Source of the DNA: Candidatus Cloacimonadota bacterium
GTDB taxonomy: Bacteria; Cloacimonadota; Cloacimonadia; Cloacimonadales; Cloacimonadaceae
Direction of reading: 5' to 3'
DNA: 62,157 nucleotides
Assembly: GCA_030154085.1 (NCBI GenBank)
Contig: JASKKR010000010.1
Coordinates: 1 to 62,157, forward strand
This document shows, in pieces, positions 1 to 62,157 of this stretch. Numbering within the stretch: the first letter of the stretch is position 1; each line of letters starts with the position of its first letter. The position numbers and the translations under genes are program-made. Below the pieces are notes generated by a model. That model had not been told where the DNA came from and made no database searches. It saw nothing but the letters and a program-made list of their open reading frames with translations.

Positions 1-28
1 AACTTGTCTACAATCACATCTTTGGTAA

Positions 29-139
29 TCACGATGTCATGCTTGCTCAATTGACGTTGGTATTTATGAATCCAAAGTCATGATCAGTACAGGCTATTAT
101 GACCAAAATTCCAGCCTGGCTAAGTATCTGCAAAAGTAG
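29..139 (+). pseudogene. possible 3' remnant of a coding sequence
   Basis: The open frame 29-139 ends in TAG and reads as a peptide that looks protein-like, including the stretch YESKVMISTGYYDQNSSLAK, loosely similar to the end of a BON-type domain. It cannot be extended leftward because a TAA lies at 26-28. A different frame (3-83) is open from the window edge and reads GNHDVMLAQ before a TGA. Together these could be a decayed or frameshifted gene end, or chance. No start codon or ribosome site is visible. Confidence 0.15.
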
Positions 140-140
140 G

Positions 141-222
141 GCATTTGCCGCCTCCCCCGTTTCTCTCCCCTTTGAGAAGTGAGCAAGAAACGGGAAAATA
201 AGGAGTTACAGCTTTGTGAAGT
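141..222 (-). repeat. intergenic hairpin repeat, copy 1
   Basis: Read on the minus strand this is ACTTCACA then AGCTGTAACTCCTTATTTTC, then an arm CCCGTTTCTTGC and the returning arm GAGAGAAACGGG followed by GGAGGC. The same block occurs three more times in the window on the plus strand. This copy has CCCG where the others have CTCG, turning a T-G wobble into a C-G pair, so the stem is kept. It lies downstream of the korB stop. Confidence 0.85.
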
Positions 223-468
223 CCGTATTTATGAAGTGCGTTATGAAGAGTAACTATTGATGGTAGCAACGTGCTTTTTGTTTATTAACTTATAAGTTGA
301 ATTCATAATCAGCATCTATCTTATCAAGAATTAGTTGGCATATATTTATGGACCATTACCTTATGCAACGATCTTCCCAATCTGAACTGCACTGATGGTA
401 AGCACTCAATAAAGCTTTTAATTATATTATAAGTAACTATACGTCAAGATGATATGTGTTATCGGATA

Positions 469-1290
469 TTATACTGAAGCTTTAAGCAGCTCGAGACGCG
501 CACGACGATCCAAAGACTCTATTCTGCTAGCTATCTGCTCTTCATAACTTGGAAGTTGTTCTTTGCGGTAAACACCAAGGTGGATAATTTCTTTATCTTT
601 TGCCATTTTCCTTGCCATATCTTCATCTTGGGGAATTTCATTGAAGATATGACATCTATCATTGTATAAAGAATAGGTGTTATTGTAACTAACACAAGGT
701 TGTAAAACTTCGACGAAGGAAAATCCTTTATGCTGAACTGCTTGATAAATGATATCAGCAAGATGAGAGATCCTAGCGGTATATGAGCGGGCGACAAAGC
801 TTGCTCCCGCTTCCATCAAAAGAGTAATCGGAGTAAAGGGAATTTCTACATTCCCCATCGGGGTTGATATACCAATAAATCCTGATGGTGAAAGAGGAGA
901 AGCCTGACCGGTTGTGAGGCCATAGTTTCCATTATTGTGCATGATTAGGGTAAGATCAATATTGCGTTTTGCAGCAAACAATGTGTGTTCCAGACCTTCA
1001 CCGAGACTGTCCCCATCTCCACCAAATGTAATGACCTTGAGATTGGGATTTGCAAGCTTGATTCCAGACGCAGTAGCCAACGCTCTGCCATGCAATCCAT
1101 AAATACCAGAAATATTTAAATAGTCAAAAATCTTGCCATGACAGCCTATGCCAGAACTCATTACAATATTGGCGAGAGGAGTACCTTCATCCACCAATCT
1201 ATTTATAGCATTCTTTACTGCTCCCAAGATGCCGAAGTTCCCACATCCAATACACCAAGTATTTTCTTTTCTGCTGGTCAAATCATGCAT
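469..1290 (-). CDS. 2-oxoacid:ferredoxin oxidoreductase beta subunit (TPP-binding)
   Basis: Beta subunit of an anaerobic 2-oxoacid:ferredoxin oxidoreductase, which oxidatively decarboxylates a 2-oxoacid to its acyl-CoA and passes electrons to ferredoxin. The thiamine pyrophosphate motif runs from GDGD at residues 91-94 to NN at 119-120. Four cysteines suited to a [4Fe-4S] cluster are at C13, C16, C50 and C199. At 273 residues it has the usual length of the 2-oxoglutarate/branched-chain type. The start overlaps the end of the alpha/gamma gene by 8 bases, indicating coupled translation. Substrate (2-oxoglutarate or other) cannot be read from sequence alone; korB is the best guess. Last gene of the long minus-strand run. 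Confidence 0.9.
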   Translation of the reverse strand: MHDLTSRKENTWCIGCGNFGILGAVKNAINRLVDEGTPLANIVMSSGIGCHGKIFDYLNISGIYGLHGRALATASGIKLANPNLKVITFGGDGDSLGEGLEHTLFAAKRNIDLTLIMHNNGNYGLTTGQASPLSPSGFIGISTPMGNVEIPFTPITLLMEAGASFVARSYTARISHLADIIYQAVQHKGFSFVEVLQPCVSYNNTYSLYNDRCHIFNEIPQDEDMARKMAKDKEIIHLGVYRKEQLPSYEEQIASRIESLDRRARLELLKASV

Positions 1291-2962
1291 CCTCAGTCTC
1301 CTTTATCGCTTCTGCGAGCATAAGGGAAGAAAAATGTCTTCCGTCATAACGCAAGATGCTCTTCTTGATTTTGACATTAAGCTTTTCTTTGAGGAATCGT
1401 GCAAAATTAGCTTGAGATGAATGTTCTACCACAATTACCTCACATTCTTGATATTTGGCAAGTTCTTCACGTGGGAAAGGTTCTAAATAGATAGGGACCA
1501 CAAGTTGGAATTCGTGATATTTTTGAGCTTCACGCAATTCCAAGGCAGTTGATCCATAGGCAAATACTATGCTTTTACCAGATCCATAAATTGATACTCT
1601 TTGATATTTTTGGGTAGCATCATAGATGGTTTGCAGTTTACGATTTCGTTTGTCCTTCATTTTTACAATATTTTGTGCTACATCAGTCCTAAATCCATTC
1701 TCTGAGTGTTCATTGCTATTCCATTTTATTACAGCATTGTCTTCCGAAGATTCTACACCTGGAAAAGCCAGAGGTGATACTCCGCATTTAGTTATCAAAT
1801 ATCTCTGATATTCTGCATTTGCTTTTTCAGTGATGGGGATAACATCAATAGTTTCAGGAAGAGGGAGCTTAATGCTCATAGAGCTTTCACTGAGGTGCTT
1901 TTCTGTAAGCAAGACCGCTGGACTTTGGGTTGTCCAAGCCAGCTCAACAAGCTCTTGTGCAAGGGTAAATGCCCGGCTAAAAGAATCGGGTGATGCTACA
2001 ATCCTCGCAAATTCTCCATGGCCCTGATTTAAAGCAAAATACAGATCTTCTTGGGCTGTATATGTAGAGACCCCAGTAGCAGGACCTGGTCGCGAAGAAA
2101 GCACACAAAAAAGCGGTGATTCTACCATACCTGCCATAGAAAATGCTTCTTGCATTAGAGCAAAACCACCACCGGAACTGCCAACACCGCTGCGTTTGCC
2201 GGCAAAAGCAGCACCTATAGCCATATTTATAGCTGCTAGTTCACTTTCAGCATGAATGGCTTGAACTCCATGACTATCCCGAAGTTTAGCTAGATAATGC
2301 AGAATAGAAGAAGCAGGAGTCATTGGATAACTGAAGTAGAAATCCAGACCTCCTAACCAAGCTCCAAGAGCTATCAATTGATTGCCTGTATAGCATTTAC
2401 CGGGTTGTTGCTTGGATCTGGCTAATTTAGTTATGGAATGAGTATTAGCCTGAACGACCAGATCGAATATTTCACTAGCAAAAGCAACGTTCTCTGCTTT
2501 ATAATGTTTGAAACTAGAATTAATCATAGAGTTCATAACTTCTTTCGAGATTCCAGCAATAGCAGAGAATATCGCTATAGCAGATAGAGAAGCACTTCCC
2601 CCATCAGGATAATGTTTTTTAATCAGATCTTTTAGCGGTAAAGCGATTAGATTATCGTGCTTCCGATCAGCTATATCACAAAAATGCAGTGCTCCTACTG
2701 CCATATCTTCCATATGGCGCTCGACACTCCGCTCATCAAAACTAATTAATAGGTTAGCTTTGTGATAGCAATTATAAATCTCACTTTGTGAAATGCTTAC
2801 GACGCTGAAATTGTGCCCGCCCTTAATCAGGGATTGGTAGTCATTTGTTTGGAAGACAAATAAACCCTGTTTGACGGCGAGAGTAGCAATGACTTGAGCA
2901 GCTTTCTTGACTCCCTCACCAGCTTTCCCACCAACAAGGCATGTGAATATATCCGTCTTCAA
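1283..2962 (-). CDS. 2-oxoacid:ferredoxin oxidoreductase, fused gamma-alpha subunit
   Basis: Catalytic partner of the downstream beta subunit. Residues 1 to about 185 form the gamma domain (GGKAGEGVKKAAQ near the N terminus), and residues about 190-559 form the pyrimidine-binding alpha domain, with FYFSYPMTPASSIL and GVGSSGGGFALM visible. This gamma-alpha fusion is typical of KorA-type enzymes. The start is TTG, preceded by AAGGAG ten bases upstream; no ATG fits the gamma domain start better. It overlaps the DUF2723 gene by 4 bases and korB by 8. No separate ferredoxin-domain subunit is present, so free ferredoxin is the likely acceptor. Confidence 0.9.
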   Translation of the reverse strand: MKTDIFTCLVGGKAGEGVKKAAQVIATLAVKQGLFVFQTNDYQSLIKGGHNFSVVSISQSEIYNCYHKANLLISFDERSVERHMEDMAVGALHFCDIADRKHDNLIALPLKDLIKKHYPDGGSASLSAIAIFSAIAGISKEVMNSMINSSFKHYKAENVAFASEIFDLVVQANTHSITKLARSKQQPGKCYTGNQLIALGAWLGGLDFYFSYPMTPASSILHYLAKLRDSHGVQAIHAESELAAINMAIGAAFAGKRSGVGSSGGGFALMQEAFSMAGMVESPLFCVLSSRPGPATGVSTYTAQEDLYFALNQGHGEFARIVASPDSFSRAFTLAQELVELAWTTQSPAVLLTEKHLSESSMSIKLPLPETIDVIPITEKANAEYQRYLITKCGVSPLAFPGVESSEDNAVIKWNSNEHSENGFRTDVAQNIVKMKDKRNRKLQTIYDATQKYQRVSIYGSGKSIVFAYGSTALELREAQKYHEFQLVVPIYLEPFPREELAKYQECEVIVVEHSSQANFARFLKEKLNVKIKKSILRYDGRHFSSLMLAEAIKETEDA

Positions 2963-5682
2963 GATCCTGGCTCTCCTTGAATATCAATCTGTGTTGCATT
3001 AGAATCCAAAGAACTTATATGGTAGCTAATATCATAGTTCAATCTTGATCTTACCCGTTTGAGCAGTTCTCTAACCTCAGGTATTTTGTTGTAGACCTCG
3101 CCATAATATACGGCTAGATCAGCAAAATGGGATTCATTGGGATAGGCAAGCAAACCTTTTTCGATAAATGGTAGGCTTTCGTCAGTGTGGTTTTCCATAA
3201 GATATGCTAAAACGTAACTAATATAAATACGCCAGCCATCTTTGTGTTTGAAAATAACATTATCGATAAAGTCATTGAGTTTTTGCCAATTTCCACTCCC
3301 ACTATAAAAAGTAGTATAAAATTCAGTAAGCTTGATCTCTTCATCTATGAAGATCTTACCTCTTTCTATATATGAACTGGCTGCTTCATAGTCTCCCTGC
3401 TCGGCAAAATAATTTGCAGCACGAACGAATCCGGAGCCATAATTTAAAACAAGACGCACCATATTTTCATCTTTGAATACTCTGTCATCAGCAATAGAGC
3501 GATACTCGTATATCTCATCAATGTTCATCAGCAATCTATCGAAATCTACCAGATCTTCTCCAGGTGTAGATACAACCCTAGCAACCATACCTTCATTCCT
3601 GGTATAATTCTCAAATCCGACATAATTCTCACAGGTCACAGCAAAATAGATAGGACGATGTCCAAAATTGTCTTTGATGATTTGCATCACGGCAAGATCT
3701 GAAACTCTGTAGAAAGGCTCATTTGATCGCCAAGCTGGAGTAGGATCAAGCCGCATAGTAAATCCCGGAGCTGCATCTGTGCCTGGTATAACAAGATTCT
3801 GTTGCAACCTGGTAATAGTCATGCTATCGATCAGTTCATCAGGATAACTAAAGAGAATCCCTTCCATGTCACGTATCTGTCTAATATACCAGGGAGTATT
3901 AAGAAGTGATAGGTTTGCTACGGACACATCCTTCCGAATCCCTTTAAGATATTTGTTTTTATAATCCATGGCATATTGCATCGCTTCTTGGGCTTCTTGG
4001 GATGGGGCTACATCTTTTGCAGGATAAATATGTTCTTTAGCAAATGGATCTTCTACCGCTTGAGCATACCACAATGGGAAGGTATCATTGTCTCCATTTG
4101 TAAAAATAATAGCATTCTCTTCGAGGGAGTTTAGGAAATTAACTCCATAGTCTAAAGCGATAAATTCATTTGAGCGATTATGCGGACGATATTGGCTGAT
4201 CATATTCCCAATGGGTAAAAGTAGCATGATAGCTACAAGACCATATTTGACTGCCTTATTCCTGAAAATATTAACCACACCTAATGCTCCAATTCCCAGC
4301 CAAATAGCCCACATATTGTAGGCAGTAACGAAGAAATAATCGCGATCCCGCACCTCAGTGCTGGACAGATTCATTACGAAGATCATGGCAATCGTGGTGA
4401 GTAAGATAATGCTAAGAAAATAGTTAAAGCTGTGTTTATTGCGCAAACGTTGAAAATATGCTCCACCCAAACCAAGAAGCATTATAAAGAAATTAGCTAG
4501 AGAATGGCTGGAATTAACCAAAGGTGCCAGAAGTCCGCGAGGGAACCACTGCATATCGAAATATCGCAAAAAATGATAATATACCTGATCGCGCAGGAAA
4601 CTTGCACGACGAATCATGAAGTTTGTGTTGCCATACTGTTTTCTGAACACATAATCCCAAAACATTTTGGGAGTGCTGGGATTACCTTCATTGATAAAGG
4701 GACGGTCAGCTGCACGAATCATCAAATATAGATGACTTGAAAGTCCGATCACAACCAAAGCAATGCTCATCCACCAAAACTTTTTGCCGAAAACATCTCG
4801 GAGCTCATAGGCAAGAATGATGACTGTGATAAGGGCAAAAGCCCATTTGTCAAACTCATCAATTCCGATGGAATTCCCGATAGCTCCAAAGATAAAGTAT
4901 CCTGCCAGTATAGCTATGGTATAGCCGATAACTTTGGGCCAAAATGTAGACTGTTTTATTCCATTGAGAAGCAAAGGATACACGACGATGAAAAGAACAG
5001 CTGGAGCTACTTGCAAAGCAGTCTGGTGAACTCCAAAGCCCAAGAAAAATAGATATACGATAAAGAGAAGAAGGTTCTGATGGTTAAAGTCTCTACTTTT
5101 CTCAACCCAGACCAAAGTAAGCCATAAGATGAGGTTCACAAAAAAGACCAGACCAGAATATACCTCAGCTTCGATCGCATTCATCCAGAATGTGAAAGAA
5201 AACGCAGTGTATAAGGCGGCAACTGTCCCGGCAAACATCGCTTCCCAAGCTTTAACTTTCATCATGCTTACAAGCTTTACAGTAAGCAAATAGGTAAACA
5301 TCACAGCAAAAGCAGATGTTAATACTGATATGAAAGCTGATAAAATACCATGTGGTACAGCCCATCCAAAGAGAGCTATAAATGCCCTCCCAAATAGAAT
5401 ATAAAATGGATTCCCAGGAGGATGGGGTACGCCCAAAATGCTGATGCAAGTAGCATATTCCCCACTATCCCAAAAGCTCATAGTCCTGGCTTGAGTTGAT
5501 ATATATATAGCAATAGTAACTGCAAAAATAATCCAAGCTAGGATCCGATTCTGCAACTTGGGCACTATAGCTTGTGGACGTAGGATAGCATCGTCAAATT
5601 CCTTGGCTACAGGTTCAGGCTTTTTGTATTCTACCTTTTTGGTAGAGGTCAGTTTCTTTCTAATCTCAGATTGCTTAGGCAT
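2959..5682 (-). CDS. DUF2723/TMEM260-family membrane glycosyltransferase with helical-repeat C terminus
   Basis: A 907-residue polytopic membrane protein. After a charged N-terminal 40 residues there are roughly ten or more hydrophobic segments to about residue 490. The loop after the first membrane helix carries WDSGE at 71-75, the acidic motif expected of GT-C enzymes and found throughout DUF2723. The second half is soluble, and its last 150 residues look like helical TPR-type repeats. Human TMEM260 of this family is a protein O-mannosyltransferase, and bacterial members are common in Bacteroidota and relatives, so protein O-glycosylation on the outside of the inner membrane is plausible but not shown here. 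AAGGAG precedes the ATG. The 3' end overlaps korA by 4 bases. Confidence 0.8.
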   Translation of the reverse strand: MPKQSEIRKKLTSTKKVEYKKPEPVAKEFDDAILRPQAIVPKLQNRILAWIIFAVTIAIYISTQARTMSFWDSGEYATCISILGVPHPPGNPFYILFGRAFIALFGWAVPHGILSAFISVLTSAFAVMFTYLLTVKLVSMMKVKAWEAMFAGTVAALYTAFSFTFWMNAIEAEVYSGLVFFVNLILWLTLVWVEKSRDFNHQNLLLFIVYLFFLGFGVHQTALQVAPAVLFIVVYPLLLNGIKQSTFWPKVIGYTIAILAGYFIFGAIGNSIGIDEFDKWAFALITVIILAYELRDVFGKKFWWMSIALVVIGLSSHLYLMIRAADRPFINEGNPSTPKMFWDYVFRKQYGNTNFMIRRASFLRDQVYYHFLRYFDMQWFPRGLLAPLVNSSHSLANFFIMLLGLGGAYFQRLRNKHSFNYFLSIILLTTIAMIFVMNLSSTEVRDRDYFFVTAYNMWAIWLGIGALGVVNIFRNKAVKYGLVAIMLLLPIGNMISQYRPHNRSNEFIALDYGVNFLNSLEENAIIFTNGDNDTFPLWYAQAVEDPFAKEHIYPAKDVAPSQEAQEAMQYAMDYKNKYLKGIRKDVSVANLSLLNTPWYIRQIRDMEGILFSYPDELIDSMTITRLQQNLVIPGTDAAPGFTMRLDPTPAWRSNEPFYRVSDLAVMQIIKDNFGHRPIYFAVTCENYVGFENYTRNEGMVARVVSTPGEDLVDFDRLLMNIDEIYEYRSIADDRVFKDENMVRLVLNYGSGFVRAANYFAEQGDYEAASSYIERGKIFIDEEIKLTEFYTTFYSGSGNWQKLNDFIDNVIFKHKDGWRIYISYVLAYLMENHTDESLPFIEKGLLAYPNESHFADLAVYYGEVYNKIPEVRELLKRVRSRLNYDISYHISSLDSNATQIDIQGEPGS

Positions 5683-5695
5683 TCATACTCCTTGT

Positions 5696-6679
5696 CTAAT
5701 CTTTTAAACCAGTTCTGGCGTAACTAGCAATTATCTGCTTTTGGGCAAAGAAAAATAGAATCAAAATCGGTACTATGCTAAATGTTGACGCAGCCATCAA
5801 AAGAGTGGTCTGCGTAGAGGCTTCCTGATTGAAATAGCTGAGACCAACCTGCAAAACTCTAAGTTCGGGACGGTTGATCATGACTAAAGGCCACATGAAG
5901 CTATTCCAACTGCTGATCAATGAGAAAATGGAAGCAGTGGCAATAATTGGCTTGGATAAAGGAACAACAATTCTCCAAAGCATTCCAAAAGTGGAACATC
6001 CGTCAATGGAGGCAGCATCGAAAAGTTCTTTAGGAAGAGCTTTGAAGTGCTGTCTAAATAAGAAAATGGTAAAGATATTTGCGGTCCAGGGAATGATGAG
6101 AGCATTGTAGGTGTCCAACCAGTTTAGCTTATCCAAAAGTACATATGAGGAAATCATATAAATCGGTTGAGGAACCATCATCATCGAAAGGAAGAGAAAG
6201 AAGAAGAAATCTCTGCCTCGGAACTCCATGCGAGCAAAGGCATACGCAGCAAGAAGAGAGGTGATAAGCACACCTATAAGACTCAGCACACTCACATAGA
6301 TGGTATTCTTGAAATATAGAGCAAAAGGCACTTTCTTGAAAGCTTTCACAAAATTAGAAAATTCAAAAGACGGTTTATGATACACATGCTCAATTTGTGA
6401 GCTCGGGACTTCCTTATACTCTTCGATAATCTCCAGATTCTCATCCAATATATGGACGATACTTGTTTCCTCCTTCTCCATGACCAAGAGGATTCTTTTT
6501 TCATCACCGTTGTTATTCCATACAAAGTATTCTTCCTTGGGGATGAAAAGAGTTTCCTGTTTATTAAATTCGGATTGGGTCATTAATGCTGTCGATAGCA
6601 TCCAAATGAAAGGAATGACCATCGTAAGACCGAAAATAATCAATATTAGGTAGGTGACCGCTGTGCTAATCTTTTCCAT
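5696..6679 (-). CDS. carbohydrate ABC transporter permease, MalG type
   Basis: Inner-membrane permease of a binding-protein-dependent sugar importer. The cytoplasmic EAA loop that docks the ATPase is at residues 219-244, with DAASIDGCSTFGML and VPLSKP visible. Six membrane segments are expected. Between the first and second there is a long hydrophilic stretch (about residues 34-120), longer than in MalG-like proteins I know. The gene lies 8 bases after the MalF-type permease and 13 before the DUF2723 gene. No ATPase or solute-binding protein gene is in the window, so these partners must lie elsewhere. Substrate unknown; a sugar is inferred from family. Confidence 0.9.
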   Translation of the reverse strand: MEKISTAVTYLILIIFGLTMVIPFIWMLSTALMTQSEFNKQETLFIPKEEYFVWNNNGDEKRILLVMEKEETSIVHILDENLEIIEEYKEVPSSQIEHVYHKPSFEFSNFVKAFKKVPFALYFKNTIYVSVLSLIGVLITSLLAAYAFARMEFRGRDFFFFLFLSMMMVPQPIYMISSYVLLDKLNWLDTYNALIIPWTANIFTIFLFRQHFKALPKELFDAASIDGCSTFGMLWRIVVPLSKPIIATASIFSLISSWNSFMWPLVMINRPELRVLQVGLSYFNQEASTQTTLLMAASTFSIVPILILFFFAQKQIIASYARTGLKD

Positions 6680-6687
6680 TTTTCCCC

Positions 6688-7623
6688 CTAGTAATTAACG
6701 TGCTTTTCCATTCTGCGTTGGAAGATTGTGAGCGCTAAGATTAGGACAAACAACGCAAGAGCGACTGCGGATGCGTATCCCATTTCGAGGACATCAAAGC
6801 CTTTCTCGTAGATATAATATACGATAAGCTTTGTTGTATTGAGCGGACCACCTTTATCTGTCATCAGATAGATCTGCGAGAATGTCTGAAAACTGGTAAT
6901 AGTCGTCATGATGAGCACATAGAAAGTAGTTGGTGATATTAAGGGGACAGTGATATTCCAAAACTGTCTACCTTTGCTGGCTCCATCTATCTCAGCGGCT
7001 TCATAATATACCTTGGATATGTTTTGTAAGCCTGCCAAATAAATGATCGTATTGTACCCAAGCCCTTTCCATACCGTCATTATAATAATCGCAAAAAGTG
7101 CTTGGGATGGTCCATGAAAAAACTTGGGAAGATTCTCGATCCCGGAACCTTCAAACATCATCAGGAAAATACCTCGTGACTCAGAAAGCCAGCCTTGAGG
7201 AGATATTCCAATGTAACCCAACAATGTGTTCATGAGTCCGGTTTGTTCATTAAAAATTAGTTTCCATACGATAGAGACAGCAACCAATGAAGTAACAAAC
7301 GGCATAAAATAGACTATTCTGAAGAGGCTCTTAAAGTATTTGATCCTGTTAAGCAGTACAGCAAATATAAGTGAGAGCACTATTGATGAAGGAACGAGGA
7401 TAATAACTAACCAAAATGTATTACCCATAGATTGCCAAAAGACAGGATCTTTGATCATTGTGGCATAGTTTTCAAAGCCTATGAAGCGTCCGGTTCCCTG
7501 CAAGGACCAATCGAAGAAAGAGAGCAATAAACTCATCACGATAGGAACCAAGCGAAAGGCAACGACTATTACTAAAGCAGGTAATAAATAAAGATATGGG
7601 GATATCTTCCACTTTGTTTTCAT
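6688..7623 (-). CDS. carbohydrate ABC transporter permease, MalF/UgpA type
   Basis: First permease of the sugar importer pair. The EAA loop is at residues 208-231 (EAAEIDGASKGRQFWNITVP). At 311 residues with six predicted membrane segments it matches the UgpA/LacF subgroup rather than the longer MalF. Its start overlaps the response regulator stop by 4 bases (ATGA type), so regulator and transporter are probably translated together. The partner permease follows directly. Substrate not determinable here. Confidence 0.92.
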   Translation of the reverse strand: MKTKWKISPYLYLLPALVIVVAFRLVPIVMSLLLSFFDWSLQGTGRFIGFENYATMIKDPVFWQSMGNTFWLVIILVPSSIVLSLIFAVLLNRIKYFKSLFRIVYFMPFVTSLVAVSIVWKLIFNEQTGLMNTLLGYIGISPQGWLSESRGIFLMMFEGSGIENLPKFFHGPSQALFAIIIMTVWKGLGYNTIIYLAGLQNISKVYYEAAEIDGASKGRQFWNITVPLISPTTFYVLIMTTITSFQTFSQIYLMTDKGGPLNTTKLIVYYIYEKGFDVLEMGYASAVALALFVLILALTIFQRRMEKHVNY

Positions 7624-9035
7624 TTCTTACCACCATTATAAGTTTGTCTGGATTCCCGATAATTACGCCAATCGATATCTAGTTTAACGCATTTTTTATA
7701 AAGGTTTTCACGTGTAATATCTGCAATTGCAGCTGCACGCTGAATGTTGCCTCTAGTTTTGGATAATAAGTTTTCTATATATCTTTTGCTGAATATCTCT
7801 TTTGCTTCAGACCACTTAACATTATTCAAATCCGAAATGATCTCTGGTTCAACACCCTTAGGCTCGATATTCTCAGGTAAGTCCTCCGGTTGGATGATTT
7901 TGTTTTCCGCTAAGATTACGGCATGTTCAATGGCATTTCGCAATTCTCTTACATTTCCCTTCCACTCGTGATTGAGCAATATGGATAGTACACCCGGAGA
8001 GAGCTTTAGCTCGCCTTTATGATATTTCTTGCAAAACTCTTGTAAAAAAGAACTAGCCAAAATGCGAATGTCATCACGCCTTTCACGCAATGGAGGGATA
8101 TGAAGAGTTATTACATTCAGTCGATAGTAAAGATCCTCACGAAATGTACCTTGCTCAACCATGGCTTTGATATCCTTGTTCGTTGCCACTATGACGCGAG
8201 TGTCAGTCGCTAGATCACTATCACCCCCAACTGCACGGAAGATTCCAGTTTCGAGAACCTTGAGTAATTTAACTTGAAAAGATAGGGAGGTCTCGGTGAT
8301 TTCATCCAGAAACAGTGTCCCGCCATTCGCTTCTTGAAAATATCCTATCTTATCTCTATGGGCATCAGTAAATGCTCCGCGTTTGTGCCCAAAAAGTAAG
8401 CTCTCCAGAAGTGATTCTGTGAGACTGCCGCAATTGACTGAAACCAGTTTGTTCTGGCGGCGTGGGCTATTGCGATGGATCAATTCCGCAAAGACGCTCT
8501 TCCCCACACCGGTTTCACCGGTAATAAGGACTAGAGTATCCAAGGCTGCAATTTTTTTCACTTTCTGTATTAAGTTTTGGATAGGGGTACTATTCCCAAT
8601 AATTAGGTCAGTATCCAATTCTTTGTGTACCATGGCACTGAGGCGCCTATTCTCTTGAAGTAGCCATTGCGCCTGAAGAGTCTTCTCAACTAAGATATTA
8701 ACCAGATCTAAGTTCCGAATTGGCTTTTCGATAAACTCGCTGGCTCCCAGCTTCATAGCCTGAACAGCTGTGCCTATTGAAGCTTGTCCACTCACTGCTA
8801 TCACAGCCGTAAAAGGATATTTACTGGAGATCTCACTAATCAGATCTAGCCCGTTTTCGCCGGGTAATATAAGATCTATAATCGCTACATGATATCTATT
8901 TGTTTCCATTTTTTGGCGGGCTTCAGCAAGACTGGTGACAGCAGTCACTATATACTTCCCAACCAATTGGGAGCTAATGAGATCCAAGCTATCCTGGGAG
9001 TCATCTACAATCAGGATGTTAGGTTTATCTTTCAT
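7620..9035 (-). CDS. sigma-54-dependent response regulator, NtrC family (GAFTDA variant)
   Basis: Full NtrC-type regulator. Receiver domain: acidic pocket D11/D12, phospho-acceptor D54, K104. AAA+ domain: Walker A GETGVGKS at 173-180, L1 loop GAFTDA at 220-225 in place of GAFTGA, Walker B GGTLFLDEI at 238-246, arginine-finger segment FREDLYYRL at 298-306. A Fis-type helix-turn-helix closes the protein (RGNIQRAAAIADITRENLYK). I place the start at ATG 9035, six bases after GGAG; a TTG at 9047 would add four residues but would overlap the ribosome site. The start overlaps the preceding kinase-like gene by 11 bases and the stop overlaps the permease by 4. It may control this operon; target sites were not identified. 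Confidence 0.93.
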   Translation of the reverse strand: MKDKPNILIVDDSQDSLDLISSQLVGKYIVTAVTSLAEARQKMETNRYHVAIIDLILPGENGLDLISEISSKYPFTAVIAVSGQASIGTAVQAMKLGASEFIEKPIRNLDLVNILVEKTLQAQWLLQENRRLSAMVHKELDTDLIIGNSTPIQNLIQKVKKIAALDTLVLITGETGVGKSVFAELIHRNSPRRQNKLVSVNCGSLTESLLESLLFGHKRGAFTDAHRDKIGYFQEANGGTLFLDEITETSLSFQVKLLKVLETGIFRAVGGDSDLATDTRVIVATNKDIKAMVEQGTFREDLYYRLNVITLHIPPLRERRDDIRILASSFLQEFCKKYHKGELKLSPGVLSILLNHEWKGNVRELRNAIEHAVILAENKIIQPEDLPENIEPKGVEPEIISDLNNVKWSEAKEIFSKRYIENLLSKTRGNIQRAAAIADITRENLYKKCVKLDIDWRNYRESRQTYNGGKK

Positions 9036-9627
9036 GGATAACTCCAAACAACATACTTTTTTCAGAATCCCATATTCCGAGAATAGGAAATTGTCTATCG
9101 CCGGTTAACTCTGACACAGCATCAGCCAATAGGGCTTCTATCTGTGAGACAGATAGCTGGATAGATGGTTCGATATACAAAGCTGGATTTGTCTCATAAA
9201 CGATGACACCGGTTTTTATCCGCATAGTCTCTGCCATGCTACTAAGAATAAGCAAACGAGATTCATACCACATGGCTAAGTCAAGCTTAGAAATAAAGAC
9301 ACGTTGATTCTCGGAATGGTGTGTAAGATCAAAAACCATGTGATGCTTGATGGGAAGATAGTTTTGCAAATAATCCAGTTCACTCCCCAGCCAAGAGCCA
9401 AGGTCAAAATCTTCATAAAAAAAGAAGGATCTATCCCAAAGCTGTCGGGAGAGATCCTTCAAAGCATCGTCAATCATGATTCCAGCATTATATATCTTTT
9501 GTGCCTCTAAAAGATCTGGATGGTTTTTCCCCAGTTTTTGTGAATAACCCAGAATCAAATTCATATGGTTATTGACATTATGTATCAAACCTTCCAATAT
9601 ATAACGTGCCAGAATGTTATCACTCAT
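9025..9627 (-). CDS. histidine-kinase-like protein with dimerisation/phosphotransfer helix only
   Basis: A 200-residue protein whose N terminus resembles the H-box helix of histidine kinases: EGLIHNVNNHMNLILGYSQKL at residues 12-32, with the candidate phospho-histidine H16 and N20 where kinases usually have H-E-[IF]-N-N. The rest shows none of the ATP-binding N, G1 or G2 boxes of a HATPase domain, and no membrane segment or sensor domain. It precedes and overlaps the NtrC-type regulator, so it is likely a partner of it: a phosphotransfer or phosphatase-type protein, or a decayed kinase with a HATPase too divergent to recognise by eye. It begins 2 bases after the aminotransferase stop. Confidence 0.55.
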   Translation of the reverse strand: MSDNILARYILEGLIHNVNNHMNLILGYSQKLGKNHPDLLEAQKIYNAGIMIDDALKDLSRQLWDRSFFFYEDFDLGSWLGSELDYLQNYLPIKHHMVFDLTHHSENQRVFISKLDLAMWYESRLLILSSMAETMRIKTGVIVYETNPALYIEPSIQLSVSQIEALLADAVSELTGDRQFPILGIWDSEKSMLFGVIHER

Positions 9628-9629
9628 AG

Positions 9630-10826
9630 TTATTTCATTTTCTTGCGGTACACTTTCAAGCCTTCTTTGAAAATCCTCATAGCTTTTTTTAGCTCTTCTT
9701 TATTAAGAATATACGCCAAACGAAGCTCATTGCGGCCTAAACCTGGAGTTGCATAAAAGCCTTCTGCAGGAGCCGCCATGACTGTCTCATTGTCTATTTG
9801 ATACTCAGACAAAAGCCAGATTACAAAGTCTTCTGCATCTACAATAGGCAGCTTTGCAACGATATAAAACGCTCCAGAAGGCTTCTTGCAAATCACATTG
9901 TCAATCGAAGAAATCTCATCGAAGACAAGATCGCGCCTAGATTGATATTCGGACACAATCTCTTCATAATAGCTGTCGGGTAAATAAACACAGGCATTTG
10001 CAGCCAATTGATCAACTGTGGGAGGACAAAGGCGTGCCTGAGCAAACTTGAGGGTCGCCTCCATGACAGCTTTGTTTTTGGAAACTATACAGCCAATCCG
10101 AGCTCCACATGCAGAATAGCGCTTTGATACACTATCGACCATAATGGTTAGCTCTTCATATCCAGGAAGTGAAAGCACACTAGTATGAGTCAATTTGTCA
10201 TAGACAAACTCTCTATATACTTCATCTGAGATCAAGAATATGTTATGCTTTTTGCATAGTTCGGCTATGCGAATGAGATCTTCCCTGCCAAAAACTGCTC
10301 CTGTTGGATTACCAGGATTACAAAGCATTATGGCACGAGTCTTACTATTGATCACTTTCTCAAATTCAGCCACATCTGGTAAAGCAAATCCATTATCCGC
10401 ATAAGTAGTTATGGGACGGATTTTGACAGATGCCATAGTAGCAAAACCATTATAATTCGTATAGAAAGGTTCCGGTACAATAATCTCATCGCCTTCATTT
10501 GCTACTACAAGCATAGCAAAAGTAATCGCTTCACTTCCAGCAGTAGTGATGATGATATCCCTTTTCTCAAGCTCGATATCATGCTTCTTGTAATATTTGA
10601 CCAAGCTTTCTTGATAGATATCCAGACCTTGTGAAGGTCCATATGCTAGCACTTTGTCAGAAAACTCTTGATAGACCTTGATCATCTGTGGGGGGGTGGG
10701 AATATCAGGCTGCCCAATATTAAGATGATACACTTTGATACCTTTTTGTTTGGCATCATTAGCATATGGCATCAGTTTTCTGATCGGCGAAGCTTGAACG
10801 TTTTGAGCTCTTTTAGATAAATTCAT
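9630..10826 (-). CDS. class I/II PLP-dependent aminotransferase (aspartate aminotransferase-like)
   Basis: A fold-type I aminotransferase of 398 residues. The pyridoxal phosphate lysine is K235 in SVSKRYSACGARIG; NPGNPTG at 170-176 with the preceding N170, D201-Y204 and R243 complete the cofactor site; NELRLAYI near the C terminus carries the carboxylate-binding arginine. The N terminus LNIGQPDIPTP is typical of the I-gamma subgroup that includes Bacillus AspB. Exact amino donor is uncertain (aspartate, or branched/aromatic). ATG with AAAGG upstream. First gene of the eight-gene minus-strand run; transaminase and 2-oxoacid:ferredoxin oxidoreductase in one run would fit amino acid fermentation. 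Confidence 0.88.
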   Translation of the reverse strand: MNLSKRAQNVQASPIRKLMPYANDAKQKGIKVYHLNIGQPDIPTPPQMIKVYQEFSDKVLAYGPSQGLDIYQESLVKYYKKHDIELEKRDIIITTAGSEAITFAMLVVANEGDEIIVPEPFYTNYNGFATMASVKIRPITTYADNGFALPDVAEFEKVINSKTRAIMLCNPGNPTGAVFGREDLIRIAELCKKHNIFLISDEVYREFVYDKLTHTSVLSLPGYEELTIMVDSVSKRYSACGARIGCIVSKNKAVMEATLKFAQARLCPPTVDQLAANACVYLPDSYYEEIVSEYQSRRDLVFDEISSIDNVICKKPSGAFYIVAKLPIVDAEDFVIWLLSEYQIDNETVMAAPAEGFYATPGLGRNELRLAYILNKEELKKAMRIFKEGLKVYRKKMK

Positions 10827-11138
10827 TTCCTTTTTCCTTTTAGGATTATTCTTTGTGCCCTTTATTTAGGACATTGAAAAAAAGACAAGGAAAATCTTGC
10901 ACAACTCATTTCTTTCGCGCCTTTCTTGCTACCAATCATGCTATTATAAAATCAAAATATTGATCTGCCTTTTTTATCATGGCTTTGAAAAGAAAGGCAA
11001 AACTTTCGATGTCAAGTTATCAATTTCAGGTTTCATCTGTTAATACCCATCATATCACTTCATTCAGTTTGCACTCAAGCAATGGGGGTCATTTGAAACT
11101 CAGTAAATCAACAAGATCCTTTTTATAGCACATGGAAA
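10827..11138. other. intergenic region upstream of the aminotransferase operon
   Basis: About 310 bases between the tsaD stop and the aminotransferase start. On the minus strand a TTGACA occurs at 11015-11010 and a TATAAT at 10948-10943, but they are not spaced as one promoter, so I do not call one. No open frame or clear hairpin terminator for tsaD is visible. Confidence 0.5.
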
Positions 11139-12149
11139 CTAGAGCAGTCTTGTTCCTTTGATGGAATTTGCATTCACATCGAGCCCAGCGAAAAGCCCAG
11201 CCTTGAATTTTGGGATTGCTGCTGCAGCTACCATCGCTGCGTTGTCCATACAAAGCTTTAAAGATGGGTAATAAACTTGGATATTACTAGCTTTGGCTTT
11301 TTGTACCAAGCCACTTCGAAGTGCATTGTTTGCTGCAACACCTCCTGCTAATAGAATTTTATTGATTTTAAGCTCTTGTGCCTTTCGTATCGATTTGTTT
11401 ATCAGGGGCTTCACGATAGCAGTCTGAATGCTGGCAGCTATATCTTTTTGATGTTTTGCCAATACTTCAGGATCTTGGCTTTTGATATAACTTCGGATAG
11501 CTGTCTTTAGACCACTATAACTAAAATTGAAGTTATCTTTTTGTGGAAGCGGATATGGTAAATCAACAAACTTGTCGTTGCCTCCGACTGATAGTTTGTC
11601 TATAATTGGACCTCCTGGAAAACCAAGGTTCATAAGCTTAGCTGCTTTATCAAAGGTCTCACCAGCTGCATCATCGAGAGTCTTGCCTACAATATCAAAA
11701 TCTGTATCGGTCTTAAAGTGAACAAGCTCGGTGTGACCACCAGAAACTACCAATGCCAAAAAAGGAGGATGTAGGTCAGGATGGTCAATGTAATTTGCAA
11801 AAATATGGCTTAATAAATGGTTAACGGTTATCAGGGGTTTCCCTAGTCCCCACGCAAGGCTTTTGGCAAAGGACAGACCTACTATCAATGACCCAATGAG
11901 TCCAGGATTTATCGATACAGCAACAGCATCAATTTCACCCAGAGAGACATTTGCCTGAGTCAGAGCTAAATCTGACAAACGCATGATATTTTTCATATGT
12001 AAACGGGATGCTAATTCCGGCAAAACACCACCATAATTCACATGCTCTGGTTGTGATGATATGAGATTTGCTAATACCTTATACTCTGTATCTAAAATAG
12101 CGACTGATGTATCATCACAAGAGGATTCAAAGGCAAGAATCAGACTCAT
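11139..12149 (-). CDS. tsaD: tRNA N6-adenosine threonylcarbamoyltransferase TsaD
   Basis: Transfers the threonylcarbamoyl group to A37 of tRNAs that read ANN codons, working with TsaB and TsaE. The family start FESSCDDTSVAIL is intact, with the metal-binding H111 and H115 in NHLLSHIFANY, SGGHTELV at 136-143, and the C-terminal CMDNAAMVAAAA with a conserved Asp. Length 336 is normal. The ATG overlaps the YbbR stop by 4 bases. TsaB and TsaE are not in the window. Confidence 0.97.
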   Translation of the reverse strand: MSLILAFESSCDDTSVAILDTEYKVLANLISSQPEHVNYGGVLPELASRLHMKNIMRLSDLALTQANVSLGEIDAVAVSINPGLIGSLIVGLSFAKSLAWGLGKPLITVNHLLSHIFANYIDHPDLHPPFLALVVSGGHTELVHFKTDTDFDIVGKTLDDAAGETFDKAAKLMNLGFPGGPIIDKLSVGGNDKFVDLPYPLPQKDNFNFSYSGLKTAIRSYIKSQDPEVLAKHQKDIAASIQTAIVKPLINKSIRKAQELKINKILLAGGVAANNALRSGLVQKAKASNIQVYYPSLKLCMDNAAMVAAAAIPKFKAGLFAGLDVNANSIKGTRLL

Positions 12150-13012
12150 TGACGCTTCCTCACCCGATCTGGAGTAACGGCTATAACTTGCACATCCTCT
12201 GGTACAACAATTATGATTGGATACATACCCACTTCGTCGGGATCATCCATGACTGAGACTGTGATATCATCAGCAGTTAGTTGTTCTAATATCGGTGCTG
12301 GCGCTTTCAACCTTACTGCTACTTTTGAAGGAATATAACCTGCTGGAATAGAAATATCAGCAAATACTCTTGTGGCTTCTTGAATACCTGATATACTCAG
12401 AGTCACACTATCTTCTGAGAGAGAGACTTCTTCATCAGGTAGGATTAGTTTTAGCTCTGCTCTTCCCGCGTCAAGAATTTCCTGATCAATAGGTTGCGTG
12501 AGAATCATGCTGATGTTCTGAAGTCTGGACTTTGCTCCAAAGATAGTGACACTCTCGGGCTGGATCCTATAATTCAACTCAGAAAATCTGTTTTGCGTGT
12601 AAAGATCTGCAAAATCTAACCGTATAGGTACGTTCTTTTGGTGATATACATCAGCCTGGATATTGATAAGTTCCGAATCGCTGGGTCCGAGTAAGTTTAC
12701 ATGGATATTTTCCGGTAAATCGATGGTATAATCCTGCAAGGGTAACTGATCTGTGTTGACTGTAATCATACTAGCATCAATAGATACTGTAGGTCTATTA
12801 AGCATCATCCGCAAAATATCCAGCCCCCGTCCCCGGACATTAAAGGAAACTTGCTTAGGGATGTTCTCCAAAGTAATCCCTGCCGGGACATCACGCAAAG
12901 TGAGAGGCAATGATACAACGCTCTTTTGCTCTGCAACGAGAACGGATTGCATCCATAATATGATAGCTAGAAAAAGTGCAAATAGGCGCAAGCCAAGATT
13001 GTCCTTCAGCAT
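12146..13012 (-). CDS. YbbR-domain protein (CdaR-like)
   Basis: One N-terminal membrane helix (about residues 8-28) followed by repeated beta-rich YbbR domains to residue 288, expected outside the cytoplasmic membrane. In Firmicutes the homologue CdaR controls the diadenylate cyclase CdaA, and the two genes usually adjoin; here cdaA is absent and the neighbours are a response regulator and tsaD. It starts on the base after the regulator stop, and its end overlaps tsaD by 4 bases. A role in c-di-AMP control is therefore only an inference from the family. Confidence 0.8.
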   Translation of the reverse strand: MLKDNLGLRLFALFLAIILWMQSVLVAEQKSVVSLPLTLRDVPAGITLENIPKQVSFNVRGRGLDILRMMLNRPTVSIDASMITVNTDQLPLQDYTIDLPENIHVNLLGPSDSELINIQADVYHQKNVPIRLDFADLYTQNRFSELNYRIQPESVTIFGAKSRLQNISMILTQPIDQEILDAGRAELKLILPDEEVSLSEDSVTLSISGIQEATRVFADISIPAGYIPSKVAVRLKAPAPILEQLTADDITVSVMDDPDEVGMYPIIIVVPEDVQVIAVTPDRVRKRQ

Positions 13013-14431
13013 CTATTCTTCTTCCCCATGTGTATTTATGCCCAGTTGTTTTATTTTTTTATACAACGTGGTTCGCTCAATACCGATGTTTCTGGCTGTT
13101 TTTGATACTTGCCACTTGTTACGCCGCAAATAGTATAAAAGGTAATCTTTTTCGTATTCTGCTATGCTTTCTTTTAGATTTCGAATTTGCATATACTTGG
13201 TTAAATCTACTTCGTGTTCTGGCTCAAAACCATTTATCTTTTGCTCAAGATGTTTCATGATGACCGAATTAGTGATTTTCTCTTCATTGAGCATGATCAG
13301 CTTACAGAAATTTCTGAGTTCACGGATATTGCCTGGCCAGTCATAAGATAAAAGTGCATCCTTTAAACTAACAAGATCCAATTGATCATTAATATTGTAT
13401 TTAACAGAGAAGTTAGTCAGGAAGAAACTCATCAGTAAGAGAATATCATCTCCTCTTTCGCGGAGAGGTGGTAATTCAACTATGTTCCCTTCTATACGAT
13501 AAAATAAATCTTTGCGAAATGATTCAGAATTTGCCAAACTGCTAATAGGTGCATTTGTTGAAAAGATTAACCTAGTATTAACTTTCTTCATAGCTCCACC
13601 AGCTGCTTGGATCTCTTTGTTTTCGATAGCCCTCAGAATCTTGGATTGTGATAGTGGTGTCAGATGTGTCACTTCATCCAAAAAAAGAATCCCATTGCTA
13701 CACTCCTCAAAGAAACCCATCTTGTTTCCAGTTGCATGTTGTAAGCTTTCATTATTGTAGCCAAATAGCTCGCTCTCGATTCGCGTTTCGGTCAAAGTTG
13801 AGCAATTTAGGGTATAAAATGGTTTCCCAAAACGATGGGAACTAATGTAGTAATAGTTTGCTGCTATCTCCTTTCCCGTACCTGTCTCTCCGACAAGGAA
13901 AAGGTCTTCATCAACTTCTGCAAGTTTGTGAATCTGCTCCCGTACCTTTTTGATAGCTGGTGATTCGCCTATAAAGGGAAAAGATCTAGTATATTGTTTC
14001 TTGAGATTGATGTATTCAATTTGCAATCCAATGTGTTCTTCTTCTTGTCTTTTTAGCGTGATTGCATTGTCTATATGGAGTAGCAACTGGTTTGTGCTAA
14101 AGCTTCCACCTTTTTCTAAAAAATGGTAGGCTCCCAAAGCTCGGATCTCTTGAACTTGGGCAGTAGTCACTTCTCCAGAGATAACAATCACCTTATAGTT
14201 CAAGTCCATTTTCTCTTTTAGTTGCTTAAGTACCTGTATCCCGTTCAGTTTGCTGCCTACTAAATATACGTCCAACAGGATAACGTCGGGGTTGAATATA
14301 CGAAGTTCCTCAAAGAATATATCAGAATTTGGAGTAACCAAAACTTCATATAGGTATTTATTTAAGACAAGGGCGATCTGGTCTGCCAAAACGACATCAT
14401 CTTCTAAGATTAGAACTTTCCCTTTTTTCAT
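13013..14431 (-). CDS. NtrC-like response regulator lacking the GAFTGA loop
   Basis: Receiver (D11/D12, phospho-acceptor D54, S85, K107), AAA+ domain and Fis-type HTH in the usual NtrC order over 472 residues. Walker A GETGTGKE is at 181-188, Walker B ILFLDEV at 248-254, the arginine-finger segment FRKDLFYRIE and GNIRELRN are kept. The L1 loop that contacts sigma-54, normally GAFTGA, reads YNNESLQHATGNK at about 225-237. Such proteins (like TyrR or Rhodobacter capsulatus NtrC) do not activate sigma-54 polymerase, so this is probably a sigma-70-type regulator or a repressor. The C terminus IERTTLYKKIKQLGI is a normal Fis helix pair. It sits 3 bases after the GH57 gene in the glycogen cluster, which it may control. 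Confidence 0.9.
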   Translation of the reverse strand: MKKGKVLILEDDVVLADQIALVLNKYLYEVLVTPNSDIFFEELRIFNPDVILLDVYLVGSKLNGIQVLKQLKEKMDLNYKVIVISGEVTTAQVQEIRALGAYHFLEKGGSFSTNQLLLHIDNAITLKRQEEEHIGLQIEYINLKKQYTRSFPFIGESPAIKKVREQIHKLAEVDEDLFLVGETGTGKEIAANYYYISSHRFGKPFYTLNCSTLTETRIESELFGYNNESLQHATGNKMGFFEECSNGILFLDEVTHLTPLSQSKILRAIENKEIQAAGGAMKKVNTRLIFSTNAPISSLANSESFRKDLFYRIEGNIVELPPLRERGDDILLLMSFFLTNFSVKYNINDQLDLVSLKDALLSYDWPGNIRELRNFCKLIMLNEEKITNSVIMKHLEQKINGFEPEHEVDLTKYMQIRNLKESIAEYEKDYLLYYLRRNKWQVSKTARNIGIERTTLYKKIKQLGINTHGEEE

Positions 14432-14434
14432 GGT

Positions 14435-15634
14435 TTACCTCATTAATCTTTCATCCAGTTCGGCTAAAGCATTAATGTAATATATATAAGCCTGATCTGG
14501 AGAATCATAGGGAGAAAAATATTTGTGAACATCTCCATCTTGGAAGTATTTGGAACACATGTAGTAAAAATGATCCGACGTGCTCAGCAGTCGAGCAATC
14601 CGGAGAAGTTGCTCATCGCCTTTACTCTTTATCTTGGGCAATAGTTCATAGAGAGTTTCGATTGCGTTCTTTTGCATATCGTTTTCTAACCAAGCTGAAA
14701 GATCTCTCTGTTCATCTGCCCATGAAACTGGTTCTGGAAAAGATAGGGATTCCTGTTGATAATTAGCCAATTCTGCCACTTGATTCGGAGTAGCAAATCC
14801 CAAATGAGAGCGCTTGAGGACTTCAGCAGGGAAATGGCGCATGAAGTCAAAGATACCGCTAGATGCCCATTGATGTTCTCCAAATGTTTCATAGTCCATG
14901 AAAAGGTTTAAGAACTGATTCCGACCCATTTTTTCTCCCAGAGTTAATTTATCTATCCAGTTAACGAATTTTTCCACTGTGAGAGGATACTCAGGCCAAT
15001 CTCTATTAGAGAATCTAAATGCGATGTCATCAGCTAATTGATAGTATTTCAGCAACAGATTGATCCGTTTATTATAATTTTTGTAGGCATACAAGGGTGA
15101 TCGCCACTGGAGAATTCTGTCTACCCCTTCTGTGATGATAGTATTAAATCCTTCAATCTCATATACAATATCAGATAGGCTGTCTTGATAGATCAATTCC
15201 GTATTGCGAAATGTCTGTGTGAAATAGGAAAATTCCTTTTGCATAAGCTCGCGATGCAGATTTACTTGGTCTAGAAACTCATCTCTGTCATATAAATATG
15301 CCAATGAATGATAATAAGTCTCTCCAAGCAGCTCCACATGCCCTGTATCTACAAGCTCCTTAAAGGAGTCCAAGGTCTCAGGAGTATATTGTTTAAATTG
15401 CTCAATTGCAGTACCAGTAATGGAAAATGCTACTTTAAATCTTCCATCATAAGCTTTGATTAGTTCAAGTAAAAGCTTATTGGTAGGTAAATAGCAGTTC
15501 TTGGCTACTTTGAGCATGATATCTTTATTCAATTTATCGTCAAACAAGGGAGAGTTTTTACCAATATCCAGTACATTAAAGTGATTCAATCGATATGGTT
15601 GATGCACTTGAAAATAGAAAACTATGTTTAGCAT
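14435..15634 (-). CDS. GH57 family glycoside hydrolase (alpha-amylase-like)
   Basis: A 399-residue glycoside hydrolase family 57 protein. The N-terminal HQPYR motif is at 11-15. HVELLGETYYHSLAYL at 99-114 and MDYETFGEHQW at 246-256 correspond to conserved regions holding an essential acidic residue (E101 or E105) and the candidate acid/base D247. This matches the shorter GH57 type resembling archaeal alpha-amylases rather than the longer branching enzyme. No signal peptide, so it acts in the cytoplasm, probably on glycogen or maltodextrins together with the GT4 and debranching enzyme upstream. Eleven bases separate it from the GT4 gene. Confidence 0.88.
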   Translation of the reverse strand: MLNIVFYFQVHQPYRLNHFNVLDIGKNSPLFDDKLNKDIMLKVAKNCYLPTNKLLLELIKAYDGRFKVAFSITGTAIEQFKQYTPETLDSFKELVDTGHVELLGETYYHSLAYLYDRDEFLDQVNLHRELMQKEFSYFTQTFRNTELIYQDSLSDIVYEIEGFNTIITEGVDRILQWRSPLYAYKNYNKRINLLLKYYQLADDIAFRFSNRDWPEYPLTVEKFVNWIDKLTLGEKMGRNQFLNLFMDYETFGEHQWASSGIFDFMRHFPAEVLKRSHLGFATPNQVAELANYQQESLSFPEPVSWADEQRDLSAWLENDMQKNAIETLYELLPKIKSKGDEQLLRIARLLSTSDHFYYMCSKYFQDGDVHKYFSPYDSPDQAYIYYINALAELDERLMR

Positions 15635-15645
15635 TTTATTACCTT

Positions 15646-16986
15646 TTAATCTTGGTTTCGACTATATTCGGTTAGAGTTTCGTTGTATATATCACGAATT
15701 TTGACAGCCGCATCGTTCCATTGAATTTTATTCACTTCATGCATGCCATCTATACCCATCTTGACACATTTATCTGGATTTGAAATGAGATGTTTAATTG
15801 TCTCCACCCAGAGATCTGTATCCCAAAAATCAATTTTGAAAGCGTGATTTACTATTTCAGCAACACCGGATTGTTTGGAGATAATCGAAGTAATTCCAAA
15901 AGACATGGCTTCTAATGGACTAATCCCAAATGGCTCAGATACCGAAGGCAATACATAGATGTCCGCTGCCCGCAGAATCCTTTCAACCTGTTTACGGTTT
16001 AAAAAGCCAGTAAACAAAAACCGGTGTCTCAATTTAAGACTAGCTGAGCGCCGCAGCAGTTTTCTCCCCATATCGCCAGTCCCAGCCATTATAAAGCGAG
16101 CTTCTGGATGAGACTGAAGCACCTTATGCGCTATATCCATAAAATAATCTGGTCCCTTCTGTAGAGTTATCCTGCCTAAAAATAGAATAACCGGTCCCTT
16201 AAAGATACGTTCTTTATCGCGAACTGCATCATCAGGGATAGAAAAGGCATTGTGCACTATTCGTATCTTGCCGGAGTCAATTCGATATCTACTCATAATC
16301 ATCTGAGCTGTATATTGTGATACTGCGATAACTTTATCTGCAAAACGCATTCCAGAATGTTCAATCTTATGCACTCGCTCATCTCCAGGACCACCGGCTC
16401 TATCAAATTCAGTAGCATGAACATGAGCAACTAAAGGCTTCCCACTTATCCTCCGAGCGAGCATACCGGCAGGATAGGTCAACCAATCATGGACATGAAT
16501 CAGATCATAGTCCAAGACACGAGCAAATTTATCAGCTCGCATGGTGAATTCTTGAACCTTACGGATCAGATCTTCTTCGCCAACAAGATTATCTGTCATC
16601 TGCCGAAACAGTTCTTGCTCATGATATGATATAGATTCAGAAGTCCAATATTCCTTTGTAACACTTTCTGCAAATCTTTGGATTTCAGATAGTTGAAAAT
16701 ATGATTCCGGATATTCCGAAATTCCGATATACTCAAGTCTTTCTTTAAGGCTCGCGAACTTCTGTACAGAGTAGAGCATCTGTTTGCTTTGTTCAAAAAA
16801 CACTGCGGGCAAAGTATCTACATCACTAGGTTGGCGTAAGGGGAAATAGACAATTTCTCGTGTGGGTAGAACCAAGTCTACTTCGACCCCCAAACTCAAA
16901 AGTGCTTTCACCATCCCGTAGCATGCCATACCCAAACCACCGGATATTAATGGAGGAAATTCCCAAGTAAACATTAATACTTTCAT
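15646..16986 (-). CDS. GT4 family glycosyltransferase, glycogen synthase-like
   Basis: A GT-B fold glycosyltransferase of 446 residues. The start MFTWEFPPLISGGLG is the signature seen in starch/glycogen synthase-like GT4 enzymes. The nucleotide-sugar site shows GRITLQKGPD at 271-280 and the E-x7-E motif EPFGISPLE at 351-359. Set between GH57 and glycogen debranching genes, it most probably elongates alpha-1,4-glucan from a nucleotide-glucose donor; trehalose or sucrose synthesis is a less likely alternative. Its ATG overlaps the debranching enzyme stop by 4 bases. No glgC or branching enzyme is in the window. Confidence 0.85.
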   Translation of the reverse strand: MKVLMFTWEFPPLISGGLGMACYGMVKALLSLGVEVDLVLPTREIVYFPLRQPSDVDTLPAVFFEQSKQMLYSVQKFASLKERLEYIGISEYPESYFQLSEIQRFAESVTKEYWTSESISYHEQELFRQMTDNLVGEEDLIRKVQEFTMRADKFARVLDYDLIHVHDWLTYPAGMLARRISGKPLVAHVHATEFDRAGGPGDERVHKIEHSGMRFADKVIAVSQYTAQMIMSRYRIDSGKIRIVHNAFSIPDDAVRDKERIFKGPVILFLGRITLQKGPDYFMDIAHKVLQSHPEARFIMAGTGDMGRKLLRRSASLKLRHRFLFTGFLNRKQVERILRAADIYVLPSVSEPFGISPLEAMSFGITSIISKQSGVAEIVNHAFKIDFWDTDLWVETIKHLISNPDKCVKMGIDGMHEVNKIQWNDAAVKIRDIYNETLTEYSRNQD

Positions 16987-19019
16987 TTCCTATTCTCCAG
17001 TGAATCTATAAAGGTCTCAATGTTATATAAAGCCGCAACACTCCAGGCTTGAGCAGGAGCTCCTTTGGGGAAATGCGGCTTTTCTCCATCCCATACCTCG
17101 GCCACAGATGCTATATGACCTTTCATAAAGCCTTGCCTGAGCTGTTTAACATATGATCCCAATTCTTCCACTATCTCTTTATCACTCTTTTTCCCAAGAT
17201 AAAGCTTTATGTATAGTCCACAGAAAGGACCTAATAGCCAAGCCCAAACACTGCCATTATGAAAGCTAAGATCCCTTTGCATTTGAGTGCCATAATATTT
17301 TTTCCGAAAACGAGGATCTCTGGGACTGAGACTACGAACACCATAAGCTGTCAGAAGCTCGTCTTTTGCTCGCTCAAAGACCTTCATCATGATCTCAGAA
17401 GAACAGATCGGCCAAGGTAGAGATAACGCTATTATAGCATTAGGTCGTATTTCGACAATTTGTTTATCACCCTCAAGTCTATCTGCCAGATATTCCCCTG
17501 TCCAAAACTTTTCAAATGAAGAGTATACACTTGACTTTAGCGAAAGATATTCTTGGTTAGGACTATATTCGTCTGCCATGGCACTATATGCTTTGCACAT
17601 CGCCTCATATGAACATAGAGCATTATACCAAAGCGCATTGATCTCCACCGGGGCTCCCCATCGTGAGGTGACAGCCTTGCCGTCTATCCGGACATCCATC
17701 CATGTCCCGTGGGCAAATGAAGGTTTAAGGTCAATCAGCCCATCATCTCGGATTTGGAAGGGATGGTGAGGATAACTCAAGAGAGATTTTAGGATATCTT
17801 CTGTCAGATGGATCACTTCTTCCCAGTAAACTTTGTTTTCTTTAAGCTTACCAAGTTTCCAAAGTAGAATAATGTACCATAGAGTCGCATCAATGCTATC
17901 ATAATTTGCCTCCCGACCAGATTCCGCAAAAACATTGGGAATCAAGCCGTTTTGAATTTGTCGGCTATATCTTATCAAGATGCGTTCCACAGTGTCTAGT
18001 CTTTGGCTATCAGAATGTAAAAGTGCATTGAGCACTACCATAGTGTCCCTTCCCCAAGGACCATAAAATGGGTATCCAGCAATAACGTCATCTTCTAATA
18101 CAAAATCCATCAATGCCATATCAAGAATTTTTAAATATTGTTCACGGTTATAGAGAAATCCATCATCATAATCTAGGCTTTCCAAAATAGAACCATCCGA
18201 GCTCCGCAGCTTTTCGAAATCAGCTGCCAAGGGAAGAGACATATATCGATCAACAATGCGTTTTGCCATTAGATGATGATCTTCAATGGGGGAATCACTA
18301 AATATTATCTGAGTAGATTCATTGGGCGCCAGATCAAATGATATTTCAAAAAGACTTATTTGATCTCCTATCCCTGCATAGCCGCTCATCACTTCCCACG
18401 GATAATAGACATTATAATATACATAGCGATTCATATGAATCTGAGCTTTCTCAACAGAGCAGTATAATTCTATGTTATTATCCTTGCGAATAGCAGTACA
18501 ATTACTAAATTGCTCCCCAGATTTTATATCCATTTCAAACTCAGCAAAATCCAAGCTCCCAGGAAGGTTAATTTCATGATGTGGATTCATGGTATACTTT
18601 GGATGAAATTCAAAGTGCAGCTTGTGCTTGCCAAGATTTGTATAGCGAACTAACGTGCTATTGCTATGCTCATCCATCATGATTTCTTTAAGGATAAGGA
18701 TCTCATCTTGATGTGGTAAAGCTGAATATAAAAAAGCCGGATATGGTCTCAGCCACGGTTTAACTAAATGTAGAAATCCTTCCGGATAAATACAATTACT
18801 ATAATTATTGCTATCCAGATGTATAGTTTCTCCTCGCCATTCCACCTTTTCTTCAATTCCAGCCACCAAATGATTTCTATTAAACTTCGAATCACTGGCT
18901 ATTAATAGACCATGATATTTACGTTGGTTAATTAGATTCCCAGTCCCTAGCGCATAACCGCCAAGCTTGTTTGTGAGAATCCATTCATGGTGATGGGTCT
19001 CCATGAAGTAGTTTTTCAT
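16983..19019 (-). CDS. glycogen debranching enzyme (amylo-alpha-1,6-glucosidase, GH133)
   Basis: Residues 1 to about 235 match the bacterial N-terminal domain of glycogen debranching enzymes, with LGGYALGTGNLINQRKYHGL near the start. Residues about 280-670 match the GH133 (alpha/alpha)6 catalytic domain, with YPFYGPWGRDTMVVLNALL, WMDVRIDGKAVTSRWG and EINALWYNALC visible. It removes alpha-1,6 branch glucose in the cytoplasm. The ATG follows TAGGGGG. First gene of the minus-strand glycogen cluster, overlapping the GT4 gene by 4 bases. Confidence 0.92.
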   Translation of the reverse strand: MKNYFMETHHHEWILTNKLGGYALGTGNLINQRKYHGLLIASDSKFNRNHLVAGIEEKVEWRGETIHLDSNNYSNCIYPEGFLHLVKPWLRPYPAFLYSALPHQDEILILKEIMMDEHSNSTLVRYTNLGKHKLHFEFHPKYTMNPHHEINLPGSLDFAEFEMDIKSGEQFSNCTAIRKDNNIELYCSVEKAQIHMNRYVYYNVYYPWEVMSGYAGIGDQISLFEISFDLAPNESTQIIFSDSPIEDHHLMAKRIVDRYMSLPLAADFEKLRSSDGSILESLDYDDGFLYNREQYLKILDMALMDFVLEDDVIAGYPFYGPWGRDTMVVLNALLHSDSQRLDTVERILIRYSRQIQNGLIPNVFAESGREANYDSIDATLWYIILLWKLGKLKENKVYWEEVIHLTEDILKSLLSYPHHPFQIRDDGLIDLKPSFAHGTWMDVRIDGKAVTSRWGAPVEINALWYNALCSYEAMCKAYSAMADEYSPNQEYLSLKSSVYSSFEKFWTGEYLADRLEGDKQIVEIRPNAIIALSLPWPICSSEIMMKVFERAKDELLTAYGVRSLSPRDPRFRKKYYGTQMQRDLSFHNGSVWAWLLGPFCGLYIKLYLGKKSDKEIVEELGSYVKQLRQGFMKGHIASVAEVWDGEKPHFPKGAPAQAWSVAALYNIETFIDSLENRK

Positions 19020-19457
19020 CTAACCCCCTAAAGATCAAATTCAGACTATGTGTTGATTATTTTCTATACCTAGTATTCCGTCAAGTGAAAATCCATTTAC
19101 ATTTACAGGAAGGTACTTTTTGTATCATTCACAATGTTAGGAGCTATCTATACCATGCAATAAAAAAGTCAGTGAAATCTACAACCAATAGCCAAAACCA
19201 TCCTTATGTATTTCGAGTATATCCTTTGCAGTGTAATGACAGTACATAATGACTCTCAAATAAAAACCAAATCCGTAACTCAAGAAACTCAAGCATAGCT
19301 TCAGCTGTAGCAAAAAATCACAATTTGAGACGCAATCACCCTAAAATTTTTAATGTCATAATACGCTAAGTCTATTTTACCCAAGCTATCAAATAATCCT
19401 TGCCAAATTAAAGCTAGATGAGCAGATGACTTCAAATGTATTTTTGTGGAGTATCAG
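19020..19457. other. divergent intergenic region between debranching enzyme and radA
   Basis: About 440 bases between two divergent genes, so it must carry both promoters. I could not fix either one: no TTGACA/TATAAT pair with normal spacing stands out. It contains no copy of the hairpin repeat, no convincing open frame and no strong inverted repeat. Confidence 0.5.
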
Positions 19458-20792
19458 ATGCCAAATAGCTTTGTGTGTACTGACTGTGGTTTTGAATCTA
19501 GCAAATGGGTAGGCAAGTGCCCCAATTGCGGAAGTTGGAGTACAATGAAAGAGAGTAGCCGCATTCTAGGAAAGGCTGTTAACAAGATAACAGGACAGAC
19601 GATGGCAAGACCTCAAAAGATTGTAAAAATCAGCAGTGGTGAGGTAAAACGAATCCCAACTGGTAATAATGAACTTGATCTTGTATTAGGAGGTGGGATA
19701 GTGCCAGGAATGCTGATTCTCATCGGCGGTGAACCAGGAATCGGCAAATCTACGCTTATGCTACAATTGGCTCAATGGCTTGGCAAAGCAGAAAAAAAAG
19801 TCTTGTACTGTTCCGGAGAAGAAAGTGCAAATCAGATCCATCTTCGTAGTAAAAGACTTAAAGTTGATAGCGAAAATATACTTCTACTTTGTACAAATGA
19901 CACTGAACATATTATTACTGCCATTGATGAAGAAAAGCCTGATCTTGCGATTGTTGATAGCATCCAATCAGTTGGTCTTAGCTCGATTGATTCCATTCCC
20001 GGGAGTATTACACAACTAAGAGAAAGTACTAACAGGCTTTTAAGATGTAGCAAAAGTTCTGGAATACCAATCTTTATGGTCGGGCATGTGACTAAGGAAG
20101 GTTATGTGGCTGGTCCTAAGATATTGGAGCATATGGTAGACACTGTACTTTACTTTGAAGGTGAAATGCGAAATCAATTTAAGATTCTCAGAGCAGTAAA
20201 AAATCGCTTTGGCTCTACCAATGAAATCGGTCTCTTTGAAATGACCAATCTTGGGCTGATCCCAGCTGAGAATCCTTCATCTGTATTTCTAAGCAACGAT
20301 ATATCACAAATCGGCGCTTCTATAGGCTGTATCGTAGAAGGTACTCGCAGTTTCATTGTAGAAGTACAAGCTCTTGCCACTGGCTCAAATTATGGGACTC
20401 CTCAACGTGTAGTTGTGGGTTTGGAGCAAAAAAAACTGGCAATCCTTTTAGCGATTTTAGAAAAGAACCTTTCTCTGTATTTGAGAAGCAATGATGTTTT
20501 TATAAACCTTGCGGGAGGAATCAGATCCGCTGATCCTTCTTTGGATTTGGCAATCTTAGCCGCTATCATCAGCAGTCTGAAAGACCGTCCTCTACCAGAG
20601 AACTCAGTTTTTATCGGCGAAGTAGGCTTAAATGGAGAGATTCGACCTGTATCTCAACTTGAGATCCGAATATCAGAAGCTACCAAACTTGGATACTCGA
20701 CCATCTTTGTCTCGGCGTATGCTAAGATCAAAAAGAATGATAAGGTGCACAAGTTAAAAGATATTCGAGAGCTGTATCGCGTTCTATCCTAA
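19458..20792 (+). CDS. radA: DNA repair protein RadA
   Basis: RecA-related ATPase that helps process recombination intermediates. N-terminal C4 zinc finger with C7, C10, C21 and C24; Walker A GGEPGIGKST at 90-99; the RadA-specific KNRFG motif at 248-252; C-terminal Lon-protease-like domain (about 300-444) with the segment GGIRSADPSLDLAI. The ATG at 19458 has GGAG seven bases upstream and gives the usual 444 residues; an in-frame GTG at 19446 would swallow the ribosome site. Its 3' end overlaps that of convergent pyrD by 4 bases. Confidence 0.97.
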   Translation: MPNSFVCTDCGFESSKWVGKCPNCGSWSTMKESSRILGKAVNKITGQTMARPQKIVKISSGEVKRIPTGNNELDLVLGGGIVPGMLILIGGEPGIGKSTLMLQLAQWLGKAEKKVLYCSGEESANQIHLRSKRLKVDSENILLLCTNDTEHIITAIDEEKPDLAIVDSIQSVGLSSIDSIPGSITQLRESTNRLLRCSKSSGIPIFMVGHVTKEGYVAGPKILEHMVDTVLYFEGEMRNQFKILRAVKNRFGSTNEIGLFEMTNLGLIPAENPSSVFLSNDISQIGASIGCIVEGTRSFIVEVQALATGSNYGTPQRVVVGLEQKKLAILLAILEKNLSLYLRSNDVFINLAGGIRSADPSLDLAILAAIISSLKDRPLPENSVFIGEVGLNGEIRPVSQLEIRISEATKLGYSTIFVSAYAKIKKNDKVHKLKDIRELYRVLS

Positions 20793-21739
20793 AAACTTAC
20801 TTTCCCAATAAGATCTGTGATTTTTAGATCATTTTCGAGCAGATATTCACCAAGCCCCATGATCAGTTCTGGCGCTGCCAGGGGGTTAACAAAGTTTGCT
20901 GTACCAATAGCAATTGCCGATGCTCCTGCCCAGATAAATTCTAAAGCATCCTTCCAATTATAAATCCCGCCCATCGCTAAGATAGGAATATTCACTGCTT
21001 GAGCTGCTTTATAAGTTAGCGCTAGAGCTATGGGTTTGATCCCAATTCCTGTGTACCCAGCAACCCCCTTTTTTATATGTGATTTGCCATTACGATAATT
21101 TATTGCCATTCCCCATACGCTATTGATCATAGCCAAAGAACTTGCTCCTCCTGATTCAGCCGCTTTGGCAATTTGAGCTATATCTGTGACATTGGGACTT
21201 AGTTTTACACACAATTCCCGAGATGTCATTGGCGAAATTTTGGTCAATAAATCAAAGACCACATCCGGACATACTCCAAATGCGATGCCTTCGTTTTCAA
21301 CATTTGGGCAGGAGATATTGATTTCATAACCACTGATTCCGGGACAGGTTTCGAGTCTGGAAAGTATATATTCAAATTCACTGATGCTAGAACCGGAAAT
21401 ACTTACAATCAAAGGCAAACGTAATCTTTCTCTATAAAGTGGGAGTTTTTCAGCAATAAAATTATCCAAACCTGGGTTTTGAAGCCCAATAGAATTAATC
21501 AGACCAGCCTCTGTCTCATATAGCCGTGGGGGCGGATTCCCATGTTTAGGATACCGTGTAATAGTCTTACATACAAAAGCACCCAAACAAGACTCATCAA
21601 AAAATTCTAGATTTTCTAGATCAAACGTCCCAGAAGCAACACTTAAAGGAGTCTTGAGCTCTAGCTTGCCGAGCTTTGTCGTTAATAGATCAATTGCATT
21701 GGGAGACCTTCTCCAAATCTCGTTTAAAATAGCTCCCAT
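20789..21739 (-). CDS. pyrD: dihydroorotate dehydrogenase, class 1B catalytic subunit
   Basis: Oxidises dihydroorotate to orotate in pyrimidine synthesis, using FMN here and passing electrons through PyrK to NAD+. The class 1 catalytic cysteine is C144 in EINISCPNVENEG; NSIGLQNPG at 82-90 and the FMN-phosphate region near AGASAIAIGTANF are typical. The ATG has a strong GGAGGTGAG ribosome site inside the end of pyrK, giving about 20 extra N-terminal residues over most homologues. Last gene of the pyr operon; it overlaps pyrK by 16 bases. Confidence 0.96.
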   Translation of the reverse strand: MGAILNEIWRRSPNAIDLLTTKLGKLELKTPLSVASGTFDLENLEFFDESCLGAFVCKTITRYPKHGNPPPRLYETEAGLINSIGLQNPGLDNFIAEKLPLYRERLRLPLIVSISGSSISEFEYILSRLETCPGISGYEINISCPNVENEGIAFGVCPDVVFDLLTKISPMTSRELCVKLSPNVTDIAQIAKAAESGGASSLAMINSVWGMAINYRNGKSHIKKGVAGYTGIGIKPIALALTYKAAQAVNIPILAMGGIYNWKDALEFIWAGASAIAIGTANFVNPLAAPELIMGLGEYLLENDLKITDLIGKVSF

Positions 21740-22509
21740 CTCACCTCCTCAGCGTTGAAAACAGGACCTTCTTTGCATACTCGAAGATAATCCCATTTGT
21801 CCTTGGAACCTATAGGAACAGCACAACCATGGCAAACTCCGATACCGCAAGCCATATAAGATTCGAGTGAGCAATAATGTTCGATACCCATCTGGGAAAT
21901 TATTTCATTTGCTGCCATAAGCATGGGTATAGGACCACAACTATAGACAATGTCAATCTCATTCTTCCGAATATTCTCGGCAACCCCATCGCATACTTTA
22001 CCTTTGTGACCAATGGAACCATCTTCAGTCCAGATCTCATCACATGGAAATACATCGCCCTGACGTGCACCTCCATGCATCCAGTATACTTGATTATGAT
22101 TGATTAGCTCTTTTTGTAGATACCACATAGGCGGATATCCGATTCCGCCACTAAGTAAGAGAATACGCTTGCCTCTATAGATAGGAAATCCATTCCCCGC
22201 AGGACCAATTAGCTCCAACATATCTCCACTTCGTAGCTTGGAGAGAGCAGTCGTCCCCTCTCCCACTTTTTTTATCATAAATCCGATTCTGCCTCCTTGA
22301 ATGTCGTAGATGCTAATAGGTTTAAACAGTTTTGGTATTTTTTGTACATTGCTAGCATTTTTGAGACTGGCAAGGGCACGGATCTCATAGAATTGACCAG
22401 GTCTTCCTATTGAACCTAAAACCTCATCCCATATCCATAAGATGAAATAATCATCGGAAAGTTCTTCCCGATATTGTATGGCGCGTTGACAATATTGGGG
22501 ATTGTTCAT
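21724..22509 (-). CDS. pyrK: dihydroorotate dehydrogenase electron transfer subunit PyrK
   Basis: FAD and [2Fe-2S] subunit that links PyrD to NAD+. The ferredoxin-reductase-like FAD/NAD fold is followed by the cluster motif C221, C226, C229 and C245 (ACGIGVCHGCAVPIG). LSGGIGYPPM at 119-128 is the nucleotide-binding loop. It starts on the base next to the pyrC stop with no clear ribosome site, so translation is probably coupled. Length 261 is normal. Confidence 0.96.
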   Translation of the reverse strand: MNNPQYCQRAIQYREELSDDYFILWIWDEVLGSIGRPGQFYEIRALASLKNASNVQKIPKLFKPISIYDIQGGRIGFMIKKVGEGTTALSKLRSGDMLELIGPAGNGFPIYRGKRILLLSGGIGYPPMWYLQKELINHNQVYWMHGGARQGDVFPCDEIWTEDGSIGHKGKVCDGVAENIRKNEIDIVYSCGPIPMLMAANEIISQMGIEHYCSLESYMACGIGVCHGCAVPIGSKDKWDYLRVCKEGPVFNAEEVRWELF

Positions 22510-23781
22510 TTATTTATCCTGATAGGTTATCATTCCGCTCTTGATTGTGTATTTTACTCTAGAGCTCATGGTTTGATCCAGCCATGGGGTATTTTTGCTT
22601 TTGGATACTATGTTTTCCTTTGTAAATGTAGAACTTTCATCTAGATTGATAATGGTAAGATCAGCTTTTGCCCCAACCTTAATACTGCCTCCTGGAAGAC
22701 CTAAGATAGAGGCAGGTTTTTGAGTTAGATTGTCTACAAGAGTAGATAAACTAATGATCCCAGGTTTGACTAATTTATCATAGAGTACTGGAAATGCTGT
22801 TTCAAAACCAATAATCCCAAAAGGAGCTTGATCAAATTCTCGTTCTTTCTCGAAATCCGCATGCGGTGCATGATCTGTAGCAATGCAATCGATTAGTCCA
22901 TCTCTTAGTGCTTCTACACAAGCTTGACGGTCCTTTTCGCTTCTTAGCGGTGGCTTCATTTTGGTATTGGTATCAAAAGTAAGGCAGGCATCTTCGTTCA
23001 GCACAAGGTGATGCGGTGTCACTTCACAGGTCACAGGTAAGCCACGATCTTTAGCATGCCGCACCAGATCCAACGACCTAGCGGTAGATATATGGGCAAT
23101 ATGTAGTCTAGCACCTGCACTTTCTGCGAGCATAATATCACGAGCTATAATCACTTCTTCAGCCAAACCAGGAATGCCTGAAAGACCCAACTGAGTAGCA
23201 ACTTTTCCCCCAGTGATCTGCCCTCTACCGGCTAAATCATAGTCTTCAGGATGAACTATCACGGGGATATCAAAATTTGACGCATAACGCAAGCATGAAA
23301 GCATCAAGCGAGCATTCTGTACACATTTACCATCATCACTAACTGCTACTATTCCACCAGACTTCATGGTCGCCATCTCACTGATTTCTTCGCCTTTGCT
23401 CTGCTTAGTCAGTGCACCGATTACATATACTCTTGCAAAGCCATGCTCTTTTGCTCGCAGCTGAATATATTCTACCGAAGCAATATTGTCTGTCACTGGA
23501 ACTGTATTGGGCATAGCACAGATAGAGGTGAAACCGCCTTTAGCCGCGCTTTTCATTCCTGTCGGAATATCTTCTTTATATGTATGACCAGGATCTCTAA
23601 GATGACAATGGATATCGATAAATCCAGGAAATACTACTGAACCCTTGGCATCAATGATTTTATCAGCTTTAACATCAATGAAATCCGCTATCTTGCTAAT
23701 TCTTTTCCTGTCAATAAGCAAATCTTTCTTGGTAAGATTGCCGTCCAAATACACTTGAGCGTTTTTTATAATAGTCTTCAT
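22510..23781 (-). CDS. pyrC: dihydroorotase
   Basis: Closes carbamoyl-aspartate to dihydroorotate. The metal motif H58-x-H60 lies in GFIDIHCHLRDPG, and DHAPHADFEKEREFDQAPFG is the class I signature. At 423 residues it belongs to the long, class I type found in Gram-positives and Bacteroidota-like groups. AAGGAG lies eight bases before the ATG. Eleven bases follow pyrB. Confidence 0.96.
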   Translation of the reverse strand: MKTIIKNAQVYLDGNLTKKDLLIDRKRISKIADFIDVKADKIIDAKGSVVFPGFIDIHCHLRDPGHTYKEDIPTGMKSAAKGGFTSICAMPNTVPVTDNIASVEYIQLRAKEHGFARVYVIGALTKQSKGEEISEMATMKSGGIVAVSDDGKCVQNARLMLSCLRYASNFDIPVIVHPEDYDLAGRGQITGGKVATQLGLSGIPGLAEEVIIARDIMLAESAGARLHIAHISTARSLDLVRHAKDRGLPVTCEVTPHHLVLNEDACLTFDTNTKMKPPLRSEKDRQACVEALRDGLIDCIATDHAPHADFEKEREFDQAPFGIIGFETAFPVLYDKLVKPGIISLSTLVDNLTQKPASILGLPGGSIKVGAKADLTIINLDESSTFTKENIVSKSKNTPWLDQTMSSRVKYTIKSGMITYQDK

Positions 23782-23792
23782 TATATGCTCCT

Positions 23793-24725
23793 TTATGCCT
23801 TTCCACCTAAAATAAGAAACATGAGAGCCATGCGAATAGCGACTCCATTTGCAACTTGTTCAACGATTATGCTATGTTTGCTATCTGCAATTTCTGGAAG
23901 GATTTCGACACCTCGGTTCATCGGTCCCGGATGCATAATAAGAGCACTAGGCTTGGCATATTTAAGGGTTTCATTGGATAGTACATAGTGTTTGCTATAT
24001 TCTTCTAAGCTTGGGAAAAGACCTTCGCTCATACGTTCTAGCTGCATACGCAGTCCCATCACTACATCAGCATTATCCAGAGCTTTTCCGAGATCATATT
24101 CAACCTTGCAACCATATACGCTTTCCATATTACCTGGCATTAAGGTCTTTGGTCCGCATACAGTTACTTTAGCACCGAGCTTGGACATCCCGATAAGATT
24201 GGATCGTACTACACGGCTGTGTAAAATATCACCCACGATTGTGATCTTAAGGTCTTTCAGATCACCCTTCTTTTCCCAAATGGAATATATATCTAGAAGC
24301 GCTTGAGTAGGATGAGCGTGACGCCCGTCGCCACCATTGATTACTGGTTTACCAGAATATTTGTGAACCATCTGGGGACTTCCAGGAGAGCTGTGGCGTA
24401 TGCAATACAAATCGATGCCCATTGCGTTGAGAGTATAGACGGTATCTTGCAAGCTCTCCCCTTTTTGTAAAGCAGAAACACTTGCCTGAAAGCTTACCAC
24501 ATCAGCAGATAGACGATTCGCTGCAAGTTCAAAACTCATACGAGTTCGGGTACTATTTTCTACAAACAATGTGCAAACAGTTTTGCCACGAAGGGTGGGA
24601 ATCTTTTTGTATTCACGAAGGTTGATTTCTTTCATCCCTTTTGCTGCTTCAAGAATGTAGAGAATTTCTTCACGTGAATAGTCATCCAAGTCGAAGACAT
24701 TGCGTCCTAAAAATTGAGGATTCAT
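23793..24725 (-). CDS. pyrB: aspartate carbamoyltransferase catalytic chain
   Basis: Condenses carbamoyl phosphate and aspartate, the first committed pyrimidine step. The carbamoyl-phosphate loop STRTR is at 58-62, and HPGPMNRGVE near residue 265 binds aspartate. At 310 residues it is the catalytic chain alone; no regulatory pyrI gene follows, so allosteric control of the E. coli type is unlikely. AAAGGAG precedes the ATG. First gene of pyrB-pyrC-pyrK-pyrD; no PyrR-type attenuator hairpin was seen in its leader. Confidence 0.96.
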   Translation of the reverse strand: MNPQFLGRNVFDLDDYSREEILYILEAAKGMKEINLREYKKIPTLRGKTVCTLFVENSTRTRMSFELAANRLSADVVSFQASVSALQKGESLQDTVYTLNAMGIDLYCIRHSSPGSPQMVHKYSGKPVINGGDGRHAHPTQALLDIYSIWEKKGDLKDLKITIVGDILHSRVVRSNLIGMSKLGAKVTVCGPKTLMPGNMESVYGCKVEYDLGKALDNADVVMGLRMQLERMSEGLFPSLEEYSKHYVLSNETLKYAKPSALIMHPGPMNRGVEILPEIADSKHSIIVEQVANGVAIRMALMFLILGGKA

Positions 24726-25256
24726 AATTATTCTCCTTTCAAGCTCACTGGCATTGATTAAAGGTTTATTTTGTACTATAATAAAATCCCTTACTTAATA
24801 GTCAAGCTTAAAAACACATCCAACTCAACCAAAAATCCCTATATGTACTATCTACATCGTTTTAAGAATATAGATTTTTTACTTTCTATCGTTATTAAAT
24901 TAATTAATTGCATACCTTGTTAAGCATCTCAGCTGCCATGATCTATTCCAATATGAACTTCACAAAGCTGTAACTCCTTATTTTCTCGTTTCTTGCCCTT
25001 TATCCAAATGGGCGTGAAATGAGGGAGGCATCCAGTGTGTTAGTTCCCAATAAGTTAGATAATTGATAGGAATGTGCTTATCTCCGCAACTTATATATTT
25101 AATTCTCGAGGTTGCATTAAAAGGCATAATTTCTTCATTACAATATTCTTTTGCTTTATTCTAAGCGTTACTACGCATAGATCAGGAAAAAATGGCTTGA
25201 CTTTTATCATAAGGAAATAATCCTTGTTAAAGAAGATTATTAACAGGAGTACACAT
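24726..25256. other. divergent intergenic region with hairpin repeat copy 2
   Basis: About 530 bases between the divergent pyrB and TPR lipoprotein genes. It contains repeat copy 2 in plus orientation. TTGACT at 25197-25202 could be a -35 box for the lipoprotein gene, but no matching -10 box stands out. The remainder is AT-rich without recognisable genes. Confidence 0.5.
24956..25038 (+). repeat. intergenic hairpin repeat, copy 2
   Basis: The block has CTTCACAA, then AGCTGTAACTCCTTATTTTC, then a hairpin. CTCGTTTC at 24985-24992 pairs with GAAATGAG at 25016-25023, and GCCC at 24995-24998 pairs with GGGC at 25010-25013. It ends GGAGGCATCCAGTG. The right arm differs from the other copies (GAAATGAG against GAAACGGG), yet pairing is kept by G-T wobble and new A-T pairing, which argues that the structure is what is conserved. 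Confidence 0.9.
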
Positions 25257-26354
25257 ATGAGAAAACTCGTTATCTTGCTAGTAGCAATTGCTTTAGGATT
25301 GGGAGCCTGCAGTGCCTTCAGACCTAGGCAGCGGCTCAGCCCTCAAGCAAATGTAAATGCCCAGACGGCTAATGTTTATTATGCTCAGCAAAATGTAGAC
25401 AAAGCAGAAGAATTTTATCGTTTAGTTTTGGAAGAACATCCAGATCATGCATTGTCACTACGTCGTATGGCTGACATATATCTTTATAAAGCTCAACAGA
25501 TGCCAGACCGTTCTGTAGAATTTAATACTGAAGCTTTCAATTTCTATAGCAGGGCTTTGGAAGTATATAATACTTTTGAAGATCTTACGGACGAAGAAAG
25601 GATGGATATTAGGGACATGACGCGCCGTCGTGAAGGAGCATGGACTCGTATCTATCGTGCTGGAGATGCAGCTTTGGAAGCGGGAAATACTCAAGAAGCT
25701 CTCAGAATCTTCGAGCTCGCCCATGAACTACAACCTTCTAGATTTGAACCAATGATCCGCCTTAAAGATATCTACCAAAAAGAGCTACAAGATAATGAAA
25801 AAGCCGAACAAATCTTACTCGCTCTTTTGGAACAAGAACCTGATAACTTAGACTATATCTTGGAGACCGGAGCATTTTACTTCAATCAAGAGAATTATGA
25901 AGAGGCAGCAAAGTATTTTGCTAAAGCCCGTGAACTTGCACCCGCAAATTTAGACAATTTGCTAAATCTTTCGTATGTGTACTATGAGATAGAAGATTAT
26001 GAAAAAGCTCTGGAAGTGACTCAACAAGCTCTTGCCCTTGATCCAGGAAATATCGATATCTTGGAAAATGCAAAAGATATCGCCATTATGTTAGGGGACA
26101 ATGAGCTCACCGTGAGCTATCTAAAGCACTTAATTGAACAACGTAGTTCTGAAGACGATTTTGTCGAGATTTCAAGGATCCTTTATGAGATGGGAGACTA
26201 TGAGACTTTGATCACCTATGCTCAGAAATGGTATCAATGGGACAACACCAGTCAAGATGCTGTCCAATTTATCATCCTTGCTGCGACAGAAACGGATAAT
26301 GAAGCTCTTCGGAATACTTATTCCAAGATTCTTCAATCTATGCGAAATAAATAA
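25257..26354 (+). CDS. TPR-repeat lipoprotein
   Basis: A 365-residue exported protein. The start MRKLVILLVAIALGLGAC carries a lipoprotein signal with lipobox LGAC. The mature part is almost wholly TPR-type helical repeats, for example NVYYAQQNVDKAEEFYRLVL and NYEEAAKYFAKARELAP, suggesting a periplasmic or outer-membrane scaffold. ATG 25257 is chosen because AGGAG lies seven bases upstream and it starts directly at the signal peptide; an upstream TTG at 25224 would bury the signal. A strong terminator follows 20 bases after the stop. Specific partner unknown. Confidence 0.85.
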   Translation: MRKLVILLVAIALGLGACSAFRPRQRLSPQANVNAQTANVYYAQQNVDKAEEFYRLVLEEHPDHALSLRRMADIYLYKAQQMPDRSVEFNTEAFNFYSRALEVYNTFEDLTDEERMDIRDMTRRREGAWTRIYRAGDAALEAGNTQEALRIFELAHELQPSRFEPMIRLKDIYQKELQDNEKAEQILLALLEQEPDNLDYILETGAFYFNQENYEEAAKYFAKARELAPANLDNLLNLSYVYYEIEDYEKALEVTQQALALDPGNIDILENAKDIAIMLGDNELTVSYLKHLIEQRSSEDDFVEISRILYEMGDYETLITYAQKWYQWDNTSQDAVQFIILAATETDNEALRNTYSKILQSMRNK

Positions 26355-26373
26355 TTATCTCACATAATCAATC

Positions 26374-26401
26374 GGGGTGGATCACTTCCACCCCATTTTT
26401 T
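26374..26401 (+). terminator. rho-independent terminator after the TPR lipoprotein gene
   Basis: An eight-base perfect stem GGGGTGGA / TCCACCCC (26374-26381 with 26387-26394), a five-base loop, then ATTTTTT. It lies directly before the DMT permease gene, which therefore needs its own promoter or depends on read-through. Confidence 0.92.
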
Positions 26402-26409
26402 GTCTATAG

Positions 26410-27288
26410 ATGTCATCTGATCAACGTCAAAGCTATTTATTCGCTGGGTTAGCTATTCTTGCTTGGAGTACGGTATCAACAGCATTCAAATTGACCTTAT
26501 TACATTTAAGCCCGGTTGGGTTGCTTCTCTTTTCATCCTTTATTGCCACACTTTTTTTGGCAGTCTATAATCTAATCTCAAACACTTCTTTTCTTTCAAA
26601 TTTTTCTCATAATATACGTACTTCATTCTTTGCAGGATTGCTGAATCCTTTTCTATATTATCTGGTGCTATTTGCAGCATATGATCGTCTTCGCGCCCAA
26701 GAAGCTCAAGCTCTGAATTATACTTGGGCAATCATCCTCTCACTCTTTTCAGTTCTATTCTTGCAAGAAAAAATTCGAATCAAGGATTTTGGTGCACTAC
26801 TTATAAGCCTCTTTGGAGTAGTGATTATCTCTACCAAAGGGCAAGTATTACAAATGCAATTTGATGATATATTGGGAACAAGTTTAGCATTGGGATCATC
26901 AATAATCTGGGCTGGATACTGGATTCTAAACATGAAAGACAGTCGCCCAAATCCTATAAAATTGTTTTACAATTTCTTTGTCGGATTCTTATTGATCGTA
27001 TGTGTAGTCCTTGTTTTAAAACCAGTTATATTTCAGCAAGGGGCAAAACTTAGCGTTGCTTTTGGCGGCAGCATCTGGGTCGGAATATTTGAGATGGGGC
27101 TCACTTTTATTTTATGGCTTAAAGCTCTTCAATTCACCGATAATACTGCAAAGATTTCAAACTTGATTTTCTTGACCCCTTTTATTTCTATGATATTTAT
27201 CTTTTTAATCCTTGGGGAGAATATCCATCCGGCGACCATTATAGGACTACTGCTGATAGTATTATCAAATATCTTTCAGAAAACTTAA
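26410..27288 (+). CDS. EamA/DMT-superfamily membrane transporter
   Basis: A 292-residue protein with about ten hydrophobic helices arranged as two EamA repeats, as in drug/metabolite transporters. The first repeat opens with YLFAGLAILAWSTVSTAFK, and the second ends LLLIVLSNIFQKT. Substrate cannot be told; amino acid or metabolite export is usual for the family. The ATG lies only 8 bases after the upstream terminator and has no evident ribosome site. It converges with the cyclase gene, leaving 2 bases between the stops. Confidence 0.88.
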   Translation: MSSDQRQSYLFAGLAILAWSTVSTAFKLTLLHLSPVGLLLFSSFIATLFLAVYNLISNTSFLSNFSHNIRTSFFAGLLNPFLYYLVLFAAYDRLRAQEAQALNYTWAIILSLFSVLFLQEKIRIKDFGALLISLFGVVIISTKGQVLQMQFDDILGTSLALGSSIIWAGYWILNMKDSRPNPIKLFYNFFVGFLLIVCVVLVLKPVIFQQGAKLSVAFGGSIWVGIFEMGLTFILWLKALQFTDNTAKISNLIFLTPFISMIFIFLILGENIHPATIIGLLLIVLSNIFQKT

Positions 27289-27290
27289 GG

Positions 27291-30092
27291 TTATGTGGCA
27301 GAATTTGCCAATATCTTTTCTTGTGTAATAGCAATCATCTTTTTGCTATTTTCTATTTCCTGCTTATTTCCCAACTTCTGTTTAAGTTCAAGGCTTTGCT
27401 CGTAATATTCCAGAGCTTTTTGATAATTCTCTTTCTCAAAATATAGATTTCCAAGATTCCCTAATGCCTTGATCATTTCCAGTTTATCGTTCATCTTCGA
27501 AGCAAGCTCAAGTTTTTGTTCAAGCCAAGGTAAAGCATCATCATATTGTTGGATCAATAAGCATGCCCATCCGAGATTTCCCAAAGCAATTGACTCATCG
27601 CGCATCAAGCGATGCTCGCGGCTGATCTCTAGACTGAGATTAAAAGATTCAAATGCTTTATCAAAATCTTCCATATCGAGATAAATTAATCCCAGATTGG
27701 AGTGAGTCTTTGCTTGCCTCTGGGCATCCCCCAGTTTTTGTGAGATAACTAATCCTTCTTCATGGTACTGGATAGCCTGAGTAAAATCACGGTGATGTTG
27801 ATGCCAGATGCCAAGATTATTATATGCTATACACAGACTTAAATCATCATTGATCTGCTCAGCTTGGGACAATCCAGCTTTAAACTCAGTGAGAGCTGTG
27901 TCAAAATCTCCCATGTAGAATGCAGCTACTCCCCGGAATCTATGTATTTCACAAAGTGTAGGGGAATCCTTTGAGCACAGAGATTCTGCATTATCTATAA
28001 ATTCTGACGCTTCATCCCAGTTACCAATTACCCATAGAACATCTGCCAATTTGACATACAGATCTGCTTTCTGGGCATTTTCATGTAAATATTTAAGCAG
28101 TTCATTGCCAAGTTTAAGTGCTGTGGAATGGTCATATACTTTGATCGCCATATCCACGGACTTTTGAAGATATGGTAAAGCTTTTTCGGGAATTTCAGCT
28201 TTCAAATAGTGGTCTGCTAGCACAAAACAAAAATCATCCAAACGATCTTTAAAAAGAGCTTCAATAGATTCCGCCGTCAATTGATGCAATAACTTGCGAT
28301 TCTGCTGTAAAAGAGTGCGATAGGCAACTTCACGAGTTGTAATATGCTTAAAAAAATATGTGGAAAAATCAAAGCCCAGCATGCGCATGATTAGAGAGTG
28401 ATTCTCTAGATAATGTAAACTGGATTCTATGTTGATGGGATCATCAAGTCTTTTCTCTACTTCGCGAAGAATCTCAACAAAGAATTCATTGCCAATAACT
28501 GCTGCCTTGTGCAGCATAATGCGTAGATCTTGGGGAAGTTTATCCAATCTCGACAAAATAAGCGCGTGCAAATTAGCAGGGACAGGATATTCATCCATCT
28601 CAGTTTTTGGTAACTTGCCGATATACTTGCACCATTCTTCCAGAAAAAAAGGATTGCCATTGGATAGCTCACGCACTAACTCCAATGTCTGCTTGGAAAG
28701 TTCCATACCCTTAGTATAAAGCATGACCAATTCATCTATTTTATCAGGACTAAAAGCAAGAATCTCAATCTCTTTAAAGGACCTGTGATTTTTGATGGTA
28801 TTTAAGATTTCATAGTCTAAACGATACAGGGCAAGAATCAAGATTCCAACATTTTGTGCATCAAAACGATCCAACACAAAGCTCAGTGCCTGTGCACTTG
28901 CGTCATCAATCATGTGAATATCGTCCAAGATTAGGATAATGCCATCATGATTGGTGTTACCTAAAGATATGATTGCCATGAATACAGATTCAACCGCTCT
29001 AAGGAGATGATCCAGAAGATCTTTACCCTTTAGTTTTATACGCGGATCGTCATATCTAATTTCCATAATCAAGCCAATCAGGGGAAGTGCATCCCTGATT
29101 TCCTCAGAGTTCATTGTTGATGTTTGAGCAAGATCCTTTATCCCTTTTTCAAGAGCTTCTTTCCTTGATTGTACAGTATCATTGTGTCGGATTCTGAAAT
29201 AATTCTCAAATATTCGAGCAAAAAGATTAAAGGGACTTGGGCTAATCGATGAACATATTCCACTTAGAATCAAAGCCTCTGGTCTATGCTCACAAAACTC
29301 TTGAACTAGACGGGTTTTACCGATTCCGGCGTCACCTTTTAGACCAAGGATCTGAGCTGAATCACGAGACTGTTCATAACTCTTTGATAGTTCATCCATC
29401 TCTTGATCTCTACCGATAAATGTAGTTTTAAAGTCTTGCCTTGGTTCTATCTTTTGCCCTTTTACAAGCCAACAATCAACTGGATCATCCATACCCTTAA
29501 CCATAATCGGACCTAGATTTTCAAAGTCAAAAATATTCTCGACAAGATGCATGGTCGAGGCAGGCATCATGATGCGATTCACCGGTGCATTACTCTCCAT
29601 CCGGCTGGCAAGATTCACTTGTGGCCCATACACTGTGAAATCACCCTCTCGGGACTCACCTACCTTGCCAACCGAGACAAGACCCGTATTAATCCCTATT
29701 CTTAGTCCCAGCTCCAATGATTCAAAGTTGGGTTGACGATTTAGCAACTTATTGTACAGTCTGAGTTGTTCCTGCATTTTAATGGCAGCAAGGACAGCAC
29801 GTTGAGTATCCTGCTCGGTTGCCTGTTTGGCTCCAAAAAGAGCCATTATACCATCTCCGATATATTTATCAACAAATCCACCATAAAAGTTGATGCATTT
29901 ACTAAATATCTTCATGACCTCATCCATCTTTTCGTGAATAACTTCTGGTTCGAATAGATTTGAGATATTAGTAAAACCCTTTATATCAGCAAATAATATG
30001 GATACTTCTCGGAGTTCTCCCTCTTTGAGACTAAACTTGGGAGCATCATCTTCTTCACTCAAGAAATCTGGTCCAAAAAAAAGCTCATCCAT
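27291..30092 (-). CDS. class III adenylate cyclase with AAA ATPase and TPR domains
   Basis: A 933-residue cytoplasmic signalling protein. Residues about 25-212 are a class III nucleotide cyclase: metal ligands D36 and D80, adenine-selecting K75 and D151, and N160/R164 in YGPQVNLASRME. All catalytic residues are present, so it should make cAMP. An AAA-type ATPase follows with Walker A GDAGIGKT at 253-260 and Walker B-like ILILDDIHMIDD near 400. TPR repeats fill about 650-930. This architecture is common in soluble bacterial cyclase/ATPase regulators. GGAG lies six bases before the ATG, and the start overlaps the sirtuin stop by 8 bases. Confidence 0.93.
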   Translation of the reverse strand: MDELFFGPDFLSEEDDAPKFSLKEGELREVSILFADIKGFTNISNLFEPEVIHEKMDEVMKIFSKCINFYGGFVDKYIGDGIMALFGAKQATEQDTQRAVLAAIKMQEQLRLYNKLLNRQPNFESLELGLRIGINTGLVSVGKVGESREGDFTVYGPQVNLASRMESNAPVNRIMMPASTMHLVENIFDFENLGPIMVKGMDDPVDCWLVKGQKIEPRQDFKTTFIGRDQEMDELSKSYEQSRDSAQILGLKGDAGIGKTRLVQEFCEHRPEALILSGICSSISPSPFNLFARIFENYFRIRHNDTVQSRKEALEKGIKDLAQTSTMNSEEIRDALPLIGLIMEIRYDDPRIKLKGKDLLDHLLRAVESVFMAIISLGNTNHDGIILILDDIHMIDDASAQALSFVLDRFDAQNVGILILALYRLDYEILNTIKNHRSFKEIEILAFSPDKIDELVMLYTKGMELSKQTLELVRELSNGNPFFLEEWCKYIGKLPKTEMDEYPVPANLHALILSRLDKLPQDLRIMLHKAAVIGNEFFVEILREVEKRLDDPINIESSLHYLENHSLIMRMLGFDFSTYFFKHITTREVAYRTLLQQNRKLLHQLTAESIEALFKDRLDDFCFVLADHYLKAEIPEKALPYLQKSVDMAIKVYDHSTALKLGNELLKYLHENAQKADLYVKLADVLWVIGNWDEASEFIDNAESLCSKDSPTLCEIHRFRGVAAFYMGDFDTALTEFKAGLSQAEQINDDLSLCIAYNNLGIWHQHHRDFTQAIQYHEEGLVISQKLGDAQRQAKTHSNLGLIYLDMEDFDKAFESFNLSLEISREHRLMRDESIALGNLGWACLLIQQYDDALPWLEQKLELASKMNDKLEMIKALGNLGNLYFEKENYQKALEYYEQSLELKQKLGNKQEIENSKKMIAITQEKILANSAT

Positions 30093-30789
30093 TTGAATCT
30101 CCTATAATCTTTTCCACAAATGAAGGGAGTATCTCCCCCGCTCTACCTTGATAGAATTCATCGATGAAACTCAAATTGTCTGGTTTTTCTAAGTTAATGG
30201 CAACAGTCCTAGCACCAAAAAGCTTTGCTGTCATTACAAAACCAGCAGCAGGATAGACCGAACCACTGGTCCCAACGATCATAAATACTTCACAATTCTT
30301 AAGCATCTCTTCGATCTCATAAAGATAATATGGCACTTCTCCAAACCAGACTATGTTTGGTCTTAGCAAAGAGCCACAAGCTGTACATATGGGGACGTCT
30401 CCGGCGAGATCGATCTCGTTCATATTATATTGACGATGACAGGATATGCAATAGCATTGATCTAGCCTGCCATGCATCTCAAGTAGACGTTTACTTCCAG
30501 CCTTGCGATGGATACCATCTACATTCTGAGTAATCAGATGAAACTTGTCTCCCAAAGCATCTTCTAAGCGTTTTAATGCTATATGTCCTGGATTGGGTTC
30601 AACTTCTAGGCTTTGTTTAAACCGTTTAATGTAGAAATCCCACACGAACTTTGGATCGGCAGCAAATCCTTCAGGACTGGCGACTAGTTCGACAGGATAT
30701 TCTTCCCAAAGACCGCCTGTATCTCTAAAAGTGCGGATACCAGATTCTGCACTAATCCCAGCACCAGTTAAAACTAAGTATTTTATCAT
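30085..30789 (-). CDS. cobB: Sir2-family NAD-dependent protein deacylase (CobB type)
   Basis: Removes acyl groups from lysines using NAD+. NAD motif TGAGISAESGIRTFR at 8-22, QNVDGIHRKAG at 88-98, catalytic H106, and zinc cysteines C114, C117, C135 and C138. Y53 and R56 in DFYIKRF form the Y-x-x-R pair of class III sirtuins, which bind succinyl or malonyl lysine, so desuccinylase/demalonylase activity is likely besides deacetylation. Length 234 is normal. It overlaps the peptidase gene upstream by 4 bases and the cyclase gene downstream by 8. Confidence 0.95.
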   Translation of the reverse strand: MIKYLVLTGAGISAESGIRTFRDTGGLWEEYPVELVASPEGFAADPKFVWDFYIKRFKQSLEVEPNPGHIALKRLEDALGDKFHLITQNVDGIHRKAGSKRLLEMHGRLDQCYCISCHRQYNMNEIDLAGDVPICTACGSLLRPNIVWFGEVPYYLYEIEEMLKNCEVFMIVGTSGSVYPAAGFVMTAKLFGARTVAINLEKPDNLSFIDEFYQGRAGEILPSFVEKIIGDSNG

Positions 30790-33700
30790 TTCATTAATAT
30801 CATTCTCTTGGTTAAAGTTCCGGATTCGGAATGTAAGCGATAGCTATATACTCCAGAAGCTACAGATTTGCCATGCGAGTCCTTGCCATCCCATGTACAA
30901 GTGTTCTGACCAGCGGGTAGTTCAGAATCCACCAAGATCCGAACTAGTTGCCCTTTAAGATTATAGATACTCAAACGAACATGTTGCTGAGATGGCAACC
31001 CGAAACTGATAGTTGTACTAGGATTAAAAGGATTTGGGTAGTTCTGAGATAAGGTCAATGGAAGCATTGGAGCATTATAATCAGCATTGGAGACAGTATT
31101 AGATTCAAGACGGAGATCGTCTATATACCATCCTTCCCCCGTCACATAACCATCACTACCAAAAACAAACCGGAATCGTGCTTGCCCAGTATGAGCTCCA
31201 AGCTCAAAGCTCGCTTCAGTCCAGCCAAAACTACCTGAATATACAGGTGTATCAGCCATAAACGGGGAATCAGGGTTGTCATATATAGTACATGGATAAG
31301 ATCCTGAGGGTTCAATTACAAACCATTCTCCGCCATCAATTGACATCTGGACATTGCCTCCATCCCAAGCTTGATATTGATTTTCATGAATCTCGGCATC
31401 CATCCAATGCCAAAATTTGAGCACACTATTAGGAGCAATATACATCTCAGGTGAAATCAAAGCTCCGTATGCTCCAGAAGCATATTGAGCTGCTCCTTGA
31501 CCTCCGAACTTCATAGAAAATGAACCACCTGAAGTTACATTCATATAGGAGCTACGATGCCACTGATTTATAAAACTTGGATTAAGCGACTGGCTGTCCC
31601 ACCCTTGTTCGCCTTCTTCAAATCCATAATTTATCATACCAATATGAGCAACAAATGAGCCATCACCGGTAGACCCATTTTCAGCAACAAGCATATAATT
31701 TACACATACAGTAGAGCCAATCTCAGCATCCTCTGAAATTGTGACATAAAAAGCATCATTAATTTCAAGAAATGATTCCCCCTCAATCACTGGTAGTGGT
31801 ACATCAAAAACACTTGTCATGATCGAGCTATCATTGGTAAAAAGAACAATTGATGGACTAAATGCTGTTCCATGCCCATGGTTTTCTACTATAAAACTAA
31901 TTTGAGCCACATCACCTGGCATCAGATAGATATCCTCTGTTTCTATGGTGTATGAAACAAGTTCCAAAATTGGTGCAGAAAGAAGTATATCATGATTAGT
32001 CTGTGTCTCAAAATCTCCATAATTAACAGTGAAAGTGAGAGTGGCAACTGACTGATCTTCAAAAGCCCCTACGATAGCAATATCAAAAGCGGAATCGACT
32101 TGTATATCTGCCCCGGCATTGACATTCTCAAAAGTGTATGATCCCTGCAAGATATCTATGTTAGAGGATTCGCTAGAAACCGTCACCTCTCCGAATCCTT
32201 CCTGATCGATCATCCCAAGGTTCTTGATCTGGAATGAAAGCTGCATTTCTTCGCCTGTATGCAAGATACCATCGTTGTCTATCACAGATATATCTTCACA
32301 AATTAGATATGGCATGTCTGCTGAAGTGACAAATATCTCTTGGCTGCAGGGAAAGTGATTCTTTGCATTGACGTATATTGTGTAATTCCCTGGAACAAGA
32401 TCCTGTTCTAGATTGATATGAATGATTCCATTTTCATCACCAAAAGCTTCATGAACAATCTCATCCTGACGCTTGATTTTGAGTTGCGCAAAAGCAGCGT
32501 TTGTCTGGATCGTGTACTGATTCAATCCTATCAGCCAAGTGTCAGGCCATTGCACTACAAGTTCAGCCGGAGTATCTGTCCAGACATTTGTGACGGGACA
32601 GCCGAAAAGATTAGTTTCATATGTGACCCAATGCATAACAGCGCTGCCTGTTATAAAGGGTATGTTGTCAATCTTGGAATCAACTAATGTATATCCAAGC
32701 TCATAGATATTTTCCCCAAAAAGAGCATCGATATATTCGCGGTGAAAATATTGTGAAGCTCCATTAGTTGAACCCTGAACACCCCAACCATATCGGGAAT
32801 GGGATATCATTCCTGCTGCAGAAGTAGGAATGCTAGTAAATTTTTCAGTGATGCAATCCGTCCCATAGGAATTGGGATCTGTGTCACGATTATCGAAGCT
32901 ACCTGCATAGCAGCCTTGAGTAAAGTATATGGAATAGTTGCCGTTTACACCATCATTTGTTATGGTCGTTTCTGTTACTTGATTGTTTGAAAGTCGCATG
33001 TTATAGGTTGTAGCAGAGTGTCCCTGGTGATTAACGAGGTTAGCTCCTTCAGATAATATTGGTCGGATTTGATAAGGTCCCCATGAATCAGAATAGCCAT
33101 TTGTCCTATCATACAAGGTAGTAATTCCCCAATCCTCAGGAATTCCGACTGTAGTATATCCGTGTATACTTGACCCCCCAATTAATTCATCCATATAGTC
33201 TCCACCCCAAGTAGGACCATCCCACAACCACTCACCAACTAAATCGACGGTTTTCACGTGATCCCCAACAGGTGCCACTTGATACATAAAGATCTTATTT
33301 ATTTGATTGATGATCTCTTGATCATTGTTGTAGCATATTCTACCAATGGCGATTTCTGGGATTAAATCCGCTTCTTGGGCTTCGCCCCAAAATTCATCTC
33401 CATCATAGTTCCAGTTTCCATCCAAACAAGAATAATACATGTCGCTAGGGATATCGTCATCAGATTCTCCTTGGTTGCCCATATTCACATAGAAACCTCT
33501 ATGAGGAATGATCTCTACATCACCTCCCAAAAGGACATACCGAAGGGGATTTGAATCATAAGCTGAGATAATATAATTGCGAATTTTCTCCTGAGCGTCT
33601 TGTCCTGTCTGGCTTGCCAAAATCTGATTGACGTTTTTGATTAATACAGTGATTCCGCGCCCTTCATACATTTCAGCCAAAGACTCCCATATAGGAATCT

Positions 33701-34367
33701 TGCTTTCTTCTACGATCATCAGATATTCATACCCTTGATTCTGCATATATTGGTACGTTGGGATATCATGCACATTATCGACACTCTGGCTCAATCTGCG
33801 TGCTATAAATGAATCTTTTTTGAGCATGGTCATGGCTTCTTGGGCTCGCTTACTTGCGCTATAGTTTACAGTTACTTCAATACCGGTATAGAAAATTAGT
33901 TCATTTTCTTTAGGATAATATTCAAACGGCGATACTGCTCCAAAAGCAATAGGATGTCCACTAAGGAAATGAGTGCTTAGACCTTTTGTATATTTAACAG
34001 GATATGCATCAAACGAATTATATATTTCTAATTTTGGCTCATCCCATTGAATCTCCTTTGTGAAAGAAAGTGGATATTGCCGCTGAACAGGCATCACAAT
34101 ATCGTCCAAAGAGATACGTATCTCGCCATAACGCTTGATCGATATATCTTCGGCTTCCATGCCTATTGGCAAGAGAATTTTAAAGCCAAACCAAGGAAGA
34201 TCTGGCTCTCCTGGATCCGAAATACTTTTTGCCCCTTCAAGTTTAACTGCTAGCCCGTGATCTCCTTGTGAAATTTGGGGGTTGCTCAACATATAACTTT
34301 GGCTGACACTGGAAAAAAGTATTGCTGCCATGGACAATATTATTATACTCAGAAGTATTTGTTTCAT
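30786..34367 (-). CDS. secreted C25 (gingipain-type) cysteine peptidase with type IX sorting tail
   Basis: A 1193-residue exported protein. It has a signal peptide (about 1-24), a C25 propeptide-like region, then a peptidase domain (about 210-620) with the catalytic pair H450 in NHQGHS and C486 in TQGCYAGSFD. Beta-sandwich domains follow, including CARDB-like repeats (about 680-940) and a jelly-roll segment ending GWYIDDLRLES. The last 85 or so residues are a type IX secretion sorting domain of the FlgD-like type, opening SQNYPNPFNPSTTISF and closing with a lysine-rich end. It should cross the outer membrane and be surface-attached or released. Its stop overlaps the sirtuin start by 4 bases. 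Substrate unknown. Confidence 0.92.
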   Translation of the reverse strand: MKQILLSIIILSMAAILFSSVSQSYMLSNPQISQGDHGLAVKLEGAKSISDPGEPDLPWFGFKILLPIGMEAEDISIKRYGEIRISLDDIVMPVQRQYPLSFTKEIQWDEPKLEIYNSFDAYPVKYTKGLSTHFLSGHPIAFGAVSPFEYYPKENELIFYTGIEVTVNYSASKRAQEAMTMLKKDSFIARRLSQSVDNVHDIPTYQYMQNQGYEYLMIVEESKIPIWESLAEMYEGRGITVLIKNVNQILASQTGQDAQEKIRNYIISAYDSNPLRYVLLGGDVEIIPHRGFYVNMGNQGESDDDIPSDMYYSCLDGNWNYDGDEFWGEAQEADLIPEIAIGRICYNNDQEIINQINKIFMYQVAPVGDHVKTVDLVGEWLWDGPTWGGDYMDELIGGSSIHGYTTVGIPEDWGITTLYDRTNGYSDSWGPYQIRPILSEGANLVNHQGHSATTYNMRLSNNQVTETTITNDGVNGNYSIYFTQGCYAGSFDNRDTDPNSYGTDCITEKFTSIPTSAAGMISHSRYGWGVQGSTNGASQYFHREYIDALFGENIYELGYTLVDSKIDNIPFITGSAVMHWVTYETNLFGCPVTNVWTDTPAELVVQWPDTWLIGLNQYTIQTNAAFAQLKIKRQDEIVHEAFGDENGIIHINLEQDLVPGNYTIYVNAKNHFPCSQEIFVTSADMPYLICEDISVIDNDGILHTGEEMQLSFQIKNLGMIDQEGFGEVTVSSESSNIDILQGSYTFENVNAGADIQVDSAFDIAIVGAFEDQSVATLTFTVNYGDFETQTNHDILLSAPILELVSYTIETEDIYLMPGDVAQISFIVENHGHGTAFSPSIVLFTNDSSIMTSVFDVPLPVIEGESFLEINDAFYVTISEDAEIGSTVCVNYMLVAENGSTGDGSFVAHIGMINYGFEEGEQGWDSQSLNPSFINQWHRSSYMNVTSGGSFSMKFGGQGAAQYASGAYGALISPEMYIAPNSVLKFWHWMDAEIHENQYQAWDGGNVQMSIDGGEWFVIEPSGSYPCTIYDNPDSPFMADTPVYSGSFGWTEASFELGAHTGQARFRFVFGSDGYVTGEGWYIDDLRLESNTVSNADYNAPMLPLTLSQNYPNPFNPSTTISFGLPSQQHVRLSIYNLKGQLVRILVDSELPAGQNTCTWDGKDSHGKSVASGVYSYRLHSESGTLTKRMILMK

Positions 34368-34530
34368 ACATCCGCCTTATTAAATCTCTTGTTACTATTA
34401 TCTTATCTTTATGCAAAGCATGTTCCAAAGAACCATATTTATTTCATGCATCGCATATTAGATTTGTCCAAAAACAGCCCTTACCCCAGGTTTCGAAGAT
34501 CTTTTTAACTTCCTTTGCCCACATCGCAAT

Positions 34531-34557
34531 TTAGCAGTCGCATAATCAGACTGCTAA
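34531..34557. promoter_or_regulatory. CIRCE-like operator upstream of htpG
   Basis: A perfect inverted repeat TTAGCAGTC, nine-base spacer, GACTGCTAA. The geometry (9-9-9) and sequence match the HrcA operator CIRCE (TTAGCACTC-N9-GAGTGCTAA) except for one symmetric change, C to G at arm position 7. It lies 75 bases before the htpG ATG. TTGACA at 34565-34570 follows it immediately and may be the -35 box; the -10 is unclear (TATCTT at 34592 is spaced at 21). Repression of htpG by HrcA is inferred. Confidence 0.8.
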
Positions 34558-34632
34558 AAAGGTCTTGACAGATATGCCTACCTGACTATTTTATCTTTTG
34601 TAATACGATTATTAGATAAGGAGTTTACGAGC

Positions 34633-36630
34633 ATGGCTACGAAAACGAAAGAAAAAGGAGCTCTCAGTATCCATACTGAGAACATTTTCCCTATTATTAA
34701 AAAATGGCTCTATTCCCAGCACGATATTTTCCTGAGAGAATTGGTTTCAAACTCTGTAGATGCAATATCGAAACGCAAATATGCTGATGCTGATTTTAAG
34801 CAAGAAGATATGAAGATTGAGATCAAGCTTGATAAGTCCAAAAAGACCCTACAGGTAATTGATACAGGAATCGGTATGACTGCCGAAGAGATCAAAAAGT
34901 ACATTAACCAAATTGCCTTCTCTGGAGCAGAAGAGTTTGTAAACAAATTTAAAGATGTACAGGCCAATATCATCGGTCACTTTGGTTTGGGATTTTACTC
35001 ATCATTTATGGTGGCTGATAAGGTCACAATTGATTCACTTTCTATTGAGCCTGGAAGCAAAGCAGCCTACTGGGAATGCGACGGAAGTACTGAATACATT
35101 ATGAGCGAGGGTAAACGCAAAGAGGTTGGGACGACCGTCACGTTATACCTAAATGAAGATTCTAAGGAATATGCTGATGATAACAAAATCAAAGATATTC
35201 TTGAACGCTATTGTAATTTCATGCCTGTCCCTATCTATTTTGATTCCAAACAGGTCAATCAATTAGAGGCTCTTTGGAATCGGAATCCAAAAGATGTCAC
35301 AGAAGAAGAATATAAAAAGTTTTATAAAGAGGTTTTTCACGACTATAACGATCCAGTCTTTTGGATTCATTTAAATGTGGACTTCCCCTTCAACCTCAAA
35401 GGGATACTCTATTTCCCCAAGTTACGCAATGAACCAGAATTTTTCAAAGGCCAAGTAAAATTATATTGCAATAATGTCTTTGTTGCTGATAATCTTGAGG
35501 ATTTAATTCCAGAATTTCTATTACTTCTCAAAGGCGGCATAGATATTCCGGATATACCTCTGAATGTATCCAGAAGTTTTCTACAAAACGACACGCAAGT
35601 ACGCAAAATCTCGCAGTATATCATCAAAAAAGTCTCTGATCATTTCCAAAATACTTTCAAAGAAGATCGCAAGAAATATGAACAGTATTGGGAAGATATA
35701 AATACTTTCATCAAGTTCGGCATGCTTAAAGAAGATGATTTCTTTGAATCCATGAAAGATATCGCCATTTTCAAGACAGCAAGTGGCGATTATCTCACCA
35801 TAGATGAATATAAAAAACGTAATTCCGCTGCAGACGAAAAAAACACCAAGATTTGGTATGCTGCCAGCGAAGATACGCAAGTAAGCTATCTTAACCTGAT
35901 GAAAGAGCAAGGCATTGAAGTCATTTATCAGACTTCTCCACTTGATATTCATCTTTTCCAAAAGCTGGAATCCAAGTTGGAAAATACTGAATTTGTCCGA
36001 ATTGATAGTGAAGTCAACGAAACACTAGTGAGCACACAATCTGAAACTATCAATGATGAACAAAAATCACGACTCAAAAAGATCTTCTACAATGCGCTGG
36101 ATCAAAAGCTGGAAGCTTCTTTCAGCAAGGAAAGCTACAAAGACTTTCTCAAGAAATATCCAAACGCCAGTACAATCCTCAGTCCATATCAGATTCAACA
36201 AGACGATCAGATTTTGATAAACCTTCTAGACCTTCCTGAAAAAGTTGTAAAAGATTTGGGAAACGATGCCATGGTCGAGTTAGAAAACCATGCTTACACA
36301 GATATAAAGGTGGATCTTAAAAATCTAAAAACCCCAGAGATTCCCGGTATGATTGTCTTTAGCGAGTTTATGCGTCGCTGGCATGATATGGATATGATAT
36401 CCCGCATGGGAGCGGGTAGCGATATGCTAAAGAATCATAGCTTAGTAGTAAATACACAGAACCCAATAATCCACAAGATCCTTGAGCTGGATAAAAAGGG
36501 CAAAGATGAAGAAGTCAGGACACTATGTTCCTATATCCATGATCTTTCACTGCTTGAACAAAAACCATTTAGTGGACAAGAGCTCAAGGAATTCATAGGC
36601 AAAGCAAATAAAGTGCTATCATTTATCTAA
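34633..36630 (+). CDS. htpG: molecular chaperone HtpG (Hsp90)
   Basis: Bacterial Hsp90 of 665 residues. The N-terminal GHKL ATPase has the catalytic Glu/Asn helix FLRELVSNSVDAISKRK, the DTGIGM motif and GHFGLGFYSSFMV lid region; the middle and C-terminal dimerisation domains follow in normal order. AAGGAG lies about ten bases before the ATG. A CIRCE-like operator precedes it and a strong terminator follows, so it appears to be a single-gene heat-shock unit. Confidence 0.97.
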   Translation: MATKTKEKGALSIHTENIFPIIKKWLYSQHDIFLRELVSNSVDAISKRKYADADFKQEDMKIEIKLDKSKKTLQVIDTGIGMTAEEIKKYINQIAFSGAEEFVNKFKDVQANIIGHFGLGFYSSFMVADKVTIDSLSIEPGSKAAYWECDGSTEYIMSEGKRKEVGTTVTLYLNEDSKEYADDNKIKDILERYCNFMPVPIYFDSKQVNQLEALWNRNPKDVTEEEYKKFYKEVFHDYNDPVFWIHLNVDFPFNLKGILYFPKLRNEPEFFKGQVKLYCNNVFVADNLEDLIPEFLLLLKGGIDIPDIPLNVSRSFLQNDTQVRKISQYIIKKVSDHFQNTFKEDRKKYEQYWEDINTFIKFGMLKEDDFFESMKDIAIFKTASGDYLTIDEYKKRNSAADEKNTKIWYAASEDTQVSYLNLMKEQGIEVIYQTSPLDIHLFQKLESKLENTEFVRIDSEVNETLVSTQSETINDEQKSRLKKIFYNALDQKLEASFSKESYKDFLKKYPNASTILSPYQIQQDDQILINLLDLPEKVVKDLGNDAMVELENHAYTDIKVDLKNLKTPEIPGMIVFSEFMRRWHDMDMISRMGAGSDMLKNHSLVVNTQNPIIHKILELDKKGKDEEVRTLCSYIHDLSLLEQKPFSGQELKEFIGKANKVLSFI

Positions 36631-36656
36631 AACCTACTCGTCTTAACCGGAAAAAT

Positions 36657-36684
36657 CCCGTACCTTCATGGTGCGGGTTTTTCT
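36657..36684 (+). terminator. rho-independent terminator after htpG
   Basis: Stem CCCGTACC / GGTGCGGG (one T-G wobble) at 36657-36664 and 36670-36677 with a five-base loop, followed by TTTTTCTTT. It is 26 bases after the htpG stop. Confidence 0.92.
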
Positions 36685-36854
36685 TTATGGGTATAGATTG
36701 AAGCCAAAAGTCATTCGTTAAACTTTATCATTCAGTTTGTTTGAGGTAGGTTTAGCAAGTGTCCAATAAATCATTGCTAATTTAAACTTTAAACTATATG
36801 CCATTTACAACGAATGTTATTTTAAATAGCCCCCAATAATGATTCTCAGAACGT

Positions 36855-36937
36855 ACTTCACAAAGCTGTAACTCCTTATTTTCTCGTTTCTTGCTCATTA
36901 CTCAAATGAGGGAGAAACGGGGGAGGCATCAAGTGTG
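36855..36937 (+). repeat. intergenic hairpin repeat, copy 3
   Basis: The best preserved copy. CTTCACAA and AGCTGTAACTCCTTATTTTC lead into a 17-position stem between 36883-36899 and 36905-36921 with one G-G mismatch, then GGAGGCATCAAGTG. It lies in a region between convergent genes, after the htpG terminator, so it is not placed as a promoter element. Confidence 0.9.
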
Positions 36938-37071
36938 ATACTTTTTCAAGCATTTAGCAAAGAGTAAATGAGAGCCCCTCCCAAGTAGTCAGCACCCGAA
37001 TAAATCTATAGTTATTGGTTGGATCCGGTAGCTGATAAAGATCTCGTATGTGTTTCTATATGTATAGTATA

Positions 37072-37109
37072 ATAATAATAAAAGCCCCGAATTAATAAAT
37101 CCGGGGCTT
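37072..37109. terminator. terminator between convergent genes, probably bidirectional
   Basis: Perfect stem AAGCCCCG / CGGGGCTT (37082-37089 with 37102-37109). On the minus strand it is followed by TTATTATTATTA, 25 bases past the coiled-coil gene stop; on the plus strand by GGTTTTTAC. Confidence 0.85.
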
Positions 37110-37134
37110 GGTTTTTACAGGTAAATATAACGCG

Positions 37135-38007
37135 TTAGAGCAATTCTATTACGAGGAATTTCTGTTTACGGAAGTTCTCCGGATCTAAAACAGTCAAGAC
37201 GTATTCGTCGCCATCTCGTTCTACACTATAAGTAGTGGCAACATGATTGGATAGGATGCTATATCCCTTTCTGGTAGCGGGGAATCTTATTTCGAGTGTA
37301 TCAACAAGATTTATTTGATTAAACTTGTCCACTTCCAAATCTTTGGCGACAGTTGTCACTCTGCCTATGCCCAGGATTCCGCCTTTACGATCGATGATAC
37401 CCTGCTCCATAAGATTTTTTCGTGAGCCATAAACATAGTAGATATTATTTGCTTCCCGTTCAGCAGCTGTAAGCTCCGCTTCTTTCTGCATTATAGTTTG
37501 TTCACGTTCAGCAATTTCCATCTGACTAAGCCTACGCTCCTCTTCTAAAGTTTCATTTACGATTCCCAGACGATCCTGCAATTCTGCCATGATGGTCTCT
37601 TTTTCAGCGATTGATGCTTTAAGGCGATTTACAGTTTCTTGCACGCTGCGTAGTTGTGTACGAGAGCTTGCTAACTGAGCTTCGAGCTGAGAAATCTTCT
37701 TTTTATCAGCCTCGATCTGATCTCTCAAGTTGGCAATTGTCCCAATGAGGCGTTGCTGGCGCTCAGCGGGTGCCATGTCTGGAATTTCAGATTCTGTAAA
37801 TAGCTGTCCGGATAGGTCTTCATCGATCGCTTCTAGGCTTGCAGTGATTTCATCAATGGTCTGAGTTGTTGATTCGTAGAGAGTCTTTAGATCTTCGTTG
37901 GATTGCTGCAAAGCTTTATTTTCATTGGCTGCATTCATCCACACAATGCCAAAGACAATGGCCAGTATGGCCAAGACTATGATGATTATGATTTGGATAT
38001 TTTTCAT
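37135..38007 (-). CDS. membrane-anchored coiled-coil protein of unknown function
   Basis: I do not recognise a named family. The 290 residues comprise a membrane anchor (about 4-24, IQIIIIIVLAILAIVFGIVW), a long heptad-rich coiled coil (about 30-195, for example QLEAQLASSRTQLRSVQETV), and a C-terminal globular part of about 95 residues starting near NNIYYVYGSRKNLMEQGIID and ending in alternating strand-like segments. The coil and head should lie outside the membrane if the N-terminal helix is uncleaved. GGAG precedes the ATG, and it is a single-gene unit with its own terminator. Confidence 0.8.
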   Translation of the reverse strand: MKNIQIIIIIVLAILAIVFGIVWMNAANENKALQQSNEDLKTLYESTTQTIDEITASLEAIDEDLSGQLFTESEIPDMAPAERQQRLIGTIANLRDQIEADKKKISQLEAQLASSRTQLRSVQETVNRLKASIAEKETIMAELQDRLGIVNETLEEERRLSQMEIAEREQTIMQKEAELTAAEREANNIYYVYGSRKNLMEQGIIDRKGGILGIGRVTTVAKDLEVDKFNQINLVDTLEIRFPATRKGYSILSNHVATTYSVERDGDEYVLTVLDPENFRKQKFLVIELL

Positions 38008-38093
38008 GCTTGACTCCTATCGCGTTATTCTGTAAATGTCATTAACATGATAATTCGGATTTATGTCAAGACAAATAATAATGGATACGAGAA

Positions 38094-39500
38094 ATGAAAT
38101 ATGTATATTTAGCGCGTTGGGTGAAAGATTACAGGGATTTCTCAGCCTCAATCGAGAAAATTTGGCTAGATGGGAACACTCTTCATATAGCCCTTTTTAA
38201 GTCAGGGAGCTTGATTGTGCTTCTGAGTCCTTCGGATAGTTTTATCTATCATGACCTGCAGGATGTAATGCCCAAAGAGGCTACAGAGCTATGGGCAGAT
38301 CTACGCAAAAGTCACATAGAAGGAATTACGATCAAGGAAGACGATCGTATCGTCACGATAAACCTTAAAAATAAAGATATTTATGGAGAAGAAAAAAATT
38401 ATCATCTCATCTGTGAGTTAATGCCTCCTAAGCCCAATGTAATTTTGCAAAAGGTCGATTCCGGCTTAGTCCGAGACGCTATATTCAAATATTCTTTGGC
38501 AGATAATCCCATGAGAATGGTCATGGTAAATCAACCATATTTCCCTCCTAAAACAAGCTTTACTCCTGATCCAGAAGCATTACCGCTAGATTCGAGCGGT
38601 AAGCCGATCTCCGATATCAATGATTATTTTGCCAAAAGACATCTTCAAATCCTCAGACCACAAGACAAAAAGAATGATATTGAGCAAAAGCTTAAAGTTT
38701 TAAACAAAGAACTGAAACGCCTGCAAAAGAAACTTCGTCTACAAAAGGAAGACCTGGAAAACGCAGAAAAGGTTGAATTTTATCATGCTTGTGCAGAAGC
38801 GATAAAGCCCAACATGCATTTGATCAAAAGTGGACAAAAAAGCCTCACGGTTACAAACTATCTAGATCCAGAACTCAATGAGATTAAAGTCCCCCTGCAA
38901 GGCGATAAAAGCCCCCATCAGAATTTATCCTACTACATAAAAAAATATAAAAAGGCAAAAAATGGTCTTGCTATAATACAGGTAAATATCCGTCGCACTG
39001 AAGAAGAAATATCTGCCTTGGAAAAACTTATCCAACGTCTTAGCGCAGGAGAAGATCTGGACCTCGACATCTCCAAGAAAAGTAACGGTGCTACTCAACG
39101 GATCAATCCGGCTAATAGGATCTTGCAATATCGATATTCAGATGATTGGTATATTTACATCGGTCGTAAAGCAAAAGAAAATGACTTTGTAACAACTAAA
39201 TTAGGGAAACCACAAGATTGGTGGTTTCATAGCCGCATATATCGCGGGGCACATGTGCTACTTAGAAATCTGAAAAAAAAGAATGTACCAGATGAACTAA
39301 TTGAGATATGCTGTAGCTTAGCAGCGTGGTATTCTCAAGCTAAGTTTTCAGTGAACGTACCGGTGGATTATACTCAGATTCGCTATGTACGCAAACCTAA
39401 AGGGAGCCCTGCTGGATTTGTGACTTATACAAATTACAAGACTGCTTTTGCAAACCCCAAAGATCTACGCAGCATCAAACGGGATTTTGAACATGATTAA
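38094..39500 (+). CDS. NFACT-family protein (RqcH-like), compact form
   Basis: RqcH-type NFACT proteins bind stalled 50S subunits and add alanine tails. The conserved D-R pair needed for tRNA binding is visible at D84-R85 in KEDDRIVTI. A coiled-coil pair lies at about 190-320, and the C-terminal NFACT-R domain begins near residue 340, with KPQDWWFHSRIYRGAHVLLRN at 372-392. At 468 residues it is about 100 shorter than Bacillus RqcH, apparently lacking much of the helix-hairpin-helix part. Its 3' end overlaps recO by 8 bases. Function in ribosome rescue is inferred from the family. Confidence 0.85.
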   Translation: MKYVYLARWVKDYRDFSASIEKIWLDGNTLHIALFKSGSLIVLLSPSDSFIYHDLQDVMPKEATELWADLRKSHIEGITIKEDDRIVTINLKNKDIYGEEKNYHLICELMPPKPNVILQKVDSGLVRDAIFKYSLADNPMRMVMVNQPYFPPKTSFTPDPEALPLDSSGKPISDINDYFAKRHLQILRPQDKKNDIEQKLKVLNKELKRLQKKLRLQKEDLENAEKVEFYHACAEAIKPNMHLIKSGQKSLTVTNYLDPELNEIKVPLQGDKSPHQNLSYYIKKYKKAKNGLAIIQVNIRRTEEEISALEKLIQRLSAGEDLDLDISKKSNGATQRINPANRILQYRYSDDWYIYIGRKAKENDFVTTKLGKPQDWWFHSRIYRGAHVLLRNLKKKNVPDELIEICCSLAAWYSQAKFSVNVPVDYTQIRYVRKPKGSPAGFVTYTNYKTAFANPKDLRSIKRDFEHD

Positions 39501-40227
39501 AACTACCGGAATCATCACAGAACTCATCCCCTATAGTGAAAGCAGCTACATAGCCAAAGTCATCACATATGATAAAGCACAGATCTCTATTATAGCCAAA
39601 GGTTGGCGTAAGAAAAATGAGCCTATCTTACGATTTTTCGAATATGATTTTTGCCTATCAGAACCCAAAGAAGAGGGATTATACATACTAAAAGAACTCT
39701 GCGTTATAAAGGATTTCTCAAGCTACCCTAACTCATCAACTTGGGCTGCAGCGGAAGCTGGTATGGAGCTTATAAACAAGATCATAATTCCTCTTTCAGA
39801 AGCCAAAGATTATTATACGCTTTTGCGAGAATATCTGGGCTACCTTCAAAAAGTGTCTAAAAATGGGATATTGATCTTCTGGCGTATGCTGCTAAGGATA
39901 TTTAAGATGATGGGCATAAATTTTGATCCAGAGCTATGTGATCGTTGTCAATGTTTGACCAGTCCTGTTGCCATGGGGCACAACGGAGATCTCATTTGTC
40001 AGAATTGTTTACAAGAGATGTTTGATACTCATGAGTATCGAACTCTTAGCTCCACGGCACAACGAGTCCTCACGCTTCTACCACAAATTGGCAATTATTT
40101 AGAGACAATTAAGCTTGATAGAGCGGTTACTGAGGAGCTAAACAATCTCTTTTTGGATTACTATTCTTCGCATAACAAACAAACGCTCAAGCTAAAAAGC
40201 CTGAGCGTCTTATCACAATTTTATTAA
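39493..40227 (+). CDS. recO: DNA repair protein RecO
   Basis: Recombination mediator that loads RecA with RecR. N-terminal OB fold (about 1-80), then the helical domain with a C4 zinc site: CDRCQ and ICQNC are visible around residues 145-175. ATG 39493 is chosen (244 residues) because it starts exactly at the OB fold; an upstream TTG at 39448 would add 15 residues inside the preceding gene. It overlaps the NFACT gene by 8 bases. A hairpin that may act as a terminator lies within its last codons. Confidence 0.9.
   Translation: MIKTTGIITELIPYSESSYIAKVITYDKAQISIIAKGWRKKNEPILRFFEYDFCLSEPKEEGLYILKELCVIKDFSSYPNSSTWAAAEAGMELINKIIIPLSEAKDYYTLLREYLGYLQKVSKNGILIFWRMLLRIFKMMGINFDPELCDRCQCLTSPVAMGHNGDLICQNCLQEMFDTHEYRTLSSTAQRVLTLLPQIGNYLETIKLDRAVTEELNNLFLDYYSSHNKQTLKLKSLSVLSQFY
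40183..40208. terminator. hairpin inside the recO 3' end, possible bidirectional terminator
   Basis: Arms ACGCTCA (40183-40189) and TGAGCGT (40202-40208) pair perfectly and extend through an inner GC pair. On the minus strand it is followed by TTGTTTGTTATG, 26 bases past the ferritin-like gene stop. On the plus strand the following sequence is only weakly T-rich. Confidence 0.6.
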
Positions 40228-40233
40228 ATAGTT

Positions 40234-40737
40234 TTAGAAAGGTTCAAAACGATTCTCTTGCCAGTAATATACTTCTGCTTCTTTTTGGATTTGCAGAAGG
40301 TCATCATAATGCCTCATTTCCCATTTTGTTAACGCATTAAATAAAGTCTTCAGAGCAGTGATATCAGTTTCCTTTTCACATTTTCTATAGTGATCTATGG
40401 CGTCTTTTTCCAGAAGTAAAGCAGTGGATATGGCCGAGAATAGAACTTGGTCTTTGCCAATGCGCCTAATAAAAGAATCACTGAAAATGCTATCTTCAAG
40501 ATTCTTGGGAAGGATCTCGCCACTGATGTCAGAGGGTTGCATATCATTGCTTATTTGCTGATAATAGTCCAATAGATAGTTGTAGTGAAGGCGCTCTTCA
40601 TCTCTTCTTTCATGAAAGAAATTCTTTACTTCGGGATCCCCGCAGTGGTCGGCAGCACTTTGATACAGATTTACACTGTCTCTTTCGCCCTGCATGGCTT
40701 TTTTTATCGAATCAATTAATTTGGTTTTGTCATTCAT
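40234..40737 (-). CDS. ferritin-like diiron-domain protein (rubrerythrin-type)
   Basis: A 167-residue four-helix protein with a complete set of diiron ligands: E18, E48-x-x-H51, E110 and E140-x-x-H143. It lacks the rubredoxin C-terminal domain of true rubrerythrin. Such proteins in anaerobes are linked to peroxide defence or iron handling; the specific role is not known. ATG with a weak upstream purine run. It converges with recO, separated by 6 bases. Confidence 0.85.
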   Translation of the reverse strand: MNDKTKLIDSIKKAMQGERDSVNLYQSAADHCGDPEVKNFFHERRDEERLHYNYLLDYYQQISNDMQPSDISGEILPKNLEDSIFSDSFIRRIGKDQVLFSAISTALLLEKDAIDHYRKCEKETDITALKTLFNALTKWEMRHYDDLLQIQKEAEVYYWQENRFEPF

Positions 40738-41131
40738 ATCATCCTCACATGTTTTTATTAATAGACTAATCTTTTTTGTGGAGTTGCAAAGAATTTTTAC
40801 TGTTTAGGAGACCAATGACTACCCAAAACCAAAATATATTAACGTTGATAAACGATACAGCAGCTATTGTCTTTTATGCTACACACACAAGGCAATAATA
40901 GGCATTATATCCCTCATGGTTAGATGATTAGATATGCTCTAAAATTATTCTAATTTATTTTGCCATTTGATTTGTAGAGAGTGCCATCGTCGTAAATAAC
41001 AATCCGGGGAGCAAGCTAACACAAAGCAAGATTATAATAGTAAAATACCTGAAAAGGAATAATCATTGACAACTTAACTAATCCAAAAATCGTGTGACAC
41101 AAAAGAATTAATCACGCAGGAGTATAAAATT
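40738..41131. other. divergent intergenic region upstream of the threonine dehydrogenase gene
   Basis: About 390 bases between divergent genes. A TTGACA at 41066-41071 lies 60 bases before the dehydrogenase ATG without a recognisable -10. A minus-strand stretch at 40950-41015 reads RIVIYDDGTLYKSNGK before a stop, perhaps a decayed gene end. No hairpin repeat copy is present. Confidence 0.45.
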
Positions 41132-42085
41132 ATGAAGAATATCCTCGTCCTTGGAGCAGCCGGTCAAATCGGTTCTGAATTAGTCCCCTATCTTAGGAAT
41201 ATCTACGGTGACAGTCATGTTGTAGCGACTTATAATCGCACGCCTCTTCCTAAAGAAGTAATGGAAGCTGGACCATCAACTCAAATAAACGCCACTGATG
41301 CAAATTCAATGAATGAAGTTGTAAAGAAATTTAACATTGACACAATCTTCAATCTGGTCGCTGTCTTGTCTGCTAAAGGTGAAGCCAATCCCCCCCTCAG
41401 TTGGAAAGTAAATATGGAGACTACCTTCAATTGCCTGGAGATCATGAAAGACGCAAAAGGTGCAGTTTTCACTCCCTCATCCATCGGTGCTTTTGGACCG
41501 ACAACCCCAAAGGATCATACTCCCCAGGACACTATTATGCGCCCAACCACCATCTACGGAATTTCTAAAGTAGCGGGAGAACTTTTGGGAGATTACTACT
41601 ATCTGAAATATGGAGTAGATACTCGCGGATTAAGATATCCAGGAATCATATCAAACGTCACTATGCCCGGCGGCGGAACTACTGACTATGCTGTCGAAAT
41701 ATATTATGCTGCAGTCAAAGAAAAGAAATATCGCTGCAATCTTCCCGCTGGCACATTTTTAGATATGATGTATATGCCTGATGCTTTGCGCAGTGCTGTC
41801 GAACTTATGGAAGCAGATCCCGCCAAATTAATTCATAGAAACTGCTTCAACGTAACCGCTATGAGTTTTGATCCTGAAATTATAGCTGCAGAGATCCGCA
41901 AACATATTCCTGATTTTGTTCTGGAATATGAAGTTGATCCTGTTAAAAAAGCTATTGCCGATAGCTGGCCTAATAGTATGGATGATAGCGCAGCTCGCAA
42001 CGAGTGGGGTTGGGAACCTGAATATGACTTGGAAAAGATGACCAAAGATATGATCGAGAAAGTTTCGGCAAAACTAAAAAAATAG
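41132..42085 (+). CDS. L-threonine 3-dehydrogenase, short-chain (epimerase-like) type
   Basis: Extended short-chain dehydrogenase of 317 residues: NAD motif LGAAGQIGSEL near residue 7, active-site S116/S117, Y142 and K146 (YGISK). The segments NLVAVLSAKGE and GLRYPGIIS with PGGGTTDYAVEI are characteristic of the UDP-galactose-epimerase-like L-threonine dehydrogenases, which oxidise threonine to 2-amino-3-ketobutyrate. CAGGAG lies eight bases before the ATG. Eight bases separate it from the next gene. No 2-amino-3-ketobutyrate CoA ligase gene is in the window. Confidence 0.88.
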   Translation: MKNILVLGAAGQIGSELVPYLRNIYGDSHVVATYNRTPLPKEVMEAGPSTQINATDANSMNEVVKKFNIDTIFNLVAVLSAKGEANPPLSWKVNMETTFNCLEIMKDAKGAVFTPSSIGAFGPTTPKDHTPQDTIMRPTTIYGISKVAGELLGDYYYLKYGVDTRGLRYPGIISNVTMPGGGTTDYAVEIYYAAVKEKKYRCNLPAGTFLDMMYMPDALRSAVELMEADPAKLIHRNCFNVTAMSFDPEIIAAEIRKHIPDFVLEYEVDPVKKAIADSWPNSMDDSAARNEWGWEPEYDLEKMTKDMIEKVSAKLKK

Positions 42086-42093
42086 GAATCAAT

Positions 42094-43095
42094 ATGTTAA
42101 AGATTGGCGTAGTAGGTGTCGGGCACCTAGGGCAACATCATGCTCGCAAGTTTCAGGACATGGACAATGCCAGCCTGGCTGGGATTTTTGATAAAGACAA
42201 AAAAAGAGCTGAGGAGATTTCTGCCAAGCTGGAAACAGTGAGCTTTGATTCTTATGAAACATTGCTTGATGCCTGCGACGCCATAGATATTGCGGCTACT
42301 ACAACGGCACATTTTATGCTTGCAGAAAAAGCACTTAAAGCAGGCAAACATGTCTTTTTGGAAAAACCAATAACAAGCAAACTAGATGAAGCATATACGC
42401 TATTAGATCTAGCAGAAAAAAATAATCTAAAAATCCAAGTTGGTCATATTGAGCGCTTCAATCCCGTAATCATGAAAGTTGAAAAAGAGATCAAAGACCC
42501 TCTCTTTATAGAGTCTACCCGGATCTCAACCTTCCACAAAAGAGGAACGGACGTTCCAGTAGTTTTGGATGTGATGATCCACGATATAGACCTTATCCTA
42601 AGCTTTATAAACAGCCCAATAAAGGATATTCATGCCAGTGGTATTGGACTATTTACTCCCAGCATTGATATCGCAAATGCCCGTTTAGAATTTGAAAATG
42701 GTGCGATTGCTAATGTGACGAGTTCCAGGGTGTCTTTGAAACTCGAGCGTAAGATCCGTTTCTTTCAGAAAGACAGCTATATCAGTTTGGATTTTCAAAG
42801 TAAAGAAGCCAAGGTTCTTAAAAAAAGTCCAAAACTAATGTTGTATCTTCCCAAAATCATGAAAGGCAACACGGATATTGACCCGGAAAAATTGGTTGAT
42901 CAGAGAGTCTATGACTGTTCACAAAGTCCCCAAGATGCTCTATCGATGGAGCTGGAAGCTTGGGTAAACTGCATTATTAAAAATACAAGACCAGTGGTTG
43001 ATGGACATGATGGCACCAAGGCACTTGAAGTTGCAATGCGCATCATCAATATCATTAATGAACAGTTAGAATTAAACAAAAACAAGGTAAACTAA
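42094..43095 (+). CDS. Gfo/Idh/MocA-family oxidoreductase
   Basis: NAD(P)-dependent sugar or cyclitol oxidoreductase of 333 residues. Rossmann motif GVGHLGQHH at 8-16, the family EKP motif at 90-92, and GHIERFNP at 117-124. The last motif is common in members that sit near lipid A or nucleotide-sugar genes, so a UDP-sugar substrate is possible, though no such genes are near. It lies between threonine dehydrogenase and asnS, abutting asnS with no gap. Substrate unknown. Confidence 0.87.
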   Translation: MLKIGVVGVGHLGQHHARKFQDMDNASLAGIFDKDKKRAEEISAKLETVSFDSYETLLDACDAIDIAATTTAHFMLAEKALKAGKHVFLEKPITSKLDEAYTLLDLAEKNNLKIQVGHIERFNPVIMKVEKEIKDPLFIESTRISTFHKRGTDVPVVLDVMIHDIDLILSFINSPIKDIHASGIGLFTPSIDIANARLEFENGAIANVTSSRVSLKLERKIRFFQKDSYISLDFQSKEAKVLKKSPKLMLYLPKIMKGNTDIDPEKLVDQRVYDCSQSPQDALSMELEAWVNCIIKNTRPVVDGHDGTKALEVAMRIINIINEQLELNKNKVN

Positions 43096-44391
43096 ATGCA
43101 AGATATATTTGTAAAAGACATATCTGCTTATCAGGGACAGGAAGTACGTCTAAAAGGTTGGGTGCGGAATATCCGCAGCAGCGGGAAACTGATCTTTATC
43201 ATTTTCCGTGACGGGACTGGCACCATTCAAGCAGTAGCTTTTAAGCCGGATTTGGATGAAGCAACTTTTGAGGATGCCAAACGCCTCACTTTGGAATCCA
43301 GCCTAATCATCACTGGCATTTCCAAACAACACCCAAAGAATCCTAATGAATATGAGCTTAATATCACCGGAATTCAAACCATTCAAATCTCGGAAGATTA
43401 TCCAATAACCAAAAAAGAGCATGGACCAGATTTTCTTTTGTCAAACCGCCATCTTTGGTTACGTTCTCCCAAACAATGGGCAATTATGAGAATCCGACAT
43501 AAGGTCTATCTTGCTATTTGTGAATATCTACATGAAAATAATTTCTTCCGCTTTGATTCACCAATTCTCACGCCAAATGCCTGTGAAGGGACCACAACCT
43601 TATTTGAACTTGAATACTTTGATGTAGGAAAGGCATATCTTTCACAATCTGGACAATTGTATCTGGAAACTGGGATTATGAGTCTAGGAAGAGTATATGA
43701 TTTTGGTCCAGTCTTTAGAGCCGAACGCTCCAAAACGCGCAAGCATTTGACTGAATTCTGGATGATGGACGCTGAAGCAGCTTTTGTAGAACACGACGAA
43801 AACATGCAAATCCAAGAAGATCTGATCCGCCATGTGATCAGATCCGTACTTTCCGAGTGCGATTCTGAGCTCGATATACTCGAACGTGATAAAGGAGCTC
43901 TCAAAGCAGCTGATGCACCATTTAAACGCATGACTCATTTTGAAGCAATTGAATACCTCCGGGCCAAAGGCAGTGACATTGATCATAGCAGTGATTTAGG
44001 AGCACAAGACGAGACACTAATCACAGAAGAATCACAGGTGCCTATCTTCATAGAAAAATGGCCAAAAGAGATCAAAGCATTTTATATGAAACGTGATCCT
44101 AATAACGAAGATTATGTGCTAGGCAGCGACCTTATCGCTCCTGAAGGATTTGGAGAGATCATCGGTGGAAGTCAACGTGAGGATGATCACGACCTCCTCT
44201 TATCCCGCATGAAGGCGGAAAAGATGGACATAGAAGCATATCAATGGTATCTTGACCTACGCAAATATGGCTCTGTCCCACATAGCGGTTTTGGTATTGG
44301 GTTGGAGCGTTTAGTCACGTGGATGAGCGGTATCCATCACATTCGTGAAACCATACCTTATCCAAGGATGATTTATAGAATTTACCCATAA
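43096..44391 (+). CDS. asnS: asparaginyl-tRNA synthetase
   Basis: Class IIb synthetase of 431 residues. The OB-fold anticodon domain opens with VRLKGWVRNIRSSGKLIF; motif 2 is FGPVFRAERSKTRKHLTEF, motif 3 is GFGIGLERLVTWMSG. The segment EGTTTLFELEYFDVGKAYLSQ matches AsnRS rather than AspRS. Length fits AsnRS; bacterial AspRS is about 150 residues longer because of its GAD insertion. AAGGT precedes the ATG. A hairpin follows the stop. Confidence 0.93.
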   Translation: MQDIFVKDISAYQGQEVRLKGWVRNIRSSGKLIFIIFRDGTGTIQAVAFKPDLDEATFEDAKRLTLESSLIITGISKQHPKNPNEYELNITGIQTIQISEDYPITKKEHGPDFLLSNRHLWLRSPKQWAIMRIRHKVYLAICEYLHENNFFRFDSPILTPNACEGTTTLFELEYFDVGKAYLSQSGQLYLETGIMSLGRVYDFGPVFRAERSKTRKHLTEFWMMDAEAAFVEHDENMQIQEDLIRHVIRSVLSECDSELDILERDKGALKAADAPFKRMTHFEAIEYLRAKGSDIDHSSDLGAQDETLITEESQVPIFIEKWPKEIKAFYMKRDPNNEDYVLGSDLIAPEGFGEIIGGSQREDDHDLLLSRMKAEKMDIEAYQWYLDLRKYGSVPHSGFGIGLERLVTWMSGIHHIRETIPYPRMIYRIYP

Positions 44392-44404
44392 ATAAACTTA
44401 TTAT

Positions 44405-44446
44405 CATGCTCATTAATTTAAAATAATGGGCATGAGTTCATTTTTC
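44405..44446 (+). terminator. probable terminator after asnS
   Basis: Eleven-base stem CATGCTCATTA / TAATGGGCATG (44405-44415 with 44424-44434, one T-G wobble), followed after four bases by CATTTTTC. The T run is not immediate, so the call is moderate. Confidence 0.6.
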
Positions 44447-44515
44447 ATGTTTAACTCCGCAATCTGAATAACATAACTATTCGTATATAAAAAATAATGA
44501 AGATAAAAGGAAATT

Positions 44516-45730
44516 ATGATGATTAGTGAAAAACTATCTCAGGCAACGAGGAACATGCAGTCTTCGATGATTCGCGAACTGGTCTCTAGCACTCGCGATA
44601 TCCCTGGGCTGATCTCATTTGCAGGAGGTTTCCCCTCCCCAAAGACCTTCCCGCGGGAAACCCTTGGCAGACTTTATGCAAATGTAATTGAAAATGAAGG
44701 CGAATGTGTCTTGCAATATGGAGCCAGTGAAGGCGACAACATGCTTAAAGAAGAATTGCTCAAATGGGAAGGATATTCTCTTCCCCATGAGCAAATTCTC
44801 ATAACAGCTGGAGCTACAAATGCAATCTTTTACATGACATTAGCCTTAGTAGAAAAAGGTGATGTTATAATCTGCGAGGCTCCAAGCTTTTTGGGCTCTC
44901 TGGTAGCATTTGACGCAGTCGGTGCAGAACTTATTCCCGTAGACCTAGATCGAGAAGGGATTGATCTGGCAGGACTGCAAAGCGCCGTGCAAAAGGTCAC
45001 AGCAGAAGGGAAGAAAATTAAGTTTATCTATACAATCCCAGATTTCCACAATCCTAGTGGTATAACTATGAGTTATCAACGTCGCAGAGATCTGGTCAAA
45101 TATGCTTTGAGTATGCAGATCCCGATCTTGGAAGATAACCCCTATTCTCGCTTGAGATTTTCCGGCACAGCGTTGCCGACTTTATTTAGGATAGCTCACG
45201 ATGAGTTTCAAAATACTGAGATCGTCACTGAAATTGTATCATTTTCCAAGATACTCGGTCCCGGTATGCGTCTGGCATTTGCCAAAGGTAGCCCAATCCT
45301 AATTGAGCGTATGTGCTCCTGGCAACAGAAAATAAACATAGCTCCTGACAATATCTCTCAAAGAGTAGCGGCAAGATTCCTTGCTGAAGGGCATATGGGA
45401 CCCCACCTTGAAAAGATTTGCAGTTTTTATGCCCCTTATCTTGAAGCAATGCTGACAGCCATGTCTCGCTATCTGCCACCCTATGTCCAATATACTAAGC
45501 CGGAAGGCGGGATATTCACTTGGGTCTGGCTACCGGAAGACATGTCAGCCGACGAACTTTTTGAACGAGCAAAGGCTGAGAAAATCAGCTTTATCCCTGG
45601 TAGCAAATTTTATCCTGTTGGTAAAGAAAAGTTCAATTGCCTGAGGCTCAATTTCACATTTTCCACTCCAGAGCAGATAGAGCAAGGTATCAAAAGCTTG
45701 GGAAAATTAATCTCTGACTTTTATGCTTGA
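44516..45730 (+). CDS. PLP-dependent aminotransferase (2-aminoadipate/aromatic type)
   Basis: Fold-type I aminotransferase of 404 residues resembling LysN/Aro8-type and MocR aminotransferase domains. ISFAGGFPSPKTFP near residue 33 is the N-terminal signature, PDFHNPSGITMS holds the conserved Asn-Pro, EDNPYSRLRF the cofactor Asp, and K245 in SFSKILGPGMRLAF the Schiff-base lysine. No DNA-binding domain is attached. Amino acid specificity uncertain. Tandem ATGs at 44516 and 44519; either is possible behind AAAAGGAAA. Confidence 0.88.
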   Translation: MMISEKLSQATRNMQSSMIRELVSSTRDIPGLISFAGGFPSPKTFPRETLGRLYANVIENEGECVLQYGASEGDNMLKEELLKWEGYSLPHEQILITAGATNAIFYMTLALVEKGDVIICEAPSFLGSLVAFDAVGAELIPVDLDREGIDLAGLQSAVQKVTAEGKKIKFIYTIPDFHNPSGITMSYQRRRDLVKYALSMQIPILEDNPYSRLRFSGTALPTLFRIAHDEFQNTEIVTEIVSFSKILGPGMRLAFAKGSPILIERMCSWQQKINIAPDNISQRVAARFLAEGHMGPHLEKICSFYAPYLEAMLTAMSRYLPPYVQYTKPEGGIFTWVWLPEDMSADELFERAKAEKISFIPGSKFYPVGKEKFNCLRLNFTFSTPEQIEQGIKSLGKLISDFYA

Positions 45731-45785
45731 CGAGATTCCAGCCGTGCTATATCTTGTATTATAGAAAGCTTCTAAGGAGTATCCA

Positions 45786-46214
45786 ATGAAGAATCTGATA
45801 ATTACAGCAATAATGATCTTGGCAACGATACCGTTATTGGCTCAATATGATATACCGCGGCCGGATTTTAATCCGTTCTCACTGCAAAGCTCAACCCTAA
45901 ATAATCTTAGAATCTCCCACTCAATGGGCTTTGAAGCTGGAACGAGTTCTTCTGGGAGTGGTTACTACCTTTCTAGATATACAAACCATATGAACTTCCG
46001 CTTTAGTCCAAAGCTGGAGCTTGATTTGGATTTGAATTTCGTGAATTTTGGCTCTATGAACACTAAAAATGACTTTAGTTTTAATAACGATAACGATAGC
46101 AAGATATTGCCGGAATTTTCTCTCAGATATCGTCCCAGCGACTCTATGACCATAGAATTTCATATGGAACAGGGCATGATGCATCCAACCAATTCTTGGT
46201 ACCAAAAGTGGTAA
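45786..46214 (+). CDS. small exported protein of unknown function, beta-barrel-like
   Basis: A 142-residue protein. Residues 1-19 (MKNLIITAIMILATIPLLA) are a signal peptide. The mature part has alternating polar/hydrophobic strands such as LELDLDLNFVNFG and FSLRYRPSDSMTIEFHM, as in outer-membrane barrel fragments. I do not recognise the family. AAGGAG lies seven bases before the ATG. It is 14 bases ahead of the prepilin peptidase gene and ends in a short YQKW tail. Confidence 0.7.
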   Translation: MKNLIITAIMILATIPLLAQYDIPRPDFNPFSLQSSTLNNLRISHSMGFEAGTSSSGSGYYLSRYTNHMNFRFSPKLELDLDLNFVNFGSMNTKNDFSFNNDNDSKILPEFSLRYRPSDSMTIEFHMEQGMMHPTNSWYQKW

Positions 46215-46228
46215 GGAGAACCTAGATC

Positions 46229-46990
46229 TTGAATACGATTGTAATAATTTTACTTGCAGTTCTTGGAGCTATTTTGGGCAGTTTCATTAATGTGCTCATC
46301 TACAGACTCCCACGCAAAGAATCGATCATCTACCCCGCCTCGCATTGTGGAAATTGCGGAAAACATATTCCGGCATATTTGAATATACCCATTATAAGCT
46401 ATATTATCTTAGGTGGAAAGTGTAAGTATTGCCATGCAAAGATTCATTGGCATCATCTTTTAGTAGAGATCATTACTCCTCTGATTCTAATCGGGCTCTT
46501 TTTACAATATGGACTTCTTAATATCTTGTTTTTCAAGTATGCCATTCTTTGCTTGGTGATGATCCCTATTTTTTTCATCGATGCTTTTCATCAGATTATC
46601 CCACACAAGTTATCCATCCCCCTGATTCCCCTCGGGCTGATCTTTGCTCTCATACCCGGGAATGATGTCGGAGTCATAAATTCATTGATAGCCGCAATTA
46701 TTATCTTCTGTTTCCTTGTGTTTTTGGCATATGCTTATCGGCTTGCCCGCAAAGTAGACGGTTTGGGTGGAGGAGATATATGGCTTTTGACTGGAATTGC
46801 AGCATTCTTTGGTCTTCTTAGTATGCCTTATGTCGTCCTTTTTGCAGCTCTTTTGGGCATCATCTACTTTCTGATATTCGTTAAAAACAAGAAGCAAGGA
46901 TTTGCTTTTGGCACATTTATTGCCATTTCTACTATTCTATGGTCGCTCTTCGGAGCGGAAACAGCTTTGAGCTATGTAAACCTGATTTAG
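46229..46990 (+). CDS. type IV prepilin peptidase / N-methyltransferase (A24)
   Basis: Membrane aspartyl peptidase that cleaves and N-methylates type IV pilins or type II secretion pseudopilins. The zinc-type cysteines C40, C43, C65 and C68 mark the methylase part; the catalytic aspartates are D118 (FFIDAFHQIIPHKL) and D183 in GLGGGDIW. About eight membrane helices in 253 residues. The start is TTG with AGGAG about ten bases upstream; no ATG precedes the first membrane helix. No pilin or secretion genes are nearby, so it probably serves unlinked loci. Confidence 0.93.
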   Translation: MNTIVIILLAVLGAILGSFINVLIYRLPRKESIIYPASHCGNCGKHIPAYLNIPIISYIILGGKCKYCHAKIHWHHLLVEIITPLILIGLFLQYGLLNILFFKYAILCLVMIPIFFIDAFHQIIPHKLSIPLIPLGLIFALIPGNDVGVINSLIAAIIIFCFLVFLAYAYRLARKVDGLGGGDIWLLTGIAAFFGLLSMPYVVLFAALLGIIYFLIFVKNKKQGFAFGTFIAISTILWSLFGAETALSYVNLI

Positions 46991-47147
46991 ATTTACACTT
47001 GGGTTGATTCTTTAATGCAGGGACGCAGCTTCAGAGATTTTTTGAGATACATTTCTGTATCAGATTACTTACAAGCAGTCAATTTCAGGAACCTAACTAT
47101 AGAATGATCTTAGATTTGCATAGGTTATGACTTAGCTTGCTTAAATT

Positions 47148-47627
47148 CTACTTTTGGGAATAATAATATAATTCCTCCTCTTCATTGAGCCACGAGTATT
47201 TCACTTCACCCACAAATATGGTGTGATCGCCACTATTAACTTGGGTAACAACTTCGCATTCAAAACAAGCTACAGAATCCTTGAGGATTGGAAGTTTATG
47301 CAATTTCCCGGAAAAATGCTGGACGTTCCCGGCAACAAATTTATCGATATCACGCCCGCTTTGAGATCCCGCTAAGCTTAAAAGTATTTTCTGATTCTTA
47401 CTTGGAAATACCAAATTGAAATAGCGAACTTCCATAAGACATTCGTGAGAAAAACGGCTATGCCCTACTGAGATAGCAAACATTGGCGGATCAATAGAAG
47501 TTCGCATAAACCATTCAAGAGTGATGAGATTATACTTCCCATCTGGTTTCTGTGTAACTGCCATTGCTATTTTAGAAGGCAAATGGATTTTGCTGTAAAC
47601 TTCCGGCAAGTTATGAATTTTTATCAT
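47148..47627 (-). CDS. flavin reductase-like FMN-binding protein
   Basis: FMN-binding split-barrel protein of 159 residues related to flavin reductases and to flavoredoxin of anaerobes. PSKIAMAVTQKPDGKYNLIT, SIDPPMFAISVG and HTIFVGEVKY are the family landmarks. I choose ATG 47627 because AAGGAG lies seven bases upstream; an earlier ATG at 47660 would add 11 residues across that site. Single gene converging with the prepilin peptidase. Electron partner unknown. Confidence 0.88.
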   Translation of the reverse strand: MIKIHNLPEVYSKIHLPSKIAMAVTQKPDGKYNLITLEWFMRTSIDPPMFAISVGHSRFSHECLMEVRYFNLVFPSKNQKILLSLAGSQSGRDIDKFVAGNVQHFSGKLHKLPILKDSVACFECEVVTQVNSGDHTIFVGEVKYSWLNEEEELYYYSQK

Positions 47628-47926
47628 ATAAAACTCCTTTCCATAGTTGATATCATACAAATGTAAATCGGTCGATAGGTTGCATTAAGATTATAATATG
47701 GTACTCTCTTATGTGCTAGACACAAAAGAAGAAAAGAAACCGAGAACTATTATGCTTTCTTTGCAAATCTCTGAAAGCCTTTAAGCATTCTTTCGCTATT
47801 GGTGGGATTAAATCCCTGATATTATCATGCAGCAGAAAACCTCCAAGAAAGCTCTTCTTTGCTATGAAGGCCAACAGCCATCTACTCTTTGTGAATGGTA
47901 ATAAGTCCCGCGTCTACACTGTAGAT

Positions 47927-48343
47927 TTATTCACCAATGATTTTTATTAACACACGTTTTCTGCGTTTCCCATCAAATTCGCCGTAGAAGATTGCTTCCC
48001 ATGGACCAAGATCAAGCTTCCCATCCGTGATTGCTATGACCACTTCTCTCCCCATCACTTGCCTTTTTAGATGTGCATCTGCATTATCTTCAAAACTATT
48101 GTGCCTATATTGGGAATGAGGTTTTTCGGGAGCCAATTTCTCCAGCCATTGCTCATAATCTGCATGTAGTCCGCTTTCATTGTCATTTATAAAAACTGAT
48201 GCAGTTATATGCATTGCATTTACCAAGACCAAACCATCACGGATTCCAGATTCTGATACTGCGGCTTGGACATCATGAGTAATGTGCACAAATTCTCGAC
48301 GTTTCTGTGTGTTAAACCAAAGTTCTTTTCTAAAGCTTTTCAT
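47927..48343 (-). CDS. YjbQ family protein (UPF0047)
   Basis: A 138-residue member of the YjbQ/UPF0047 family, known for secondary thiamine-phosphate synthase activity but of uncertain main role. Conserved features seen are [37 protein letters not shown]-like [15 protein letters not shown], and [18 protein letters not shown]. Third gene of a tight mscS-HAD-yjbQ run, 3 bases after the HAD gene. Confidence 0.93.
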
Positions 48344-48346
48344 AAT

Positions 48347-49048
48347 TCAATACAGAGGTAGACCCCCTAAATAGTGTGCTAATTGGGTCGGACTTTCGAA
48401 TGTCATATCGGCTCCGGCCTCAATCAAGTTTTGTTTACTATCGTAACCCCATTCAGCTCCAATGGCTATCATACCGGCATTCTTAGCAGTTTGTATATCA
48501 ACAGGCATATCACCTACAAGAGCTGAATATTGGGGTTTACAATTAAGCTTTGAAAGTATTTCTAGAGCAATCGCGGGATCCGGCTTGGTCGGTCGTCCCG
48601 GTTGCTCTCCGCTATATACTCTAAATGGATTATGGGGATAGTCGAGCATGGCTCCCCGAAAATAATGACGAATCATTTTTTTAGTAAAGTAGTGAGCTTT
48701 ATTTGATAGTATTCCCAGCTTGATCTTCCGAGATATTGCAACTTGGATCAAATAAATAATCCCAATAAAAGGCTTAGTAGAGGCAGCCCACTCCTGAGCA
48801 TAATATTCCAGGAAAAGTTTTGATAGCTTTATGATATTCTTTGGATCACGGCTGGTCTCTGGTAATGCACGGCGCGCTAGCTCATTTTGTCCATGACCAA
48901 TAAAAGCCTCATATGCTTCTATCGGGTGTTGAGGATATCCCAAATCTGCAAGGCCTTTATTCATAGCATTAGCTATATCTTTCAGAGTATCAAGTAAAGT
49001 ACCATCCAGATCAAAGATAACAGAGTGTATGAGGGGAATTTCTTGCAT
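48347..49048 (-). CDS. HAD-superfamily phosphatase, phosphoglycolate phosphatase-like
   Basis: HAD hydrolase of 233 residues. Motif I is FDLDGTLLDT with nucleophile D13 and D15; motif II lies around KLGILSNKAHY; motif III/IV KPDPAIALEIL and ALVGDMPVDIQTAKNAG. A helical cap at about 20-90 places it near Gph/PGP enzymes. Substrate not determinable. Three bases follow the mscS stop and three precede yjbQ. Confidence 0.9.
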   Translation of the reverse strand: MQEIPLIHSVIFDLDGTLLDTLKDIANAMNKGLADLGYPQHPIEAYEAFIGHGQNELARRALPETSRDPKNIIKLSKLFLEYYAQEWAASTKPFIGIIYLIQVAISRKIKLGILSNKAHYFTKKMIRHYFRGAMLDYPHNPFRVYSGEQPGRPTKPDPAIALEILSKLNCKPQYSALVGDMPVDIQTAKNAGMIAIGAEWGYDSKQNLIEAGADMTFESPTQLAHYLGGLPLY

Positions 49049-49051
49049 TTG

Positions 49052-49915
49052 TTATACTTCCTTCTGTATGTATTCCACTTTGAAAGGAGCAGTAGCCTCA
49101 CCAGCATAAACAGAGATGTGTGGGAATGGAATCTCGATTCCTTCTTTATTAAAGCGTTCTTTAACCGCGAGGATTAATTGGGTTTTCATCGGCACTACAT
49201 TGTTTATATCAGTCCATACTCCAAATATGATATCGATGCTGGAATCTCCGAATCCATCAATTCCTATCCATGGGGCAGGATCTTTCAAAGCTCCTGGCAT
49301 CTCGTCGGCTATCTCTTGGAGGATATCTAAAACTCTACGTACGTCTTCTTTATAAGCTACACCCACTTTTATCTGTGCACGACGAATATCATACTTTGTG
49401 AGGTTTATTACATTATTCTTGATCATAGTCTCATTGGGAATCCGTACATAGCGACCATCAAAGGTTTTGAGCTTTAGAGACAATAAATCTATGCCTTGGA
49501 TTGTTCCCAATATCCCACTGACTTCCACTACATCACCTATCACAAAAGGTTTTTCAGAAATCAAAAAGATGCCACTGATAATGTTGGAAACGCTGGTTTG
49601 TGATGCGAAGCCAATGGCCACACCAAAGATCCCAGCAGCTCCTAATATCGCAGATATCTTGAAACCTAATTCGTTTATGACCATGATAAAAAGTACAAGA
49701 TATAAAACATACTTGACACTTCTCATAATCAAGACTTCAGCCTGAAGTGATAACTTGCCTTTAACCAATCGAGTAACTATCTTCCTAATCAGACTGATCC
49801 CTGGAATACCTATGACTAATGTCAAAACAACCCTAATGATCAGGCTAATCCTTTCTGGAGTAAAATAATTTCCTACAGTTTCTACCACACTAACCATAGA
49901 TACAAGTTCAAACAT
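49052..49915 (-). CDS. small-conductance mechanosensitive channel, MscS family
   Basis: Inner-membrane tension-gated channel of 287 residues. About three N-terminal membrane helices, with the pore helix AAGIFGVAIGFASQTSVSNIISGIF carrying the glycine/alanine packing pattern, followed by the beta domain (FVIGDVVEVSGILGTIQGID) and the mixed C-terminal cage. Length equals E. coli MscS. AGAGGT lies upstream of the ATG. First gene of the three-gene run. Confidence 0.94.
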   Translation of the reverse strand: MFELVSMVSVVETVGNYFTPERISLIIRVVLTLVIGIPGISLIRKIVTRLVKGKLSLQAEVLIMRSVKYVLYLVLFIMVINELGFKISAILGAAGIFGVAIGFASQTSVSNIISGIFLISEKPFVIGDVVEVSGILGTIQGIDLLSLKLKTFDGRYVRIPNETMIKNNVINLTKYDIRRAQIKVGVAYKEDVRRVLDILQEIADEMPGALKDPAPWIGIDGFGDSSIDIIFGVWTDINNVVPMKTQLILAVKERFNKEGIEIPFPHISVYAGEATAPFKVEYIQKEV

Positions 49916-50267
49916 GTGTCATTACCTCTTTTTTCTATATAAGTTCCAAATTATTACTATATTAACTAAATGTCTACTTCTTTGGGTATACTTTGGAGTA
50001 AATCGAATCATGGAAGTGTTCATTTTCTTCCACTAATCCCGGAAGCGCTAGCTTCGGAATCATTAATTCGGTCACCTATTACTTATAGTCAATGCAGTTA
50101 TAGACATATATAGTATTTTTTGCTATTCATAATCTACACTAAATAAGATAAGATTGATCGATAATTATCCTTTGCAGCAAATCAACACATGATAATGAAT
50201 AATCAAGTATTTTTTGAAACTTAAAAGCCACTCTTGGTGAGTGGCTATGTTTTTCTAGATTAACATA
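49916..50267. other. intergenic region between mscS and lemA
   Basis: About 350 bases containing the lemA terminator at its right end and, near 50040, a short hairpin around GAAGCGCTAGCTTC. I see no gene and no copy of the hairpin repeat. The mscS promoter must be here but was not identified. Confidence 0.5.
50222..50246 (-). terminator. rho-independent terminator after lemA
   Basis: Perfect eight-base stem AGCCACTC / GAGTGGCT (50226-50233 with 50239-50246), five-base loop, and on the minus strand a short T run, about 20 bases past the lemA stop. The plus-strand reading ends ATGTTTTTC, so it may work both ways. Confidence 0.8.
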
Positions 50268-50867
50268 TCAGTTGAATTCAACCTTCGGTGCAGTCTGGGC
50301 TCCAGCATCAGCTGTGAAGAACTGGAATGCTCTAGCTCCGATCATGCCAGCAATAATATTATTTGGAAAGACTACAATCATTTGATTGTATTTCTTAGCA
50401 GCTTCATTATAGCGCATTCTCTCGGTTCGGATTCGATTTTCGATTCCCTCTAACTGAGCTTGAAGCTGCAGAAAGTTTTGATTTGCCTTTAACTCAGGAT
50501 AGCGCTCTACCACGACCATCAATCTGCTGAGTGCATTTGATAGACCTGCTTGATTAGCCTGAAACTGTTGAAATGCGTTTGGATCAGAAAGTGCTTCGGG
50601 AGGGAGGTTTAGCTGCCCACCCATCCGAGCACGAGCTTCTGTCACTTGAGCTAAAGTCTCTCTTTCAAAGTTTGCTGCACCTTGCACTGTGGCAACAAGA
50701 TTTGGGACAAGATCAAAGCGGGATTGATAAACGTTTTCCACTTGTGCCCAAGCTGTTTCCACAGCCACCTTTTCTCTTTGGAGACTATTGTATCTGCCAA
50801 CAAACCATCCAGCAGCTATTATTATTATCAGCAGAATTACTAGTAGTACTATAAGTCCTTTTTTCAT
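50268..50867 (-). CDS. LemA family protein
   Basis: A 199-residue protein with one N-terminal membrane helix (about 4-25) and a helical-bundle body. RYNSLQREKVAVETAWAQVE, YQSRFDLVPNLVATVQG and YPELKANQNFLQLQAQLEGIENR are the family signatures. Most of the protein is thought to lie outside the cytoplasm. Biochemical function unknown in the family. Single-gene unit; the TPM-domain partner often found beside lemA is not present. Confidence 0.95.
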   Translation of the reverse strand: MKKGLIVLLVILLIIIIAAGWFVGRYNSLQREKVAVETAWAQVENVYQSRFDLVPNLVATVQGAANFERETLAQVTEARARMGGQLNLPPEALSDPNAFQQFQANQAGLSNALSRLMVVVERYPELKANQNFLQLQAQLEGIENRIRTERMRYNEAAKKYNQMIVVFPNNIIAGMIGARAFQFFTADAGAQTAPKVEFN

Positions 50868-51070
50868 CGTTTTAATATCTCCCTAATCTATTTTGGTCAC
50901 TTATAAGAATAAGCCGTTAATTGTCCAGAACTATTTGTTCCCCTCAGCACTAACTACTCTAGAATTAACTATCAAAGTCTTTTGATCTTCATTTGACCAT
51001 GCTTTTCATGATAATTGCAGTTATCGACTCCAATATATCGAGTTTTCCAGATGGGAGCAAATTATTATGA

Positions 51071-51090
51071 AGCGCCCTTGAGAGGGCGCT
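51071..51090 (-). terminator. hairpin after rpsA, probable terminator
   Basis: Perfect eight-base GC-rich stem AGCGCCCT / AGGGCGCT with a four-base loop, 20 bases past the rpsA stop. The sequence after it on the minus strand (TCATAATAAT) is only weakly T-rich. Confidence 0.65.
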
Positions 51091-51109
51091 TTCACCATTT
51101 CATAAGTAA

Positions 51110-53572
51110 TTATTCCTGAGTCTTTATCTCTTCTTCATGATTTTCTTCAGAAGATTCTTCTGTGATAATATCATTTACTTCCTGAGAGACTGTTTCTTTT
51201 TTAGCTTCTTCGTCTTCTTCGCCTTCGGTTACAGCTTCTTCTTGTGGAGTTTCTTCTACTTTTAATTCCTCTTCAGGAGCATTTTCAGTAGCTTCAACTG
51301 TGACTTTTTCAGTAGTAACATCTTCTGCTTGTAGTTTCTCTACAGAAGCTTTTTCAGTTTCTTCTACATTGGCTTCTTCAGCTGGAATTTCTGTAGTATG
51401 AATCTCAGTGTCTGTAGCTTCAGTCGTTTCTTGTTCATGAACCTCATTATTTTCAGTGTCTTCGACCTCGGAAGTCTCAGATTCATCTGCTTTATCAAGT
51501 GCAGCTTCAGCCTCTTGTTTTGCTGCAGCCTCGGCTGCTTGTTTCTCTTTTTGCAGCTTTTCAGCTTTCTTCTTTTGCAATCGGGCAATGCGATCACGCA
51601 TATACTGCTCATGAATAGCAATATATTCCTCTTGTAATTTTGGATCGCGAGAGAAGAAGAATGCTTTTACCGAGAGGATCAAACGGCGGTTTTCCATGTC
51701 CAGCTCTATCACTTTCAGAGGCAATTCTTCGCCTACATGGAATGCGTCTTCAGAATGTTCCAGTTTGGGCAAAGCCAAGTGTGAAATCGGAATAAAGCCT
51801 TCAACAACATCATTTTTGAGCGGAATGTCAACCAGAACTCCTTTGGGAATTAGCTTAGAAATCTTTCCAATAACCTCTGTGTTCACTGGTAAGTCTTGAT
51901 TCAAGGTTTCCCAAGGATCAGGAGCTAGTTGCTTCACGCCTAGAGCAATGCGATGTTGAGCTTTGTCGATTGAGAGGATGATAGTCTGTATCTCTTGACC
52001 TTTGCGGAATACTTCCCGAGGATGATAAATCCGCTTGGTCCAACTAATATCAGATATGTGAACGAGGCCATCTATTCCTTCTTCAATCTCAACAAACGCC
52101 CCAAAGGCAGTCAGGCTCTTAACTTTGCGAGTGAGCACTGTGCCAATCGGATAGCGATCTTCAATAGTAAGCCAAGGATTTGGGTCCATCTGTTTCATGC
52201 CTAAAGAAATGCGTTTGTTTTCTTTATCTAGATTTAATACAATAGCATTAACGGTGTCACCAGTTTTGAGAATCTTACGGGCATCAGTGATCTTCTTTGT
52301 CCAGCTCATTTCGCTGATGTGAACTAAGCCCTCTACACCAGGTTCCAGTTCAACAAAAGCACCAAAAGATTTTACACTTACTACCTTACCAGTAACGCGT
52401 GTTCCTTCCGGATATTTTATTTCAATGTTTTCCCAAGGATGGGGTACCAATTGTTTGAGACCCAATGATATTTTATTTGTTTCGGGATCAAAATTGATAA
52501 CTTTTACTTTTACTTTATCTCCGATTGCTAGCATGTCTGAAGGATGATTCAGCTTCCCCCAAGACATATCGGTAAGATGCAGTAGTCCATCAATACCCCC
52601 AAGATCGATGAAAGCACCATATTGTGTGATGTTTTTTACTTCACCTTCTAGCTCAGAACCTACTTCAATCTTAGCCAATAGTTCTTCCCGCTTTGCTGCA
52701 GCTTCTTCTTCCAAAACTGCACGACGAGAGACGATAATGTTGCTATGCTCTTCATCAAGATTTACAACCTTAAATTGCATTTCTTTACCGATAAACTGAT
52801 CCAGATTGGGAATCGGTTTGAGCGACATCTGGCTTCCGGGTAAAAACGCCTCAATACCATAAACATCAACAATCATTCCGCCCTTGACTCTACGACGGAT
52901 AATGCCTGGAATTACCGCTTCAGTTTCATAAGCTTTTCTGATGCGTTCTATGTTTTCCTGATAGTCTGCTTTCTTTTTGGAAAGCTGCAGCCTTCCATCT
53001 CCACTCTCTATTTTATTGATATAGACGCGGATAACACTATTCTTTTCAGGTGGTCCACTATAGGCAAATTCAGAAATCGGAATTACACCTTCACTCTTGA
53101 ATCCTATATCGACGCGTACTTCTTTATCAGAAATATCAACAATGGTTCCTTCAATAATCTCTCCAACTTTGAAGTTTGAAAAAGATTCCTCATACATACT
53201 GAGCATATCTTCATGCTCAAGTTCTTCTGGACTGAGATTGCTCAGGTCAGTTTTTTTCTCTTCTTTCACTTCTTCTGCATCTGTCTCTTCAGACTGAAGT
53301 GTATCATCACCTTGTAATGATGTACTCATAGTTGATGCTTCATCGGCAGAGTTTGTTGCTTCTTCTGCATCAGAGTTAACTTCAACTTGTGAAGCAGCTT
53401 CCGCAACATCAGTCTCTTCTTTTTCATCCGCTTCTTCTACGGATTTGTCATCTTCCATTTTCGGCTCTTCGTTATTTTCGAGCACTTTTTTTTCTTCCGT
53501 TGATTTCGACGCTGTGTCTTCTCCCTCGATTTTAATCTCAGGATCGACTGAGTTTTGATCATGATTTAACAT
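51110..53572 (-). CDS. rpsA: 30S ribosomal protein S1 with long acidic N- and C-terminal tails
   Basis: mRNA-binding ribosomal protein. Six S1 domains are visible at about 135-200, 217-286, 304-374, 389-460, 476-547 and 563-637; domains 3 to 5 contain the typical FGAF or YGAF turn and LVHIS/LLHLT. E. coli S1 is 557 residues; this one has 820, because of a Glu/Ser/Asp-rich N-terminal stretch (about 1-130) and a C-terminal tail (about 640-820) of Lys-rich then Glu/Thr/Ala-rich sequence. AAGGAGG six bases before the ATG is a very strong site. The start overlaps ispH by 7 bases; in some bacteria the two are fused. Confidence 0.95.
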   Translation of the reverse strand: MLNHDQNSVDPEIKIEGEDTASKSTEEKKVLENNEEPKMEDDKSVEEADEKEETDVAEAASQVEVNSDAEEATNSADEASTMSTSLQGDDTLQSEETDAEEVKEEKKTDLSNLSPEELEHEDMLSMYEESFSNFKVGEIIEGTIVDISDKEVRVDIGFKSEGVIPISEFAYSGPPEKNSVIRVYINKIESGDGRLQLSKKKADYQENIERIRKAYETEAVIPGIIRRRVKGGMIVDVYGIEAFLPGSQMSLKPIPNLDQFIGKEMQFKVVNLDEEHSNIIVSRRAVLEEEAAAKREELLAKIEVGSELEGEVKNITQYGAFIDLGGIDGLLHLTDMSWGKLNHPSDMLAIGDKVKVKVINFDPETNKISLGLKQLVPHPWENIEIKYPEGTRVTGKVVSVKSFGAFVELEPGVEGLVHISEMSWTKKITDARKILKTGDTVNAIVLNLDKENKRISLGMKQMDPNPWLTIEDRYPIGTVLTRKVKSLTAFGAFVEIEEGIDGLVHISDISWTKRIYHPREVFRKGQEIQTIILSIDKAQHRIALGVKQLAPDPWETLNQDLPVNTEVIGKISKLIPKGVLVDIPLKNDVVEGFIPISHLALPKLEHSEDAFHVGEELPLKVIELDMENRRLILSVKAFFFSRDPKLQEEYIAIHEQYMRDRIARLQKKKAEKLQKEKQAAEAAAKQEAEAALDKADESETSEVEDTENNEVHEQETTEATDTEIHTTEIPAEEANVEETEKASVEKLQAEDVTTEKVTVEATENAPEEELKVEETPQEEAVTEGEEDEEAKKETVSQEVNDIITEESSEENHEEEIKTQE

Positions 53573-54456
53573 GATTCCTCCTTAAACAAGGGGATGCTCT
53601 GAATACTCGTCACCAAGTCCTCTTCCCCATTTATTTTTAAAACTTTATTATATACTTTTACTATTCTTGATTCCGGTGTGCTTGCTCCGGCAGTGATACC
53701 AATATATTGCTTACCCAAGAAAAGTTCTTCTGTAAGCTCGTCCTCTGTTTCTATATGCACAGTTTGGCAATACTTTGAACACATGCTGGCAAGCATTTTT
53801 GTATTGGAGCTTTGTTTTCCACCAATGACAATCATCAGATCGCTATGCTTTGCAAGTTTAGCACTAGCGATTTGACGCTGAGTTGTAGCAAGACAGATGG
53901 TGTTAAATATTTTCAACTCAATAAGTTGCGGCAGGATTTCGCATACGAGGTTATTAAGATCTTCAATCTTCTGAGTAGTCTGCGAAATCAAGCATAAGCG
54001 TTTCTTGTTAAAGTCTTTAGGGATTTCTCCCGGGGCTACAACTTTGGTGCTGGAATTTCCATAACTGAGCATCCCGATTACCTCTGGATGGTTTTTGTCG
54101 CCCAGAATTATAACATCATAATTTTCATCAATTGCATTTTTAATAAACTCGTGAGTACGGCTAACATAGGGACATGTGGCATCAATGATCCTATTCCTGT
54201 TTGCTATCAGAGTCTCTAGCTCTTGGCGTGTAATACCGTGAGATCTGATGATAACAGTGCTATCACGTAAGGATGAAACATCATTACATATTTTGATGCC
54301 TTTCTCAGTTAATTCTTGTACAAATTGAGGATTGTGAATCAGCTCGCCAATGGTATATACATCATTATTTTTGCCCTCAGCTGCGCTCAGCGCCATCTGG
54401 ATGGCTCTACGTACACCAAAACAAAAACCGGAACTCGCCGCTAGTCGAATCGTCAT
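53566..54456 (-). CDS. ispH: 4-hydroxy-3-methylbut-2-enyl diphosphate reductase
   Basis: Last enzyme of the MEP isoprenoid pathway, a [4Fe-4S] reductase. Cluster cysteines C12 (SSGFCFGVRRAI), C95 (IDATCPYVSRTHE) and C188 are in place, with H41, H73 and the acidic catalytic residue near KNHPEVIG. IGGKQSSNTKML and GITAGASTPE complete the signature. Length 296 is normal. It overlaps cmk by 4 bases and rpsA by 7. Confidence 0.97.
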   Translation of the reverse strand: MTIRLAASSGFCFGVRRAIQMALSAAEGKNNDVYTIGELIHNPQFVQELTEKGIKICNDVSSLRDSTVIIRSHGITRQELETLIANRNRIIDATCPYVSRTHEFIKNAIDENYDVIILGDKNHPEVIGMLSYGNSSTKVVAPGEIPKDFNKKRLCLISQTTQKIEDLNNLVCEILPQLIELKIFNTICLATTQRQIASAKLAKHSDLMIVIGGKQSSNTKMLASMCSKYCQTVHIETEDELTEELFLGKQYIGITAGASTPESRIVKVYNKVLKINGEEDLVTSIQSIPLFKEESC

Positions 54457-55130
54457 GAACCCACCATCAGATTTTGATAATAACCATAAAGTAGATCTAC
54501 TTGTTCATCGATAGAGAGGTCTCCAGTATCAATCTGAATAGCATCTTTAGCTGGAACTAAGGGGGCAAGCACTCTTGAAGAGTCAGCTAGATCACGTTCT
54601 TTTAGCTCACGCAAAACTTCTTGAAAATTAGCTTTTTTATTATTTGCCAAAAGCTCTTGATATCGTCTTTGAGCCCGAATCTCCAAAGGTGCGATCATAA
54701 AAAACTTAAGCTCTGCATTGGGAAAGACCACTGTGCCAATATCTCTGCCATCCACGATTACACCACCAGATTTGCCAAGCTCTCTTTGTAATTCTACCAT
54801 CTTCTCCCGGACATGACGCTTGGCAGATATAGCAGAAGCAAGACGTGATATATCAGGTTCACGAATCTCCTCAGAAACATCTTCTCCATCCAAAAAGATG
54901 AGATTACCATTATTTGAATATTGGATATCAATTTTAATATCTGACATTATTTTCATGATCTGGGAAGGATCATCGATATTGGTTTGATGGCGCTTTGCCG
55001 CAAGAGCGCATGCTCGATACATAGCTCCGGTATCCAGATGAACGTATCCAATCTTCCGCGCTAAAAGCTTGGCGGTTGTGCTTTTGCCAGAAGCGGCAGG
55101 ACCGTCTATCGCTATAATAATCTTCTTCAT
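54453..55130 (-). CDS. cmk: cytidylate kinase
   Basis: Phosphorylates CMP and dCMP. The P-loop GPAASGKST is near the N terminus, followed by LDTGAMYRA and the DGRDIGTVVFP motif; the LID region carries AQRRYQELLANNKKANF. I give ATG 55130 (225 residues); an in-frame TTG at 55136 is a real alternative because GGAG is six bases before it but twelve before the ATG. First gene of cmk-ispH-rpsA, an order seen in many bacteria. Confidence 0.93.
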   Translation of the reverse strand: MKKIIIAIDGPAASGKSTTAKLLARKIGYVHLDTGAMYRACALAAKRHQTNIDDPSQIMKIMSDIKIDIQYSNNGNLIFLDGEDVSEEIREPDISRLASAISAKRHVREKMVELQRELGKSGGVIVDGRDIGTVVFPNAELKFFMIAPLEIRAQRRYQELLANNKKANFQEVLRELKERDLADSSRVLAPLVPAKDAIQIDTGDLSIDEQVDLLYGYYQNLMVGS

Positions 55131-55136
55131 AACCAA

Positions 55137-55511
55137 TATCTACTCCATGATACACTTTTTTTTTACTAGGAATACAAGTCAATAAGTTTTTTCGCACAAA
55201 CTCCCTTAAATACCGTCTTAGTAGCAAATACTAGTCCGACGGATACCAACAACTTATCTTATAGGTATAAAAAACTTACGCTCCAAAAATAAAGACCATT
55301 ACAAATCCTTTGCACTTGAACAGCAACAATTAAACATCGTTGCCTTTAGTTTGCTTTTCCTTATACTATAACAAGCCATATATAAGCAGTTCAATATTAT
55401 AATCAGAGAAATTGTTCTTCTTGATGGTAGTTTTAATTCTACATTTAGCTTGACGAATTCAGGCAAATAAAAAGCTTTGCAAACAATTCTGGCATCAGTC
55501 GGAAGCGTGGC
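55137..55511. other. intergenic region between cmk and tRNA-Thr
   Basis: About 375 AT-rich bases with divergent genes on each side. TTGACG at 55450-55455, about 57 bases before the tRNA, is a plausible -35 box for it; a clear -10 box is lacking. I see no open frame worth calling and no repeat copy. Confidence 0.45.
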
Positions 55512-55588
<77 letters not shown>

Positions 55589-56003
55589 GGTTAATTTTTT
55601 AGTTTTATCTTTGGGCTTGAGATTGAACTTTTCTCCCATTCTGTGATTAACTTATCTAACACATTATAAATGGTTATAATTGCTCCGTGCATATGGCATT
55701 AGATCGTAATATTGTCTCTAATATTTAAATTTATCTCGCTGATTGATGCCAAAATTGAGAAAAAATAACACCATTTGTTTATTCCTTTGCTTATGATAAG
55801 GCAACTTTTTTCCAGAGCTGTAACTCCTTATTTTCTCGTTTCTTGCACACTTGGTGAATGAGCGAGAAACGGGGAAGGCATCAAGTGGGCATATATTACA
55901 GAGATTTACAAAGTTGATTTTGCTAATTTGAAGACTGTTTTTGTTGAGGTTGGAGGTTGATGATCTAGCATTCTAATCTGCTTGATATTTGCATTAAATC
56001 TTA
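55589..56003. other. intergenic region with hairpin repeat copy 4
   Basis: About 415 bases between the tRNA and the minus-strand zinc-ribbon gene. It holds repeat copy 4 and T-rich sequence (AATTTTTTAG) just after the tRNA. No gene was recognised in the rest. Confidence 0.5.
55813..55888 (+). repeat. intergenic hairpin repeat, copy 4
   Basis: AGCTGTAACTCCTTATTTTC leads into CTCGTTTCTTGC (55835-55846), which pairs over all 12 positions with GCGAGAAACGGG (55862-55873), then GGAAGGCATCAAGTG. This copy has a shorter 5' match (CAGAGCTG in place of CAAAGCTG) and an unrelated loop, so only the stem and its flanks are conserved. Confidence 0.88.
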
Positions 56004-56261
56004 TTATATCCTCACTGTTTTTATGCTCCCTTGGTTTAGTTTAAGAGCGGGTTCGCCTTGCATCATCATAATGATCCCGAGATCTTTACCACAGTTTGGA
56101 CATCGAGGTCTGCTATGAGTCTGGGCTCCCCTAAGACCTACCATGTCTTCGGTCAAGCGTGAGATTATCACTTTGATAAGGCGACCTTTACCAGCTTTGA
56201 AATATCTAAAAAGTAGAAATCCACACTTGCAATTGATATCAATGATTTTCCCGGTTCGCAT
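56004..56261 (-). CDS. small zinc-ribbon protein of unknown function
   Basis: About 85 residues if started at ATG 56261, which has AGAGG seven bases upstream; an earlier start at 56315 would add 18 basic residues. Two CxC/CxxC pairs, CKCG near the N terminus and CPNCG near residue 60, can bind one zinc. Between them is a basic segment FKAGKGRLIKVIISR that could contact nucleic acid. The C terminus GEPALKLNQGSIKTVRI resembles small conserved proteins I recall from other anaerobes, without known function. Confidence 0.7.
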   Translation of the reverse strand: MRTGKIIDINCKCGFLLFRYFKAGKGRLIKVIISRLTEDMVGLRGAQTHSRPRCPNCGKDLGIIMMMQGEPALKLNQGSIKTVRI

Positions 56262-56497
56262 TGGTAGCCTCTTTTTCCGATTATTTTTAATATGACAAAG
56301 ACTGGCGTCTATCACTTAACTGTCAAGAGCTAATTGGCGCGACAATACCAAATATTGAATTGTTAATAACTAGCTAATATATGATATATCTTCTTGAATA
56401 TCATGTCATTGCAATGGAGATCTAAAATGTCATTTAGAACTGGGATCAACTCAAAAGCCTTGACACATTGCAGCAGAAAAAAAGCTTAGATTTAATT

Positions 56498-57499
56498 ATG
56501 ATAAAAGATAAATCCTCACATGCTGCTATAGCTCTATTTTCTGGAGGCTTAGATAGCCTCTTAGCTGTAAAATGGATGCAAAAGGCTGGATATAAAGTAT
56601 ATCCTGTATACTTTCTCACGCCTTATATGCCTTCTGAAAGAGCGCTTGAATCCGCCGCTGCAAATGGAATCAAGCTAATAGTAAGAGATATAAGCAGAGA
56701 ACATCTTGAGATGATGAAAAACCCGAGCAGTGGTTTTGGTAAATATCTCAACCCCTGCATAGATTGCCATGCACTGATGTTTAGGATTGCTGGAGAGATG
56801 ATGCCCGAAATTGGAGCAGACTATCTGATTTCCGGAGAAGTGTTGGGTCAGAGACCAATGAGTCAGCGTCTGGATGCAATGAACAGAGTTGGTAATCTAA
56901 GCGGATATCGCAATCTATTGGTGCGTCCTCTTTCGCAAAAACACTTGCGTGCAACCACTCCAATCCTAGAAGGCTGGGTTGATATTGATGATATGTTGGA
57001 CATATCTGGACGAGGACGCTATCGGCAATTAGAATTGGCGAAAATGCTTGGTATCAAAGACTATCCTACCCCAGCAGGCGGATGTCTTCTTACAGACAAA
57101 AACTATTCTATCCGTCTACGTGACCTTATGATAAATAATCAGATAGATCTCCAAAATATTGAACTTCTCAAATATGGCCGGCATTTTAGATTAGATAATA
57201 ATAGCAAAGTAATCATCGGTAGAGATGAAGTTGAGAATAAGATTCTAGACAGTAATTCACAACACTTAATCAAGTTCAAAGCACGGGATTATACTGGACC
57301 CTTGGGGTTGCTGACAAATGTCTCTCCTACCCCAGCAATACTATCAAAGGCATTGAATTTGTTTTGGTACTATCATAAGAAAGCCCCTGCTTCCGGAATC
57401 GTGCAATTGACAATGCCGAATGGCGGCATCAAGGAACACCTTGCAATAAAAGCAGATATAGAGACTGTTGAAAGTCTCAGGTTATCACAAGATAAATAA
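56498..57499 (+). CDS. PP-loop ATPase, MnmA/ThiI-like tRNA thiolation enzyme
   Basis: A 333-residue N-type ATP pyrophosphatase. PP-loop SGGLDS at 15-20; cysteines C87 and C90 in NPCIDCH and C196 in PAGGCLLTD form a three-cysteine set like that of [4Fe-4S] tRNA thiolases (TtuA/NcsA type). It lacks the THUMP domain of ThiI. Homologues are often annotated ThiI-like or tRNA methyltransferase-like, so the exact nucleotide is uncertain. ATG 56498 starts at the domain; an upstream TTG at 56468 is unlikely. Eleven bases separate it from the MBL gene. Confidence 0.8.
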   Translation: MIKDKSSHAAIALFSGGLDSLLAVKWMQKAGYKVYPVYFLTPYMPSERALESAAANGIKLIVRDISREHLEMMKNPSSGFGKYLNPCIDCHALMFRIAGEMMPEIGADYLISGEVLGQRPMSQRLDAMNRVGNLSGYRNLLVRPLSQKHLRATTPILEGWVDIDDMLDISGRGRYRQLELAKMLGIKDYPTPAGGCLLTDKNYSIRLRDLMINNQIDLQNIELLKYGRHFRLDNNSKVIIGRDEVENKILDSNSQHLIKFKARDYTGPLGLLTNVSPTPAILSKALNLFWYYHKKAPASGIVQLTMPNGGIKEHLAIKADIETVESLRLSQDK

Positions 57500-57509
57500 A
57501 GGATAAAAT

Positions 57510-58139
57510 ATGCTTAAGATCGAATCTTTTAACCTGCTTCCGTCTTTCATGACAAATACGTGGCTTTTGTGGAATGATGAAACTCATTATGCACTTTTGA
57601 TTGATCCAGCAGCTCCGGATAAGAAACTCATTGAAATTATCAAAGACAATAATCTTCAGGTTACCGCAATCGTTAATACTCATGGACATGGTGACCATAT
57701 AGGTGGAAACTCATATTTTAAGGATGCTTTTGGTTGTCCAATTATGATTCATGAAGATGATGCAAACATGTTAATTAATAATAAGAAAAATTTAAGCGAA
57801 TTTATGGGTACTCCCATGACCAGTTATCCTGCAGACCGTCTTTTGAAGGACAACGATATTATCGAGATGGGACCAGACAAAATCAGAGTAATTCACACTC
57901 CCGGTCACACTCCAGGAGGTATATGTCTATTGGTGGACAAACTGCTTATTTCTGGAGATACATTGTTTGAGATGAGTATTGGTCGTACAGATTTCCCGGG
58001 TGGGAATCATCAAATGATCATCGATTCTATTAGAGAAAAACTCTTTGTCTTGCCAGATGATACCGTTGTTTTCCCAGGACACGGACCACGTACGTCTATC
58101 GGTATGGAAAAACAAAATAATCCGTTTTTAAGAGGATAA
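57510..58139 (+). CDS. MBL-fold metallo-hydrolase (glyoxalase II-like)
   Basis: Metallo-beta-lactamase fold hydrolase of 209 residues. Metal site H58-x-H60-x-D62-H63 (THGHGDHIGG), H133 in HTPGHTPGG, D150 in LLISGDTLF, and a final His in VFPGHGP. It lacks the C-terminal helical domain of true hydroxyacylglutathione hydrolase, so it is a generic small thioesterase-type member. AAAGGA before the ATG. It lies one base ahead of guaA. Confidence 0.92.
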   Translation: MLKIESFNLLPSFMTNTWLLWNDETHYALLIDPAAPDKKLIEIIKDNNLQVTAIVNTHGHGDHIGGNSYFKDAFGCPIMIHEDDANMLINNKKNLSEFMGTPMTSYPADRLLKDNDIIEMGPDKIRVIHTPGHTPGGICLLVDKLLISGDTLFEMSIGRTDFPGGNHQMIIDSIREKLFVLPDDTVVFPGHGPRTSIGMEKQNNPFLRG

Positions 58140-58140
58140 A

Positions 58141-59676
58141 ATGCACGACACTCTATTGATACTAGACTTTGGTTCGCAATATACTCAGCTTATTGCCCGA
58201 AAGATACGAGAATCAGGAGTATATAGCGAAATTCATCCCTTTAATTATCCCATAGAAAAGATTAAAGAGATGCATCCTAAAGCCATAATCCTTTCTGGAA
58301 GCCCGTTTTCAATCGGTCATCCCAATGCCCCTAAACCAGATCCTGATATTTGGGAACTGAAAATCCCCATCCTTGGTATCTGCTACGGAATGCAATTGGT
58401 TGCAGAACACTTTGGCGCTCAAGTAGCACCCTCGGAAAAAAGAGAATATGGCAAAGCCAAGATATTGATCAAGGCAGAAGATCCGATTTTCGAAAACGTG
58501 CAAAACAATTCACAAGTCTGGATGAGTCATGCTGACAAAGTGCAAACCCTTTCACCTTGCCTTAAGATTCTGGCTGCTACAGAAAATTCGGATCATGCCG
58601 CCTTCAGACATGAGACGCAACCCATATATGCTTTACAGTTTCATCCCGAAGTGCATCACAGTCTTTGTGGTAAGCAAATCTTAGCAAATTTCCTCTTTAA
58701 TATCGCACATTGTCACCCTGATTGGAGCCCAGGATCGTTCGTGCAAGAAAGCATCGCGCAGATCAGGAAGTTAGTGGGCTCAGACCGAGTAATTTTGGGG
58801 CTAAGTGGCGGAGTTGATTCCTCTGTAGCAGCAGCTCTTTTACATCAAGCCATAGGTAAGCAGCTCATACCTATCTTTGTTGATACTGGATTGATGCGCT
58901 ATGATGAAGCACACCGAGTTCGTGATATGTTTCGTGCGTACCCCTCCCTTGACATTGATTTTGTGGACGCCTCAACAATGTTTCTCTCTAGCCTCGATGG
59001 AATTAGCGATCCTGAACAAAAACGCAAGATCATTGGTAGAACCTTCATCGAAGTCTTTGAAAAAGAAGCAGCGAAGTATCCTGATGCAAGATATTTGGCT
59101 CAAGGGACACTATATCCAGACGTGATAGAAAGCGTCTCCTTTGCAGGACCATCAGCAACGATAAAAAGCCATCATAATGTGGGCGGTTTACCTAAAAAGA
59201 TGAAACTGAAGCTGATAGAACCTTTGCGCGAACTCTTTAAGGACGAAGTACGCAAAGTGGGTGTCACATTGAATCTCCCCGAAGAATTAGTTTATCGGCA
59301 TCCATTCCCGGGACCAGGTCTGGCAGTTAGAATCATCGGCGCTGTTGATAAAGACAAAGTTAGCCTTTTGCAAAAGGTTGATGAGATCTTTATCAGTGAG
59401 CTGTGGAAGTGGAATCTATACCACGAAACCTGGCAAGCATTTGCAGTGCTATTACCGATACAAAGTGTTGGGGTAATGGGCGATGAACGCTCCTATGATC
59501 AGGTCTGTGCGCTTCGCGCAGTAAATAGTGTCGATGGTATGACCGCAGAGGTAACGGAGTTTCCATTTGATTTTCTGCAGCATGTGTCGAATAGAATTTG
59601 TAATGAAGTCAAAGGGATATCAAGGGTTGTCTATGATATAACTTCCAAACCTCCAGCTACTATTGAGTGGGAATAA
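58141..59676 (+). CDS. guaA: GMP synthase (glutamine-hydrolysing)
   Basis: Converts XMP to GMP. The class I amidotransferase domain has the nucleophile C81 in ILGICYGMQLVAEHFG and the His-Glu of LQFHPEVHHS; the ATP-pyrophosphatase domain carries LSGGVDSSVAAALL; the C-terminal dimerisation domain ends PPATIEWE. Length 511 is standard. AGAGGA precedes the ATG. Converges with mnmA, 10 bases apart. Confidence 0.98.
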   Translation: MHDTLLILDFGSQYTQLIARKIRESGVYSEIHPFNYPIEKIKEMHPKAIILSGSPFSIGHPNAPKPDPDIWELKIPILGICYGMQLVAEHFGAQVAPSEKREYGKAKILIKAEDPIFENVQNNSQVWMSHADKVQTLSPCLKILAATENSDHAAFRHETQPIYALQFHPEVHHSLCGKQILANFLFNIAHCHPDWSPGSFVQESIAQIRKLVGSDRVILGLSGGVDSSVAAALLHQAIGKQLIPIFVDTGLMRYDEAHRVRDMFRAYPSLDIDFVDASTMFLSSLDGISDPEQKRKIIGRTFIEVFEKEAAKYPDARYLAQGTLYPDVIESVSFAGPSATIKSHHNVGGLPKKMKLKLIEPLRELFKDEVRKVGVTLNLPEELVYRHPFPGPGLAVRIIGAVDKDKVSLLQKVDEIFISELWKWNLYHETWQAFAVLLPIQSVGVMGDERSYDQVCALRAVNSVDGMTAEVTEFPFDFLQHVSNRICNEVKGISRVVYDITSKPPATIEWE

Positions 59677-59686
59677 TAAAATAGTT

Positions 59687-60763
59687 CTACGCAATAAAAC
59701 CTGCTCCCAAAACAAGATCATCGTGATAGAAAGCTATTACTTGCCCTGGAGTGATAGCGGAGATTGGCTGTTTAAACTTAACGTAGTAAGAGTTATCAGC
59801 CATCATATGGACTTGACAAGGTTGGGGATCTTGTGCCAGACGAATCTTGGCGCTACACTCAAAAGAAGATTGTGGTTCAGGGATGGATATCCAATTTACA
59901 CCTATGGTCTTTAGTGAATCTTTGTATAGAGCTGATTTGGGACCAATGATTACTCTATTGTTCTCTGCATCCAACCCGATTACGTATTGAGCCTCAGAAA
60001 AGCCTGCAAGTCCTAGGCCTTTCCTCTGTCCGATAGTATAGTGAATGATACCACGATGGCGCCCTAGGATATTCATATCTTGATCGACGAAGTTCCCAGG
60101 TTCTACCAAGTAATCAGCAAAAAGAGAGCTATTATCGATACTTTCTAAAAAGTCTTGGCTTTCTTTCTTTTTTACCAGATAGCTATAGCCCTTACTTTTA
60201 GCAAAATCCTTGATCTGAGATTTCTTCATCTCTCCCAAGGGAAACAGAGTTTGAGATAATTGCTCTTGCGAAAGCATAGAAAGAAAATAGGATTGGTCTT
60301 TGCTTGAGTCCGCTGCCTTCTTTAACAGCCATCTAGAGCTAATGTTATCATAACAGATGCGAGCATAATGTCCTGTGGCAAATCGATCAAAATCTATGCC
60401 CAAAGCTCTTGATTTTTGAAGTAATGCTCCGAACTTAATATGCTTGTTGCAAACTATGCAAGGATTTGGTGTCTTCCCTTTTAAATATGTGCGCACATAA
60501 TAATCCAAGACTGTCTCTGCAAACTCTAATTCCAGATCAATGACATGATGTTCTATACCAAGTTCCTTTGCCAGTTTAACCGCTGCAGCTACAACTTGTG
60601 GTTCAGATGGACCAAAGCATCCTCGCTTATCAGAGCAGTTTATTCCACTAGATGGGCTCCACTTTGCCATTGTCACACCGATTACTTCATGACCTTGCTC
60701 AAGAAGCATCAAGGCACACATCGTGCTATCCACTCCTCCACTCATTCCTAATAATATTTTCAT
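59687..60763 (-). CDS. mnmA: tRNA-specific 2-thiouridylase MnmA, second catalytic cysteine missing
   Basis: Adds sulfur at the 2-position of U34 in Lys, Glu and Gln tRNAs. PP-loop GMSGGVDST at 6-14; TPNPCIVCNKHIKFG with C102 and C105; HYTIGQRKGLGLAG at 241-254; C-terminal beta-barrel. In homologues the second catalytic cysteine lies in a segment of the form ESQD-I-C-F; here it reads ESQDFLES at 201-208, with Leu at the Cys position. The rest is intact and of normal length (358), so it is probably active by a different sulfur route. Start overlaps the HgdB-like gene by 4 bases. Confidence 0.93.
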   Translation of the reverse strand: MKILLGMSGGVDSTMCALMLLEQGHEVIGVTMAKWSPSSGINCSDKRGCFGPSEPQVVAAAVKLAKELGIEHHVIDLELEFAETVLDYYVRTYLKGKTPNPCIVCNKHIKFGALLQKSRALGIDFDRFATGHYARICYDNISSRWLLKKAADSSKDQSYFLSMLSQEQLSQTLFPLGEMKKSQIKDFAKSKGYSYLVKKKESQDFLESIDNSSLFADYLVEPGNFVDQDMNILGRHRGIIHYTIGQRKGLGLAGFSEAQYVIGLDAENNRVIIGPKSALYKDSLKTIGVNWISIPEPQSSFECSAKIRLAQDPQPCQVHMMADNSYYVKFKQPISAITPGQVIAFYHDDLVLGAGFIA

Positions 60764-61737
60764 GCATGCACCTCAAAAAAGCTTTCAAGACGAAGAATAG
60801 TTCTGGAATCTAGCTCTTCAGGCAAGTCGCCTTCAAGATTCAGAAATGGAAGTGATATATGTTTTTTTAAGAGAAGATTATCAATCTGTAGATGGCAAAA
60901 GGCTTGAGTATAGCTAATGATCCCATTCAATTTGCGAATCTGGATCTGCTCTTGGATATCATGAAGTCTGCCAAGAACACTATATGGATAGGTGTAGATA
61001 AGATATTGCTCTACTAAGTCTTCTACGAGATATGGCATTGAAAATTGTCGTTGGACTTCATTGAATATAACATCACCACCTAAGCCACTAATTATGTCAT
61101 ATAGATCGCGAAATATCGGCGGTACTCCCAAATATCCTAGCCTCAGACGGGTTGGCAACGGTTCCCTTTGTCTGGCTTGATACAAGAATTCATCCAGTTC
61201 CCGCTCAAACCTTTGTGGGTATCCCTGAAAGTCAGATGAATTAACTAGCCATAGATGGTTTTCCTTTCCACTCACACGTCGCTCTAAAAAACATAATCTA
61301 TCCAATTCAACAAGTTTCTTGCGAATAGAGTCTAGCCATTTTTTGGCTTCTATACTTTGTTTCCTACTCACACTAAAGTGTTCTTCTAGTCGAGAAATCT
61401 CTCTGTCCATAAGAGAATATTCCCTATTATGAGGATATGAAAAGCGATAAACGGGGATGCCCTCTTCCTTGATCATCTCAAGAAGCGAGTTTGAATTCGA
61501 GCAATCCCCCTGAACTATTCCAATCACTTCATCCAGATCGGAATTAAGAGCTGCAGAGAAGTTACCTTTAATCCATGAACAAAGACTACGAGGAAACCCT
61601 TTCAGTTCAGCTTCATGAATGTGCGCGGTGGAATCATGACTTAGAAAGATGTTATTTAGATCAATCGGTACATTACCGGATGCATATATTACTTCAATAG
61701 GCAAAGATGTAGTAAATCCGATGCGTTTAGTCGTCAC
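60760..61737 (-). CDS. HgdB-like protein (2-hydroxyacyl-CoA dehydratase D-component family)
   Basis: A 325-residue protein of the 2-hydroxyacyl-CoA dehydratase / benzoyl-CoA reductase subunit family. Three cysteines fit the [4Fe-4S] site: C53 in RSLCSWIKGNF, C79 in VQGDCSNSN and C281 in QAFCHLQID. No partner subunit (HgdA) or ATP-dependent activator (HgdC) is here, so a dehydratase role is doubtful. GTG start. It is coupled to mnmA (4-base overlap) and to the ABC-F gene (11-base overlap). A role in radical or iron-sulfur chemistry tied to translation is speculation from context. Confidence 0.75.
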   Translation of the reverse strand: MTTKRIGFTTSLPIEVIYASGNVPIDLNNIFLSHDSTAHIHEAELKGFPRSLCSWIKGNFSAALNSDLDEVIGIVQGDCSNSNSLLEMIKEEGIPVYRFSYPHNREYSLMDREISRLEEHFSVSRKQSIEAKKWLDSIRKKLVELDRLCFLERRVSGKENHLWLVNSSDFQGYPQRFERELDEFLYQARQREPLPTRLRLGYLGVPPIFRDLYDIISGLGGDVIFNEVQRQFSMPYLVEDLVEQYLIYTYPYSVLGRLHDIQEQIQIRKLNGIISYTQAFCHLQIDNLLLKKHISLPFLNLEGDLPEELDSRTILRLESFFEVHA

Positions 61738-62157
61738 ACGCTAACTCCAAATACTCATTTTCAAGATCTTCGATCTTTTCATTGATTTGAGAGATATATT
61801 TCTCCAACGTTGCTGCTTCCTCATAGAGGTCTTTAACTTTGTGGCTGTCACTGTAAGTGCTGGAATCAGCGAGCATCTCATGAATCTGAGCAATTCTGGA
61901 TTCTGCGTCCCGTTTTTGACGGATATTATCCTCAATCCTTTTTTGAATCTGCTCTAGATACCAAGGATTTATCTTACGCTTCTTCTCACGCTCCGGGGCT
62001 TTAGCTTTGCTTATTTCAGGCTCAGTGTAAGACAATTCGATCGCTTCGTCCGCACCCATGTCAGTTTGGATGATGGTCTTATATATCTTTCCGTCATGTA
62101 ACTTCTTGCAGAATACCCAAAATTTATCTGCTAGTTCACGTATAAAGTATCTGTCAT
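61727..62157 (-). CDS. ABC-F family ATPase, C-terminal part (continues beyond window)
   Basis: The open frame runs from the right edge (first full codon at 62155) to 61727, 142 residues. It begins DRYFIRELADKFWVFCKK, which matches the sequence just after the H-switch (SHDRYF) of the second ATPase domain in ABC-F proteins such as Uup/EttA, followed by a variable linker and a charged C-terminal coiled coil (about 75-140 from the edge, for example EEAATLEKYISQINEKIEDL). ABC-F proteins act on ribosomes. The ATG at 62059 is internal and not the start. Motifs upstream lie outside the window. Confidence 0.8.
   Translation of the reverse strand, partial: DRYFIRELADKFWVFCKKLHDGKIYKTIIQTDMGADEAIELSYTEPEISKAKAPEREKKRKINPWYLEQIQKRIEDNIRQKRDAESRIAQIHEMLADSSTYSDSHKVKDLYEEAATLEKYISQINEKIEDLENEYLELACDD

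Follow-up and report, generated by a model that had tools for sequence, protein, structure and literature searches.

We have found that the genome of this Candidatus Cloacimonadota bacterium has a family of intergenic palindromic elements which are evenly spaced, with about one site per 13 kb. Four of them are in the window, which is the whole stretch of 62,157 nt that we have analysed. Related species have elements with a similar architecture and a different sequence, in many cases at the same gene ends. We give a probability of about 50% to the reading that these elements are DNA-level chromosome-organising sites, placed at the borders of segments of about 13 kb. The even spacing is our main finding; it was absent from an earlier note on this DNA, which described a four-copy hairpin repeat.

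The element and its even spacing

The four copies in the window are present where the earlier note had placed them, and all of them are intergenic, as it said. Its block of 75–85 bp was too short: the conserved unit has about 112 bp and goes from about −17 to +94 around AGCTGTAAC, as found in a column-by-column alignment of 91 genomic copies (CAGAACGCACTTCACAAAGCTGTAACTCCTTATTTTCYCGTTTCTTGCTCACTTCTCAAATGGGCGAGAAACGGGGGAGGCATCAAGTGCCCTACTTTTGCAAGCATTTAGC). Copy 1 (119..230) is on the minus strand and the other three are on the plus strand. Copy 2 (24949..25060) is in a divergent gap, between a carbamoyltransferase gene and a TPR gene. Copy 3 (36847..36958), which is the subject of the present finding, is flanked by convergent genes: an HSP90-like gene (34633-36630, plus strand) and a gene on the minus strand (37135-38007). 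Its sequence has an inner hairpin at 36883..36921 with the stem TCTCGTTTCT..AGAAACGGGG, and an outer stem with CTCC at 36872..36875 and GGAG at 36922..36925, all on the plus strand. Copy 4 (55799..55910) lies between a tRNA (55512-55585) and the gene at 56468. The inner stem of the element has about 9 bp in this genome; it is imperfect and its folding is modest. The note considered that loops and outer flanks were unrelated: throughout the family there is a usual loop, CACTTCTCAAAT; the flanks are indeed unrelated in general, except that some sub-groups have common extensions, such as TTAGCCAGGCTGGA. One copy, at G000:C20:7038-7165 (G000 is the genome of the window), differs from all others: its terminal inverted repeat, GTAACTCCTTATTTT..AAAATAAGGAGTTA, is complete, and it has a small second hairpin. 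It is possibly near an ancestral symmetrical form.

The genome has 1.95 Mb in 42 contigs. A search with the 19-mer of the 5' arm, AGCTGTAACTCCTTATTTT, with up to three mismatches, gives 48 + 50 = 98 matches, versus one for the reversed control. A covariance search of the whole genome had been suggested in the note, and it reveals many further copies: with a model built from 90 of them we obtain 116 matches at E<0.01. They are found in both orientations and are mostly intergenic; 15 of 97 copies overlap open reading frames, solely short ones (90–118 aa) which were called mechanically. Copies are also found within about 350 bp of contig borders: at the start of the window (1-230), at the start of contigs C1, C5, C7, C10, C15, C39 and C42, and at the end of C3, C9, C31 and C35. 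Breaks in the assembly appear to be caused by the repeat, and some gaps are therefore lost from the spacing count.

There are 83 gaps between neighbouring copies of the same contig, with a median of 13.0 kb, a range of 7.0–24.8 kb and a coefficient of variation (CV) of 0.28. In 20,000 simulations with uniform placement the mean CV was 0.89 and the lowest value 0.63. With a cut-off which, like the other neighbour distances, was chosen during the analysis, no gap is shorter than 6.5 kb; the same simulations give a mean of 32 such gaps and never fewer than 17. When placement is restricted to intergenic sites, at the density of the window, about 28 short gaps are expected, and the lowest of 5000 draws had 15. 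The weaker copies, detected only by the model, mostly landed in gaps which had previously a double size. The relative orientation of neighbours is random (++ 18, −− 24, +− 17, −+ 24). Visual inspection of the intergenic DNA around 11.0 and 19.2 kb, in the 24.8-kb gap of the window, showed no palindrome.

Elements in other Cloacimonadota and their positions

Related species were sampled as stretches of 20–400 kb, from genomes which are mostly metagenome-assembled. A plain DNA search of 39 relatives gave almost no matches and a single strong one, in G011. We have rejected this copy as evidence of conservation: the stretch (L126, from G011:C16) is identical at 100% over 3109 bp to G000:C38, which corresponds to a contig of one species in the bin of another. 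A recent species-specific insertion was also rejected as an explanation, since structure-based and sequence-blind searches revealed families with other sequences. They have a common plan: two arms of repeats of about 11 bp, palindromic, with a similar spacing.

G010 belongs to the same genus. A model search gave a diverged family, R2 (CGTAACTCGTTATTTACCCGTTGCTTGCACGG..GGACGGGGAAGGGACGGGG), with about 48 copies. When its stretches were read we found a second palindromic family, B (CCCCGTTTGCCTCCCTCGCAATGCCCTCGCCTCTACCC..), with a sequence unrelated to R2. In the contigs, which were selected for containing R2 copies, both families interleave on one lattice with gaps of 8.9–22.6 kb. Contig C108 has elements at 6.1 (B), 16.7 (R2), 30.3 (B) and 40.2 kb (R2); C58 has them at 0.9 (R2), 17.1 (B) and 32.1 kb (R2); in C127 they are found at 2.8, 13.4, 28.0, 38.4, 48.3 and 63.9 kb.

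G020 belongs to another genus and has a single contig of 2.25 Mb, of which 400 kb were scanned. The sequence-blind scan, based on an 11-bp period and a palindrome, gives 18 peaks, all of them within three families of elements. Other periods give 0–8 peaks and shuffled sequence gives none, at the same threshold, which was fixed during the analysis and not in advance. Three more sites belong to a fourth family, which is weaker. The scan also detected families in G003, G018, G013 and G014; in G031, of the same order, nothing credible was found in the 55 kb scanned. The covariance model of G000 has no match in G005, and we had thought that this species had no elements; this was rejected, since a weaker palindromic family, particular to G005, has 14 copies in 260 kb.

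Spacing is also regular in G010 (CV 0.28), G005 (0.15, gaps 11.6–18.0 kb) and G003 (0.19, gaps 7.4–12.7 kb), each with P<0.001 by simulation. It is less regular in G018 and G020 (P 0.04 by simulation): the latter has holes of 30–63 kb, yet no gap below 7.4 kb. The element of G000 is less palindromic and periodic than those of its relatives (Z about 9 vs 12–18), and that of G018 resembles more a direct-repeat array.

The positions of the elements are partly conserved. We compared the gene ends which adjoin elements in G000 with the orthologous gene ends of a relative. In G005, with a limit of 700 bp, an element is found at the same gene end in 8 of 16 cases; among the other gene ends the count is one in 102 (p=1.5e-7). 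The proportions in G010 are 8 of 17 versus 7 of 80 (p=5e-4), or about 7 of 12 when counted by sites. Both p-values are somewhat optimistic, because gene ends are not fully independent. Two of the eight coincident places of G010 have another family: its own in G000, B in G010. This agreement spans about 75% protein identity. The pilus gene pilC, which in G000 has a copy 236 bp downstream (G000:C37:17064), is another case. Out of 79 loci fetched, 25 were usable Cloacimonadota loci; counting peaks within 1.1 kb, eight of them have a strong palindromic peak downstream, and so do 5 of 336 background windows (p=1.7e-7); each of the eight has a different sequence.

Conserved places are only about half of the sites tested, and one site of G000 is cleanly empty in G005 (L099 vs L244). 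Part of the agreement could come from gaps which are tolerant of insertions. The genes flanking two elements of G000 adjoin a single element of G005 (L231 vs L065 and L090), which corresponds to a rearrangement breakpoint at the element.

A possible role in chromosome organisation

The direction of the neighbouring genes is immaterial. Among tandem genes, 16 elements are co-directional and 16 are opposed; 23 are in convergent and 14 in divergent gaps, with convergent gaps over-used with respect to the background. The statement of the earlier note that placement is not promoter-specific is thus borne out, since both kinds of gap are occupied. Because gene direction does not matter, we infer that the site works in DNA. 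Unrelated families which share one lattice, and places which are kept when the sequence is swapped, are hard to obtain by transposition alone and therefore favour an organising site: if one site is selected per segment, such a pattern of spacing and positions is easily obtained.

Chromosome-wide sites of this kind would delimit regular segments of the chromosome, either as markers of their borders or as the borders themselves. With repeats of about 11 bp, every helical turn would present a given contact on one side of the DNA, and a candidate self-associating DNA-binding protein might therefore line up along each arm; it would then hold sites together or block the diffusion of supercoils. The palindrome may, in addition, form an extruded cruciform and absorb supercoils. 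Selection for one border per segment would give the regular spacing, and species-specific sequences would come from co-evolution with the cognate protein and from copying between sites. A broader proposal, plausible but tentative, is that the Cloacimonadota of this family divide their chromosomes into units of about 13 kb by a conserved lattice of palindromic sites with an 11-bp period, in which positions persist and sequences are replaced in concert, co-evolving with a putative architectural protein. If true, it would be a bacterial chromosome ruler whose turnover resembles that of rapidly evolving centromere or hotspot systems. The presence of several families in one genome is awkward for a single sequence-specific protein; the holes of G020, the lower palindromicity and periodicity of the G000 element, the array-like form of the G018 one and the fact that only about half of the tested sites are conserved in position also count against an organising site.

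SbcD is a subunit of the nuclease which attacks long palindromes. It is below the cut-off in six of the seven genomes searched, which we count in favour of an organising site. The only clear match, at G010:C6:4646-5431, may reflect either a genuine difference of G010 or a contig which does not belong to it.

A non-autonomous mobile element is the alternative that survives best, and we consider it unlikely. The earlier note had suggested a REP/MITE-like element mobilised in trans; even spacing would then be due to immunity or exclusion, with new families inserted at or beside old ones. The palindromic form is appropriate, families are homogeneous within a species and different between species, there are sub-families with common flank extensions, and one pair of occupied and empty sites is found between G000 and G005. 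A MITE has terminal inverted repeats, a target-site duplication and a parent transposon; the consensus shows no clear inverted repeat at its −17/+94 borders, and the two sites of this pair are too diverged to show a duplication. Against a mobile element, the Y1/RAYT transposase (PF01797, the only one searched) has no match in G000 or G005; it was found in five of the seven genomes. Neither GTAG nor CGTC borders the consensus hairpin, which is preceded by GTAACTCC/TTATTTTC. Copies are single and never closer to one another than 7 kb: neither tandem arrangements nor clusters are found, and no target duplication was noted. Exclusion also operates between unrelated families, and positions are common to species with different element sequences, over the protein divergence given above.

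An improbable alternative is a passive topological device, in which cruciforms buffer supercoiling in each domain of about 13 kb; only self-complementarity and spacing would be selected, with no cognate protein. It agrees with the weak or absent SbcD and with a palindromicity which is kept while the sequence varies freely. The z values of DNA folding, −8 to −16 in four relatives' copies and −1.3 to −3.3 in the four window copies, are also given in its favour. Against it, the G000 element folds only modestly, its homogeneity within a species is left without explanation and the 11-bp repeats are unnecessary for a cruciform.

A structured small RNA, an mRNA 3'-end or a terminator element is very improbable. 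One co-varying stem pair (45/81 of alignment A1) is CG, TG or TA, never CA, in 90 copies, and consensus T.G pairs also occur in the G010 family. However, over all stem pairs C.A mismatches are as frequent as G.T (pair 35/84 has 23 C.A), so that folding of a single-stranded RNA is not supported; an RNA function deduced from the T.G wobble was rejected, as there is no consistent bias. The consensus has no T-run after GGAGGCATCAAGTG, as an intrinsic terminator would require, and an Rfam search gave no family at any element: only tRNAs and an Acido-Lenti-1 RNA are above the gathering score. The absence of a named element, anticipated in the note, thus holds for Rfam. Even spacing has no reason in an RNA gene. 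Random gene orientation and the lack of a RAYT transposase together argue against RNA, terminator and REP/RAYT readings. Out of the guesses of the note a nucleoid site is the one which fits best; small RNA and 3'-end processing, its companions, are disfavoured by the balanced orientation and by the presence of copies in both kinds of gap, convergent and divergent.

A DNA-uptake or recombination signal of competent species, present once per imported fragment and with species-specific dialects, is hardly credible: it would explain many copies of a species-specific sequence, and 13 kb is near the typical length of imported fragments, but the element greatly exceeds known uptake sequences in length and is far less frequent than they are, at least two unrelated families are found within one genome and places are retained despite the change of sequence.

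Comparison with known systems

BIMEs are mosaics of PU palindromes, with binding of gyrase and IHF. They share with our elements the presence of palindromic intergenic repeats, in hundreds of copies in E. coli; a BIME impedes the diffusion of supercoils, and they have been proposed as dividers of chromosome domains (review PMC6907758). The G000 element is larger (about 112 bp), single, non-mosaic and evenly spaced with an exclusion distance; Cloacimonadota elements also differ by their arms with an 11-bp period and by positions partly kept while the sequence is replaced. REPs with GTAG/CGTC tags and RAYT, and REPINs, are also short palindromic families with many copies, several per genome and variable among species (PMC3733652; see also PMC3116915). 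The elements of G000, which has no Y1 transposase, are similar in form and lack the defining features that we tested. We found no account of even spacing or of positional conservation across species in the papers that we consulted.

The matS sites of MatP, as well as those of SlmA and Noc, are dispersed palindromes, each kind being recognised by a single protein; in Ter there is on average one matS per 35 kb (PMC6907758). The sites of G000 are likewise dispersed, and evenly spaced; a cognate DNA-binding protein, which defines such organisers, is putative here. They differ from matS, of 13 bp and confined to Ter, by a large array which covers the whole assembly with a spacing of about 13 kb and a fast-changing sequence. 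Iteron arrays of the ParR/parC type have repeats of about 11 bp, one per helical turn, in a plasmid centromere present once per replicon. The length of the repeat is in common, whereas G000 has about 116 dispersed palindromic sites.

In the open-licence papers that we searched, no such system of Cloacimonadota and no evenly spaced palindromes of this kind are described. The borders of topological domains in E. coli are reported to be largely random, and their identity to be unsettled (PMC6907758). If our reading is true, borders would be fixed, even and marked by sequence, so that domain size and encoded borders would be directly testable. A position which is retained while its sequence is replaced is an unusual evolution for bacterial intergenic DNA, and it predicts a fast-evolving partner protein.

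Other repeats are also present in these genomes. G010 has perfect palindromes of about 80 bp near CTGTCTTGTCCCGTCAGGGACAG, with a low 11-bp periodicity and a MITE-like look (L260:2120-2546, L261:5660-5993 and L263:19074-19443); perfect palindromes of the CCCCAGCC type, also with low 11-bp periodicity, were set aside as another repeat. GAGGGGCTTACGC..CGCTAT..TGTGTCGCCC is a distinct repeat, frequent in the intergenic DNA of several Cloacimonadota (L210-L229 in G020, L230-L248 in G005), and in G005 it sometimes adjoins the palindromic elements. The Acido-Lenti-1 RNA (RF01687) is found at L269:12683-12737, about 0.4 kb from an element of G018.
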